Source: an uncultured Subdoligranulum sp.
Lineage (GTDB): Bacteria; Bacillota; Clostridia; Oscillospirales; Ruminococcaceae
Direction of reading: 5' to 3'
NCBI GenBank assembly: GCA_945830575.1
Contig: CALZZE010000021.1
Coordinates: 1 to 45,792, forward strand
Length of the DNA: 45,792 nucleotides
The notes below the pieces were generated by a model that worked only from the letters and a program-made list of their open reading frames with translations, had not been told where the DNA came from and made no database searches. Numbering within the stretch: position 1 is the stretch's first letter; each line of letters starts with the position of its first letter. Positions 1 to 45,792 of this stretch are shown in pieces. The position numbers and the translations under genes were made by a program.

Positions 1-54
1 AGCGTTCGGTTCGCATCCGAGAGGTCAAGGGTTCGAATCCCTCCAGGTCCACCA
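1..54 (+). tRNA. tRNA-Ala(CGC), 3' part
   Basis: The 3' part of a tRNA runs into the window. The anticodon stem TTCGG/CCGAG closes the loop TTCGCAT, giving anticodon CGC (alanine). The variable loop AGGTC, T-loop TTCGAAT, acceptor strand CAGGTCC with U70, discriminator A and encoded CCA all fit tRNA-Ala. The 49:65 pair reads A-C, a mismatch. The gene's 5' half lies left of the window. Its 3' end is the attachment site of the first prophage, so the gene is kept intact after integration. Confidence 0.85.
30..54 (+). repeat. attL core, 25-bp direct repeat
   Basis: These 25 bases (T-arm to CCA of tRNA-Ala) are repeated exactly at 25033-25057. The flanking bases differ on both sides (G29 against A25032, G55 against A25058). 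An identity block in the 3' end of a tRNA at both ends of a phage gene cluster, with a tyrosine integrase next to the far copy, is the usual mark of site-specific prophage integration. Confidence 0.9.
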
Positions 55-61
55 GTAAAAA

Positions 62-97
62 GCACGTCTGATTGATATAATCAGGCGTGTTTTTTCT
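62..97 (+). terminator. Intrinsic terminator after tRNA-Ala, phage-supplied
   Basis: CACGTCTGATT (63-73) pairs with AATCAGGCGTG (79-89), followed by a run of T. It lies inside the prophage just past the att core, so it replaces the host sequence that used to follow the tRNA, which is now at the right junction. Confidence 0.75.
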
Positions 98-102
98 TTG
101 TG

Positions 103-122
103 TGAACCCACATTTGAACCCA
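103..122 (+). promoter_or_regulatory. Candidate integrase arm-type sites, left pair
   Basis: TGAACCCA occurs at 103-110 and 115-122, 12 bp apart start to start. The same octamer pair with the same 12-bp spacing and orientation is at 24899-24906 and 24911-24918, beside the integrase stop codon. Tyrosine integrases of this kind bind short direct-repeat arm sites flanking the core through their N-terminal domain, so these are good candidates. The role is inferred. Confidence 0.6.
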
Positions 123-138
123 CTTTCAAAATGAGACA

Positions 139-178
139 GAAAAGGCGGCGGGATGCCCTGTGAGGGGTGTCCCGCCGC
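139..178 (-). terminator. Terminator of the prophage late operon
   Basis: On the minus strand GCGGCGGGA (178-170) pairs with TCCCGCCGC (153-145), with an inner CCCT/AGGGG stem and a CTTTTCT tail. It follows the holin stop codon and closes the late operon before the att site. Confidence 0.75.
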
Positions 179-185
179 GGTGTGT

Positions 186-377
186 TTACTCTTTTACTTC
201 CGGAAGGCCGGCAAGGCTGGTCAGCAGGCTCAGCGCGCCGGCCAGCAGGGAGGCGCTGGCGACCATGCGCCAGTCAACGGAACTCATCAGTGTGGCGGTG
301 CCGATGGTGGCGATGGCGGTCTGGGCCATGGTCTTGCCGGCTCGGATGGCGGCGGCCTTCATCCATTTGATGCTCAT
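186..377 (-). CDS. Holin (r1t-like)
   Basis: A 63-residue membrane protein, last gene of the late operon. Residues about 15-35 (AQTAIATIGTATL) and 38-57 (RMVASASLLAGALSLLTSLA) form two hydrophobic segments, the layout of small class II phage holins, and the composition resembles the r1t family. Holins collect in the membrane and then open it to release the endolysin. The ATG at 377 follows AAGGAG at a good distance. It sits directly after the membrane-anchored coiled-coil protein and the endolysin, completing a lysis cassette. The family assignment is by recognition, not by search. Confidence 0.75.
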   Translation of the reverse strand: MSIKWMKAAAIRAGKTMAQTAIATIGTATLMSSVDWRMVASASLLAGALSLLTSLAGLPEVKE

Positions 378-389
378 ATGTATTACTCC

Positions 390-659
390 TTATTGATGCT
401 CAAGGTGAGAAATGCGGGTCTCATGGTCGTTGAGGATTTTGTCCTGTGCCTCGTTGTGTTCCCACAGCCGCTTATGGCTGTTGTGGGCGGAGGCCTGCTG
501 GTCGGCCAGGGCTTTTTTCTGCGCGTCCAGGTCCTCTTTGAGGTGGTCAAGGGTCAGGTTCAGTTTAACAAGGTTGTTGTTCAGACTGATGATGGGCTTG
601 CCCACCGTCACGAACAGACCCACCAGCGCCACGATGACCGTCACGACAGTCCATTCCAT
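390..659 (-). CDS. Membrane-anchored coiled-coil lysis-module protein
   Basis: This 89-residue protein begins with a transmembrane helix (residues 4-20, WTVVTVIVALVGLFVTV). A long charged helix follows with heptad-like spacing (LNNNLVKLNLTLDHLKEDLD onward) to the end. The layout resembles XhlA/hemolysin-type and BhlA-like phage proteins found beside holins. Its place between endolysin and holin suggests a helper role in lysis. ATG at 659 is preceded by AAAGGAG. No enzymatic motif is visible, so a precise role cannot be named. Confidence 0.65.
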   Translation of the reverse strand: MEWTVVTVIVALVGLFVTVGKPIISLNNNLVKLNLTLDHLKEDLDAQKKALADQQASAHNSHKRLWEHNEAQDKILNDHETRISHLEHQ

Positions 660-663
660 CGGT

Positions 664-1281
664 TCACGCTCCTTTCAGAGATTCGCAGGGCAGGGACAGC
701 TCCTCCACCAGCGCCCGCAGGCGGGCTTTATCCGCGCCGGTGGCCGTGACAGTGAACCGGTCGCAGTCCCAGTCGATGGCGGGAACGGCGGGCTGCACAA
801 CACTGGTGTATGTACCCAGATGCGCGGCCACCTTGCTCTCCCTGCAGGTGAAGTCCCCGTCCAGCCACGCCAGCGGGTTGCGGCGCACGCCTTTCCAAAT
901 GACTTCAAAGTGCAGGTGCGCGCCCCGGCAGTGGCCCGTCTGGCCGCTGTAGCCGATGAGCTGGCCCTCCTTGACGGTCTCTCCGGTTTTGACAAGGCGG
1001 GTTTTGAGATGGGCATACCGGGTTTGCAGGATACCGCCCGCATAATCCGTGTGCCGGATGCGCACGCCGGTGCCGTAGCTCATCATGCCGGTGGTGGTGC
1101 GCTCGTCCCAGTCCTGCGTCCAGTCCACCGTGCCGTCCTCGGCCGCGTACACGGGTGTTTCGATGGCCGCCCGCAGGTCGATGGCGCTGTGGGCGCTGCC
1201 GTCATTGTACGTCCAGCCCGCTGTGATGAGGTGCTGCGCCAGCGGCCACGCGAACAGCACCTCTGCGTTTTTAGGTCTCAC
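664..1281 (-). CDS. Endolysin, M23-family peptidase
   Basis: A 205-residue protein with the M23 (lysostaphin-type) zinc peptidase signatures: HSAIDL near residue 31, the HxxxD ligand pair, and HLHFEV near residue 122, the HxH motif. Between them lies the Y-G-x-G-V-x-I-x-H core (YGTGVRIRH). M23 enzymes cut peptide cross-bridges in peptidoglycan. No signal peptide is seen, as expected for holin-released lysins. The C-terminal 60 residues have no motif I recognise and may bind the cell wall. It starts at GTG behind AAGGAGG. Confidence 0.85.
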   Translation of the reverse strand: MRPKNAEVLFAWPLAQHLITAGWTYNDGSAHSAIDLRAAIETPVYAAEDGTVDWTQDWDERTTTGMMSYGTGVRIRHTDYAGGILQTRYAHLKTRLVKTGETVKEGQLIGYSGQTGHCRGAHLHFEVIWKGVRRNPLAWLDGDFTCRESKVAAHLGTYTSVVQPAVPAIDWDCDRFTVTATGADKARLRALVEELSLPCESLKGA

Positions 1282-1292
1282 TCAATGCCTCC

Positions 1293-1640
1293 TTAATACT
1301 CCACAAGGTTGACGCTGACCTCCCATACAGCCTGCCCTTCCCGGACAGCCCGCAGGGTCACAGAGCGGTCTCCGGCGTACATCGTGGCGGTGCAGGTCGA
1401 GCCGAAGAAGTATTCCACAGAAAAGCTGTCCGGCGCTGTGGCGTTGAGGACAACAGCGCATTCCTCGGTGGAGAGCGCATACCACCGCACGGAGATTTTC
1501 GCAACACCGCCGCGCACACGCTCCCGTACCAGAACGCCGTCCTCGGTGCGGCCGGTTCCCTCGCTGTCCAAGTCCGACAGCGTCACCTGATACTCATGGG
1601 GCGCGGGCAGGACCACGCCTCCGATTCTGAGAATATCCAT
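1293..1640 (-). CDS. Phage tail-associated protein (DUF6711-like)
   Basis: A 115-residue protein downstream of the tape measure. The start MDILRIGGVVLPAPHEYQ and the beta-rich body resemble the DUF6711 family, which sits between tape measure and lysis genes in clostridial siphophages. I chose ATG 1640 because GGAGGTGA precedes it at standard spacing. An upstream GTG at 1646 would place the ribosome binding site inside the coding region. It may be a small baseplate or distal tail component. No longer tail-tip or receptor-binding gene is seen before the endolysin. Confidence 0.6.
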   Translation of the reverse strand: MDILRIGGVVLPAPHEYQVTLSDLDSEGTGRTEDGVLVRERVRGGVAKISVRWYALSTEECAVVLNATAPDSFSVEYFFGSTCTATMYAGDRSVTLRAVREGQAVWEVSVNLVEY

Positions 1641-1642
1641 AC

Positions 1643-4270
1643 TCACCTCCCGCCGCTGCGAAGCAGCCTGCGGCTCTGGCTGCCAGCGATCACGCTGTCC
1701 AGCAGCTCCTCACCGATGTAGATGTTGATGGGCTGACCGTCCCCGCCGCCGGAGAATTCCCCAAGCGCGGTGCGGAACGCCTGCACGATGGTGTCCAGCG
1801 GCGCCTCGATGTTGGTGCCGCTGCGCTGGTCGCCCAAAACGGCAAGAAACTCTCTGTTCGGCGGAATGACAGCCCCCTTCGCCAACAGCGGGATCTGCGG
1901 GGCCGTCACCGTTCCGATGTGGAACCCAAAGTTTTTCCCGCCAAGCCCCGGCACCCAATCCGGAACGTCAAACTGCAAACCGTTCAAAAGTCCGATCACG
2001 GAATTCAATCCGCTGCAAATGCCGGAGATCATCCTGTTGATAAAGCCGATGATGGCATTGATCGCGCCCCTGACGGTTGCTTTGATGCCCTCAAAAATAC
2101 TGGATACTGCGGCGGAAATGTCCGTCCAGATGGTGTTCCACACCTGCTTGAGGGCATCCCCTGCTTTCTGGAACTTGTCCTGCACCCAGTCCCAAAGCTC
2201 CGATACCTTCCCTTTGATCTCATCCCAATGGGTGACAAGGTATCCGATGACGGCTGCCGCAAGGATGGCCAGAGCCGCCACAAGAAGTACCGGCCAGTTT
2301 GCCGCGATCAGGCTGCACAGCCCTGCAAACGCCGTGGACAGTTTGGGCAGTATCGTTGATGCAAAAAGTTCCGAAATGCTTTTGATCGCGGCCGCTTTCG
2401 CGCCTTCCATCACAAGCCCCGCCAGAGCGGAAACGCCAGACAGGATCATGGCGGGCATGATGACCGGCATCAGGTTCCCGATGAGCTGCGCAAGCTGCAA
2501 AAGCAGTCCCGGCCAGTCGATGGCGCACAGCATCTGCAGGAGCGTCTGCCCCACCTGTGCCCAGTCGATTTGCGACAGCGCCGTGTTGATGGCCGTCAGA
2601 ATGCCGATGGCCAGACGGCTCAAATCCCCGGCGGCCTGCACCCAGTCGATGTTTGTGAGGGCAGCCCCCACCATTTGCGCGATGCTTTTCCCAAGGTCAG
2701 ACCATCCATCATACGACGTCACGAAACCATGCAGCGTCAGCAGTGCGGCGCGGAATCCGTCCGTCAGCGTCCGGCCGAGGGCGGGCCAGTCCACCTCCCG
2801 AACAAGGGTGGTCAGTCCTTCCGCAAGGCCCCGGCCGATGGTCGCCCAGTTTACACCCTGCCAGAACGTATCGAGGAAGCCGGTGATCGTGTTCAGGCCC
2901 TGCGCGATCGTGTGCCCGACCGACGCAAACAGTCCCTGCGCCGATACGGCACCATTGATGGTCTGCGCGATATTGGCGGCCCATGCCGTTGCTTTTCCCT
3001 GTATATCCGGCCACGGGATCGCGTTCAGGCTGTCCCGCAGCTTTTCTCCGATCAACCTTCCGGCGCCGTACCAGTCCCCCGCCTCGATGGCCGCAGCCAG
3101 AGAATCCAGAAACGGGCTTTTTCCTTCAAAGTCGAAGTCTGGCACAACCCCAGAACCGGCAGCACCTCCCCCGCCATCCTCCTTGTTTTCGGAAAGGCGG
3201 TTGATTTCATCAAAGGAGGCAAGGCTTTTCGCTGCCTTTTTCACATCATCTGCCGTACCGGATGCGGCAGCCCCCACGCCGGACATCCCCTTTGCGGCGG
3301 CCTTGGAGGCAGACAGTGTTGTGCCTGTAAAGAAGGCAGTCAGCCTTGCCAGATAGCCGAATACCGCAGCGGCTGCGTTGGCCAGCGCTGTGAGTGCCGG
3401 CGTGAGGAGCTTTACAATGGGAGCGGCGGCGGTGGCGACTGCCCCTTTCAGATTTGCAAGCGCCTGCTGCAGTTCGCCGGACGCCAGAAACGCATCTCCC
3501 ATAGAGCCTGTCAGACTGCGCAGACCGGCGGAAATCAGATTGAACACCAGTGCGCCGGACACAATTCCGGCCAGACGTTTGGTAAAACGGTGCAGGCCGT
3601 CTGTCGCCTGTGCGATGCGTGCCTGTAAGGTGCGCAGCGGCTTTTGTGCCGCCGTGAAGGCCAGCCTGGACAGCTTTCCGAAATGGGACGCGGTTCTTCC
3701 GGCAAGCGCTCCGGCGCCGTTCAGCGCCGCCATTGCCTTTTGCTGCGCCGCATTGGAAACCACGGCATCCTCCACAGCCTGCTGCTCCTGCTCAAGCTGC
3801 CGTACAAGCTCCGCCCGCTGTCCGTTCAGAGCCTCCACTTCGGCCTGCTGACTGCGATACTGTTCACTCAGTCTGGCAACGGCCTGTTCCTGTTTGGACA
3901 GCTGCGCGGCCAGCTGGTCGCTGCGGCGGATGTCCTCCGCGTTGGCGTTTTCCGTCCTTTTGGCCGCCATCGCGGAAATTTCCGCATCCGACAAGGAGGG
4001 CGCCTGCTGTTTCAAGGTCTGGAAGTTTGCCTTCTGGGCCTGATACAGAGCATCATTGACCCGCTCCAGTTCTTTTGCCGTAGCGGCCGCCTCTTCCTGT
4101 GCCTGTTTCAGCTCATCCGCCAGCTTGCTTCCTTTCAGGGATTCCAGCTTTTTCTCCAGCGCACCCACCTGCTTGAAAGTATCGCTGGCCTGACTGCGCA
4201 GGGATTTCAGCCCGGCAATGGCCTCTTTGTTGTTCAGTCTTGTGTCGATGATGACGGCACCGTCTGGCAT
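1643..4270 (-). CDS. Tail tape measure protein
   Basis: At 875 residues this is the longest gene of the prophage, as expected for a tape measure, whose length sets tail length. Residues about 10-170 are a charged coiled coil rich in Q, E, A and K. Hydrophobic stretches lie near 225-250 and 590-680 (PVIMPAMILSGVSALAGLVM; WPVLLVAALAILAAAVIGYL), probably membrane-active segments used in DNA injection. Repeated TIGRGLAEGLTTL and DWVQAAGDLSRLAIG units fill the middle. ATG 4270 follows GGAGGTGA. It overlaps the Gp15-like gene by 37 bases, suggesting coupled translation. Confidence 0.9.
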   Translation of the reverse strand: MPDGAVIIDTRLNNKEAIAGLKSLRSQASDTFKQVGALEKKLESLKGSKLADELKQAQEEAAATAKELERVNDALYQAQKANFQTLKQQAPSLSDAEISAMAAKRTENANAEDIRRSDQLAAQLSKQEQAVARLSEQYRSQQAEVEALNGQRAELVRQLEQEQQAVEDAVVSNAAQQKAMAALNGAGALAGRTASHFGKLSRLAFTAAQKPLRTLQARIAQATDGLHRFTKRLAGIVSGALVFNLISAGLRSLTGSMGDAFLASGELQQALANLKGAVATAAAPIVKLLTPALTALANAAAAVFGYLARLTAFFTGTTLSASKAAAKGMSGVGAAASGTADDVKKAAKSLASFDEINRLSENKEDGGGGAAGSGVVPDFDFEGKSPFLDSLAAAIEAGDWYGAGRLIGEKLRDSLNAIPWPDIQGKATAWAANIAQTINGAVSAQGLFASVGHTIAQGLNTITGFLDTFWQGVNWATIGRGLAEGLTTLVREVDWPALGRTLTDGFRAALLTLHGFVTSYDGWSDLGKSIAQMVGAALTNIDWVQAAGDLSRLAIGILTAINTALSQIDWAQVGQTLLQMLCAIDWPGLLLQLAQLIGNLMPVIMPAMILSGVSALAGLVMEGAKAAAIKSISELFASTILPKLSTAFAGLCSLIAANWPVLLVAALAILAAAVIGYLVTHWDEIKGKVSELWDWVQDKFQKAGDALKQVWNTIWTDISAAVSSIFEGIKATVRGAINAIIGFINRMISGICSGLNSVIGLLNGLQFDVPDWVPGLGGKNFGFHIGTVTAPQIPLLAKGAVIPPNREFLAVLGDQRSGTNIEAPLDTIVQAFRTALGEFSGGGDGQPINIYIGEELLDSVIAGSQSRRLLRSGGR

Positions 4271-4848
4271 GGCAGTTCACCTCCGTTTCCATCCAGCAGC
4301 GCCAAAAGACGCTGTTTTTCCGCTTCTTCTTCGGCGCTCACAGGCGCTCTGAGCCAGATCAGGTCATCATGCTCCCTGGCAAACTCCTGCTCCTGCTGAT
4401 CCAGCTTTTTGCCGCGTGCGCGCTTGGCGCGGATGTTCACGACCTCGGCAAACAGACCGCGCCCAATGCTCTGGAATGCGCCGAGAAATTCCCACCAATG
4501 CAGGTATTCGCATCTGCGGCAGCTGTATCCAAGAATCTTATCCACCGCCGGCGCAATGAGTGCGGCGTCCTGCTGCCAGTCCATCAGGCGCGGCCTGACC
4601 GGGGAGCGCTCCGGGACAGGCTCTCCGCCGTTGACAAACTGCATGGCTGCGGCAAAGGCGGCGTTTGCATCCGGCAGGCGCTCCCACTTGGGGAACAGGA
4701 TCTGCAGACAGGCGGCCGCCTGCTGCTGTTCGGTCAGTTCCGGGTCACTGAATACCGCCAGCGCATCCAGCACCGCCCGGAAGTCGCTGCGTATGGCAAA
4801 GCGCTGGCCGCATACCTCCACTTCGGTGGGCAGGTCCCAGCGGCTCAT
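4234..4848 (-). CDS. Gp15-like tail protein
   Basis: A 204-residue protein with features of the bacteriophage Gp15 family: an N-terminal part concerning RFAIRSDFRAVLDAL, and a central CRRCEYLHWWEFLGAF region with a W-W-x-F pattern resembling the Gp15 hallmark. It sits directly before the tape measure, where tail assembly chaperones are encoded. Many phages make the second chaperone by frameshifting. Here it is instead a separate gene with an ATGA overlap (4845-4848) with the preceding gene. Confidence 0.75.
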   Translation of the reverse strand: MSRWDLPTEVEVCGQRFAIRSDFRAVLDALAVFSDPELTEQQQAAACLQILFPKWERLPDANAAFAAAMQFVNGGEPVPERSPVRPRLMDWQQDAALIAPAVDKILGYSCRRCEYLHWWEFLGAFQSIGRGLFAEVVNIRAKRARGKKLDQQEQEFAREHDDLIWLRAPVSAEEEAEKQRLLALLDGNGGELPCQTVPSSSTQD

Positions 4849-5291
4849 TCCACCTTCTGGCCGGGCGCCAGCCCTGCCGCGCTGTCCCGGTACTTGCCGG
4901 TGTGGCTCTCCACACGGGCAACGGCCTTCTTTGCGGCGGATTCCTGCGCCTGCTGAAGGATGGGTGCGAGTGCATCCAGAACCGCCTCATACAAAAAGCG
5001 CCCGTCCTCGCACAGCGCGAGGGCGGACACATCCTTGAACAGGACCTCCGAAACCTTCGTGCCGAAAATGTTGTCGAACTGCTGACGGATGGCGGCATCC
5101 ATGTTGTTGACCACTTCGGGGCCTGCATTTTCCGGGATGGAGGCCCCAAGTTCCGTCAGTGCCTTTTTGGCGTTCTCGGCGCGGCCGGCCATGCCAAGGT
5201 CCGCAGGGTTGAACCGGATGGTGCCGACCAGTGTGCCGTCAATGTCCTTGATCTCGTAGGTTTTCAGACCTCTGTCGATTTTCAGTTCCAT
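4845..5291 (-). CDS. Tail assembly chaperone-like protein (DUF6673-like)
   Basis: A 148-residue protein directly after the tail tube gene and before Gp15, the slot of the first tail assembly chaperone. The start MELKIDRGLKTYEIKDIDGT and the helical body (PEVVNNMDAAIRQQFDNIFG) fit DUF6673-type phage proteins. These chaperones coat the tape measure before tube polymerisation. ATG 5291 follows AGGCAGAAATC, a weaker ribosome site. It lies behind a terminator, so it is probably made in smaller amounts than the tube protein. Confidence 0.6.
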   Translation of the reverse strand: MELKIDRGLKTYEIKDIDGTLVGTIRFNPADLGMAGRAENAKKALTELGASIPENAGPEVVNNMDAAIRQQFDNIFGTKVSEVLFKDVSALALCEDGRFLYEAVLDALAPILQQAQESAAKKAVARVESHTGKYRDSAAGLAPGQKVE

Positions 5292-5310
5292 GATTTCTGC
5301 CTTTCTTCAT

Positions 5311-5340
5311 AAAAAAGCCCTGCCCGGTCAGGGGCAAGGC
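5311..5340 (-). terminator. Intrinsic terminator after the tail tube gene
   Basis: On the minus strand GCCTTGCCC pairs with GGGCAGGGC around the loop CTGACC, followed by six T (hairpin 5340-5317, T-run 5316-5311). It would let the tube gene be expressed far above the assembly genes that follow. Confidence 0.85.
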
Positions 5341-5357
5341 TGTTGGTCGTTTCGATA

Positions 5358-5831
5358 TTACGCCGCCGTGAAGGCGCGGGTCTGCACGTTGAAGGTGCCC
5401 TTGGTCTTGACGCCGGTATAGTGGACGTTGAAGGGGATCTGGTAGCCGGTGGTGTCGCCGCCGTAGCTGATGACCTCGATGTAGACCTCCTCCTTCACGG
5501 CGGGATAGGCGTTCTCGGCAGCCTGCTCCCACAGCTTGACCTCCACCATGTCGGTCTTGAGGTCATCCAGCACCTGGTCGCCGTCAATGATGGCCTGCAG
5601 CTTTTCAAACAGAGGGTCGCCCTTGTCGGCGTAGTAGGGGCTGACCTCGGCCTGTTTCTGGTAGCTGTCGATGACCACCGAGGTCTGGCCAAGGATGTTG
5701 GATTTTTTCTCCACGTTGGCGGACAGCTCCGGGGAATACTCCTCCAGATCGGCGCCGATCCGCACATAGTTGGCCTCGCCGGAAAACCCGGCGTTGAGAA
5801 AATGGGCCATGTATTTGCGCTGAATTTTCAT
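5358..5831 (-). CDS. Major tail (tube) protein
   Basis: A 157-residue protein between head-tail connectors and tail assembly genes, followed by a strong terminator as is common after highly expressed structural genes. The sequence is beta-rich with phrases seen in clostridial tube proteins (FLNAGFSGEANYVRIGADLEE; YQIPFNVHYTGVKTKGTF). It would polymerise into the tail tube. Function rests on position, length and composition. Confidence 0.75.
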   Translation of the reverse strand: MKIQRKYMAHFLNAGFSGEANYVRIGADLEEYSPELSANVEKKSNILGQTSVVIDSYQKQAEVSPYYADKGDPLFEKLQAIIDGDQVLDDLKTDMVEVKLWEQAAENAYPAVKEEVYIEVISYGGDTTGYQIPFNVHYTGVKTKGTFNVQTRAFTAA

Positions 5832-5839
5832 GTTTCACC

Positions 5840-6280
5840 TCATTCAAAGTAATCGGTAAACACCGCGATGAGCTGCACCATGTACATGGCAAGGCCCTCA
5901 TCATCGGCGGTGTAAAGCGTGCCGTTCTGGGCGCTGATGGTCTCCCGGTCGGTATCCCTGCTGCCGAAGGTGGGTGCGCGGTGGGTCACGCTCTGGGCCT
6001 GCACCCAGCGCTGGAAGTCCATCACCCAATCCTCATTGACGGCGGCGGCCACATCATCGCCGGGTTCCTTTGCCATCACCAGATACAGCGCGAAGTTGTA
6101 CTGGTTGGTGACGGTCACGCCGCCCAGAAGGTCCTCCCTGCGGCTGACTTCCACAAGGCCCGCCGGGAACACGCCGAACTGCCCCGGCAGATGGTCGGTG
6201 TAGTCCACCTGCATCGTGGGCATCCGGTCTGCGCCGGGATAGGTTTTCATCCACGCCTGCAATTTTTCCAAATCGGTCAC
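5840..6280 (-). CDS. Minor capsid / tail terminator protein
   Basis: A 146-residue protein in the slot of the tail terminator, directly before the tube gene. The order connector, Minor_capsid_1-like, Minor_capsid_2-like, this gene, tube matches that of many Firmicutes phages, where this member is called minor capsid protein 3 or tail terminator. Translation starts at GTG (6280) behind AGAGGTAAC. Residues VTVTNQYNFALYLVMAK give the strand pattern of that family. It would cap the tail and join it to the head. Confidence 0.6.
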   Translation of the reverse strand: MTDLEKLQAWMKTYPGADRMPTMQVDYTDHLPGQFGVFPAGLVEVSRREDLLGGVTVTNQYNFALYLVMAKEPGDDVAAAVNEDWVMDFQRWVQAQSVTHRAPTFGSRDTDRETISAQNGTLYTADDEGLAMYMVQLIAVFTDYFE

Positions 6281-6284
6281 AGTG

Positions 6285-6743
6285 TTACCTCTTTCTGTTC
6301 AAATACCGCTGAAGGTCTGCCGCCATGGCGCGGCCCTCGGCGGCAGAGACAGCCCTGTCCCACCGGGGGCCTGCCTTGGGATTCTTCGTGCGGTCGAAGG
6401 ACAGGGCCTTGTCCACAACATGCTTGGTCTCGCCCCTGCGCGCCCAGGGGCTGCCGGTCTCATCCCCCACCATCAGGCGGCCGTGGAACAAAAACCGGGC
6501 GTAGGGCGTGTTGGTGACGATCTCCGGCTTTCGCGGGTCGGTCTGGGCCACCGTCACCTTGATGGTCATGCCGCTGCGAAAGGGCATATACTTGACGATG
6601 CGCCGCAGCACGTTCCTGGTGTGGAAGGCCTGCGCGTCCCCGGCGGGGTCAAGGCCCTTGTCCTTCAGGATCTGGGCGACGCTGTGCATCTCCAGATAGG
6701 CCACCGTGCCGTCCGGCAGCCGGAACAGCTGCTGTCTGCTCAT
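6285..6743 (-). CDS. Minor capsid protein 2-like (head closure/tail completion)
   Basis: A 152-residue protein starting MSRQQLFRLPDGTVAYLE. The features PFRSGMTIKV and VTNTPYARFLFHGRLMVG resemble the minor capsid 2 / HK97 gp10-like fold. I use ATG 6743, which overlaps the upstream stop as ATGA. A longer reading frame upstream lacks support. It probably completes the head-tail joint. Confidence 0.65.
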   Translation of the reverse strand: MSRQQLFRLPDGTVAYLEMHSVAQILKDKGLDPAGDAQAFHTRNVLRRIVKYMPFRSGMTIKVTVAQTDPRKPEIVTNTPYARFLFHGRLMVGDETGSPWARRGETKHVVDKALSFDRTKNPKAGPRWDRAVSAAEGRAMAADLQRYLNRKR

Positions 6744-7147
6744 CCGCGCACCTCCACATGGCAGATTTTGCCGTCCCATGACCGTACCGCAATGCTCCGC
6801 ACCACAAACAGGTCATTCCGGGACGCAGGCTGGAGGGCCTGCCAGTCTGCGCCGTTCTGGAGGATGCCGCCCTCTCCCATGAGCACCTTGTCCCCCCGGC
6901 GGAGCGTGTAATCCTCCCCCCATACCGGATGACCGTTGCCGCTGGGCAGCACCAGAAGAAAGCTGTGTTTTCCGGTCTCCCCTGTTTTTTCCACGCCTCC
7001 GGTCTGTTCGGATTCCAGATACGCGCCGTGGAACACCGTGCACGTACAGCGGAAATCACTCATTTTTCCACTCAGGTGGTACAGCGTCACCGTCTGGTCG
7101 CACAGGCGATAGTCCAGCGGGGCAGCGTCCGGCAATACTCTCAGCAT
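6740..7147 (-). CDS. Minor capsid protein 1-like (head-tail joining)
   Basis: About 135 residues. The core YHLSGKMSDFRCTCTVFHGAYLESEQ and the end FVVRSIAVRSWDGKICHVEVRG match what I recall of the minor capsid 1 family, a head closure or stopper protein. The start is uncertain: ATG 7147 or GTG 7156 in the same frame; both overlap the previous gene. The four short genes from 7494 to 5840 overlap or nearly abut, so they are one translationally coupled unit. Confidence 0.65.
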   Translation of the reverse strand: MLRVLPDAAPLDYRLCDQTVTLYHLSGKMSDFRCTCTVFHGAYLESEQTGGVEKTGETGKHSFLLVLPSGNGHPVWGEDYTLRRGDKVLMGEGGILQNGADWQALQPASRNDLFVVRSIAVRSWDGKICHVEVRG

Positions 7148-7494
7148 CCGCACCACCGTTCCACATCGTAAAAGCGGCGCAGGCAGCGCATCAGCTCCGC
7201 CTGCTGGGCTTTGGGGGAAATGTCCACCGCCGGCGCGGAGGTCTGGGCGCTCACCGCACCGATGGTCACAGCGGTGGCTTTGCGCTGGTTGACCGCCGTA
7301 TCAAAATAATACAGCGCGTCCGCCATGGCGCACACCGTCATGCCCCCGGCGTTGTCGGTGCGCGGGGTCAGCGTCAGATACCCGCTCAGCCGCCCCAGCT
7401 CCTCCGAGGCGCGGGCGACGTAGAATGGCCACGAAAGCTCATCGATGGATTCGCCCAGATACGTTTCCCGGTAAAAGCTGTAATCCGGCGTCAC
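7141..7494 (-). CDS. Head-tail connector (gp6-like)
   Basis: A 117-residue mostly helical protein straight after the capsid gene, the position of the connector (adaptor) that binds the portal. It starts at GTG 7494, overlapping the stop of the 25-residue gene before it as GTGA. The text DELSWPFYVARASEELGRLSGY and CAMADALYYFDTA fits connector proteins of clostridial phages. Assignment is mainly positional. Confidence 0.6.
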   Translation of the reverse strand: MTPDYSFYRETYLGESIDELSWPFYVARASEELGRLSGYLTLTPRTDNAGGMTVCAMADALYYFDTAVNQRKATAVTIGAVSAQTSAPAVDISPKAQQAELMRCLRRFYDVERWCGC

Positions 7495-7568
7495 TTCTGC
7501 TCATCCTTTTGGGCGGCGGGCTTTTCAGCCTTCTTCTTCGGCGGGATATAGCCAACGATTTTTGCCAT
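7491..7568 (-). CDS. 25-residue basic protein of the head module
   Basis: A very short gene starting MAKIVGYIPPKKKAEKPA, with a near-ideal AGGAGG site 8 bases before ATG 7568 and a GTGA stop/start overlap with the connector gene. It fills the capsid-connector gap exactly. Rich in Lys and Pro with no fold visible. It may be a structural peptide or a coupling peptide that passes ribosomes to the next gene. Confidence 0.7.
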   Translation of the reverse strand: MAKIVGYIPPKKKAEKPAAQKDEQK

Positions 7569-7583
7569 TCCTGTCACCTCCTG

Positions 7584-8459
7584 TCAGACAGCGGGCTTGT
7601 GGCTCACTTCGATGCCGGCAAGCTTGTTCTCGTAGACCTCCGCGATGGTCAAAAGCCGGTAGCCGAACAGGTAGCCGTCGCTGTTGGGGTTGTTGTCCGG
7701 GGTGATGATCTTGGGTGCGGCGTGCTTCTCGAACTGGATGAGAGCGCCCTTGTGGACGGCCATCAGGTTGATGTCCGCCGCGCCCTCGGCCTTGGCGTAG
7801 CCGCCCTTGCTCTCGCCGTCCTTGCCGGTGAGCTGCTTGATGGCGGTGTAGAAACGGCCCTGCGGCACCTTGATGACGGCGGCGAAGTTGTCCAGCACCT
7901 CGCGGCTCTTGTTGGTCTCCATGTCCTGCACCAGACCCAGCAGCGTGGGGGTGATGAACAGGTAGCGGTCGTTGGCGGGCACCTCCGCCTCATCCATCTT
8001 GGTGGTCAGGCGGCGGATGGCGGCAATGACCTCCGGGCCGGTGGTCAGCGTCTCAGCGGTGCAGCCGGAAGAGCCGACGGCCTTGCAGTAGGCGGCGAAA
8101 CGGAAGGCGTCCAGTTCGGGCACCACCTTGGTACGGATGAACTCGCCGGACAGGCGGCCGAAGGCGATGCCGGCGGTCTCCATATCATCCATGGAATCCA
8201 CCGTGAAGCGGCGGCCACGGTCGAAGTTGCACTGGACGGTCTCATTGGTGAGGGACACATCACCGTCCACGTAGCCGCTGGAACGGCTGTACTCGCCAAG
8301 ACCGGACATGTCCATCTTGGGGATGATCAGCTCGCCGGCGTTGGCGCCCTGCCGTACCAGCGTGTTGTCGCCGTCCAGCACGGCGGTCAGGGATTCGTTC
8401 TTGTAGACCTCATCCAGAAGAGGGACATAGGTCTTTGCCAGTTCAATGGTATTGGGCAT
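7584..8459 (-). CDS. Major capsid protein
   Basis: A 291-residue protein after the scaffold gene. It has the typical HK97-fold coat protein text of clostridial phages: LIIPKMDMSGLGEYSRSSGY early, FDRGRRFTVDSMDD at about 80, and YLFITPTLLGLVQDME at about 165. It builds the icosahedral head. No delta-domain or protease gene is present; the separate scaffold replaces them. Related in type to the capsid protein at 42862-43710 of the second element, but clearly different in sequence. Confidence 0.88.
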   Translation of the reverse strand: MPNTIELAKTYVPLLDEVYKNESLTAVLDGDNTLVRQGANAGELIIPKMDMSGLGEYSRSSGYVDGDVSLTNETVQCNFDRGRRFTVDSMDDMETAGIAFGRLSGEFIRTKVVPELDAFRFAAYCKAVGSSGCTAETLTTGPEVIAAIRRLTTKMDEAEVPANDRYLFITPTLLGLVQDMETNKSREVLDNFAAVIKVPQGRFYTAIKQLTGKDGESKGGYAKAEGAADINLMAVHKGALIQFEKHAAPKIITPDNNPNSDGYLFGYRLLTIAEVYENKLAGIEVSHKPAV

Positions 8460-8481
8460 AGTACGTTACCTCATTTCTGTT

Positions 8482-9042
8482 TTATTGTTTGGGTTCGGCG
8501 GGCAGGCCCATGGCTGCGCGCAGCGATGCGCTGGCGCCGGGCGTGCCCGGATGAGTGCCGGTGCCTGCGGCAAAGGGAGGCGGCGTTGCGCCGGTGTCGA
8601 ACAGCCAGGCGCTGTCCTTTGCCAGCGCGTCCAGCGCCGCGCCGATGTCGGCATCCTGGTCCTTGCTTGCCTTCAGCGCGTCCACATCCAGCATGGCGCG
8701 GATGGCCTTTCCGCTGCGGCCGTGCTTTGCCAGAATGGCCGTGTCCAGCTTGGCCGCAAAGTCACGCTCGGCCAGCTCCCGCTTGTGGGCATCGGCCTGC
8801 TCGGTGAGCTTGGCTTGCAGGGTGGTAATTTGGCCTTTCAGGTCGGCCACATCCACCCCATCGAAGGCCTTCAGGCCGTCCTGCGCGGTCTTGAGCAGCT
8901 TTTTGGAGCTGTCCAGTTCCTGCTGCAGGTCATTGGCGCGCTTAATCTCCCGGTTGACGTCCGCGCCGTTTTCGTCCATCAGCCATTGCAGCTGCTCCTC
9001 GCTGATGCCGGGAATTTTTGCCTTGACTTCCTCACGTTTCAT
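8482..9042 (-). CDS. Scaffolding protein (GP20-like minor structural)
   Basis: A 186-residue, highly charged, helical protein (long heptad region about 30-115, e.g. KGQITTLQAKLTEQADAHKR), followed by FAAKLDTAILAKHGRSGKAIRAML, a pattern of phage GP20/scaffold proteins. The start MKREEVKAKIPGISEEQLQWLM resembles family members that begin with a short helical hairpin. It guides capsid assembly and is then removed. ATG 9042 follows GAAAGGA. It corresponds to the C-terminal part of the fused protein at 43725-44678. Confidence 0.8.
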   Translation of the reverse strand: MKREEVKAKIPGISEEQLQWLMDENGADVNREIKRANDLQQELDSSKKLLKTAQDGLKAFDGVDVADLKGQITTLQAKLTEQADAHKRELAERDFAAKLDTAILAKHGRSGKAIRAMLDVDALKASKDQDADIGAALDALAKDSAWLFDTGATPPPFAAGTGTHPGTPGASASLRAAMGLPAEPKQ

Positions 9043-9168
9043 GGTCGATTCCTTTCACCGCTGACGCTTTTTTCCGTGGGTCGCATCCACCTGCGGCGGT
9101 CGCAGTTTTTCGCCTTGCCCGTGGCAAAAATTGTGCCCGCCCCGGCCTCATGCAGCCGGAACAGGCAT

Positions 9169-9202
9169 GAAAAAACCACGGTGCTGTGCGCATCGTGGTT
9201 TT
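9169..9202 (-). terminator. Intrinsic terminator between zinc-ribbon gene and scaffold
   Basis: On the minus strand AAAACCACG (9202-9194) pairs with CGTGGTTTT (9180-9172) and is followed by more T. It separates the MuF/zinc-ribbon unit from the scaffold-capsid unit. The 170 bases between the two genes hold nothing else I can support. Confidence 0.65.
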
Positions 9203-9214
9203 GATGTTCGATTG

Positions 9215-9454
9215 TCAGAACTCTTTCACAGAGATATTCGATGGAAACCGTATCCTCGAAAAATTGGCACTTTTCCCGCAGGACGGGCAGGTCAGCAGAA
9301 GAAAACCGACCCTGTCGGGACCGCATCTGGATTCGCTTTCGAGTACAGCACCGCACAAAGGGCATTTCGCGGCGTCACCAGACAGAAGTGCTTGTGCGGC
9401 ATTCTGCCAGATGGACAGGTCATTTGCCAAGTCCAGTCTTTTTGCAGTAGTCAT
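9215..9454 (-). CDS. Small zinc-ribbon protein overlapping the MuF gene end
   Basis: A 79-residue protein beginning MTTAKRLDLANDLSIWQN. CPLC (about residue 31) and CPSC (about residue 58) form a zinc-ribbon pair. ATG 9454 lies 35 bases inside the 3' end of the minor capsid gene, in another frame, with GGTGGG ahead of it. The gene shares the more AT-rich composition of the metalloprotease-like tail of that gene, so the two may have arrived together. In MuF toxin systems the gene after the toxin often encodes immunity; that role here is only a hypothesis. No known function. Confidence 0.7.
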   Translation of the reverse strand: MTTAKRLDLANDLSIWQNAAQALLSGDAAKCPLCGAVLESESRCGPDRVGFLLLTCPSCGKSANFSRIRFPSNISVKEF

Positions 9455-10997
9455 CCCACCATCCCTGTTCTGAACCATAGGCCTCACGCTCCCGTTCCAT
9501 CAGCTCTTCCACTGAGGTAATCATACCACGTTCTTGCGCCTGTTTCAAGTGGATATACTCATGCCCAAGCGTTTTTACCAGCTGCTCTCGGTCAGAAAAT
9601 GCCGCCGGATACAAATGGATCATCGAACCATCCGGGAATGTGTATCCCATAAATTCTCTCCGACCAATGAGTTCCTTGTCACGAACAATGACCAGCTTTG
9701 TGTCAGGAAACTGGATTCCCATATCCTTCACAATGCCGCGTACATGTTTCAGGCTCATTTGTTCCTCAAATTCTGAAAACGCGCCGGTATTTCTTGTCTT
9801 TCGGTATTGGTATTCCGCTGCGGCAGCATCCGCCTTTTTCGCCTCCTGCACCGCCCCTGCCGCCTGCTTTCGGCCAAAGCCGCTCACCTCGATGCGCTCT
9901 GCCTGGGTGCGCAGTCCCGCCGCCTTGGAAAAGCGTGCGTACTGGCCGCGCAGGGCCTGCAAGCGGACGGCGGCAGTCCGGGCGGCCTCGGTATCGCCTG
10001 CCGCGTCGGCGGCCAGATAGCGGCGCTTTTGCAGGCGCTGGGCGCGTTCCAGCTGGCGCTGTTTCTGGGTGGCCTCGTACTTTGTGTAGTGCCGCCCCTC
10101 GTAGGTGATGCCGCGGGCGTTGTCCTGCCGCAGCTCCTCCAGCTCTGCCTCGCTGTACTGGGGTTCATTCACACCAAGAAGGATGGGAAACGCCACGTGG
10201 CCGCAGTTCAGCGTGCCGATGCGGCGGGCAAGGCCTGCATTCAGCGCCTCGTACTGCGCATCGGAATACTGGCGGCCCTGATACGGCTCATGGTCCGGCG
10301 CGCTGGCCGCATGAGCGGAGATTTCCCAGCCGTTGCAGCCGAATTCGTCATGGTCGGCCTTTGTGATCTGCTCATCCAGAAGGCCCATGCCGCCCATCAT
10401 GCTGCGCCGCACGGCCGCCTCCAGACTGGTGTGCACCCCGCTCTCGTAGTCGATGGTCACAACGCCCTGCCCGGCCATTTTGGCGGTGGCCTGCCGGATG
10501 GCGGTCTGGTAGTCCGCCGCGCCGGTAAACACCTGCTCAAAGGCGAAGTCCATGGTCTTGCGGTAAAATGTCCGCAGCGGGTAGGCTTTGCCGTCCGGGG
10601 CCACCATGCCCAGCGTCTGGGTCAGATTGGTGAAGTCCTTTTCCGCCAGACGGACCGCCGCCAACGTCATGCGCTCCAGAATTTCAGACTGCGCGTCGGA
10701 CGCCCACACGCCGACAAGACCGGTATCATTTTGATGGCTGAATACAGCGGCATCTTCAAACAGCTGCCAGATTTTCTGCCACGATAGACCCAAGAGCCGT
10801 TTCAGCTCCTTTTTCAAGGCCCGATGCCCCACGCCCAGCGCCTGACTGCGGTACAGCTCATAGGCGGCGGAACTGGTCATTTTTCCCGCCTCTGCAATGC
10901 GCCGGGCCGCGTCACGCAGCAGATACTCCGTCATGTCGGCAGTGACCTGTCCCATGGCATCCCGCAGGCCCGTCACCTGTTCCGGCGTCAGCGCCAT
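9420..10997 (-). CDS. MuF-type minor capsid protein with C-terminal HExxH domain
   Basis: A 525-residue protein. Residues 1 to about 300 match phage minor capsid protein 2 (MuF-like), including NGWEISAHAASAPDHEPYQG and RRIGTLNCGHVAFPILLGV, which follows the portal gene in many siphophages and goes into the head. After a basic helical linker (about 300-400) comes a separate domain ending in LGHEYIHLKQ (about residue 483), an exact HExxH zinc motif, with downstream Glu residues (EREAYG) as possible third ligand. The DNA encoding this tail is visibly less GC-rich than the rest, from about 9830 down. MuF proteins with toxin-like C-terminal domains are known, so this is a probable head-delivered effector. 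Confidence 0.8.
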   Translation of the reverse strand: MALTPEQVTGLRDAMGQVTADMTEYLLRDAARRIAEAGKMTSSAAYELYRSQALGVGHRALKKELKRLLGLSWQKIWQLFEDAAVFSHQNDTGLVGVWASDAQSEILERMTLAAVRLAEKDFTNLTQTLGMVAPDGKAYPLRTFYRKTMDFAFEQVFTGAADYQTAIRQATAKMAGQGVVTIDYESGVHTSLEAAVRRSMMGGMGLLDEQITKADHDEFGCNGWEISAHAASAPDHEPYQGRQYSDAQYEALNAGLARRIGTLNCGHVAFPILLGVNEPQYSEAELEELRQDNARGITYEGRHYTKYEATQKQRQLERAQRLQKRRYLAADAAGDTEAARTAAVRLQALRGQYARFSKAAGLRTQAERIEVSGFGRKQAAGAVQEAKKADAAAAEYQYRKTRNTGAFSEFEEQMSLKHVRGIVKDMGIQFPDTKLVIVRDKELIGRREFMGYTFPDGSMIHLYPAAFSDREQLVKTLGHEYIHLKQAQERGMITSVEELMEREREAYGSEQGWWDDYCKKTGLGK

Positions 10998-11000
10998 GGT

Positions 11001-12413
11001 TTACCCCTCCAACAGCTGCTCCATCTCCGGCATATACTTCTCCCGGATGGCCGAAAGGTCTGCCGGGGTGTCGCATGGCAGGTCGTACTTCCATGCCAGC
11101 GCCAGCTCCGGTTTCAGCAGCCCGGCGGCCACCATGCCCATGGTCTCGGTCCACACCTTATCCGCGTCATACAGCACGCCGTTGCCCCAGCTGATGGACA
11201 CATCCTCCAGCGGGTCAAAGGCTGCGGCGTCGCACAGGCGGTACATCTGGCCCAGCACATCGCACAGGCGCAGCGCCTCCCGGTCGGCGGCGTCCCATAC
11301 CTGCCAAAGCTCCTGAATGGTCAGGTTGTAGTCGCCCTCGCTGCTGGTGATCTCCTTTGCCGTGCGCTGGGCTGCCTCCACATCCGACAGCAGGCCGCGT
11401 TTCAGACCGATGACATTCTCCACATTGCGCAGGTACTCGGTCTTGCGGGCCAGAAAACTCTGGTCCCGCAGGGACGGGTTGAACACCGTGATGCCCACCT
11501 GCTCCTCGCTGCCGTCCAGACCCGTGAACAGCCCGCCGGGGAAATATTTCCGGGTCACATTGCCGTCCGCGTCACGCTCCCGGTGCAGAAGGTCCTCCGA
11601 GGCCAGCACACGGATGCGGCCGTTGTCGAACTCCTGCGAAAGCAGATATTCGTTGTGGTTGATGGCGTGGATGATGCCCTCCGCCGCCGCATAGACAGAC
11701 ACCGCATCGGCGCTGCCGTCCACACAGTTTTCCATGGGCATCCGCACCGGGGCCAGCCCGATGCTTCCCACCGGCTGCGGGAAGCTGTACTCCGGCTCCA
11801 GCGCGGCATACTGCGGCAGGCTGGAAAGCGGCACCGCCACGCCGATGGTGCTCCTGTCGCCGGAGCGGTACAGCCTGTTCTGAATGGTCAGCAGCCCGTT
11901 TTCGTCCACCGTGCGGCGCTCCAGCAGATGATACCACTGCCCGCCGGCGGCGGTGTGCTCCGCCAGGATCATGTCGGTCACTTCGTCCTGCGGGTTGCGG
12001 GCCAGCACCGCCACGCTGTCCCGGCGCACCACCGAGATGGCAAAGCCTGCGGCGGTGGGGACGGGTTTCAGCCACGCCTCGCCGCCGATCATGGCGTGCT
12101 GCATCGCTTTCTTGCGGGCTTTGTCCAGCGCGCGCTGGCATCCGGACAGAAACTCCGCCTTCGCGCTCTGCCCGTTCACCTCCGCCTCATACTCGGAGAA
12201 ACAGGCCTTCTGCAGCTTGGCCACGATGGTGCAGGGAATGCGCTGGCAAGGGTCCTCCTCGCGCTTATTGTCCAAAACCCGGTCATAATACAGCGCGTAC
12301 CAGTCCGAGATTGCCTGCTGCATGGCGGGCGTTGTGATGTCCCGCGTGCCGGGCCATGCCTGCGACAGGGCGCGGGTCTGGTTCATGCCAAACAGTGCCT
12401 CCATCAACGCCAT
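11001..12413 (-). CDS. Portal protein (SPP1 Gp6-like)
   Basis: A 470-residue protein between terminase and MuF genes, the usual portal slot. The helical stem and wing text (ALDKARKKAMQHAMIGGEAW; EYLRNVENVIGLKRGLLSDV; TAKEITSSEGDYNLTIQELW) fits phage portals of the SPP1 type. Twelve copies would form the DNA channel and bind terminase. ATG 12413 directly follows the previous stop (TAAATG) behind GGAGGGAAAG. Confidence 0.85.
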   Translation of the reverse strand: MALMEALFGMNQTRALSQAWPGTRDITTPAMQQAISDWYALYYDRVLDNKREEDPCQRIPCTIVAKLQKACFSEYEAEVNGQSAKAEFLSGCQRALDKARKKAMQHAMIGGEAWLKPVPTAAGFAISVVRRDSVAVLARNPQDEVTDMILAEHTAAGGQWYHLLERRTVDENGLLTIQNRLYRSGDRSTIGVAVPLSSLPQYAALEPEYSFPQPVGSIGLAPVRMPMENCVDGSADAVSVYAAAEGIIHAINHNEYLLSQEFDNGRIRVLASEDLLHRERDADGNVTRKYFPGGLFTGLDGSEEQVGITVFNPSLRDQSFLARKTEYLRNVENVIGLKRGLLSDVEAAQRTAKEITSSEGDYNLTIQELWQVWDAADREALRLCDVLGQMYRLCDAAAFDPLEDVSISWGNGVLYDADKVWTETMGMVAAGLLKPELALAWKYDLPCDTPADLSAIREKYMPEMEQLLEG

Positions 12414-12626
12414 TTACTTTCCCTCCACCGTGATGCAGGCCGGACGGCGCAGCACCCGCATGGCGTGCTCGGTGGCATCCAGACGGGCGCGCAGCAGCTC
12501 GTTCTGCCGTTTCAGCTCCATCACCTGATATTCCAGCTGCAAATTGCGCTCCAGCATGGTCTGACGGCAGTATTCCGGCAGAAAGCGCTCCCAGAACGCC
12601 TTGCGCAGCTTGTGAAACAGTTTCAT
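12414..12626 (-). CDS. Small coiled-coil protein between terminase and portal
   Basis: A 70-residue basic protein with a heptad-patterned helix at 25-58 (LERNLQLEYQVMELKRQNEL). It overlaps the terminase stop by the ATGA arrangement and runs straight into the portal gene. Not recognised beyond this. By place it may assist packaging or portal assembly. Confidence 0.65.
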   Translation of the reverse strand: MKLFHKLRKAFWERFLPEYCRQTMLERNLQLEYQVMELKRQNELLRARLDATEHAMRVLRRPACITVEGK

Positions 12627-13867
12627 GTGTTGTCTCTCCTTTTCCAGATCCGCTCGGTGGCGTAGCGCACCGCGTCAATGTGGTGGTTGTTCACATCGGG
12701 GTAGCCGGGCAGCACCTCACCGCTGCGCTTGTCGCGCTCATATTCGTACTCGGAAAATTCCCGCGCCGTGTCGGGGCAGCGGGCCGGATCAATGACGATG
12801 GCCGCAAGGCTTTGCAGCCACTTCATGCTGCGCACAAGGCTGCCGGGGCCTTTCACGGCCGGTCGGCAGGGCAGACCGGATGCGCGGTAGTCATCGCAGG
12901 ACTTCGGCTCGGCGGAATCCGCCGTCAGATGGTCGCCGTCCTTCACGCCTCGCGCGATCAGCAGAGCCGCTGTGTCCCGGTTGGTGGTGCGGGTGCGGGT
13001 CAGCTCGTCAAAGATGTACAGCGTACGGCGGGCCGCGTCGTAGCTGACGGCGTTGTAGGCCCACGGGTCGGGGTACCAGCCCCAGTCCACACCGTGCGCG
13101 GTTCGGTCAAAGGCGGCGATGCGCTCCTCCGACATGGCAGTCAACTGCAAATTTTCAAACACGGCGGTACCGCTGCCCACCACCTCCCCCATATACTCGT
13201 GGAGGTAGGCGGTGGGGTTGGTCTCCTTCAGATGCACGGCATCGTCCAGAAACCGCGCCCCCAGCCACTGCGGCGGCACTTCCAGATAGGTGGAATGATG
13301 CACCAGCTTGCCGGGGCGCGTTTCCAACGCGTAGCGGTTCGCCCAGCTGCGGGCCATGGCCGGCGGGTTAAAGCTTTTCAACGTCAGGGAGTAGTCGCCG
13401 CCGCGAAACATGCTCTGCTCCACGCTGCGCACCTCCTCCGGCCCGGCAAACTGGTCCAGCTCCTCGAACCAGGCAACGCCGATGGACCCGAAGGGCACCT
13501 TGATGGATTTGAGCTTTCCGGGGTCGTCCAGACCGAAAAAGAGAATTTTCTGCCCGGTGGGCAGGTAGATGCATTCCATGGGGCTGACGGTGCATTTGAA
13601 CCGCCCGGCCAGCCCCAGCACCCCGATGGCCCACACCACCTGCGCATAGACGCTGGTGCGCAGAGTGTTGGCCACCTTGCGCAGCACCACCGCATGACAG
13701 GACGGATGGCGCAGCAGCTGCAGGACCAGCTCGATGGACAGGTAGCTGCTCTTGGCAGAGCCGCGCCCGCCCTTGGCGATGACCTCCTGCACCTCCCCCG
13801 CCTTGATGGCCCGGTGAACGCTGTGGAACGGCTGCGCCACCACCTCAGACAGCTTACAGGTCGTCAA
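12623..13867 (-). CDS. terL: Terminase large subunit
   Basis: A 414-residue packaging motor. The Walker A motif GGRGSAKSS is at about residue 33-41, and VAWFEELDQF at about 130 carries the acidic Walker B-type residues. The nuclease half includes VDWGWYPDPWAYNAVSYD and LTADSAEPKSCDDYRASGL with conserved Asp. The PBSX/XtmB type is the nearest I recognise. It starts at TTG 13867 behind GGGGGTGA and overlaps the small subunit gene by 14 bases. Confidence 0.9.
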   Translation of the reverse strand: MTTCKLSEVVAQPFHSVHRAIKAGEVQEVIAKGGRGSAKSSYLSIELVLQLLRHPSCHAVVLRKVANTLRTSVYAQVVWAIGVLGLAGRFKCTVSPMECIYLPTGQKILFFGLDDPGKLKSIKVPFGSIGVAWFEELDQFAGPEEVRSVEQSMFRGGDYSLTLKSFNPPAMARSWANRYALETRPGKLVHHSTYLEVPPQWLGARFLDDAVHLKETNPTAYLHEYMGEVVGSGTAVFENLQLTAMSEERIAAFDRTAHGVDWGWYPDPWAYNAVSYDAARRTLYIFDELTRTRTTNRDTAALLIARGVKDGDHLTADSAEPKSCDDYRASGLPCRPAVKGPGSLVRSMKWLQSLAAIVIDPARCPDTAREFSEYEYERDKRSGEVLPGYPDVNNHHIDAVRYATERIWKRRDNT

Positions 13868-14207
13868 GAATGGTCACCCCCTCGGATGGATCCGCTTTTG
13901 CGTCCTCTCCCAGAATGTCCGCAATGAGCCGTCCCGCCCGTGCATCGCCATTTGCGGCCGCATCAGTCAGGCCGACGATCATGGCCATCTGGTTGTCGAT
14001 GTCATCCGGGTCAAGCCCGCGCCGGGAGAGTTTATTCCAGCTGCGGCGGTCAGACACCGGCAGGGACAAATAGACATCAGCCGCCTCTTTCAGCGCTCTC
14101 TTTCGACGTCTTGCCACGCCGGAGGCGATGCCGCCTTTCTGTCCAAATTCTCTGGCTTCGCTCTCGCTTCGCTGGTCCATTGGCACAAGATTTTTCTCAT
14201 TCGGCAC
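13854..14207 (-). CDS. Probable terminase small subunit
   Basis: A 117-residue protein before the large terminase gene. A basic KGG-type stretch, GQKGGIASGVARRRKRALKE, at about 23-43 is likely to bind DNA. The C-terminal half is helical. Position and size fit a small terminase that recognises the packaging site, though KGG-type proteins at this locus are often left as hypothetical. GTG 14207 follows GAGAGGTGG. Confidence 0.6.
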   Translation of the reverse strand: MPNEKNLVPMDQRSESEAREFGQKGGIASGVARRRKRALKEAADVYLSLPVSDRRSWNKLSRRGLDPDDIDNQMAMIVGLTDAAANGDARAGRLIADILGEDAKADPSEGVTILDDL

Positions 14208-14245
14208 GTCACCACCTCTCTTGCAAAATAAAATAAGGCACCCTG

Positions 14246-15094
14246 TCAGGTGCCTTCTGATTCACCATAGAATCCTTTTTCCTCCAACCATTCTACTGTG
14301 CGTTCTTCGACGCTGCCGCGCTCATACCATGATGTAAACCCGGTGCCATTCCATGCGTGGCTCTGGATGACCTCATCACGGAACCGAAGGATGGCCGGAT
14401 TGCGGCGCATCTTGTTCAGCCCGCTGCGCTGGTTCTGCTGCACACGCTGCCAGCTTATCCCGGTGATTTCAGCAGCGGCTTTAAGCGTACAGCCTTCAAA
14501 GAACGTGGCGCGGATCGCGTACACTTCTTTTTCCGTCAGCTTTTGGAATGCCTCCTCAATGGCTGCGTGCAGCTCGCTTGTGAAGATGGCGTCCTCCGCC
14601 TGCCGGAAGGGAATCTCTGCCGATGGGTCCGGCTGCTGGTCTCCCAGTGTCGCGCCGCTGTCATTGCTTTCATCAAGCAGCAGGTCAAGACTGGTGCAGT
14701 TGTTCAGAGGGTCTGCGGCCAGCGTATGCCTCCTGCCATCCTTCCCCTTAACATAGCGTCTGCGCCCGTTTGACAGTGTCATCATGATCTGTCTTTTTGC
14801 ATATATCATCAGCCATGTGGAGAACGCGCCGGCCGCCGGGTCATAGCTTTTGGCGGCGTACAGGGTGGCAAAGTAACCGTCCTGCTCCATGTCCTCCAGC
14901 GTGATGCCGTGCGAGGCGGCGATTTTTCTGTGGGAAAGATGCCACTGAAGGAAAAACTGCCCCAGCAGAGCGCGGTTTGCCTGCCACAGCTCGCCCAGAG
15001 CGGCATTGTCACCGGCCTGCACCCTTTCGGCCAGAGCGGCATTGACAGCTTGACGGTCGGTTTTATCTTCTGAAAGGCTATTCGTTCTTTCCAT
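14246..15094 (-). CDS. Sigma-70-like factor of the prophage
   Basis: A 282-residue protein starting MERTNSLSEDKTDRQAVNAA. A sigma region 2-like part (ALGELWQANRALLGQFFLQW; LEDMEQDGYFATLYAAKSYD; FSTWLMIYAKRQIMMTLSNG) is followed by a region 4-like helix-turn-helix (LTEKEVYAIRATFFEGCTLK; AAEITGISWQRVQQ). It probably directs RNA polymerase to late promoters. A longer frame up to 15229 runs into the tRNA-like gene, so I use ATG 15094. The C-terminus SVEERTVEWLEEKGFY is shared with the sigma-like protein of the second element (41904-42737). Confidence 0.8.
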   Translation of the reverse strand: MERTNSLSEDKTDRQAVNAALAERVQAGDNAALGELWQANRALLGQFFLQWHLSHRKIAASHGITLEDMEQDGYFATLYAAKSYDPAAGAFSTWLMIYAKRQIMMTLSNGRRRYVKGKDGRRHTLAADPLNNCTSLDLLLDESNDSGATLGDQQPDPSAEIPFRQAEDAIFTSELHAAIEEAFQKLTEKEVYAIRATFFEGCTLKAAAEITGISWQRVQQNQRSGLNKMRRNPAILRFRDEVIQSHAWNGTGFTSWYERGSVEERTVEWLEEKGFYGESEGT

Positions 15095-15178
15095 AAACGT
15101 AGAGTTGCCGCCTTTCGTGAAATTGGTACAAAAATAAGGCGCAACGGACAGCAGCGCCTTAGACTGTCGGTAAGTCAA

Positions 15179-15207
15179 CCCCACACAGCTGATGACGGCC
15201 TGTGTGG
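15179..15207 (-). other. Hairpin downstream of the tRNA-Thr-like gene
   Basis: CCACACAG pairs with CTGTGTGG across a 12-nt loop. It lies just 3' of the tRNA on the minus strand. No clean T-run follows, so it may be a processing or weak termination signal. Confidence 0.4.
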
Positions 15208-15218
15208 TGCCGATCGGG

Positions 15219-15290
15219 AGGTAAACCAAGGATTTGAACCCTGTTCTGCTGCTTACAAAACAGCTGCATCACCGTAAATGCTTGTCTACC
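15219..15290 (-). tRNA. tRNA-Thr(UGU)-like gene in the prophage
   Basis: A full 72-nt cloverleaf can be drawn: acceptor GGTAGAC/GTTTACC (one G-U), D-stem GCAT/ATGC with GG in the loop, anticodon stem GCTGT/GCAGC around TTTGTAA, variable AGAA, T-stem CAGGG/CCTTG around TTCAAAT, discriminator U. The anticodon reads UGU (Thr, codon ACA). CCA is not encoded. Positions 8 and 14 are A and U, the reverse of the normal U8-A14, and position 21 is not A, so it is diverged or degenerate. It lies in the same direction as the late genes. Confidence 0.6.
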
Positions 15291-15294
15291 GCAG

Positions 15295-15324
15295 ATGTTA
15301 CCGACATTAGTGTCGGGAACATCG
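15295..15324. other. 30-bp interrupted palindrome 5' of the tRNA-Thr-like gene
   Basis: GATGTT-a-CCGACA-ttag-TGTCGG-g-AACATC is a 12-bp stem with one internal mismatch pair, a few bases from the tRNA 5' end. A further nested pair (CACATG 15328-15333 with CATGTG 15364-15369, inner GCGCC/GGCGC) follows. It could be an RNA structure of the late transcript or a protein site. The rest of 15330-15468 shows no gene I support. Confidence 0.5.
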
Positions 15325-15468
15325 TCGCACATGTATACGCTCTGCGCCTTGCGGCGCCGGGTCCATGTGTGAAAAGGAGTAGGAAACTATGGCCGACCTT
15401 ATCAATACCATTTTACACGTAAAACGTTTGAAATGATATGAAATCCACCGAAATGTTTTGAACTCTTT

Positions 15469-15879
15469 TCACAGCTTCAGGCTATCCACCCCTTGTCTGT
15501 GCAGCTGGTAGACACGGCGCACCACAACATGAACAGCATCTGCGATCTCACTAAAGTTTTGTCCCAAAATGTACCGTCTGCGCAAGACCTCCATCTGCTG
15601 CTCAACGGGCACCGACGCGATGGCCTTCATGACATCACATCGGATGGCGAGACACGCCGCCGCCTGTTCCTCCAGCTGCGTCTGCACTTCCATGATTTTT
15701 TCCACGGAAACAGGAATTTTGTTACTGCCAACGGATTTTCCCACCGGCATCCCGGACAGCGCGGTACTCACGCTTTCTGCCTCACTGCGCAGCTGCCTGA
15801 TCTCCTCCTCCAGCATCTTTTGCCGTCTGAGAGAGATGGAATACTGCCGCAGAAATTCAATTTTTTCCTGGTAGTCCAT
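15469..15879 (-). CDS. ArpU/DUF1492-like late transcription regulator
   Basis: A 136-residue protein. The N-terminal half is a coiled coil (RRQKMLEEEIRQLRSEAESV). The C-terminus has a sigma region 4-like helix-turn-helix (VEQQMEVLRRRYILGQNFSE; IADAVHVVVRRVYQLHRQG). This layout matches ArpU/DUF1492 regulators that sit just before packaging genes and turn on late transcription. ATG 15879 is chosen because GAGGTG precedes it. An earlier in-frame start at 15891 would overlap the previous stop. Confidence 0.75.
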   Translation of the reverse strand: MDYQEKIEFLRQYSISLRRQKMLEEEIRQLRSEAESVSTALSGMPVGKSVGSNKIPVSVEKIMEVQTQLEEQAAACLAIRCDVMKAIASVPVEQQMEVLRRRYILGQNFSEIADAVHVVVRRVYQLHRQGVDSLKL

Positions 15880-15887
15880 TTTGCACC

Positions 15888-16160
15888 TCACAATCCGTAC
15901 TTTAATACGTACTGTCCATAGCTCAGGCCTTCATTCTCTGCAGCCATGACGATTTCCTCGATGGAAAGCGGCCTTTCAATTCCGACAATGCTTTGGCGAC
16001 AACCGGTTTTTCCGGCATGTCCTTTTCTCTTCTTATCGGGTTGATTCTTTCTTGTTTTTGCACGGTCTCTCATGCACTCCGTGCAATATTTCCTCTGCGG
16101 GGAGACCCCGCGCATCGTTTTCCCGCACTGCCCGCATGGTTTTGTCGTTCGGTTTGTCAT
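15888..16160 (-). CDS. Small zinc-binding protein
   Basis: A 90-residue basic protein. CGQC (about residue 9) and CTEC (about residue 26) form a zinc knuckle in its first third. A basic linker and a helical C-terminus (IEEIVMAAENEGLSYGQYVL) follow. Proteins of this make-up are common between replication and late genes of clostridial phages and are usually unnamed. Probably nucleic-acid binding. Confidence 0.65.
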   Translation of the reverse strand: MTNRTTKPCGQCGKTMRGVSPQRKYCTECMRDRAKTRKNQPDKKRKGHAGKTGCRQSIVGIERPLSIEEIVMAAENEGLSYGQYVLKYGL

Positions 16161-16207
16161 GTGACTGTATCACCTCCCATTTTCATCAATCGGACCGTGA
16201 CAGATTT

Positions 16208-16381
16208 TCAATCAGGATCCACATATTTGTCGTACAGGATATCCCAGACCTCTGCGGCGGCACAAGTCGTAATAACCATTGCACACATGGATTCCTCATG
16301 TCCCATCGGCTTGATCCACCACGCGCACGATTCACTGCAAGGCGCAAAGCCTCTGAGCGGGCAAAGATTTTTTTCCTTCAT
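16208..16381 (-). CDS. Small Cys-rich protein
   Basis: A 57-residue protein starting MKEKNLCPLRGFAPC. Four Cys in the first half (C7, C15, C19 and a later one) suggest metal binding. ATG 16381 follows GGGAGG at normal spacing; an earlier in-frame start has no such site. Not recognised. It is transcribed away from the iteron-like region just upstream. Confidence 0.6.
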   Translation of the reverse strand: MKEKNLCPLRGFAPCSESCAWWIKPMGHEESMCAMVITTCAAAEVWDILYDKYVDPD

Positions 16382-16401
16382 GGTATCCTCCCTTACCGTA
16401 C

Positions 16402-16605
16402 GGTAATACACGTTACACAGAAGTAACACGTATTGTGAAACTCAAAAAACATCGCTTTATCCTCAAAAAAAGGTACGGTAACACGGTAACACCAGTAGAA
16501 AACCAAGCATACTATAGAATTTTTAACATGGATTCATTTGCCGTATTTTTTTTCTATAATATAAGGGATGTTTTTTTTGCATGTTACCGGTGTTACTGTG
16601 TTACC
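16402..16605. other. Candidate phage replication origin: iterons around an AT-rich core
   Basis: GGTAACAC is present in direct tandem at 16477-16484 and 16485-16492, and inverted in tandem at 16590-16597 (one mismatch) and 16598-16605. Variants occur at 16402-16409 and 16422-16429. Between the two blocks lies about 95 bases of strongly AT-rich sequence with T-runs. It sits next to the helicase-like gene. Iterons flanking an AT-rich unwinding region are typical of phage and plasmid origins. Role inferred. Confidence 0.55.
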
Positions 16606-16647
16606 GCTTTTCAACAAATCATCGCAGCATCGAAAAACACAATGGAT

Positions 16648-18564
16648 TCATGTTCCATCATAAGAATCCATGTTTTCAACAATCTCTCCATTGAACGGGT
16701 CCTCCACATAGTTCTCCGGGGAAACTCTCAGGCAGACACAGCGTATCTTTCTCCCCCGGATGCTTTTCAGGACGGTACTTTTGCCGTCTGCGGAAACCTT
16801 GATGAGATGGGAACCTCTGAGATAGCTGATGAGGGCCTGCGGATTATACCCGGCATCCTCTGCCGCCCTCTTGAACACAGAATTGATGATATAGGCCCAG
16901 TCTCCGTCAAGGATGCCGTAAATATCGCCCTGGTCCACATCAAGCCTCATCCGGTTGGCGTTCTGGGCAACCCAGTCGCAGAGATACTCGTAGCCGCGCA
17001 CGCCCAGACTGACGGATTCCTTGCTTGCCAGAAACTTTGCCAGCTCCTCGCAGGTCAGACCGCTGCCGTCCTTGAAAATCCACAGCGTGGCCAGAATGTC
17101 CGCCGTCACGATGAGCGCCGCCGCCATGGCCTGCTTGTCGGTGGTGGCGCTGCTGTTCAGCATGGCAAAGCAGCTTTCGTAGATGTCCCGCGCCCGCTGC
17201 AAGTTGCCCGGCTCCAGCAGCGTTTGCACAAAGGCCCGCCCTGCGTGGCCGTAGCTTTTGCGGAACGCTTTGACGGTGCCGCGCCCGTCCGCCACTACCT
17301 TGTGGGCGCTGGTGCATTCGATTTCAATGACCCGGTTCACCGCGCCCGCGCCGGCTCCCGTGCCGTTGATGGGGGTCTCGCCGGTGGTGAGGATGGCGTT
17401 GGCCCAGGTGGGGGTCACGTCCACGCCGCCGCCCTTGTTGCCGCGGGTGCGGCCCGCGCCCTGCGTCAGCCGGTAGACGTTGAACACCACCTTTCCCCGC
17501 TGCGTGCGGGACAGCTGCAATTCGTCAATGCACATGGGCAGGCTGTTGAGGAACGCCGCCGTGCGCTCGTAGCCCACATCGGTGCCGTCGAAGGTCTTGA
17601 CATACTTGCCCATTTCGGGGCTGGCCCAGACGCTGGCGGCGGCCATCAGCGCCACGGTTTTGCCGGTGGAGGAGTCCACTCCCCACAGATGCACGAAGAA
17701 GGGCAGCGCCCCCAGCGGTTTGATGAGCACGCTGGCAAAGCTGGCGGCCAGCACGATGCGGGCGGCGGTGCTTTCTTTGCGGAAGGCCCGCGCCGCTGTC
17801 AGCCAGTCCTCCAAGCTGCCACGTGGCGCGGTGGCGTCAAACACCGGGGCGTACTCGGCGCGTCCATCGAAGAACAGCCCATCAACAAAGGGGGAAAACT
17901 GACGATTGCCAACCCATCCCATTCTGCCCACCGACCTGCTTACAGGAATGCGGTGATAATTCAGCGCGTAAAGGTCAAGCAAAAAGTCGCTGAGTACATG
18001 CGCCGACCGCAGGTTGACAGGCAGGCCCGTGTCGGACAGCCTGACCAGCTCTCTGGGGGTGGCGTACTGGCTGCACGGAATGATGATTTCATTCCACTGG
18101 TTCGACATGTAAAAGGCAAGTTTCACCTTTTCGGTCCCATCGTCAATGTTTTTATACCGGTGTTTCATCGTGATCGGTATCTGACACGCGACCTCCTCTC
18201 CATACGGCGTGAGCCTTCTTACGCCATATTGGTCGCATGTCCAGTTTCCGCAGTCAAGCGCCGCCATCTGCCCATTGTAATTTGTGATGTTCTGCACCAC
18301 GACAACAGGCTTTTTCTGGTCCTGTTTTTCGCAGAAGCTCTTGTAAAGCTCCTTAAACCCTTTCAAGCCCGCCTCTTTGGCTTTGATCGCGGCTTTTTCC
18401 ACAAGCTGCCGGTGCAGGAACGGGTCCGCTCTGCACCGGTAAAGCTCCAGATAGGGTTCATCGCTGTTCAGATACTGCTCCAGCGTATAGGAAGGTACGT
18501 CCTGCGCGGGGCCATTTCCCTCTTCCTGTTCAGAGATGGATCTCGTTTCTTCGGATTCCGCCAT
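16648..18564 (-). CDS. DUF927-domain helicase-like replication protein
   Basis: A 638-residue protein. The centre has the DUF927 pattern, with Walker A GVDSSTGKT near residue 300, MCIDELQLSRTQRGKVVFNV acting as Walker B-like acidic motif, and ILTTGETPINGTGAGAG downstream. DUF927 proteins are P-loop ATPases found with primase parts in phages and islands and are thought to work as replicative helicases. The N-terminal 200 residues are less conserved. ATG 18564 follows AAAGGAGG. It works with the CHC2 protein at 19199-19768. Confidence 0.8.
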   Translation of the reverse strand: MAESEETRSISEQEEGNGPAQDVPSYTLEQYLNSDEPYLELYRCRADPFLHRQLVEKAAIKAKEAGLKGFKELYKSFCEKQDQKKPVVVVQNITNYNGQMAALDCGNWTCDQYGVRRLTPYGEEVACQIPITMKHRYKNIDDGTEKVKLAFYMSNQWNEIIIPCSQYATPRELVRLSDTGLPVNLRSAHVLSDFLLDLYALNYHRIPVSRSVGRMGWVGNRQFSPFVDGLFFDGRAEYAPVFDATAPRGSLEDWLTAARAFRKESTAARIVLAASFASVLIKPLGALPFFVHLWGVDSSTGKTVALMAAASVWASPEMGKYVKTFDGTDVGYERTAAFLNSLPMCIDELQLSRTQRGKVVFNVYRLTQGAGRTRGNKGGGVDVTPTWANAILTTGETPINGTGAGAGAVNRVIEIECTSAHKVVADGRGTVKAFRKSYGHAGRAFVQTLLEPGNLQRARDIYESCFAMLNSSATTDKQAMAAALIVTADILATLWIFKDGSGLTCEELAKFLASKESVSLGVRGYEYLCDWVAQNANRMRLDVDQGDIYGILDGDWAYIINSVFKRAAEDAGYNPQALISYLRGSHLIKVSADGKSTVLKSIRGRKIRCVCLRVSPENYVEDPFNGEIVENMDSYDGT

Positions 18565-18574
18565 ACAGCCTCCT

Positions 18575-18988
18575 TTATTCATGGAATTTCCTGCGCAGCA
18601 TCTCCAACGCATCGGCGTCCGGAAGAATGCGCAGCGCGTTCCGGGTTTCGGCGTCCGCCTTTTCCATCAGATCGTCCACCTCTTTGGCAATAACAGCATT
18701 CTGTGCAACTTCAAACAGGCGTTTTTCAAAATACGTATTCTCCCGAACCGCAGTCAAGCTGTACTCGGCGATTGCATTCGTGAGTTCCGTCTGAACGGAG
18801 TGCAGCAGCGTGCAAAGTCGTGACGCATCATACGCAGAGATCGGCTTTTGGTCAGCATCTTCAAAATAGTCTGTCATCACAATGCCAAGAAGGTCATTGG
18901 CCTGTTCCATGGATCTGATGACGCCGTTCATGCAGAGATCAAAAAGCATCCGGTCAAGGTAGCAGGGTTCCTGTCTTGCATTTGCCAT
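18575..18988 (-). CDS. Unknown helical phage protein
   Basis: A 137-residue acidic, all-helical protein without motifs I recognise (e.g. SMEQANDLLGIVMTDYFEDA; LLHSVQTELTNAIAEYSLTA). It lies 10 bases before the DUF927 gene and 1 base after the zinc-finger gene's stop, so it is part of the replication operon. Confidence 0.65.
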   Translation of the reverse strand: MANARQEPCYLDRMLFDLCMNGVIRSMEQANDLLGIVMTDYFEDADQKPISAYDASRLCTLLHSVQTELTNAIAEYSLTAVRENTYFEKRLFEVAQNAVIAKEVDDLMEKADAETRNALRILPDADALEMLRRKFHE

Positions 18989-18989
18989 C

Positions 18990-19187
18990 TTACCGGCCCT
19001 CCTTTTTCACGAGGACCCGTTCCGAACAGGCTCTGCAGAGCACACGGGTGCTGTAGAGGTCAGCATTTCCCGTCGAAAGAATTTCCTGAAGGTCCACGTG
19101 ATGCTCCCTTCCGCATTCCGGACACTTGGTATAGACATTGTCATCACGAATCGGCAGTTTGTTTCCTTTGTGTTTCATGTAAAACAT
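18990..19187 (-). CDS. Small zinc-finger protein
   Basis: A 65-residue protein starting MFYMKHKGNKLPIRDDN. CPEC and CRAC pairs, about 30 residues apart, form a zinc ribbon. ATG 19187 follows AAAGGAG. Found between the CHC2 gene and the unknown helical protein. Probable nucleic-acid binding; no family name. Confidence 0.65.
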   Translation of the reverse strand: MFYMKHKGNKLPIRDDNVYTKCPECGREHHVDLQEILSTGNADLYSTRVLCRACSERVLVKKEGR

Positions 19188-19198
19188 CGTATTCTCCT

Positions 19199-19768
19199 TT
19201 ACTTTTCGAGTGCGCGGCACTCTTTCACATATTCCAGATATTCTTCCAGCGCCTTGCATTTGGCGTAGGTTTCCGGGTCGGTGACAGGGGGCGGCGGGAT
19301 GCGGTGCAGTCTGCGCAGCTCCAGAACCAGCTGCCAGTCCTTTTCCTCCCTGTCACGGGCGGCCTGCTCCCGCTGGGCCTTGCGCTGTTTCCAGCTGTCA
19401 TCCGGCGTGGCCGGGCTGTCAAACAGGCCGAGGGAAAAGTCCGCGTCCAGACGTTTTGCGGCCTGCGCCGGGGAAAGCCCGAACAGCTTTTCCACGAAGG
19501 TCACCACATCGCCGCCCGCCCCGCAGCCAAAGCAGTAGAACCCGCCGGCGCCGGGGTACACCTTGAAGCTGGGCGTTTTCTCGCTGTGAAACGGGCAGCA
19601 GCAGGTGCCGTGTCGGTCCAGAATCAGCCCGTACCGGGCGGCCGCATCCGTCATGGGGACGCGCTCCACAATGCGGGTGAACACCTCCGGCGGCAGGCCG
19701 CGGTGCTGCTCAGATGGCGCGTGGCGCCTGTTCAAAGGCATTCTCGGTCGAAATGGTTTTTTACGCAT
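19199..19768 (-). CDS. CHC2 zinc-finger (primase-type) protein
   Basis: A 189-residue protein. Residues about 30-105 form the DnaG-type zinc-binding domain: CCCPFHSEKTPSFKV, then FYCFGCGAGGDVVTFVEKLF. The TOPRIM catalytic part of primase is missing. The remainder is a charged helical tail. Paired with the DUF927 protein this looks like a split replication initiator in which the zinc domain recognises template DNA. The C-terminal end lies 11 bases before the next gene. Confidence 0.85.
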   Translation of the reverse strand: MRKKPFRPRMPLNRRHAPSEQHRGLPPEVFTRIVERVPMTDAAARYGLILDRHGTCCCPFHSEKTPSFKVYPGAGGFYCFGCGAGGDVVTFVEKLFGLSPAQAAKRLDADFSLGLFDSPATPDDSWKQRKAQREQAARDREEKDWQLVLELRRLHRIPPPPVTDPETYAKCKALEEYLEYVKECRALEK

Positions 19769-20183
19769 CGGAACATCCTATCCCGTGTTTTGTCAAATCA
19801 TATCTTCCAATCTCGCCGTTCCTCGCGCTTTCCACAAGGTCCATGGCAATTCTGTATGCATCTGCCATGCATTGGTGTTTCGCGTCAAGCGTTTCCCGAA
19901 AACGGATTTCAGAAATCTTATAGAGAAACTGCAGGCCCTTTTCCAACTCATCGGCGGAAAAAGAATCAATTTGTCCGCCTGATTTGTCCCCTTTGAAACG
20001 TACTTTCCGCCGGGCGCGCTCCTGACGGATGCCGCGAATCTCGCCGTATGAGATGCACAGATACAGGGCACTAAAGAAACCTCCGTGCTTTTCATAAGAT
20101 TCCTCCACATGGCCGACAAACTCCTGCGCCTCGGCATCATGGAAGCACAGCGGTCTTTTCGATGCGATTTCAAAAATGTTCAT
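19761..20183 (-). CDS. Unknown protein with GIRQERA motif
   Basis: A 140-residue protein starting MNIFEIASKRPLCFHDAEAQ. The first part ends in GEIRGIRQERARRKVRFKG, and the second part (DELEKGLQFLYKISEIRFRE) is helical. The first 60 or so residues are encoded by DNA identical to 45442-45605 in the second element, where the protein stops early with a different C-terminus. The GIRQERA text is also at the end of the preceding gene. Function unknown. Confidence 0.65.
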   Translation of the reverse strand: MNIFEIASKRPLCFHDAEAQEFVGHVEESYEKHGGFFSALYLCISYGEIRGIRQERARRKVRFKGDKSGGQIDSFSADELEKGLQFLYKISEIRFRETLDAKHQCMADAYRIAMDLVESARNGEIGRYDLTKHGIGCSDA

Positions 20184-20235
20184 TTTCAATTCGTCCTTTC
20201 CGGCTGGCACGTTCCTGACGGATGCCGTAAATGCG
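20020..20235. repeat. 216-bp exact repeat shared with second element, copy 1
   Basis: Identical base for base, on reading, to 45442-45657 with no gap. It spans the start of the GIRQERA gene and the end of the gene before it. Weaker similarity continues a few bases outward. Two copies in the same orientation about 25.4 kb apart. Confidence 0.9.
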
Positions 20236-20415
20236 CCCGGCGTTGTAGATGTTGAACAGCATACACACAAGATTCCATTCATTGTCACTGTCAATCGGGT
20301 GGCACTGGTAAACATTCATCATGTCACGCAAAAAGTTGTAAGCAGGTTGGAATTCACAAGACCTTTCACCGATGCGGATAGCCTCCGCCACAGTGGGGCG
20401 CTGTGCGTGGTTCAT
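20170..20415 (-). CDS. Small protein ending in GIRQERA motif
   Basis: An 81-residue protein starting MNHAQRPTVAEAIRIGERSC and ending with AGRIYGIRQERASRKGRI. AGGAGG precedes ATG 20415, which overlaps the previous stop as ATGA. Its C-terminal motif is shared with the next gene, so the two may be related by partial duplication. A frameshifted, shortened version is at 45592-45703. Unknown function. Confidence 0.65.
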   Translation of the reverse strand: MNHAQRPTVAEAIRIGERSCEFQPAYNFLRDMMNVYQCHPIDSDNEWNLVCMLFNIYNAGRIYGIRQERASRKGRIENEHF

Positions 20416-20699
20416 TGTCCTGCACCTCCTTTCCTGCTGGGAAGTTTCTGCATGACACCGCAGCACCAGTTGCAGGACAGCAGGCAGACCAGACAGAACA
20501 GCCAGCAGAGTACGCCGCCACCCGCCAGCGCCTCGCAGAGCGCGAACATGGCCAGCATCGCCAGCAGAAACGCCGCGCCCTTGACGAACTCGCGGAAAAG
20601 ATGTACAATAACACAAAAGCAGGTTTTGCCAATTTCCCGCTTTTTGTCCGCCGCCGTGGTGTGCCAGCACCGGGCGGCATTTTTGTTTGCCTTGACCAT
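20412..20699 (-). CDS. Small membrane protein
   Basis: A 95-residue protein starting MVKANKNAARCW. A long hydrophobic, Cys-rich stretch (residues about 35-75, FLLAMLAMFALCEALAGGGV; LCWLFCLVCLLSCNW) forms one or two membrane helices. ATG 20699 follows GGAGG. Its last residues GGAGQ are the same as those of the truncated gene at the window end. Unknown role in early infection or lysogeny. Confidence 0.6.
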   Translation of the reverse strand: MVKANKNAARCWHTTAADKKREIGKTCFCVIVHLFREFVKGAAFLLAMLAMFALCEALAGGGVLCWLFCLVCLLSCNWCCGVMQKLPSRKGGAGQ

Positions 20700-20703
20700 T
20701 ATC

Positions 20704-20784
20704 CTATTCCTCCATTCCGTTGCTGCAGTGGACAAACACATTGAACTTTCCGTCCTTCTGCAACTTCCAGATGTCCTTCTCCAC
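20704..20784 (-). CDS. 26-residue early protein
   Basis: A tiny gene starting MEKDIWKLQKDGKFN, from GTG 20784 with AAAGGAGGTGAAC directly before it. The ribosome site of the following gene overlaps its end. Strong signal spacing supports translation. Unknown function. Confidence 0.55.
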   Translation of the reverse strand: MEKDIWKLQKDGKFNVFVHCSNGMEE

Positions 20785-20799
20785 GATGTTCACCTCCTT

Positions 20800-21081
20800 T
20801 CAAATCGGCCCCGGATCGCGGCGGTTTCCCTCCCCTTCCATGCAGGGAACGTCGGGGAAGAACAGTGCGCCGATGCGCTCCTGAGGGATTCTCAGAACCT
20901 CGCACATTTTCCGGATGTCCTTCCCTGTCCATTCCACCTTTTCCATCAGGCGGTCGTTCAGGCTGTTGCGGTGCCAACCGAGTGTTTCCGCCAGTTCCGC
21001 CTGCGTATCAAAGCCCATATCCTCTGCCAGACGGACGATGGGGCGATACTTGCGCGGATGGCGCGGACGTTTTGCTGCCAT
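20800..21081 (-). CDS. HTH regulator, second early gene
   Basis: A 93-residue protein. Residues about 18-45 (AEDMGFDTQAELAETLGWHR; NSLNDRLM) form an XRE-type helix-turn-helix. The C-terminus is variable. ATG 21081 follows AAAGGAGGC. A palindromic operator copy (21108-21124) lies just upstream, so the repressor could control it apart from the Cro-like gene. Possibly a Cro- or CII-like switch protein. Confidence 0.7.
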   Translation of the reverse strand: MAAKRPRHPRKYRPIVRLAEDMGFDTQAELAETLGWHRNSLNDRLMEKVEWTGKDIRKMCEVLRIPQERIGALFFPDVPCMEGEGNRRDPGPI

Positions 21082-21107
21082 CTTGGTGCCTCCTTTGTGG
21101 CTCAATA

Positions 21108-21124
21108 ATTCGCTTAAAGCGAAT
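21108..21124. promoter_or_regulatory. Operator O4, perfect palindrome overlapping cro stop codon
   Basis: ATTCGCTT-A-AAGCGAAT is a perfect 8+1+8 palindrome. It holds the TAA stop of the Cro-like gene and matches the 13-bp core of O1 at 21411-21423. A repressor bound here could block elongation or a promoter for the second early gene. Confidence 0.75.
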
Positions 21125-21335
21125 CTCTGGACAAAATAATAAAGTCTGCCGGAAAGCCGTAGACTTTCTCCATCTTATGTACCATGTCCCACTGCGGAAT
21201 CGTCTTTCCGGATTCATAGTTTGCCAGCGTGGCCGGGTTGATTCCAAGCATCCTTGCGGCATCTTTCTGGCTCAGGTGCGCATTGACACGTGCAGCCTCC
21301 AATGTGATCCGGGGAAATTTCTGTTCAAGAACCAA
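21114..21335 (-). CDS. Cro-like XRE-family regulator
   Basis: A 73-residue helix-turn-helix protein: LSQKDAARMLGINPATLANY, then ESGKTIPQWDMV, typical HTH_3. It is divergent from the CI-like repressor and first in the lytic operon, so it is probably Cro. It begins at TTG 21335 with AGGAGA ahead of it. Confidence 0.8.
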   Translation of the reverse strand: MVLEQKFPRITLEAARVNAHLSQKDAARMLGINPATLANYESGKTIPQWDMVHKMEKVYGFPADFIILSRDSL

Positions 21336-21403
21336 ATTTTATCTCCTCCATTTTTGTGTTTTTCTGTCCGGAACGATTCATGATCATTCCGCCTGCACCT
21401 CTA

Positions 21404-21431
21404 AGTATACTCGCTTAAAGCGAAATGTCAA
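21404..21431 (-). promoter_or_regulatory. Lytic promoter (toward cro)
   Basis: On the minus strand TTGACA (21431-21426), a 16-bp spacer and TATACT (21409-21404). Operator O1 (21411-21423, TCGCTT-A-AAGCGA) fills the spacer and O2 (21431-21442) overlaps the upstream edge of the -35 box, so repressor binding would block polymerase. Confidence 0.85.
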
Positions 21432-21483
21432 GCTAAAAGCGAAATATTTTCAAAAAATTCTTGAATTTCTATCGCTTTTAGCT
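21411..21483. promoter_or_regulatory. Operators O1-O3 of the lysis/lysogeny switch
   Basis: O1 is at 21411-21423 (TCGCTTAAAGCGA). O2 at 21431-21442 (AGCTAAAAGCGA) is the exact reverse complement of O3 at 21472-21483 (TCGCTTTTAGCT). Centres are about 20 and 41 bp apart, near whole helical turns. O1/O2 cover the lytic promoter and O3 lies in the spacer of the repressor promoter, which would allow autoregulation. Confidence 0.8.
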
Positions 21484-21489
21484 TATACT
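21461..21489 (+). promoter_or_regulatory. Lysogeny promoter (toward repressor)
   Basis: TTGAAT, a 17-bp spacer and TATACT at 21484-21489. O3 lies in the spacer. The transcript would carry repressor, ImmA, the small 83-residue gene and possibly the structured region. Confidence 0.85.
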
Positions 21490-21511
21490 ATAGCTATAAG
21501 GAGTGGTACCT

Positions 21512-21850
21512 ATGAGCGATAACGCCAAGCAGATATTTGCGCAGAATTTGAGACGTTATATGAAAGAGAGAGGAATGACCCAGCAGGATATTGCTGAGTA
21601 TATGGGTTGTTCCGGTTCCACCGTCAGTGACTGGTGCAACGGAAACAAATATCCACGCGTAGATAAAATGCAGCGCCTCGCAGACCGTTTTGGCATCACA
21701 ATGTCCGAGCTGACCGCAGAGCAGGATCCATTGGATTCCGTTGATGTCGCATTCTATGGAGATTATAAACAGTTGGATGAGCATGACAAGGCGATTCTTC
21801 GAGATATGGTCAAGGCGATGCGTGCCAGGAGCAGAAAGGCGGAGGAATAA
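21512..21850 (+). CDS. CI-like repressor (XRE family)
   Basis: A 112-residue protein with an N-terminal helix-turn-helix (MTQQDIAEYMGCSGSTVSDW; then CNGNKYPRVDKMQRLADRFG). It is short and lacks the S24 self-cleavage domain, so induction likely works through the adjacent ImmA-type peptidase. ATG 21512 follows AAGGAG. It is expected to bind O1-O4 and keep the lytic genes off. Confidence 0.85.
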   Translation: MSDNAKQIFAQNLRRYMKERGMTQQDIAEYMGCSGSTVSDWCNGNKYPRVDKMQRLADRFGITMSELTAEQDPLDSVDVAFYGDYKQLDEHDKAILRDMVKAMRARSRKAEE

Positions 21851-21855
21851 CGAAT

Positions 21856-22302
21856 TTGTTTGAATTGCACGACCTTTATGATGACTGTGACAATTCCGAT
21901 GCCTTTATCATGATTTGGCCCGGAATGCCTGCCCCTGCCGCCACGATTCGTGACGGAGAATGTACCTGCATTGCATTTGACTGCACCAAGCTGAAAACCA
22001 CCAGAGAATTGCGCGGCGCAGCCATGCATGAGGACGGACATCTGCAAACGGGATGTCTGCACAAAGTTGACAGTCCCTATCAGATCGTAGCGCAGGCAGA
22101 ACACAGGGCGGATGCATACAGTTTTCAGAGATTCCTGACCTCGAACGAAATTTCCGAGGCAATGCGAAACGGATACACACAAATCTGGCAGCTGGCAGAG
22201 TATTTCGACCTGCCAGAAAAGACCATACAGAAAGCTCTGCATTACTGGACAGAGTGCAAGGGCATTGACTTCAACAAGAATACGGAGGACAATCCAGCGT
22301 GA
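21856..22302 (+). CDS. ImmA/IrrE-type metallopeptidase
   Basis: A 148-residue protein. MHEDGH near residue 58 gives an HExxH zinc motif, and EHRADAY near residue 83 supplies the third ligand region, as in peptidase family M78. Such proteins cut the neighbouring phage repressor on a stress signal, as ImmA does in ICEBs1. It begins at TTG 21856 behind GGAGGA, 5 bases after the repressor stop, so the two are coupled. Confidence 0.85.
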   Translation: MFELHDLYDDCDNSDAFIMIWPGMPAPAATIRDGECTCIAFDCTKLKTTRELRGAAMHEDGHLQTGCLHKVDSPYQIVAQAEHRADAYSFQRFLTSNEISEAMRNGYTQIWQLAEYFDLPEKTIQKALHYWTECKGIDFNKNTEDNPA

Positions 22303-22402
22303 CCAGTCCGTATTGTGTTCTACCAGCACATTGTCATGTAAAGCAGACAAAGATACGTCACCTGAAGATGTTCTTATCATCAAAAAGAGAGTGAAAACGA
22401 TT

Positions 22403-22654
22403 ATGGCTTTATTTTCCAAATCAGAGAAAACGATGTACAACCGCTCCGATATGGCTGAAAAGGATGGTCATACCCATTTGTCAATCTATACTGTTTCCGG
22501 CCTTCTGATGGGGACAAACCGTTTTGACGAAAAGGCGACCGCTCCGTTGGAAGACGTTCTTCAACGAATGCAAAAAGACGGGTATGAGATTCTTGATGTG
22601 AAAGTCACCGCAGAATCCAACCAGATGTGCATTGCATCCATTCTTTACAAATAA
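22403..22654 (+). CDS. Unknown 83-residue protein
   Basis: Starts MALFSKSEKTMYNRSDM. The alpha/beta sequence has no motif I recognise (TVSGLLMGTNRFDEKATAPL; EILDVKVTAESNQM). The ribosome site is weak. It follows ImmA in the lysogeny transcript and precedes the structured non-coding region. The 100 bases between it and ImmA hold no other gene. Confidence 0.55.
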   Translation: MALFSKSEKTMYNRSDMAEKDGHTHLSIYTVSGLLMGTNRFDEKATAPLEDVLQRMQKDGYEILDVKVTAESNQMCIASILYK

Positions 22655-22770
22655 TAAGCCACAACACGTACATTCAGATAGATACCACCAAGAAATAAAT
22701 GACATCGTAGCTGCACACAGGCTTATCTAACAAGTGATGGACGCCCCCTTCTTCCATAACGATGACATAT

Positions 22771-22915
22771 CCTAAGGTCGGAAATCACGACCTTAGAAAA
22801 CTCAACGACAAAACGCAGCCGAGTTTGTCACGATCTGCCCCGGCGTTTTGCCGAGTCAGGAACTTCAAAATTATGTACCACTACCCTGTTTTGGGGTAGC
22901 GCTTACGACCTGAAT
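22771..22915 (+). repeat. Multi-hairpin module, copy 1
   Basis: The order is: 9-bp stem with 7-nt loop GAAATCA; AACGACAAAA...GTTTGTCACG stem; CGGC-GTTTT-GCCG; GTCAGG; CCCTGTTTTGGGGTA; CTGAAT. The same order is in copy 2 with stem pairs changed in step. Confidence 0.7.
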
Positions 22916-23097
22916 CGCAATTCAAAGAACATGGCCGAGCGGCTGGGGTACCAAAACGGTAGTCGAGATGTAACCCGTCATGTGTACAATGATGACAAAG
23001 GGGTATGTGAAATACCGACCCCATCACTTCATCTGGGTGAACGGTTCGTTCTGTCAGGTCGTGATACACGCTGCAAAGCTGGGTCGGCGTTTCGCCG

Positions 23098-23272
23098 GCA
23101 AAGGTGGCAAATTACCACCTTTGAAAACACAACGACAAAATGGCACAGAGTTTGTCACGGGCTGTCACGTAGTTTTTACGGGTCAGGTGTCTCAAGATAG
23201 TGAGATAGTTTCCAAAACTCCCATTTGGGGAGCTTTGAAGCTCCCCCTGTTTCGGGGTATCGGTTTCTGAAT
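23098..23272 (+). repeat. Multi-hairpin module, copy 2
   Basis: CAAAGGTGG/CCACCTTTG with loop CAAATTA; GACAAA/TTTGTC; CGTA-GTTTT-TACG; GTCAGG; CCCTGTTTCGGGGTA; CTGAAT. Relative to copy 1, stem positions 2 and 8 of the first hairpin, and two pairs in the GTTTT hairpin, changed on both sides. An extra GGGGAGCT-TTGA-AGCTCCCC hairpin (23227-23246) is inserted. Confidence 0.7.
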
Positions 23273-23610
23273 GGTTTGAAAAGGAGTGAACGTTTTGTTC
23301 ACACCTCTACAGGCGGATGATACAGGGGTGAGTGAAATTCTCACCCCCCCTTCCCGGCGGATTCTTGTAAACTGTCATTTTGGCAGTTTTGCTTTTCGCA
23401 AATTGCGACCACCTATTCCAGGCGGACACTCAATAACGATTCGTTACCGGGAAGGGGGCACCGAAACGATGCCCCCCCAAAAACAAGGACTCATACCCGG
23501 CGGGTGGGGTCGCGAATCGTTACCCCATAAGGGAGTAACCGAATGTTACACCCTTTCCAGAAGGATAAAAAGTGGGTGGCGAATCACCACCCAGTCACAA
23601 AGCAAAAAAT

Positions 23611-23642
23611 CGCCCCCGGTGCGCCAACACCGAGAGCGTTTT
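23611..23642 (+). terminator. Possible terminator of the structured RNA
   Basis: CGGTG (23617-23621) pairs with CACCG (23628-23632), outer CGC with GCG, then TTTT. Moderate strength only. Confidence 0.45.
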
Positions 23643-23653
23643 GAATAGATCGG

Positions 23654-23741
23654 CTTGCCCGAAGGACAATTACACGACCCGTATCTGTAATTGTACCACC
23701 TCCGGGCAGGCTTTGCAAGCTATACCCAAAAAACGGAGGTG
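23654..23741 (+). promoter_or_regulatory. Structured leader of the integrase gene
   Basis: CTTGCCCG (23654-23661) pairs with CGGGCAGG (23703-23710). Inside, ACAATTACA (23666-23674) pairs exactly with TGTAATTGT (23686-23694). CACCTCCG (23697-23704) is also the exact complement of CGGAGGTG (23734-23741), the integrase ribosome site. The second pairing would hide the site. The layout suggests translational control of the integrase. I recall similar leaders before integrases of clostridial elements, without being able to check. Confidence 0.6.
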
Positions 23742-23749
23742 TATTTTTT

Positions 23750-24895
23750 ATGTCATCGAGAACAAACACAGCGGCCCTTATCAATGGAAGGTGGGTCGTG
23801 AAGGTTCAAAAGAACGGCGTGCGCAAAGCGTTTTACAGTTCCAAGCCCGGCAAGAAGGGACAGCAGGAGGCCAACGCCAAAGCGGATGCGTGGCTTGACG
23901 GCGAGATCGTGGACGCAAAATGCCGTGTCCGGGATATATGGAAAGACTATCTGGCGGATGTGGAGGCAAGAAGTAGCTTTTCCAATTACAGACAGATCTG
24001 CACCATCGGGGATTCTTACGTTCTGCCGCTTCTCGGAAACAAAAAAGTATGCGATCTGACAGAGGGAGACTTGCAAAGCCTTGTCAACAAAGCGTACAAG
24101 CACGGTTCCTTCAACAGCAAGCAAAAGCACAAGTCCTCCCTGAAACCGGGAGAGACGCTGAGCAGAAAAACGCTGAACAACATTGTGGCCACGCTCAAGA
24201 ACTTCATGAAATACTGTCGTGTTACCGCGAAAGCCACCACAATGATACCAGAGACCCTTCGTGTTCCAGCCGGTGCCCGTCTTGACGGAAAATCCATTTT
24301 ACAGCCGGACCATCTGAAAACGTTGTTTTCCAGCGATATGACCACATGGCGTGGAAAGCCTCAAAAGGATGATATGATCTATGCGTATCGTCTTGCCGTC
24401 CTTACCGGCCTGCGCCCCGGTGAGCTGCTCGGACTGCGTTGGGGCGATGTCACGCCAAATGAGACACACTTGCAGATTCGTCGCGCCATCAATGTGTTTG
24501 GCGAAGAAACGCAGGGAAAGAACCAAAATGCGGTTCGCTCCATCCCATTAAGTGAATACGCGCAGGAAATGATTCGTGCGCAGCGCTCCCTTGCGATCGA
24601 GGAATGCGGCAGCGTGACGGCACAGGAACCTGTTTTCAGGGAGATCACAGAGCCAACACTGCGGGACACATGGAAACGGTACTGCAGGGCTAACGCGATT
24701 CCGTCTGTCACCCTGTATGAACTGCGCCACACCTTCGTAAGCATTGCCAGCCTGCTGCCAGCCGGTGAAGTCAAGATGCTTGTTGGGCACAGCCGCAGCA
24801 TGGATACCTTCGGGACCTATGGTCACCATATCAAGACGTATGACCAAATGATTGCGGATGACCTTTCCGGATTGTTTGACAATCTTCTTGGGTAA
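23750..24895 (+). CDS. int: Tyrosine integrase
   Basis: A 381-residue site-specific recombinase. After an N-terminal arm-binding part and a SAM-like core-binding domain (SRKTLNNIVATLKNFMKYCR) comes the catalytic domain: Arg in LTGLRPGELLGLRWGDV, His-x-x-Arg region in LYELRHTFVSIA, His in VGHSRSMDTFGTYGH, and Tyr of that same stretch or the following KTYDQM as nucleophile. It inserts and, with a helper, excises the prophage at tRNA-Ala. The gene ends about 140 bases from the attR core. No excisionase gene was recognised. Confidence 0.92.
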   Translation: MSSRTNTAALINGRWVVKVQKNGVRKAFYSSKPGKKGQQEANAKADAWLDGEIVDAKCRVRDIWKDYLADVEARSSFSNYRQICTIGDSYVLPLLGNKKVCDLTEGDLQSLVNKAYKHGSFNSKQKHKSSLKPGETLSRKTLNNIVATLKNFMKYCRVTAKATTMIPETLRVPAGARLDGKSILQPDHLKTLFSSDMTTWRGKPQKDDMIYAYRLAVLTGLRPGELLGLRWGDVTPNETHLQIRRAINVFGEETQGKNQNAVRSIPLSEYAQEMIRAQRSLAIEECGSVTAQEPVFREITEPTLRDTWKRYCRANAIPSVTLYELRHTFVSIASLLPAGEVKMLVGHSRSMDTFGTYGHHIKTYDQMIADDLSGLFDNLLG

Positions 24896-24898
24896 ATT

Positions 24899-24918
24899 TG
24901 AACCCATTTTTGAACCCA
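24899..24918 (+). promoter_or_regulatory. Candidate integrase arm-type sites, right pair
   Basis: TGAACCCA at 24899-24906 and 24911-24918, 12 bp apart, same orientation as the left pair at 103-122. They lie directly after the integrase stop codon, about 115 bases from the attR core. Confidence 0.6.
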
Positions 24919-25032
24919 CATTTTTGCAGTTCATTCAATGGAATGTCATTCTAACATATGCACAGTTCTTATAATTCAACGTAATTCCGTAGATTATTTC
25001 CGGTTGTAATTATCAGGTTATATTTATTTACA

Positions 25033-25057
25033 GGTTCGAATCCCTCCAGGTCCACCA
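25033..25057 (+). repeat. attR core, 25-bp direct repeat
   Basis: Exact copy of the tRNA-Ala 3' end at 30-54. It is preceded by AT-rich phage sequence and followed by the original host terminator. Confidence 0.9.
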
Positions 25058-25086
25058 AAAGCCCCCTGCCGCATTCCGGCAGGGGG
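25057..25086 (-). terminator. Host terminator, minus strand
   Basis: CCCCCTGCCG (25062-25071) pairs with CGGCAGGGGG (25077-25086). On the minus strand CTTTT follows. It serves the flippase gene and was once the sequence after tRNA-Ala. Confidence 0.75.
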
Positions 25087-25093
25087 TTCGCTG

Positions 25094-26404
25094 TTATCTC
25101 TCTGCTTTTGCCACTTTCAGCATCCGGGCGGTGTTCATGGTGCAGGTGAACAGGTTGGAGGCGATCATCACTGCCAGAAAGCCCGTCATGCCGTACCGGG
25201 GCAGCAGCAGCCAAATCCCCGCGATGCGCAGGGCGGAATCCGCCAGTGAATACCGAAACATGGCCAGCTGCTCCCCCAATCCCTTCAAAACGCCGTCCAC
25301 CATGCTCTCAAAATACATGAACGGGGCCACAAAGCCCAGAATATGCACATACTCCCCCACAGCTTCCTCATGGTACAGCAGTACCGCCAGCGGCTTGCCG
25401 AACAGCACAAAGCCCGCCCCCGCCAGCAGAGAAAACCCGCCGGTGAGCAGCATCATCAGGCCGATGATGCGGCGCTTTCCGGCGCTGTCGCCCCGGGTGT
25501 GGGCGCGGGTGACCTCCGGCATGAGCAGGCTGGACAGCGCCGACAGCACCGAAAATGGAAAGAACAGCAGCGGCAGCGCCATTCCTTTCAAATTTCCATA
25601 TTGGGTCATGGCGGCAGTGCGGTCACCCAGATACAGCGTAAGACAGTACGGAATCAGGCTGCTCTCGGCGGCTTGCAATGCGCTGGCCAGCAGACGGCTG
25701 CCTTCCACCGGCAGAACGATGTCCCACAGCTCTTGTTTTGTGTAGGGATGCAGCGGTTCGCTGGCGGTCGGGCGGAACTCCGGCTCCCGCACCGCAAACG
25801 CCGCCATCAGCAGGCAGGATACCGCCTCGCTGACGGTATTGCCCAGCAGTACAGCCGCGCAGCCGTAGGCCGCGCCCCATCGGGCCAGCACACGCAGCGC
25901 CGCCGCGGCCACCGCCATGCGCACCAGCTGCTCAATAAGCTGGGACACCACACCGGGCCGCACATTCCGCTTTGCCAGAAAGCAGCCCCGCAGCGCGCCC
26001 GCCACCGCAATAAAGGGCAGACTGGGCGCCAGCACCAGCAGGGGCAGTTCGGCTCTGGCATCGTGGAGCAGCATCCGGGATGCGGGGCCTGCCAGCACAG
26101 CCTGCAGCAGCATCGCCCCGGTGCCAAGGGCTGCCGCCGTGGTGCACAGACTTTTCAGCGTGGCGGCCATGCCGCTGCCCCGCGCCAGACTCTGTGCCGC
26201 CAGACGGGTGGACGCCACATTGATTCCGGAGGAGGCCAGCGCCGTAAAAAACAGATACAGCGCCAGAATCAGCTGGTACAGACCCATGCCCTCGCCGCCC
26301 AGCGTCCCCGCGATGAGGACCCGGAAGACCATGCCCAGCACACGCAGCGCAAAGCCGGACAGCGTGAGCACCGCCGCGTTTTTCATGTACAGTTTGCCGC
26401 GCAT
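25094..26404 (-). CDS. SpoVB/MurJ-type lipid flippase family protein
   Basis: A 436-residue membrane protein with about 12-14 helices. The start MRGKLYMKNAAVLTLSGFAL and the phrase GGEGMGLYQLILALYLFFTA are typical of SpoVB-like members of the polysaccharide export / MATE-like superfamily, which flip lipid-linked cell-wall precursors. I use ATG 26404 because GGGGGTGA precedes it. It may act in spore cortex or general wall synthesis. The name spoVB is likely but not certain. Confidence 0.8.
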   Translation of the reverse strand: MRGKLYMKNAAVLTLSGFALRVLGMVFRVLIAGTLGGEGMGLYQLILALYLFFTALASSGINVASTRLAAQSLARGSGMAATLKSLCTTAAALGTGAMLLQAVLAGPASRMLLHDARAELPLLVLAPSLPFIAVAGALRGCFLAKRNVRPGVVSQLIEQLVRMAVAAAALRVLARWGAAYGCAAVLLGNTVSEAVSCLLMAAFAVREPEFRPTASEPLHPYTKQELWDIVLPVEGSRLLASALQAAESSLIPYCLTLYLGDRTAAMTQYGNLKGMALPLLFFPFSVLSALSSLLMPEVTRAHTRGDSAGKRRIIGLMMLLTGGFSLLAGAGFVLFGKPLAVLLYHEEAVGEYVHILGFVAPFMYFESMVDGVLKGLGEQLAMFRYSLADSALRIAGIWLLLPRYGMTGFLAVMIASNLFTCTMNTARMLKVAKAER

Positions 26405-26462
26405 GACTTCACCCCCGTACAGCTTATGCGCCGCTTTTCTTTTTATGTGCGGCAAACTTTGC

Positions 26463-26491
26463 TTGCGCAATGACACAGAGCGTGGTATACT
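26463..26491 (+). promoter_or_regulatory. Promoter of the Mrp gene
   Basis: TTGCGC, a 17-bp spacer, and TATACT at 26486-26491, about 40 bases before ATG 26533. Confidence 0.7.
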
Positions 26492-26532
26492 GGTAGCGTT
26501 TCCAGGAATTTTTTCAAAGGAGTTTTCATCTT

Positions 26533-27357
26533 ATGAGTGAACAATGCACCCACGATTGCAGCAGCTGCACGGCCAACTGCGAAAGCCGCCAGCCGCAGCA
26601 CGAGGCGCCCCATCCGGGCAGCCACATCAAAAAAGTAATCGGCGTTGTATCCGGCAAGGGCGGCGTCGGCAAAAGCATGACCAGCGCCATGCTGGCCGTT
26701 TCGATGCGCCGTATGGGTTACAAAACCGCCGTGCTGGACGCCGACATCACCGGCCCTTCCATCCCCAAGCTGTTCGGTGTTCATGGCCCGGCCACCGGCA
26801 CCGAAAACGCCATCAATCCTGTGGAGAGCCGCACCGGCATCAAGCTTATGTCCATCAACCTGCTGCTGGAGGACGAGGAGGCCCCCGTGGTGTGGCGCGG
26901 CCCCGTCATTGCCGGAGCGGTCAAGCAGTTCTGGCAGGAAGTCCTGTGGGATGACGTGGACTTCATGTTCGTGGACATGCCTCCGGGAACCGGCGATGTG
27001 CCGCTGACCGTTTTTCAGACCCTGCCGGTGGACGGCATCGTCATCGTGTCCAGCCCGCAGGAACTGGTGGGCATGATCGTGGGCAAGGCTGTCCAGATGG
27101 CCAAAATGATGAACGTGCCCATTCTCGGCATTGTGGAGAACATGAGCTATGCGGTCTGCCCGGACTGCGGTAAACACATCAGCGTGTTTGGTGACAGCCA
27201 CGTGGACGAGACCGGCGCCAAATACGGTTTGCCTGTGCTGGCCAAGATGCCCATCGACCCGGAGCTTGCCCGGCAGGCCGACCACGGCATGATCGAGACC
27301 TTTGCCGGAGACTATCTGGACGGCGCGGCCAAAGCAGTTGCCGCGCTGCTGAAATGA
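26533..27357 (+). CDS. mrp: Mrp/NBP35-family iron-sulfur carrier ATPase
   Basis: A 274-residue protein. Four Cys at the N-terminus (CTHDCSSCTANC) are followed by the P-loop VSGKGGVGKS at about 39-48. DADITGPSIPKLFG and VDMPPGTGDVPLTVFQ are further Mrp signatures, and CPDC near 217 is the conserved pair that binds a shared [4Fe-4S] cluster between two subunits. It carries iron-sulfur clusters to target proteins. AAAGGAG precedes ATG. The gene ends 22 bases before the MscL gene. Confidence 0.92.
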   Translation: MSEQCTHDCSSCTANCESRQPQHEAPHPGSHIKKVIGVVSGKGGVGKSMTSAMLAVSMRRMGYKTAVLDADITGPSIPKLFGVHGPATGTENAINPVESRTGIKLMSINLLLEDEEAPVVWRGPVIAGAVKQFWQEVLWDDVDFMFVDMPPGTGDVPLTVFQTLPVDGIVIVSSPQELVGMIVGKAVQMAKMMNVPILGIVENMSYAVCPDCGKHISVFGDSHVDETGAKYGLPVLAKMPIDPELARQADHGMIETFAGDYLDGAAKAVAALLK

Positions 27358-27379
27358 TCCCCAGAAGAAAGAGGAACCC

Positions 27380-28135
27380 ATGGAACACAACAAAGGCGAC
27401 CGGCAGATGGAGCAGTTGCGGGAAAAAGCAGAGCAGCAACTGCATCACGCGGAACAGGCGCTGAAAGCTGCCGGCCACGATTTTCAGGAGAAGTCAAAAG
27501 CCGCCGGAGAACATCTCAAAACGGCCGGTCATGAGCTCCAGGAAAAGACCGGACAGCAGTTGAAGGCTGCGGGAGAGCATCTCAAGACGGCCAGTCAGGA
27601 ATTTCAGGAAAAGGCAGGCCATCAGCTGAAGCTTGCCGGAGAACAGCTGAAAAAAGCCGGTCAGCAGCTGAAAGAGGCTGAAAAGCCGCTGAAAGGCTCC
27701 ATGAAGCGCTTTCTTAATGAGTTTAAGGCCTTCGCCCTCAAGGGCAATGTGATGGATCTGGCCATCGGCGTCATGATCGGCGGCGCATTCCAGTCCATCG
27801 TCACCGCCTTGACGGAGAATCTCATCAATCCCCTCATCGGCCTGTTGTTCCAGATGAATCTGGACGGCGTGGGACTGACGGTGTATTTTGGCGAAAAGAC
27901 CGTGTTTTTCGGGTTCGGCGCGTTTGTGTCGGCGGTCATCAACTTCGTCATCATGGCATTTGTGCTGTTCTGTCTGCTCAAGCTGGTACACCGCATGATG
28001 AACCTCAGCAAAAAGGAGGAGGAACCGGCTGCTCCGGCCGCCCCTGCCGCCCCCACACAGGAGGAACTGCTGGCGGCCATCCTGCAGGAATTAAAAACCC
28101 AAAACCAGCTGATGACCGAGGAGCCTGCCGACTGA
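27380..28135 (+). CDS. mscL: MscL-type mechanosensitive channel with repetitive N-terminal extension
   Basis: A 251-residue protein. Residues about 106-220 are a normal MscL: FLNEFKAFALKGNVMDLAIG, VMIGGAFQSIVTALTENLIN, second helix VSAVINFVIMAFVLFCLLKL. In front are about 105 extra residues of amphipathic helix with a 22-residue period (ELQEKTGQQLKAAGEHLKTA, then EFQEKAGHQLKLAGEQLKKA), like 11-mer LEA/apolipoprotein repeats. Usual MscL is about 130-150 residues. The first ATG has AGAGGAA ahead, and no strong site precedes the inner Met, so the extension is probably translated. MscL releases solutes on osmotic downshock. Confidence 0.88.
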   Translation: MEHNKGDRQMEQLREKAEQQLHHAEQALKAAGHDFQEKSKAAGEHLKTAGHELQEKTGQQLKAAGEHLKTASQEFQEKAGHQLKLAGEQLKKAGQQLKEAEKPLKGSMKRFLNEFKAFALKGNVMDLAIGVMIGGAFQSIVTALTENLINPLIGLLFQMNLDGVGLTVYFGEKTVFFGFGAFVSAVINFVIMAFVLFCLLKLVHRMMNLSKKEEEPAAPAAPAAPTQEELLAAILQELKTQNQLMTEEPAD

Positions 28136-28219
28136 ACAGAAGAAAATTAAGTTTCCGACCTAATTTTCGTCAAAAGACAAGTTCTCACCTTCATTTCATA
28201 AAATTCTTTTGCTTTCGCG

Positions 28220-28248
28220 TTGCAAAGTGCTGAATTCTATGGTATGAT
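28220..28248 (+). promoter_or_regulatory. Promoter of gltBD
   Basis: TTGCAA, a 17-bp spacer, and TATGAT at 28243-28248. Transcription would begin near 28255, just before the leader hairpin. The 28136-28219 stretch has one weak GAAAATTA/TAATTTTC hairpin and no gene. Confidence 0.8.
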
Positions 28249-28264
28249 AGCGTCAAGAACAAAG

Positions 28265-28336
28265 GCGTTCCCATTCGGACAAGTGCGTCCGGAAATGGGA
28301 ACGCTTTTTTCATATTCCGGGGCAGCTTTGCCCCGG
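28265..28336 (+). promoter_or_regulatory. Leader terminator hairpin and second hairpin before gltB
   Basis: GCGTTCCCATT (28265-28275) pairs with AATGGGAACGC (28294-28304), inner GGAC/GTCC, followed by six T (28305-28310): a strong intrinsic terminator only about 10 bases after the expected start of transcription. A second perfect hairpin CCGGGGCA/TGCCCCGG (28317-28336) sits before the ribosome site. This looks like attenuation or a short leader RNA. No known riboswitch class was recognised. Confidence 0.65.
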
Positions 28337-28356
28337 CCAACAGAGGAGAGGGAGCC

Positions 28357-31300
28357 ATGAGTAACTTTACCGAGCGCACATCCCCCGCCGGGCTGTACGA
28401 TCCCCGCTTTGAGCACGACAACTGCGGCATCGGCGCGGTGGTGGACATCAAGGGCCGCAAGAGCCACCAGACGCTGGATGATGCTTTGCAGATTGTGGAG
28501 CATCTGGAGCATCGAGCCGGCAAGGACGCCGAGGGCAAGACCGGCGATGGCGTGGGCATTTTGCTGCAAATCAGCCACAAGTTCTTCCAGAAAGCCGCCA
28601 ATGCCAGCGGCATCGCGCTGGGCAATGAGCGGGAATACGGCATCGGCATGTTCTTTTTCCCGCAGGAGGAGCTGCGCCGCAACCAGGCCAAAAAGCTGTT
28701 TGAGATCATCTGCAAAAAAGAGGGCCTGCCCTTTCTGGGCTGGCGGGAGGTACCTGTCTGCCCCGAGGTGCTGGGCCACAAGGCCCGCGCCTGCATGCCC
28801 AGCATCTGGCAGGGCTTTGTGGGCAAGCCCGCCCGCCTGAACGCCGGCATCGACTTTGACCGCCGCCTGTATGTGGTGCGCCGGGTATTTGAGCAGTCCA
28901 GCTCCGAGACCTATGTGTGCAGCCTGTCCAGCCGTACCATCGTCTACAAGGGCATGTTCCTTGTCACGGAGCTGCGGCTGTTCTACCCCGATTTGCAGGA
29001 CACCGACTATGAATCCGCCATCGGCATGGTGCACAGCCGGTTCTCCACCAACACCCAGCCCAGCTGGAACCGGGCGCATCCCAACCGGTTCATCCTGCAC
29101 AACGGCGAGATCAACACCATCCGCGGCAACGTGGACACCATGCTGGCCCGCGAGGAGACCATGGGCAGCCGCTATCTGAAGGACGACATGACCAAGGTGC
29201 TGCCCATCGTCAATCAGGACGGCTCGGACTCCGCCATGCTGGACAACACGCTGGAATTCATGGTGATGAACGGCATGGATCTGCCGCTGGCCGTGATGGT
29301 GACCATCCCGGAACCGTGGAGCAACAACAAAAACATGGACCCCAAAAAGCGGGATTTCTACCAGTATTACGCCACCATGCTGGAGCCGTGGGACGGCCCC
29401 GCCTCCATCCTGTTCAGCGACGGCGACGTGATGGGCGCGGTGCTGGACCGCAACGGTCTGCGCCCCAGCCGCTACTATATCACCGATGACGACCGGCTCA
29501 TTCTCTCCAGCGAGGTGGGCGTGCTGGACATCGACCCCAAGCACATCGTCTGCAAGGACCGTCTGCGTCCCGGCAAAATGCTGCTGGTGGACACCGTCAA
29601 GGGCAGATTGGTGGACGATGAGCGTCTGAAAATGGACTACGCCAGCCGCCAGCCCTACGGCGAGTGGCTGGACCGCAATCTGGTGAATCTGTGTGATCTG
29701 AAAGTTCCCAACCAGAAAGTCCCCTCCCATACTCCGGAGGAACTGGTGCGGCTGCAAAAGGCGTTTGGCTACCGGTACGAGGATGTGTCCAGCATCATGC
29801 TGCAAATGGCGGAAAACGGCGGTGAGCCGGCCGGCGCCATGGGCAGCGACACCCCGCTCGCGGTGCTGAGCCATACCCGTCCCCCGCTGTTCGACTATTT
29901 CAAACAGATGTTTGCTCAGGTCACCAACCCGCCCATCGACGCACTGCGGGAAAAGGTGGTCACCTCCACCACGGTGTACGTGGGCGCGCAGGGCAATCTG
30001 CTGGAGGAGGACGCCGACAACTGCAAGGTACTGAAAATCGACAACCCCATCCTCACCGAGACTGACCTTTTGAAGATCAAGGCCATGAAGGTGCCCGGCT
30101 TCAAGGTGGAAACCATCTCCATCTGCTACTACAAGAACACCGATCTGGAAAAGGCCATCGACCGTCTGTTTGTGGACGTGGATCGGGCCTACCGTGACGG
30201 TGCCAACATCCTGATCCTGTCCGACCGGGATATTGACGAGTACCATGTGGCCATTCCCAGCCTGCTGGCGGTGGGCGCTGTCAGCAAGTATCTGGTGCGT
30301 ACCCGCAAGCGCACCGCCATGGCGCTGATTCTGGAGAGCGGCGAGCCCCGTCTGGTGCACGATTTTGCCACGCTGCTGGGCTACGGTGCCTGCGCCATCA
30401 ACCCCTATCTGGCGCAGGAATCCATCGGCTCTCTCATTGCCGCAGGCCGTCTGGACAAGGACTACTACGCCGCCGTGCAAGATTACAACAAGGCCGTGCT
30501 GGCGGGAATCGTGAAAATCGCCTCCAAGATGGGTATTTCCACCATCCAGTCCTATCAGGGCAGCCAGATTTTCGAGGCTCTGGGCATCAGCCCCGAGGTG
30601 GTGGACAAATACTTCACCAACACCGTCACCCGCGTGGGCGGCATCACCATCAAGGACATCCAGTCTGATCTGGAGGCCCGCCACCAGCAGGCCTTTGACC
30701 CGCTGGGTCTGGACATCTATATGGATCTGCCCAGCATCGGCTCCCACAAGTTCCGCAGCGGGCCTGAGGCGGAGCAGCATCTGTACAATCCCCTGACCAT
30801 CCACCTGTTGCAGCAGGCCTGCATGACCGGCGATTACGGCAAGTTCAAGCAGTACACCGCCGCCGTGGCCAACGAGGGCGGCGACGCCATGCATCTGCGC
30901 AGCCTGCTGGACTTCAACTATCCCGAATCCGGCGTACCGCTGGAGGAAGTGGAGAGCGTGGACTCCATCGTCAAGCGATTCAAGACCGCCGCCATGAGCT
31001 ACGGTGCGCTGTCCGAGGAGGCCCACGAGTGCATGGCCATCGCCATGAACCGTCTGGGCGGCAAGAGCAACACCGGCGAGGGCGGCGAGGCCGAAGACCG
31101 CTACGGCACCGAGCGCAACTCCGCCATCAAGCAGGTGGCCTCCGCCCGGTTCGGCGTTACCAGCAAGTATCTGGTTTCCGCCAAAGAAATCCAAATCAAG
31201 ATGGCACAGGGCGCCAAGCCCGGCGAGGGCGGCCAGCTGCCCGGTGCCAAGGTCTACCCCTGGGTGGCTAAGTGCCGCAACTCCACCACCGGCGTGGGGC

Positions 31301-32907
31301 TCATCTCTCCCCCGCCCCACCACGACATTTACTCCATCGAGGATCTGGCCCAGCTGATCTACGACCTGAAATGCGCCAACCGCAAGGCGGCCATCAACGT
31401 CAAGCTGGTGAGCGAGGCCGGCGTGGGCACCATCGCCGCCGGCGTGGCCAAAGCAGGCGCGGAGGTCATCCACATTGCAGGCTTTGACGGCGGCACCGGC
31501 GCGGCGCCCCGCAACTCCATCCGCAACGCGGGTCTGCCCTGGGAGCTGGGCATCGCTGAGGCCCATCAGTGCCTTATCATGAACGGTCTGCGCAGCCGCG
31601 TGCGCATCGAGGCGGACAGCAAGCTGATGAGCGGCCGGGATATCGCCATCGCCGCGCTGATGGGCGCGGAGGAATTCGGCTTCGGCACCGGGCCTCTGGT
31701 GGCCATGGGCTGCGTGATGATGCGGGTGTGCAATCTGGATACCTGCCCCATGGGCATCTGCACCCAGAATCCCGAGCTGCGCAAAAACTTTAAGGGTAAG
31801 CCGGAATACGTGATGAACTTTATGCGGTTCATGGCTGCCGAGCTGCGGGAATATATGGCAAAGCTGGGTGCGCGCACCGTGGAGGAACTGGTGGGCCGTA
31901 CCGACCTGCTGAAGCTCCGCCCCGCCGCCCCCGGCTCCCGGGAGAGCGAAATGGACCTGTCCGCCCTGCTGAAGAATCCGCTGGTGGACAACAGCAACGT
32001 GCATTTTATGGCGCAGGACGCCTACGACTTCGAGCTGGAAAAGACCCCCGACATGAAAGTGCTCATGAAGAAGTTCAAAAAGAGCTTCGACATGGCGGAA
32101 CCCAAGCCCATGACCGTCAAGCTTGAGGTCGGCAACACCGACCGGGCCTTTGGCACCATCTTTGGCAGCGAGATCACCGCCAAATTCGGCAACACGCTGC
32201 CGGACGATACCTTCCATGTGGTCTGCACCGGCTACGGCGGCCAGAGCTTCGGCGCATTTCTGCCCAAGGGCCTGACGCTGGAACTCATCGGTGATTCCAA
32301 CGACTATATGGGCAAGGGCCTGTCCGGCGGACGGCTCATTGTCTACCCGCCTGAGGAAGTCACCTATGACCGGGGCAACAACATCGTCATCGGCAACGTA
32401 GCTTTGTACGGCGCCACCGGCGGCAAGGCGTTCATCAACGGCGTGGCCGGCGAGCGGTTCTGTGTGCGCAACTCCGGCGCAGTGGCCGTTGTGGAGGGCG
32501 TGGGCGACCACGGCTGTGAGTATATGACCGGCGGAACCGTGGTGGTGCTGGGCAAAACCGGCAAAAACTTTGCGGCGGGCATGTCCGGCGGCATCGCCTA
32601 TGTGCTGGACGAGGACTGGGACTTTTACCAGCGCGTCAACAAGGACATGGTGAGTCTGGAGCCGGTGGAGCACAAGTACGATGTGTCGCTGCTGAAAGAC
32701 CTCATCCGCGAGCATGTGGAACTGACCGGCTCCCCCCGCGGCAAAGAGATTCTCGACAACTTCGGTGAGTATCTGCCCAGATTCAAGAAGGTCCTGCCCC
32801 ACGACTATGACAAGATGCTGCGCCTTATCGCTCAGATGGAAGAAAAGGGCGAGGACAGCGAGCAGGCTCAGATCGAGGCGTTCTACGCCATGAAAAACGC
32901 GCAGTAA
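28357..32907 (+). CDS. gltB: Glutamate synthase large subunit
   Basis: A 1516-residue enzyme. The N-terminal class II amidotransferase starts at DNCGIG with Cys23 as probable catalytic residue after removal of the leader. The central domain and FMN-binding synthase domain follow (SPPPHHDIYSIEDLAQLIYD; AGFDGGTGAAPRNSI). CNLDTCPMGIC supplies the three Cys of the [3Fe-4S] cluster. A C-terminal GXGXG repeat domain ends it (GYGGQSFGAFLPKG; GDHGCEYMTGGTVVVLG). It turns glutamine and 2-oxoglutarate into two glutamates. Followed 14 bases later by gltD. Confidence 0.97.
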   Translation: MSNFTERTSPAGLYDPRFEHDNCGIGAVVDIKGRKSHQTLDDALQIVEHLEHRAGKDAEGKTGDGVGILLQISHKFFQKAANASGIALGNEREYGIGMFFFPQEELRRNQAKKLFEIICKKEGLPFLGWREVPVCPEVLGHKARACMPSIWQGFVGKPARLNAGIDFDRRLYVVRRVFEQSSSETYVCSLSSRTIVYKGMFLVTELRLFYPDLQDTDYESAIGMVHSRFSTNTQPSWNRAHPNRFILHNGEINTIRGNVDTMLAREETMGSRYLKDDMTKVLPIVNQDGSDSAMLDNTLEFMVMNGMDLPLAVMVTIPEPWSNNKNMDPKKRDFYQYYATMLEPWDGPASILFSDGDVMGAVLDRNGLRPSRYYITDDDRLILSSEVGVLDIDPKHIVCKDRLRPGKMLLVDTVKGRLVDDERLKMDYASRQPYGEWLDRNLVNLCDLKVPNQKVPSHTPEELVRLQKAFGYRYEDVSSIMLQMAENGGEPAGAMGSDTPLAVLSHTRPPLFDYFKQMFAQVTNPPIDALREKVVTSTTVYVGAQGNLLEEDADNCKVLKIDNPILTETDLLKIKAMKVPGFKVETISICYYKNTDLEKAIDRLFVDVDRAYRDGANILILSDRDIDEYHVAIPSLLAVGAVSKYLVRTRKRTAMALILESGEPRLVHDFATLLGYGACAINPYLAQESIGSLIAAGRLDKDYYAAVQDYNKAVLAGIVKIASKMGISTIQSYQGSQIFEALGISPEVVDKYFTNTVTRVGGITIKDIQSDLEARHQQAFDPLGLDIYMDLPSIGSHKFRSGPEAEQHLYNPLTIHLLQQACMTGDYGKFKQYTAAVANEGGDAMHLRSLLDFNYPESGVPLEEVESVDSIVKRFKTAAMSYGALSEEAHECMAIAMNRLGGKSNTGEGGEAEDRYGTERNSAIKQVASARFGVTSKYLVSAKEIQIKMAQGAKPGEGGQLPGAKVYPWVAKCRNSTTGVGLISPPPHHDIYSIEDLAQLIYDLKCANRKAAINVKLVSEAGVGTIAAGVAKAGAEVIHIAGFDGGTGAAPRNSIRNAGLPWELGIAEAHQCLIMNGLRSRVRIEADSKLMSGRDIAIAALMGAEEFGFGTGPLVAMGCVMMRVCNLDTCPMGICTQNPELRKNFKGKPEYVMNFMRFMAAELREYMAKLGARTVEELVGRTDLLKLRPAAPGSRESEMDLSALLKNPLVDNSNVHFMAQDAYDFELEKTPDMKVLMKKFKKSFDMAEPKPMTVKLEVGNTDRAFGTIFGSEITAKFGNTLPDDTFHVVCTGYGGQSFGAFLPKGLTLELIGDSNDYMGKGLSGGRLIVYPPEEVTYDRGNNIVIGNVALYGATGGKAFINGVAGERFCVRNSGAVAVVEGVGDHGCEYMTGGTVVVLGKTGKNFAAGMSGGIAYVLDEDWDFYQRVNKDMVSLEPVEHKYDVSLLKDLIREHVELTGSPRGKEILDNFGEYLPRFKKVLPHDYDKMLRLIAQMEEKGEDSEQAQIEAFYAMKNAQ

Positions 32908-32921
32908 GGAGGGTGTCTGCA

Positions 32922-34394
32922 ATGGGAAAACCGACTGGATTTATGGAGATCGCACGGCGGACCAGCACCGAGCTGCCGCCGGAGGAACGCATCGCCAACT
33001 TTAACGAATTTCATCTGCCGCTGCACAAGGACGAACAGCAGGCACAGGGTGCCCGCTGCATGGACTGCGGTGTGCCCTTCTGCCAGAGCGGCATGATGCT
33101 GGGCGGCATGGCCAGCGGCTGTCCGCTGAACAACCTTATCCCAGAGTGGAATGATCTGGTGTATCAGGGACAGTGGGATCTTGCGGTCAAACGGCTCATC
33201 GCCACCAACCGCTATCCGGAGTTCACCTCCCGGGTGTGCCCTGCCCTGTGCGAAGCCGCCTGCACCTGCGGCATGACCACCGGCGACGCGGTGACGGTCA
33301 AGGAAAACGAGCGCGCCATCGTGGAATACGGTTATGAAAACGGCGTCATCCACGCGGTGCCGCCCCCGGCCCGCACCGGCAAGACGGTGGCAGTCGTGGG
33401 CGCGGGGCCTGCGGGCCTGAGCGTGGCCGATCTGCTCAACAAGCGCGGCCACAAGGTAACGCTGTACGAGCGGGACGACCGGGTGGGCGGCCTGCTCATG
33501 TACGGCATCCCCAACATGAAGCTGGAAAAATGGGTCATTGACCGTCGTGTGGACATCCTGAAAGAGGAGGGCATCGAGTTTGTGACCGGCTGCAACGTGG
33601 GCGTGGACATCACCGCAGAGGAGCTGGCCGCCCGGTATGACGCCGTGGTGCTCTGCTGCGGCGCCAAGCAGGCCCGTGACCTGACCGTACCCGGCCGGGA
33701 GGCCGACGGGGTGTACTTTGCGGTGGATTATCTCACCAGCGTCACCCGCAGCCTGCTGGATTCGGGGCTGACGGACGGCAAGGCAGTCTCCGCCGTGGGT
33801 AAAAACGTGCTGGTCATTGGCGGCGGCGACACCGGCAACGACTGCGTGGGAACCGCCATCCGGCAGGGCTGCCAGAGCGTGATCCAGCTGGAAATGATGC
33901 CCTGCCCGCCCGTGGAACGCACCCCCGGCAACGAGTGGCCGGAGTGGCCCCGGGTGCTGAAAACCGACTATGGCCAGCAGGAGGCCATCGCCCGGTTTGG
34001 CAGCGACCCCCGGGTGTACCAGACCACCGTGAAGGAATTCTACAAAAACGAGGCCGGGCAGCTGTGCGGCGCCCGCATCGCAAAGCTGGAAAGCCAGCTG
34101 GTGGATGGCCGCCGTGCCATGGTGCCCACCGGGGAGGAATACGACATTCCCTGTGAACTGGCGCTCATCGCGGCGGGCTTTACCGGCTGCGAGCCGTATG
34201 TGGCAGAGGCCTTCGGCGTGGAAATGACCAGCCGGGGCAACGTGGCGGACGACCACTACGCCACCAACCAGCCCAAGGTGTTTGTGTGCGGCGATATGCG
34301 CCGCGGCCAGAGCCTTGTGGTGTGGGCACTGCGGGAGGGTCGGGATACCGCCGCCGTGGTGGATGAAAGCCTGATGGGCTACACCAACCTGTAA
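32922..34394 (+). CDS. gltD: Glutamate synthase small subunit
   Basis: A 490-residue NAD(P)H-dependent partner of GltB. N-terminal Cys motifs for two [4Fe-4S] clusters are present (ARCMDCGVPFCQ; CPLNN; CPALCEAAC). The FAD site is VVGAGPAGLSVADLL, and the NAD(P)H site is VLVIGGGDTGNDCVGTA. I use ATG 32922, 9 bases after AAGGAGG; a GTG at 32913 in frame is too close. It passes electrons from NAD(P)H to GltB. Confidence 0.96.
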   Translation: MGKPTGFMEIARRTSTELPPEERIANFNEFHLPLHKDEQQAQGARCMDCGVPFCQSGMMLGGMASGCPLNNLIPEWNDLVYQGQWDLAVKRLIATNRYPEFTSRVCPALCEAACTCGMTTGDAVTVKENERAIVEYGYENGVIHAVPPPARTGKTVAVVGAGPAGLSVADLLNKRGHKVTLYERDDRVGGLLMYGIPNMKLEKWVIDRRVDILKEEGIEFVTGCNVGVDITAEELAARYDAVVLCCGAKQARDLTVPGREADGVYFAVDYLTSVTRSLLDSGLTDGKAVSAVGKNVLVIGGGDTGNDCVGTAIRQGCQSVIQLEMMPCPPVERTPGNEWPEWPRVLKTDYGQQEAIARFGSDPRVYQTTVKEFYKNEAGQLCGARIAKLESQLVDGRRAMVPTGEEYDIPCELALIAAGFTGCEPYVAEAFGVEMTSRGNVADDHYATNQPKVFVCGDMRRGQSLVVWALREGRDTAAVVDESLMGYTNL

Positions 34395-34403
34395 ATCACC
34401 TTT

Positions 34404-34431
34404 CCCGCCGGAGCCGCTCCGGCGGGATATT
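34404..34431 (+). terminator. Terminator after gltD
   Basis: CCCGCCGGAGC pairs with GCTCCGGCGGG, followed by ATATTTT. Confidence 0.7.
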
Positions 34432-34452
34432 TTGTGCGCAACCGCCGGTTGC

Positions 34453-34481
34453 TTGGCAGACGGGCGCGGATATGGTATAGT
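34453..34481 (+). promoter_or_regulatory. Promoter of the HTH/zinc-ribbon gene
   Basis: TTGGCA, a 17-bp spacer, TATAGT at 34476-34481, about 22 bases before ATG 34504. Confidence 0.7.
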
Positions 34482-34503
34482 GGATGCAGGAGGTGATGGT
34501 TTT

Positions 34504-34953
34504 ATGGAAACCAAGGACATACTTTTACAGCTGCGCACCCAAAAGGGGTACTCGCAGGATGAACTGGCGGAACAGGTGTTTGTCACCCGGCAGGCGGTTT
34601 CCCGCTGGGAGAACGGCGAGACGGTGCCCGGCACCGAAACGCTGAAACTGCTGTCCAAGCTGTTCAATGTCTCCATCAACACGCTGCTGGGCGCTCCCCG
34701 CAAGCTGGTCTGCCAGTGCTGCGGCATGCCGCTGGAGGACGCCTTCCTCAGTAAGGAGCCGGACGGCTCCTTCAATGAGGAGTACTGCCAATGGTGCTAT
34801 GCTGACGGAAAATTTGTGTACACCGATTTGGAACAGCTGACAGATTTTCTGGTGGAACACATGTCCAACGAAAACTGGCCGCCGGAACAGGCCCGCGCCT
34901 ACTTTGCGGAGAGCCTGCCCAAGCTGGCATATTGGAAAAAAATCAAGGTATGA
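34504..34953 (+). CDS. HTH regulator with C-terminal zinc-ribbon domain
   Basis: A 149-residue protein. Residues 1-65 are an XRE helix-turn-helix (YSQDELAEQVFVTRQAVSRW; ENGETVPGTETLKLLSKLFN). Residues about 75-149 are a zinc-ribbon 2 type domain, with CQCCGMPLED and EEYCQWCYADGKFVY holding the Cys ligands. Such two-domain proteins are common unnamed regulators in Clostridia. ATG 34504 follows GGAGGTGA. No target can be named. Confidence 0.85.
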   Translation: METKDILLQLRTQKGYSQDELAEQVFVTRQAVSRWENGETVPGTETLKLLSKLFNVSINTLLGAPRKLVCQCCGMPLEDAFLSKEPDGSFNEEYCQWCYADGKFVYTDLEQLTDFLVEHMSNENWPPEQARAYFAESLPKLAYWKKIKV

Positions 34954-35004
34954 GACAGCCCCGCCGGCACGCGGTCAGCGTTGCCGCGGGGGGGTTTTGG
35001 TTGC

Positions 35005-35871
35005 TCAGACTTGCACAACTTCAAATTGCCGGCTGCCAAAGCCAAGGGCTGCGGCGGCCTCGATGCTGTGTCCGCCGTTGCGGCTCTCGATGCGCTCCAG
35101 CAGATGCTTCTGGCCGGGGTCATCCGTGGCGGCATATACCAGATCCAGACAGGCCTGATCGATGGCGATGGGATCCTGCGAGGCGAGTATGCCGATGTCC
35201 TTCATGCAGGGGTCCTCGGCCACAGCACAGCAGTCACAGTCCACGCTCATGTTTTTCATCACGTTGATGTACACCGTGCTGCCGCCGAAATACTCATGCA
35301 CCGCCTTGGCCGCGTCCGCCATGGCTTCCAGGAACCGGTCGTGGTCGGCGGTCCAGATTTTCTCCACCTCACCCGCGCCGTGGATATACGCCTTGCCGTA
35401 GCTGGAGGCCACACCGATGGACAGCTGTTTCAGTGCGCCGCCGTAGCCGCCCATGGGGTGCCCCTTGAAATGGGACAGCACCAGCATGGAATCGTACTTC
35501 GCCAGATTTTTGCCCACAAAATCCTTCTGAATGACCTTGCCGTCCGGGATGGGCAGCTCCATATCCGGGCCTTCCGCGTCCAGCAGGTCCACCTTGAACC
35601 AGTGGCTCCAGCCGTGGGCGGACAGGGTCTTCCAGTGCTTATCGGTGGTGTTGCGCTCGCCGTCATAGGCGGTGTTGCACTCCACCACGGTGCCGCCCAC
35701 CGCCTCAATGGTGGGTTTCCAGAATTCCGGGCGCAGGAAGTTCTGGTTGCCCACCTCACCGGAATGCAGCTTGATGGCCACATTGCCGCTCAGCTCTTTG
35801 CCGGTGAGCCGGTACAGCTCCAGCACCTTTTCCGGTGTGATGGTGCGAGTAAAAAATACCTTTGCGCTCAT
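35005..35871 (-). CDS. DUF362-family protein
   Basis: A 288-residue protein. The DUF362 pattern is clear: VAIKLHSGEVGNQNFLRPEF, LVLSHFKGHPMGGYGGALKQ, and the end region CDCCAVAEDPCMKDIGILAS with clustered Cys, then QDPIAIDQACLDL. These proteins are suspected iron-sulfur or redox proteins of anaerobes. It is last of a three-gene run with the amylase and a membrane protein; no link in function is evident. Confidence 0.85.
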   Translation of the reverse strand: MSAKVFFTRTITPEKVLELYRLTGKELSGNVAIKLHSGEVGNQNFLRPEFWKPTIEAVGGTVVECNTAYDGERNTTDKHWKTLSAHGWSHWFKVDLLDAEGPDMELPIPDGKVIQKDFVGKNLAKYDSMLVLSHFKGHPMGGYGGALKQLSIGVASSYGKAYIHGAGEVEKIWTADHDRFLEAMADAAKAVHEYFGGSTVYINVMKNMSVDCDCCAVAEDPCMKDIGILASQDPIAIDQACLDLVYAATDDPGQKHLLERIESRNGGHSIEAAAALGFGSRQFEVVQV

Positions 35872-35891
35872 GAGTGTATCCTCCTTGTATG

Positions 35892-37199
35892 TTATTCCGT
35901 TTTCCAGAAATGACAGGAATAAGGCTCCAGCTCGCTGCCGCCGCCAAAATCGTGGGCGTCGCCGGTGATGATGTCCACCGCCATGCCCGCCTGTGCGTCA
36001 AAATGGGCGTGGTAGGGCTGGCTGTCCGCGTTGATGGCCACCAGCACCCGGTCGTCCCCGCAGCGGCGCTCAAAAATCAGCTGCTTGGGCTGTACCAGAA
36101 TGTTGCGGTAGCTGCCGCTGCACAGCGCCGGGCTTTCCGTGCGTGCGCCTGCCAGCGCGGTGATCCAGTCGGTCAGCTCGTTATGCTCCGGCGTTTCGAT
36201 GGCGGGACGCAGCGCGTCATCTCCGCTCTTTTTCTCGCCCTCGATGCCCCACTCGCTGCCGTAATACACCGCCGGAACGCCGGGCATGCCGAACAGCAGG
36301 CCATAGGCGGGTTTCAGGCAGTTTTTGTCGGTGAGGATGCTGGCGATGCGGGTCACGTCATGGTTGTCCAGAAAGCTCATGGGATGCTTTCCGGTGTACA
36401 GGCACCATTGCTCATTGCCGAACTGCCGGTTGAGGCTGTACGCAATTTCATGCATGTTACCGGTGTTGAAGCTGGAATACAGTCCCTTGTAGCACTCGTA
36501 GTTGGTGACGGCATGGCAGGCTCGGTCGTTCATCCAGCGGTTGTAATCGCCGTGCAGCGTCTCCCCCATCAGCACAAATTCCGGCTTGACGGTGTTGGCC
36601 AGCTCCCGCAGCGCCGCCAGAAAGTCCAGATCCAGACAGTAGGCCACATCCAGACGCAGACCGTCAATGTCGTAATCCCGCACCCAGCCGCGGATGGCGT
36701 CAAACAGGTGCTCCCGCACCGCTTGGTTTTTGAGGTTCAGCTTGACCAGCTCGTAGCAGCCCTCCCACGCCTCATACCAGAAACCGTCATGGTAGCCGGT
36801 GTCGCCGTCAAAGCTGATGTGGAACCAGTCCTTGTAAGGGCTGTCCCATTTTTTCTCCTGCACATCCCGGAAGGCCCAAAAGCCGCGGCCCACGTGGTTA
36901 AGCACGCCGTCCAGCATCACCTTCAGTCCCGCCTCATGCAGTGCGGCGCAGACCTGCTGAAAATCCTCCTTGGTGCCAAGGCGGCAGTCCAGACGGTTGT
37001 AGTCCCGGGTGTCATAGCCGTGGGCGTCGCTCTCAAACACAGGATTGAACAGGACGCAAGTGGCGCCCAGTTCCCGGATATGCGCCGCCCACTCCTTCAC
37101 GCGCAGGATGCGATGCGCCTGCACCCCATCGTTTTGCCGGGGCGCGCCGCACAGCCCCAACGGATAAATCTGGTAAATGACCGCATTGTCGAACCACAT
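35892..37199 (-). CDS. GH13 alpha-amylase-family glycosidase
   Basis: A 435-residue protein with the GH13 regions: DGVLNHVGRGFW (region I), DGLRLDVAYCLD with the nucleophile Asp (region II), FVLMGETLHG with the acid Glu (region III), FLDNHDVTRI with the third Asp (region IV). No signal peptide, so it acts inside the cell, probably on maltodextrins or pullulan-like fragments (cyclomaltodextrinase/neopullulanase type). ATG 37199 follows AGAGGT, 15 bases after the preceding stop. Confidence 0.9.
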   Translation of the reverse strand: MWFDNAVIYQIYPLGLCGAPRQNDGVQAHRILRVKEWAAHIRELGATCVLFNPVFESDAHGYDTRDYNRLDCRLGTKEDFQQVCAALHEAGLKVMLDGVLNHVGRGFWAFRDVQEKKWDSPYKDWFHISFDGDTGYHDGFWYEAWEGCYELVKLNLKNQAVREHLFDAIRGWVRDYDIDGLRLDVAYCLDLDFLAALRELANTVKPEFVLMGETLHGDYNRWMNDRACHAVTNYECYKGLYSSFNTGNMHEIAYSLNRQFGNEQWCLYTGKHPMSFLDNHDVTRIASILTDKNCLKPAYGLLFGMPGVPAVYYGSEWGIEGEKKSGDDALRPAIETPEHNELTDWITALAGARTESPALCSGSYRNILVQPKQLIFERRCGDDRVLVAINADSQPYHAHFDAQAGMAVDIITGDAHDFGGGSELEPYSCHFWKTE

Positions 37200-37213
37200 A
37201 GTTTTGACCTCTC

Positions 37214-37753
37214 TCACAGTATTTTATGGAGCTTTTTCCGCAGTTTCAGATGATACAGCCGGGTGATGTTGGCCAGCGCCGCGTCGCACAGCGCAAATGC
37301 CAGATTGCCCATGGCCAGAAATGCCGCCAGCCACAGCGGGCCGTCGGAGAGCAGTTCCTGTGCCACCGCCGGGCCGATGAGCAGCATCAGCAGGCCGTAC
37401 ATGGCCACGGTGGCAAGGTTGAACACTGCCAGCTTGGCCGCCCAGCGCAGCGGCGCCGGGCGGAGTATATCCAGTCCCCGTTTGAGTACCGGATAATACC
37501 CCAGCACCAGCACATAAAACAGCGCCAGTTCCTTGTCCGGCACCAGCAGCACCGCCAGCACCGAGGTGGCCGCATAGAGCAGCAGCGCATATTTGCGGCC
37601 GTATTCCTCCAAAACCGGCACCAGCAGGAACGCCGCCAGCATGGGCGCGGCGTAGGTGCCGCTCTGCAGAAGGTTGCCCGCCAGCAGCAGCGTGACGGAC
37701 AACGCCCCCAAAACACCACACAACGCGATTTTCTGACTTTCGGTCTTTCTCAT
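37214..37753 (-). CDS. Membrane protein, five to six helices
   Basis: A 179-residue hydrophobic protein (KIALCGVLGALSVTLLLAGN; MLAAFLLVPVLEEYGRKYAL; ATSVLAVLLVPDKELALFYV; LAVFNLATVAMYGLLMLLIG). The pattern recalls the substrate-binding S component of ECF vitamin transporters, but I cannot assign a ligand. It heads the run with amylase and DUF362 genes behind a clear promoter. Confidence 0.7.
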   Translation of the reverse strand: MRKTESQKIALCGVLGALSVTLLLAGNLLQSGTYAAPMLAAFLLVPVLEEYGRKYALLLYAATSVLAVLLVPDKELALFYVLVLGYYPVLKRGLDILRPAPLRWAAKLAVFNLATVAMYGLLMLLIGPAVAQELLSDGPLWLAAFLAMGNLAFALCDAALANITRLYHLKLRKKLHKIL

Positions 37754-37781
37754 GGATTTGCTCCTTTGTTTTGACCGTCTT

Positions 37782-37810
37782 ATTATACCCTATTTTGTAC
37801 CATTTTGCAA
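37782..37810 (-). promoter_or_regulatory. Promoter of the membrane protein-amylase-DUF362 run
   Basis: On the minus strand TTGCAA (37810-37805), a 17-bp spacer and TATAAT (37787-37782), overlapping the 3' end of the deacetylase gene. Confidence 0.8.
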
Positions 37811-38632
37811 TCCGCGGGCGGCGGCCATTTCCTCCACCGTGGTAAAATGATAGCCCTCCGACTGGAACCATTCAATAATATCCGGCAGCGCCTTGACGGT
37901 CTGCCCGGTGGCCTTGGTGTCATGGAGCAGCACCACGCACAGGTCACGGCCTTTTGCGTCCCGCTGGATGTTCTTCAAAATGCGGCCGGCGTTGGGGTGG
38001 CTGGCGGTGGCGTCCTCGGCGCAGACATTCCAGTCGATCCACTCGTAGCCCTTTTCCTCCGCCTGCTGGATGAGCTGTTTCATAATGCCCTTGCCTCCAT
38101 AGCGGTGGCTGACCGTGTTGGTGCTGCCGCCGGGGAACCGCAGCCACCGGATGGATTCCACATCCACATAAGGCGAAAGCGCCTGCCGCAGCGCCTTGAT
38201 GTCCAGCCAGAAAGCCTCGGTGCTTTGATAAATCTGGTTGTACTCATGGCTGGCGCTGTGCAGGGCGATCTGGTGGCCCTGCTCCGCGATGGTTTTCACC
38301 AAGGGCAGGTAGGGTTCATTCACGCCCTGTGCCGTCACAAAAAAGGTGGCAGGCACGTCATATTCCTGTAAGATACTCAGAATTTCTTCCGTATGGCCGC
38401 TGGGGCCGTCGTCAAAGGTCAGGCAGGCGATCTTCAGCATCATCGCCTCTTTCGCTTCCTCGTCCATGGCGGCGGCAGGCAGCGCAAACCAGTCGTTGGG
38501 GATGTCCGTATCATCCCACTGCACATGATACAGCGCATGGGCCAGCAGCGCTGCCAGAACGCACAGCCCCGCCAGAAAAAGCCCGATACCGCCCCATTCC
38601 TGATGTTGTCCGTGGAATCTGTCTCGCCGCAC
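37790..38632 (-). CDS. Polysaccharide deacetylase (NodB domain)
   Basis: A 280-residue protein. An N-terminal membrane anchor (GGIGLFLAGLCVLAALLAHA) is followed by the NodB domain: TFDDGPSGHTEEIL (catalytic Asp and metal Asp), HSASHEYNQ (metal His pair), RFPGGSTNTVSH, DWNVCAEDATAS, VVLLHD. It removes acetyl groups from wall peptidoglycan or other polysaccharide outside the membrane; lysozyme resistance or sporulation are possible roles. Confidence 0.88.
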   Translation of the reverse strand: MRRDRFHGQHQEWGGIGLFLAGLCVLAALLAHALYHVQWDDTDIPNDWFALPAAAMDEEAKEAMMLKIACLTFDDGPSGHTEEILSILQEYDVPATFFVTAQGVNEPYLPLVKTIAEQGHQIALHSASHEYNQIYQSTEAFWLDIKALRQALSPYVDVESIRWLRFPGGSTNTVSHRYGGKGIMKQLIQQAEEKGYEWIDWNVCAEDATASHPNAGRILKNIQRDAKGRDLCVVLLHDTKATGQTVKALPDIIEWFQSEGYHFTTVEEMAAARGLQNGTK

Positions 38633-38684
38633 AGCACACCCCTCCCCTGTCCTTCATGTGTATGCACAGGGCGATCGAAACATG

Positions 38685-38708
38685 AAAAAAGCCCGCACAG
38701 CGGCGGGC
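38685..38708 (-). terminator. Terminator after trkH
   Basis: GCCCGC pairs with GCGGGC around a 6-nt loop, then six T on the minus strand. Confidence 0.8.
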
Positions 38709-38719
38709 AAAGGTTTCTT

Positions 38720-40183
38720 TTACAGTTTTCTGGGGCGGCGGCGCTTGAACCACAACGTGGGCGCAAACAGCACCAGCATGGGGTACAGTTCCAAACGGCC
38801 TGCCAGCATATCAAAGGAAAGAAGCAGCTTGGCCGGGTCGGAAAACTGCGAGAAATTCCCCATGGGGCCAACCACGCTCAGGCCGGGGCCGATGTTGTTA
38901 AAGCAGGCCGTGACCGCGGTGAAGGTGGTCACCAGATCAAAATGGTCCAGCGACAGCAGCAGCACCGAGGCAGTGAACACCATCATATAAAAGGTCAGGT
39001 AGATGCTGGTGCCGCGCACGGTTTTGTCGTCCAGCGGCTTTCCCTCAAACCGCACTGTGGTAACGGCGTGGGGGTGCAGCATCCGCTGGATATCCCGGAA
39101 AGAGGATTTGAGCAGGATGATAAGCCGGGAGACTTTGAACCCGCCGCCGGTGGAGCCGGCGCAGGCGCCGCAGAACATGAGCATAACCAGCACCGTGCGG
39201 GAAAAGGTCGGCCATTGGTCGAAATCCGCCGTGCCGAAACCAGTGGTGGTGATGATGGAGGCCACCTGAAAGAAGGAATACCGCAGTGCATGGACAAAGC
39301 CGCCGTACAGCCTGCTGATGTTCAGTGCGATGGCCACCACCGAGGCGGCCACAATTCCCAGATACACCCGCAGCTCCTCCGACCGGAAGGCGTCCTTCAC
39401 ATGGCGGAGCAGCAGCAGATAATAAATATTGAAGTTGATGCCGAACAGCAGGATGAACACGCCGATGACCATTTCATAATACAGGTTATTGTACTGGCCG
39501 ATGCTGGCGCCCAGATGGCTGAAGCCGCCGGTGCCCGCCGAGCCAAAGGCGTTGATGAGCGCGTCATACAGCGGCATACCGCCCGCCAGCAGCAGGAGCG
39601 TTTCCGCCACCGTCATCACAAAATAAATGCCGTACAGAATCTTGGCGGTATCCCGCAGCTTGCTGGAAATTTTGTCCACCGTGGGGCCGGGCACCTCGGC
39701 GCGCATCAGATGCATGGCACGGCCATCCCCCATGGGCAGCACCGCCATGGCAAACACCAGCACGCCCATGCCGCCCACCCAGTGGGTAAAACTGCGCCAG
39801 AACGCGGTGGAACGGTGCAGCGCCTCCACATCGGTGAGGATGCTGGAACCTGTGGTGGTAAAGCCGGAAACCGTTTCAAAAAAGGCGTCCACACAGGAGG
39901 GGATATCCCCTGACAGCACGAAGGGCACCGCCCCGAACACGGACAGCAGCACCCATGCGGCGGCCACCACCACAAGACCTTCCCGGGCATAGATGGCGGT
40001 ATCTTTTGGGGTGCGCAGGCCCACCGCCAGTCCCAGCAGGATGAGCACGGCGATGGGCACCAGCCACGCCGTCAGCAGCGCGGTCTCCCCGTACAGCAGG
40101 GCCACCACCAGCGGAACCGCCAGCAATGCGGCCTCGATCAGGCCGATGCGCCCCAGCACATAGGCGATCATTCGGTAATTCAT
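38720..40183 (-). CDS. trkH: Potassium uptake protein TrkH/KtrB family
   Basis: A 487-residue membrane protein with the four pore loops of the Trk/Ktr/HKT family: TTTGSSILTD, SAGTGGFSHLG, CAGSTGGGFKVSR, NNIGPGLSVVGP. The conserved Gly in each lines the K+ filter. It works with the TrkA protein encoded 9 bases upstream to bring in potassium. Confidence 0.93.
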   Translation of the reverse strand: MNYRMIAYVLGRIGLIEAALLAVPLVVALLYGETALLTAWLVPIAVLILLGLAVGLRTPKDTAIYAREGLVVVAAAWVLLSVFGAVPFVLSGDIPSCVDAFFETVSGFTTTGSSILTDVEALHRSTAFWRSFTHWVGGMGVLVFAMAVLPMGDGRAMHLMRAEVPGPTVDKISSKLRDTAKILYGIYFVMTVAETLLLLAGGMPLYDALINAFGSAGTGGFSHLGASIGQYNNLYYEMVIGVFILLFGINFNIYYLLLLRHVKDAFRSEELRVYLGIVAASVVAIALNISRLYGGFVHALRYSFFQVASIITTTGFGTADFDQWPTFSRTVLVMLMFCGACAGSTGGGFKVSRLIILLKSSFRDIQRMLHPHAVTTVRFEGKPLDDKTVRGTSIYLTFYMMVFTASVLLLSLDHFDLVTTFTAVTACFNNIGPGLSVVGPMGNFSQFSDPAKLLLSFDMLAGRLELYPMLVLFAPTLWFKRRRPRKL

Positions 40184-40192
40184 GCGTGTCGC

Positions 40193-41557
40193 TTACTCCT
40201 TCACAATGTCCCGCAGGTCGGTCAGATCGGTTTTGGTGGTGACGATGATCACATCGTCACCCACCTGCAAAACGTCCTTGCCGGAGGGAATCACGGTATC
40301 GCCGTTAGGATGCACGATGCCCGCGATCAGCAGGCCGTCCCGCAGCTGGATGTCTTTGAGGGTGCGCCCCACATAGGGGAAGCTGGCCGTCACACCGAAT
40401 TCCAGCGCCTCCACCCGGCCGTCCACGATGCGGTGCAGCGTTTTGATGTTGGAGCCGAGGCTGTTCTGCATGGCGCGCACGTATTGCAGAATGGCCTCGG
40501 TGGTGACGGTGCCGGTGGCCACCACGCTGTCCACCATGCCCTTGGATTCCACCAGCTGGGCAAAATTGGGGCGGTTGATTTTAGCCACCACCTTGCAGTC
40601 ATCAAACTGGGAGGCGTACATGGACAAAATGATGTTGGTCTCGTCAAGGCCGGTGAGCGCCACGAAGGCGTCCATCTGCGCAATGCCCTCTTCGTCCAGC
40701 AGGTCGCTGTCCGAGGCGTCCCCGTGGATGATGAGCGCACCGGGCAGCCGCTCGCTCATTTCCTGACAGCGGGCAAGGTTGTTGTCCAGAATGGTGACAC
40801 GGGTGTTGGTTTCCGCCAGCTCGTTGGCAAGATAATAGGCAATGCGGCTGGCGCCCACCACCATCACGCTGCCTGCGCGGGACTTGAACAGTCCCAGCTT
40901 GCGGAAAAACTGCTCCAGTTCGCCGGGCGTGGCGGTAATGTAGATTTTGTCCCCCTGCCGGATGACAAAGTTGCCCGAGGGGATGAAAAGCTCCTTGCCG
41001 CGGGCCACGGCGCACACCAGCACCTTGACGCGCAAACTGGCATACAAGTCCGCCAGCGCCAGACCGCGCAGCGGGTTTTTCTCGCCCACGCGGTACTCGG
41101 CCAGCTCGATGCGCTGCTTGGAGAACTGCTCCAGCTTGATGGCATTGGGGAACCGCAGGATGCGGGCGATCTCCCTTGCGGTGGCTTTTTCCGGGTTAAC
41201 CACCATGGAAAGGCCCAGCTCCGCCCGCATAAAGCGCAGCTGTTTTTCGTATTCCGGGTTGCGGATGCGGGCAATGGTGTGCCGGGTGCCGATCTTTTTG
41301 GCCACAAGGCAGGCCAGAATGTTGATCTCGTCGCTGGACGTGGCCGCAATGAGAAGGTCTGCGCCGTTTTCAAACGCCTGCGCCTGCACATCGTAGCAGC
41401 CGCCGTTGCCCGCAACGCCGCGCACATCATAAATGTTGATGATGGTGTCCACGACCTCCTGATGGGGGTCGATCACGACAATATCGTGCCCGTCCCCCGC
41501 CAGTTGCCGGGTGAGCGCCTTGCCCACCTTGCCCAGACCTACGATGACGATTTTCAT
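40193..41557 (-). CDS. trkA: Trk system regulatory subunit TrkA
   Basis: A 454-residue peripheral protein with two repeats of the RCK_N/RCK_C layout. The first NAD-binding motif is IVGLGKVGKALTRQLAG; the second is VVGASRIAYYLANELAE. RCK_C domains follow each (about 145-220 and 375-454). It gates TrkH in response to nucleotide. I use ATG 41557. Confidence 0.94.
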   Translation of the reverse strand: MKIVIVGLGKVGKALTRQLAGDGHDIVVIDPHQEVVDTIINIYDVRGVAGNGGCYDVQAQAFENGADLLIAATSSDEINILACLVAKKIGTRHTIARIRNPEYEKQLRFMRAELGLSMVVNPEKATAREIARILRFPNAIKLEQFSKQRIELAEYRVGEKNPLRGLALADLYASLRVKVLVCAVARGKELFIPSGNFVIRQGDKIYITATPGELEQFFRKLGLFKSRAGSVMVVGASRIAYYLANELAETNTRVTILDNNLARCQEMSERLPGALIIHGDASDSDLLDEEGIAQMDAFVALTGLDETNIILSMYASQFDDCKVVAKINRPNFAQLVESKGMVDSVVATGTVTTEAILQYVRAMQNSLGSNIKTLHRIVDGRVEALEFGVTASFPYVGRTLKDIQLRDGLLIAGIVHPNGDTVIPSGKDVLQVGDDVIIVTTKTDLTDLRDIVKE

Positions 41558-41615
41558 GCTCGTGCTTTCCTTATCCTGCCGCATACGCGGCAATCGTTAA
41601 GATAGTATTAAGGTC

Positions 41616-41643
41616 ATTATACCATTCCGGCGTAAAAATGCAA
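41616..41643 (-). promoter_or_regulatory. Promoter of trkA-trkH
   Basis: On the minus strand TTGCAT (41643-41638), a 16-bp spacer and TATAAT (41621-41616). Confidence 0.75.
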
Positions 41644-41704
41644 CCGCAAAATCCGCATTTGCACAGCATTTTCGCCCAAGGCAGGAAAAATGCCAAAAAA
41701 ACTC

Positions 41705-41734
41705 TTGACTTTCCCTGCCGGGATGTGCTAAAAT
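41705..41734 (+). promoter_or_regulatory. Promoter of tRNA-Leu
   Basis: TTGACT, an 18-bp spacer, TAAAAT at 41729-41734, about 25 bases before the tRNA. Confidence 0.75.
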
Positions 41735-41759
41735 ATCCCTTGCAGTCAGGTACTGTTAT

Positions 41760-41843
41760 GCGGAAGTGCTGGAATCGGCAGACAGGCACGTTTGAGGTGC
41801 GTGTGTCCATGACGTGTGGGTTCAAGTCCCATCTTCCGCACCA
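41760..41843 (+). tRNA. tRNA-Leu(GAG)
   Basis: Complete class II tRNA. Acceptor GCGGAAG pairs with CTTCCGC, and A plus encoded CCA follow. Anticodon stem CACGT/GCGTG closes the loop TTGAGGT, anticodon GAG. A long variable arm and T-loop TTCAAGT complete it. The second phage-derived element begins directly after it, so its 3' end is the probable attachment site. Confidence 0.92.
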
Positions 41844-41846
41844 ACA

Positions 41847-41888
41847 AAAAGAGCGTTGAAACGTAAGGTTTCAGCGCTCTTTTGTTTT
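41847..41888 (+). terminator. Terminator after tRNA-Leu
   Basis: AAAAGAGCG-t-TGAAAC pairs with GTTTCA-g-CGCTCTTTT, followed by GTTTT. Nearly symmetric, so it may also end the sigma-like gene on the minus strand. Confidence 0.8.
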
Positions 41889-41903
41889 GCTGTACCGCAC
41901 TTT

Positions 41904-42737
41904 TTACCGCATATCGTACAGATATGCGCCGTGACTGTCCATGAATTCCACTGTGCGTTCCTCAACGCTTCCGGACGCTGACCAGGAAGAAAAGCCGGTG
42001 CCCCTGTATGCGTGGTGCTGTACAACTTCATCATGGAAGTGGCACAATTTCGGGTTTCGGTTCAGCTTGCGCAGTGCAGCGTGTTCAATCTGTGCAGCGC
42101 GGGACGCGGACACATCATGCGCGGCCCCTATTTCCCTAAAGCGTTGCTGCTGGTAATACCGGCGGCGCAGTATGTCGGCTTCCCGGTCTGTCAGCTTCGC
42201 AAGGGCTTCTTCCATGGCGCTGTGCAGCTGCTCCCGGAATACTTCATCTTCTACCGCGTCCAGCTCGGCCGCTGCTGCCGGGTCTTCCTGTAGGTAGCCC
42301 AGTGGAGCGCTGCCGCCGTCCTCATCGTCCAGGGGCACGTCCAGGCTGGTGCAGTGGTTCAGCGGGTCGGCGCTGGTGGTGTGCAGTTTGCCGTCCTCGC
42401 CGGTCACGTTGCGGGCGTGGCCGTTGGTAAGGGTGCGCCGGATCTGGCGCTGCATGGCGGCAGTCAGCCAGGTTGTAAAGGCTCCCTGTGCGGGGTCGTA
42501 GGTCTGGGCGGCGTGCTGGACAGCAAAAAAGCCTTCTTGCTCAAAATCGTCCACGGTCAGGCCGTGGGCATCTGCCTTGGCTTTGTGTGCTGGGTACCAC
42601 TTCCAGAACATAGAGCGCAGCAAGCCCTTGTTCAGCTCCCACAGCTGGCCAAGGGCGTAGCTGTTGCCGGTGGCGGCCAGGGCAGCAAGTGCAGCGTTTG
42701 TTGCCTGCTGGTCGCTGGTTTTGGTTGCCGTCTCCAT
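41904..42737 (-). CDS. Sigma-70-like factor of the second element
   Basis: A 277-residue protein starting METATKTSDQQATNAALAAL. Region 2-like text: ALGQLWELNKGLLRSMFWKW; VDDFEQEGFFAVQHAAQTYD; FTTWLTAAMQRQIRRTLTNG. Region 4-like text: LTDREADILRRRYYQQQRFR; EIGAAHDVSASRAAQIEHAA. ATG 42737 is chosen for GGGGGG before it. Its end SVEERTVEFMDSHGAYL is shared with the first prophage's sigma-like protein. It is placed last, next to the tRNA. Confidence 0.8.
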   Translation of the reverse strand: METATKTSDQQATNAALAALAATGNSYALGQLWELNKGLLRSMFWKWYPAHKAKADAHGLTVDDFEQEGFFAVQHAAQTYDPAQGAFTTWLTAAMQRQIRRTLTNGHARNVTGEDGKLHTTSADPLNHCTSLDVPLDDEDGGSAPLGYLQEDPAAAAELDAVEDEVFREQLHSAMEEALAKLTDREADILRRRYYQQQRFREIGAAHDVSASRAAQIEHAALRKLNRNPKLCHFHDEVVQHHAYRGTGFSSWSASGSVEERTVEFMDSHGAYLYDMR

Positions 42738-42755
42738 AGAATCCCCCCTATAAAC

Positions 42756-42790
42756 AAGAAAAGCGTGCAGGCTGTAAACCCGCGCGCTTT
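42756..42790 (-). terminator. Terminator between capsid and sigma-like genes
   Basis: AAAGCG and CGCTTT with inner GC/GG pairs form the stem; the minus strand continues with TCTTGTTT. It separates the two genes. Confidence 0.55.
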
Positions 42791-42861
42791 TTGTGCATTT
42801 TGCTATTGAATCGGGCACGGCCCGGCGTGGATCAGGCCACGCAAACAGGCACTTTGCACAA

Positions 42862-43710
42862 TCAGGTGGTAGCCTGGTAATAAATGCCGGTCTTTTTGTT
42901 GTCCAGCACAAACGCGTCATAGCAGACGCGGCCGGTCACGATCGTACCGCTGGACAGCGGAGTGTCGTTGTGAATGCCGAAATCTTCCAGCTTGACCGGG
43001 GCCACGGTGGCGGACGGGTGTGCCAGCATAAAGCCAAACTTGGCAGGAAGGCGCACAGCGGGCACCTTGACCACAGAAGCGCCGTCCAGCATGGCCACAA
43101 CGCCACGGGCGCGCATATCTGCGCCAATCTCAGTGTGGTCAAATTCAACGGCCTGTTTCAACAGCGCATAGGTGGCCGGGGTGACGATCAGTACGCGGTC
43201 TGTCTCGGGCACTTCCGCATCGTCCAGCGCCTGGGAAGCTGCCAGCACTGCCGCGTAAATGTTCGACTTGGTCAGCGCAGCGGCGGCGGGCTTGGTGCCT
43301 GCGCCGTCGGTCATGACCTTATACACGTTTGTGTCAACTTCCGGTACGACCACCTCGCGCAGTTCACGGGCCAGGGCGGTGCCTGCTTCAAGCTGGCCTT
43401 GGGTCTCGTCCGCGTCCAAGCGATCCACGTTGAAGATGAAAGAGCGGTCATGCTTCAGCAGCAGCTCCTCGGTGGTAGCAGACAGGTCAAGCAGCTGACC
43501 ATAGCGGGAAAGCGATTCGCTACTATCCTCCGGGGCTGCACTGCGGTTGCGGGCGTAGTCGTTCATTGGCGTGGTGCTGATCTTGTACAGCTTGATAGCG
43601 TGCGCGCCCGTCCAATCGTAATCGGTGTTTGTCAGCAGAAAGGTCTTGCTTTCGGCTTTAAAAAGTTCGTCAGTTTGGGGTGCAAATTTAGTGGTAAGTT
43701 CAACAGACAT
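42862..43710 (-). CDS. Major capsid protein of the second element
   Basis: A 282-residue protein. HK97-type coat protein text is present: KLYKISTTPMNDYARNRS, HDRSFIFNVDRLDADETQ, ETDRVLIVTPATYALLKQAV, VPAVRLPAKFGFMLAHPSAT. GAGGTTATAT precedes ATG 43710. It follows the scaffold directly, as usual. No head protease gene is near. It shares type but little sequence with the capsid protein at 7584-8459. Confidence 0.85.
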   Translation of the reverse strand: MSVELTTKFAPQTDELFKAESKTFLLTNTDYDWTGAHAIKLYKISTTPMNDYARNRSAAPEDSSESLSRYGQLLDLSATTEELLLKHDRSFIFNVDRLDADETQGQLEAGTALARELREVVVPEVDTNVYKVMTDGAGTKPAAAALTKSNIYAAVLAASQALDDAEVPETDRVLIVTPATYALLKQAVEFDHTEIGADMRARGVVAMLDGASVVKVPAVRLPAKFGFMLAHPSATVAPVKLEDFGIHNDTPLSSGTIVTGRVCYDAFVLDNKKTGIYYQATT

Positions 43711-43724
43711 ATATATAACCTCGT

Positions 43725-44678
43725 TTAGTAACTACGGAAAATTTGTGGTTTTTTGGGTGTATGCTTATTACCACGACTAAACGCGTGGGCCAGATCCGGC
43801 GCATAAAGCTGCGAAGTCGGAATATTTCCAAAAGCGCCATCGGTTCCACCGTCCCGTACATTAGGGTATGCAGGCGCGGAAAATTTCAAGATCGCCTGCG
43901 CCTGGGCTGTGCAGGCTTCTTCGGTCTCGCCGGTCAGCAGAGCCGCCGGTACGCCAGTAGCAGCCGAAACGCGCTGTTTCATCTCGCGGCGGTCGTTGTC
44001 GGCTTTCATGGCATCAAGCTGCTGCTGCAATGCAGCGGCGCGGCTGTCTGCTTCATCGGCGCGGCCTGCCTTGCCTTTCAGATCGTCATAATCAGCATAC
44101 TTTGCGCGCTCACGGTTCAGGCGGTCGGCCACGATAGCGTTGACCTCGTCCTGGGTGAACGTGCGGGGTTCCTGCTGTGCGGCAGCAGTGCCGTTAGTTT
44201 CCTGGTTTACAGTTTCGTTCATGGGGATTCCTTTCTCGGTTGACTTACTAACGGAAAACCAACGCTTTACAAGTGCGCGGTCCTTTTCTTTATCTGGTCT
44301 GGTAGGGTCATTGCAAATTCGTTTGATGCACTCTGCTTCTGGCGTATCCATATAGTGCATAGATCCGTGAAGCCGCCGGGATAGATTCTCGACCTGTTGC
44401 TTGTCCGAAGTAGCAGTGATGACAAAAGCCCGTTTTCCTGCCTTGCCAGATTCAATAGATTTGTATATGGTTTCCCTTACAGCCAACGCTGTGTTCATAA
44501 CATTTGAATAGTCCGGGTGTGTGCTTTTGTTGCCAGTTAATGCGGCCACGATTGCGTCCATATCAAGGATTAAATCGCCTGGCTGCATGTGTTTCTGTAC
44601 AAAAGTGGTTTTGCCTGAACCAGGCGGTCCGCAAATAATATGAACCTCCGTAGAAAGTGCGCTTTTATCCTCTCCCAT
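43725..44678 (-). CDS. P-loop kinase-like domain fused to scaffolding protein
   Basis: A 317-residue protein of two parts. Residues 1-150 are an AAA_33/zeta-like P-loop kinase domain: IICGPPGSGKTTFVQKHM (Walker A), ILDMDAIVAAL (acidic motif), RAFVITATSD, and an Arg-rich lid. Residues 153-317 are a phage scaffold (FTQDEVNAIVADRLNRERAK, then a coiled coil). The inner Met153 (ATG 44222) has its own GAAAGGA ribosome site, so a free 165-residue scaffold is probably also made. ATG 44678 follows AAAGGA. Confidence 0.8.
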   Translation of the reverse strand: MGEDKSALSTEVHIICGPPGSGKTTFVQKHMQPGDLILDMDAIVAALTGNKSTHPDYSNVMNTALAVRETIYKSIESGKAGKRAFVITATSDKQQVENLSRRLHGSMHYMDTPEAECIKRICNDPTRPDKEKDRALVKRWFSVSKSTEKGIPMNETVNQETNGTAAAQQEPRTFTQDEVNAIVADRLNRERAKYADYDDLKGKAGRADEADSRAAALQQQLDAMKADNDRREMKQRVSAATGVPAALLTGETEEACTAQAQAILKFSAPAYPNVRDGGTDGAFGNIPTSQLYAPDLAHAFSRGNKHTPKKPQIFRSY

Positions 44679-44689
44679 GTAGTGTTATC

Positions 44690-45017
44690 CTTTCCCGGCT
44701 TTACCGCTGCCGTAGCGTAATCTATGTAAAAAGCAGTCTTTGCCGCTTTCTACCCTCTGTTTAAATACTCCCTGTGTGTAAATCGGCGCTGGACGGCGCA
44801 GAGCTCGCCTGCCCTGGCCCCGGGGGACTCCCCCCCCAGTGGTGCAGATACCGCCAAAAACGGCCGCTTTTTGCATAAAAACAAGACATTTTGTGGGCAT
44901 AAAGGCACATAAACACAGGGAAAGATTAAAGCCCAAAGAACGCCCGAAACCGTAAGGAGGAAGTAAGCGCCGCCCGAAGCGCTTATTTTGTTAGAGGTTA
45001 AGGAGAATTTAACCGCA
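44690..45017. other. Gene-free stretch with short hairpins
   Basis: No gene with a credible start or composition is seen. AAGCGC/GCGCTT (near 44968-44988) and GGTTAA/TTAACC (near 44997-45014) form short hairpins, and a GGGGGGG run lies at about 44832-44838. In a normal phage the terminase and portal genes would lie between the early region and the scaffold, so this may mark a deletion junction. Confidence 0.5.
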
Positions 45018-45064
45018 CAAAAAAACAGGCGCAAGAAAAGGCTTTAACCTTTCCCTGCGCCTGT
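45018..45064 (-). terminator. Strong terminator
   Basis: On the minus strand ACAGGCGCA (45064-45056) pairs with TGCGCCTGT (45033-45025), an inner GGAAAGG/CCTTTTC stem continues it, and seven T follow. Confidence 0.85.
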
Positions 45065-45094
45065 GTGGCTTACCTTGCGGCGGTACTCTGTAAC
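45018..45094 (-). ncRNA. Possible small RNA of about 75 nt
   Basis: A promoter (45101-45129) and the terminator at 45018-45064 enclose a short transcript. Only a 10-codon reading frame fits inside. It could be a small RNA or leader. Confidence 0.4.
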
Positions 45095-45098
45095 ATAC

Positions 45099-45269
45099 TC
45101 ATTTTACCACAGATTTCACTTTATTGCAAGTGGAAAAATACCAGATTTGCACCCCGCCGGGTGCTGTGCCAACGTGCTCCCGTCCGCCTGCTGTGGTTTG
45201 AAGCAGCTTCTGCCGGGCGCAATCAAACAGCGACCTTTCGGCTTGCGTATAGGTTATCTTGATTTTCAA
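45099..45269 (-). CDS. 56-residue unknown protein
   Basis: Starts MKIKITYTQAERSLFDCARQ, from TTG 45269 with GAGGGGG ahead. The helical N-terminus is followed by a short beta end. Six bases after the previous gene. Not recognised. Confidence 0.55.
   Translation of the reverse strand: MKIKITYTQAERSLFDCARQKLLQTTAGGREHVGTAPGGVQIWYFSTCNKVKSVVK
45101..45129 (-). promoter_or_regulatory. Promoter within the 56-residue gene
   Basis: On the minus strand TTGCAA (45129-45124), a 17-bp spacer, and TAAAAT (45106-45101). Confidence 0.65.
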
Positions 45270-45274
45270 TGAAA

Positions 45275-45412
45275 CTACCCCCTCTTCAGCGCGGCGGCCT
45301 GCATGGCCACCTGTTTGTAGCTCATGCCCGGCGGTATAAGAACGACAACCTCCATAGAGTGCACAGCCTGGAGTATGGCTGCAGCGTAACAGGTGCGCTC
45401 AATCTCATTCAT
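45275..45412 (-). CDS. 45-residue unknown protein
   Basis: Starts MNEIERTCYAAAILQAVHSM and overlaps the previous stop. Helical. It replaces the C-terminal half that the corresponding gene has in the first prophage. Not recognised. Confidence 0.5.
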   Translation of the reverse strand: MNEIERTCYAAAILQAVHSMEVVVLIPPGMSYKQVAMQAAALKRG

Positions 45413-45605
45413 GTGCGACACCGCCTTTCCGCCGGGCACGTTCCTGACGGATGCCGCGAATCTCGCCGTATGAGATGCACAGATACAGGGCACTAAAGAA
45501 ACCTCCGTGCTTTTCATAAGATTCCTCCACATGGCCGACAAACTCCTGCGCCTCGGCATCATGGAAGCACAGCGGTCTTTTCGATGCGATTTCAAAAATG
45601 TTCAT
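45405..45605 (-). CDS. Short GIRQERA-motif protein
   Basis: A 66-residue protein, identical in its first part to the protein at 19761-20183 (MNIFEIASKRPLCFHDAEAQ onward to GEIRGIRQERARRK). It then ends in GGVAHE and stops. The match is part of the 216-bp exact repeat. The divergence point is within the Arg-rich motif, as if modules had been swapped there. Confidence 0.65.
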   Translation of the reverse strand: MNIFEIASKRPLCFHDAEAQEFVGHVEESYEKHGGFFSALYLCISYGEIRGIRQERARRKGGVAHE

Positions 45606-45657
45606 TTTCAATTCGTCCTTTCCGGCTGGCACGTTCCTGACGGATGCCGTAAATGCG
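45442..45657. repeat. 216-bp exact repeat shared with first prophage, copy 2
   Basis: Identical to 20020-20235 in the same orientation, without gaps. Confidence 0.9.
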
Positions 45658-45703
45658 TCCCGCGTTGTAGCAGTCGAACATCATGCAGCTGTGCGTGGTT
45701 CAT
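45592..45703 (-). pseudogene. Shortened, frameshifted copy of the 20170-20415 gene
   Basis: It begins with the same MNHAQ codons and ends with the same AGRIYGIRQERASRKGRI codons, but 134 bases in between are missing, which breaks the frame. The C-terminal part could still be made from an internal ATG at 45684. Confidence 0.6.
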
Positions 45704-45792
45704 TGTCCTGCACCTCCCAGCTGATCCAGAGCGGCGGCGAGCTGTGCTTGCAGGCGCTCGTGCTCCACTTCCCGGCGGGTGTCCTCATACAG
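45700..45792 (-). CDS. C-terminal end of a coiled-coil protein, cut by window
   Basis: The last 30 residues are visible (EDTRREVEHERLQAQLAAAL), a charged helix ending in GGAGQ like the membrane protein at 20412-20699, and it overlaps the next start as ATGA. The 5' part is outside the window. Confidence 0.5.
   Translation of the reverse strand: MYEDTRREVEHERLQAQLAAALDQLGGAGQ

Follow-up and report, generated by a model that had tools for sequence, protein, structure and literature searches.

Some prophages support lysogeny with an RNA that blocks antirepressor mRNA. One account gives this role to c4 in P1 and P7, to Sar in P22 and to 24B_1, and c4 has been linked to heteroimmunity as well (PMC12197685). 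Trans-acting antirepressors are known, according to an excerpt of a further paper (PMC3121763). STnc6030, a long RNA of prophage BTP1, brings about superinfection exclusion, with escape mutations lying in the complementary region; as far as the excerpt of that paper goes, it is a single cis-encoded antisense transcript directed against the same phage or a near relative, with neither an array nor foreign fragments (PMC7067206). As the excerpted account describes them, c4 and Sar are one RNA against one antirepressor (ant) mRNA, whereas the arrays described here appear, judging by their sequence, to hold fragments of many diverse antirepressor alleles together with those of a second gene.

The window analysed here is a whole contig of 45,792 nucleotides (G000:C21) from a genome of 69 contigs. 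It begins within phage tail genes, so some phage sequence could be absent from the contig. To the left of the array are minus-strand phage lytic genes, including those for the terminase large subunit, a DUF927 protein and a DnaG-type zinc ribbon protein, and to the right are the integrase (Table 1) and then chromosomal-looking genes; the switch is flanked by two repressor-type genes. Where the integrase leader has matches in phages, these point to Faecalibacterium. The sequence CACCTCC, near 23698 in the leader, is able to base-pair with GGAGGTG, the integrase's ribosome-binding site, at 23735-23741. Its minus strand has a promoter-like site at 23718-23690 and a terminator-like hairpin at 23638-23611, and the two together point to a short antisense RNA some 75 nt long.

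We find the region between the lysogeny genes and this leader to be an array of short pieces that are similar to phage genes for Bro-N antirepressors. One hairpin of the region recurs inside the coding sequence of a relative's phage Bro-N antirepressor gene. When 22651-23620 was compared by blastn with 236 Bro-N domain segments, a target set that includes genes fetched by palindrome patterns, 40 matches at E<=0.05 were obtained, and their midpoints cluster around one site, at positions 125 to 224 of segments roughly 345 nt long. Between 22656 and 23603 there are 13 non-overlapping best-match segments at E<=0.05, seven of them at E<=0.001 (blastn); the best matches of these seven came from protein searches in four cases (L129, L095, L161 and L135) and from the patterns in three (L335, L266 and L262). 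From fifty dinucleotide shuffles of the region came two matches in total, in two shuffles, and when the window was cut into 93 overlapping chunks, matches at E<=0.01 were confined to the three chunks that include part of the region. Independently of the 236-segment set, a comparison of 22700-23600 with 50,697 annotated phage records returned an antirepressor gene as the sole match, and the fragment at 22923..23022 is 90% identical over 41 nt to the antirepressor of Streptococcus phage Javan340. Most fragments centre on one coding site, DKGVxxxxTP, which is often a perfect palindrome in Bro-N genes. The units differ in flank length, and many keep little beyond the hairpin.

Table 1. Features of the lysogeny region and segments of the array, in window coordinates.
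Feature	Position	Strand	Evidence
XRE/CI-type repressor gene, upstream of array	21503..21850	+	Pfam HTH_3, E = 4.7e-14
Putative metalloprotease (ImmA-like place)	21856..22302	+	phrog_87 metallo-protease, E = 4e-9
Small ORF, 83 aa	22403..22654	+	phrog_17572 (unknown), E = 1.4e-10
Hairpin array (Bro-N-like fragments, mostly around one palindromic site)	22656..23603	+	blastn
Hairpin 1 of module 1, 9-bp stem; KVGNHDL in Bro-N phase	22772..22796	+	weak Bro-N match 22774-22800, E = 0.026
CGGC/GCCG hairpin segment, weak Bro-N match	22830..22860	+	81% over 31 nt, E = 0.026
Hairpin, 6 bp, without target match	22881..22899	.	
Longest Bro-N fragment, helix and hairpin region, in frame	22923..23022	+	73% over 73 nt, E = 6e-9; 82% over 44 nt, E = 1.5e-6
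Short Bro-N-like segment	23033..23060	+	86% over 28 nt, E = 0.009
Hairpin 1 of module 2 (KVANYHL), 9-bp stem	23099..23126	+	89% over 28 nt to L161 Bro-N, E = 0.001
Weak antisense Bro-N-like segment	23209..23239	-	81% over 31 nt, E = 0.026
Hairpin, 8 bp; hairpin itself without target match	23227..23246	.	
Antisense Bro-N-like hairpin segment (GTGAAC/GTTCAC)	23282..23309	-	86% over 28 nt, E = 0.009
Bro-N fragment with GVSEILTP hairpin, 8-bp stem	23301..23347	+	79% over 47 nt to L335 Bro-N, E = 4e-6
Short Bro-N-like segment	23428..23463	+	78% over 36 nt, E = 0.009
Hairpin, 7 bp; hairpin itself without match	23454..23476	.	
GGGGTCGCGAATCGTTACCCC hairpin, ambiguous orientation	23496..23528	.	85% over 33 nt; antisense E = 3.4e-4, sense 1e-3
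Bro-N hairpin segment (GVTECYTL)	23527..23555	+	90% over 29 nt, E = 3.4e-4
Bro-N hairpin segment (GWRITTQ)	23568..23593	+	96% over 25 nt, E = 3.4e-4
Conserved integrase leader, adjoining the array but separate	23604..23749	+	found upstream of integrases in many relatives
Tyrosine-recombinase integrase	23750..24895	+	Pfam Phage_integrase, E = 5.1e-12

The original prediction made this region a candidate large structured RNA, and the observations on which it was built hold up. The two modules it described are a direct repeat of 98 nt (22774-22871 and 23101-23198) with 74% identity; over the slightly longer 22771-22871 and 23098-23198, 74 of 101 positions agree. The paired changes reported between the modules are also there, the 13 named stem pairs (9 + 4) comprising nine that are unchanged, four changed on both sides and none changed on one side. 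As to the many strong hairpins, a count of perfect stems with loops of 3-9 nt, set against 100 dinucleotide shuffles, gives nine stems of at least 6 in 22656-23603 against a shuffle mean of 1.42 (maximum 5) and four of at least 8 against 0.14, and hairpin density exceeds that of all 100 shuffles for stems of at least 6, 7 and 8. The predicted RNA fold of 22760-23600 has z = -7.5, calculated from 20 shuffles only.

The identity suggested for this RNA did not survive comparison with known families. Rfam includes models of ROOL, GOLLD, HEARO, OLE and the C4 antisense RNA. None of the first four was reported by cmscan, either in the window at gathering score or in 22600-23800 up to E = 10, and C4 was likewise absent from the matches (window at gathering score; 22600-23800 with relaxed filters). 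No Rfam model at all matched the region at gathering score; with relaxed filters the best E in 22600-23800 was 0.28, far under the gathering score of the family concerned. Distant kinship found no backing either, as blastn recovered no relative of the modules in 199 related genomes or in phage and plasmid collections, and their exact core pattern had no relative in viral or genome contigs; the blastn matches of the region among relatives are mainly to the integrase leader. A composite of Bro-N-like fragments explains the region better than a known large RNA does. One large RNA of a new class would account for the fold score and for the compensatory changes between the two modules, but no relative of the whole region was found and the order and identity of the elements differ from array to array, and we regard this as a highly improbable reading. 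The further statement that the region carries no credible gene is right in that an intact gene is absent: a Bro-N gene with an intact open domain does not occur in the region, and Pfam reports nothing in its two longest plus-strand frames. Gene-derived sequence is nevertheless present, as the piece at 22925-23020 is an in-frame Bro-N fragment (E = 3.2e-4 with a custom profile; E = 2.0e-4 to phrog_7940).

In Bro-N genes, the palindromic site encodes the stretch from a helix ending in DEDK to the strand INESGLYSL. A best perfect stem of at least 8 occurs in 22 of 120 distinct Bro-N segments, against 2.4 expected on synonymous codon resampling, in a sample drawn from palindrome-bearing queries and regular expressions, so that 22/120 is not a population frequency. 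Stems of at least 7 are found in 32 of the 120; 18 of them are centred 12-14 codons before INESGLY and four at 18 codons. Among 35 aligned Bro-N 27-mers, from which nine that fit neither register were dropped, the share of cells that pair is 85.5% in one register (n = 11) and 84.2% in the other (n = 15). Cells changed on both sides number 11 and 8, compared with 2.6 and 3.0 in shuffled columns; none of 2000 shuffles reached these counts, and the extra pair types were reached in 0 and 21 of 2000, although these fractions are not probabilities, the 27-mers being related sequences. Many of the changes alter amino acids. Bro-N genes with and without a perfect palindrome are of equal length at the site, which indicates that the palindrome is not an insertion. 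Protein-coding signal had been named in advance as a finding that would count against a structured nucleic acid. Such signal is present to the extent that the source genes are coding and one fragment keeps its frame; the palindromes in these genes nevertheless covary beyond codon choice, and selection on nucleic-acid structure is therefore still a live reading.

The second source, phrog_1733, behaves similarly where it was caught by the motif: all eight such genes, a count that leaves most of the 25 phrog_1733 places outside, have, at one or other of two sites, a stem of at least 8. Between one pair of alleles there is a compensated replacement of A-T by C-G, with two amino acids changed as a result. 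The phrog_1733 gene of FP_Lugh is gp10 (tblastn), in the early operon, adjoining the repressor side. A search of viral contigs with the phrog_1733 protein gave no relatives.

The palindrome motif is not exclusive to Bro-N, since 32 of 60 pattern matches lie outside Bro-N domains (nine in one terminase-like gene group, named by eye) and, among the matches listed from the genome-contig scan (82 in 80 loci), 14 are in a Bro-N domain by the custom profile, one is near one and 67 are not. The same palindrome consensus was seen in a terminase-like gene, again named by eye (VAIRYP/VTIRDP), in L253, L258, L259, L272-L274, L278, L285 and L307; it can thus occur in further phage genes. At L255 2776-2796, and also in L267, L288 and L308, a palindrome of this type precedes the start of a Bro-N gene by about 20 nt rather than lying within the gene. 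An ORF6N-like gene (named by eye) at L262 4560-4600, adjoining the array there, has its own in-frame 12-bp palindrome, GTGCCGACGAAATTCGTCGGCAC. At least 16 contigs of the Acidobacteria MAG NC_groundwater_8 have a dispersed multi-hairpin repeat including GGGGTGGCGAAACGCCACCCC (L420, L426, L427, L429, L430, L439, L444, L448, L451, L464, L469, L470, L474, L477, L482 and L492); this is probably an unrelated repeat family.

These occurrences bear on the possibility that the array is functionless debris, in which illegitimate recombination at palindromes piles phage pieces beside the integrase, and template switching rather than selection keeps the palindromes perfect. Quasi-palindrome correction yields compensatory changes without selection and could have done so here, and the palindromes found in unrelated genes and as dispersed repeats, as well as the existence of bidirectional terminator-like copies, would suit such an origin. 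It is harder to reconcile with the sampling of the same two genes repeatedly, and not others, six times in the same place, and with element 23301-23347, whose hairpin core matches the targets better than its flanks do. We consider debris unlikely, while giving it appreciable weight.

Besides that of the window, we found five further arrays, one in the same genome (C1) and the others at L014 (G023), L021 (G015), L344 (G249) and L345 (G059). In all six loci of the family that we looked at, the order along one strand is repressor-type gene, array, integrase; the repressor was identified by Pfam in the window, L336, L021 and L380 and by eye in L532 and L533. L014, L021, L344 and L345 have a zeta-toxin-like kinase gene between array and integrase, assigned by Pfam in L021 (Zeta_toxin, E = 5e-8) and by sequence likeness in the other three. 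Of the 16 annotated phage records matched by the C1 array, some of which are duplicates of one phage, 15 are antirepressor, Ant or BRO and one is unannotated. Several arrays also contain hairpins of the early gene phrog_1733. Two adjacent C1 elements come from the same phrog_1733 site, that is, two alleles side by side, and these elements match the phrog_1733 gene carried by prophage C3, also in this genome, at 93% over 58 nt and 81% over 57 nt; two adjacent alleles in one array are what would be expected from repeated sampling of one target. A seventh array, L425 from a Clostridiales MAG, is in a mobilizable element, between a NikA/MobC gene and the integrase, which fits a carried defence; one L425 unit shows 26 nt of full identity to a Bro-N gene from a different genome. 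Against annotated phages, the L264 and L021 arrays had no match and L425 matched only four near-identical Bacillus phage records, at E = 0.7 and without a feature. The clusters in L252, L262 and L264 have no link to an integrase. A second non-coding hairpin cluster, with GTTGCCGAACAGTTCGGCAAC and GTTGTCCACTATGTGGACAAC, lies at L380 11150-11500 (G249:C38), on the contig of array L344.

All seven integrase-linked arrays are upstream of the integrase, as would suit a structure acting in cis or as a decoy, with the hairpins serving as operators, RNA-stabilising hairpins or terminators of the phage's own repressor-integrase operon. The palindromes do look operator-like, and there is a terminator-like match at 23369-23389 on the plus strand and several on the minus strand. 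Such a role nonetheless seems very unlikely to us, because the hairpins share no sequence and the specific similarity to Bro-N and phrog_1733 alleles plays no part in it. Operator, REP-type and terminator readings as such were rejected on the same grounds, the hairpins having no common sequence and resembling those alleles instead.

Our preferred reading, to which we assign a probability of roughly 40%, is that this hairpin array of the lysogeny module, derived from the Bro-N genes of many phages, silences the antirepressors of rivals. The array would consist of short copies of one palindromic site with its flanks, taken from or shaped after diverse Bro-N genes, and would grow by the addition of new alleles. 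Its composition and placement are computed; its transcription, which would occur together with the repressor operon, and its silencing effect are inferred. The hairpin RNAs may bind self-complementary stretches of the early mRNAs (antirepressor and phrog_1733) of invading or co-resident phages, either orientation of a palindromic copy being able to pair with its target, and the pairing would block those mRNAs and leave the rival unable to lift repression. Known prophage RNAs that silence antirepressor mRNA in trans, or that exclude related phages, make a multi-target version plausible.

In support of silencing, the genome has target genes in prophages other than this one: at E<=0.001, Bro-N is found on C2 and C57 and phrog_1733 on C3. 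At that threshold contig C21 has no Bro-N or phrog_1733 gene besides the array fragment and, with none found in the window prophage, the targets of the array look foreign. Against silencing, the prophage stretches of C2 and C3 contain nothing that matches the window array at E<=0.05. In L264, a hairpin of the array has the same arms as the Bro-N gene beside it on its own contig, which counts against a strict non-self rule. As for other antirepressor families, pRha and ORF6N had no match in this genome and ORF6N occurs in 0 of 35 genomes of the genus; pRha occurs in three of the 35 genomes, but the motif search did not recover those genes, so Rha is not supported as a target.

Predicted pairing of antisense copies with their matched targets lies between -12 and -22 kcal/mol in five of six cases; the sixth, which sets a C1 element against the Bro-N gene on C2 (also in this genome), gives -1.8 kcal/mol. 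Sense pairing predicted for two window elements is -6.6 and -4.0 kcal/mol, no better than with mismatched Bro-N. Relative to the integrase, 10 of the 13 window segments are sense and three antisense (one ambiguous), and this preponderance of sense copies in the presumed operon direction weakens a simple antisense mechanism. This leaves three options: the array is read from the other strand, pairing proceeds through the palindromes when their local concentration is high, or the RNA model is mistaken. Among the neighbours scanned with Pfam, PHROGs and PADLOC, none was seen to be an acquisition or processing protein.

Mixed orientation of the segments would be at home in a store of cassettes for gene conversion, in which the array elements are silent donors, the palindromes are prone to breakage, and phage recombinases copy the loops and so diversify a surface loop of the Bro-N or phrog_1733 protein. 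The elements have flanking homology of 28-90 nt, and the site is a variable loop between conserved flanks, both in keeping with such a store. Yet the window prophage has no detected recipient gene, many elements hold little besides the hairpin, and neither the place on the repressor side nor the array in a mobilizable element is accounted for, so that we think a cassette store rather improbable.

Silencing of rivals, in turn, leaves the upkeep of palindromes in the target genes unexplained. A broader conjecture, which we find possible if somewhat doubtful, is a repeat-free, prophage-borne nucleic-acid immune memory: self-complementary tags from early genes (antirepressor and phrog_1733) would silence rivals in either orientation, and an arms race would keep the tags changing yet palindromic. 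Even if there is no silencing, covarying palindromes in antirepressor coding sequence and their copies in lysogeny modules are an unexplained, testable pattern. Full-text searches, in a literature without preprints and most subscription papers, turned up no description of this pattern of arrays and palindromes.

The array is unlike ROOL/GOLLD, CRISPR and TIGR on the features that define them. REP and Rickettsia palindromic elements are short palindromes within and between genes, a likeness to what is seen here, but the hairpins of the array share no sequence beyond their likeness to particular gene alleles. TIGR arrays are also tandem palindromic stem-loops in phage genomes, whose units have two 8-12 nt spacers and box C/D motifs within the stem-loop and go with a Tas protein that has a Nop domain (PMC12045711). 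We rejected a TIGR array, as the loops here are of 3-9 nt (4-9 nt for the stems of at least 6 bp) rather than two spacers of 8-12 nt; no Nop domain was seen among the window proteins scanned with Pfam. A CRISPR array was rejected as well, the only direct-repeat family having two copies and regular repeats being lacking; no Cas protein was found among the neighbours scanned with Pfam, PHROGs and PADLOC. What the locus has in common with CRISPR is a row of seemingly foreign phage gene fragments, sometimes with several alleles per target, whereas its units are palindromic, with flanks of variable length and no repeats between them. If the array does silence rivals, resistance of co-resident prophages to mutual induction would be explained, and temperate phages would carry a sequence-specific memory of their competitors' antirepressors without CRISPR repeats.
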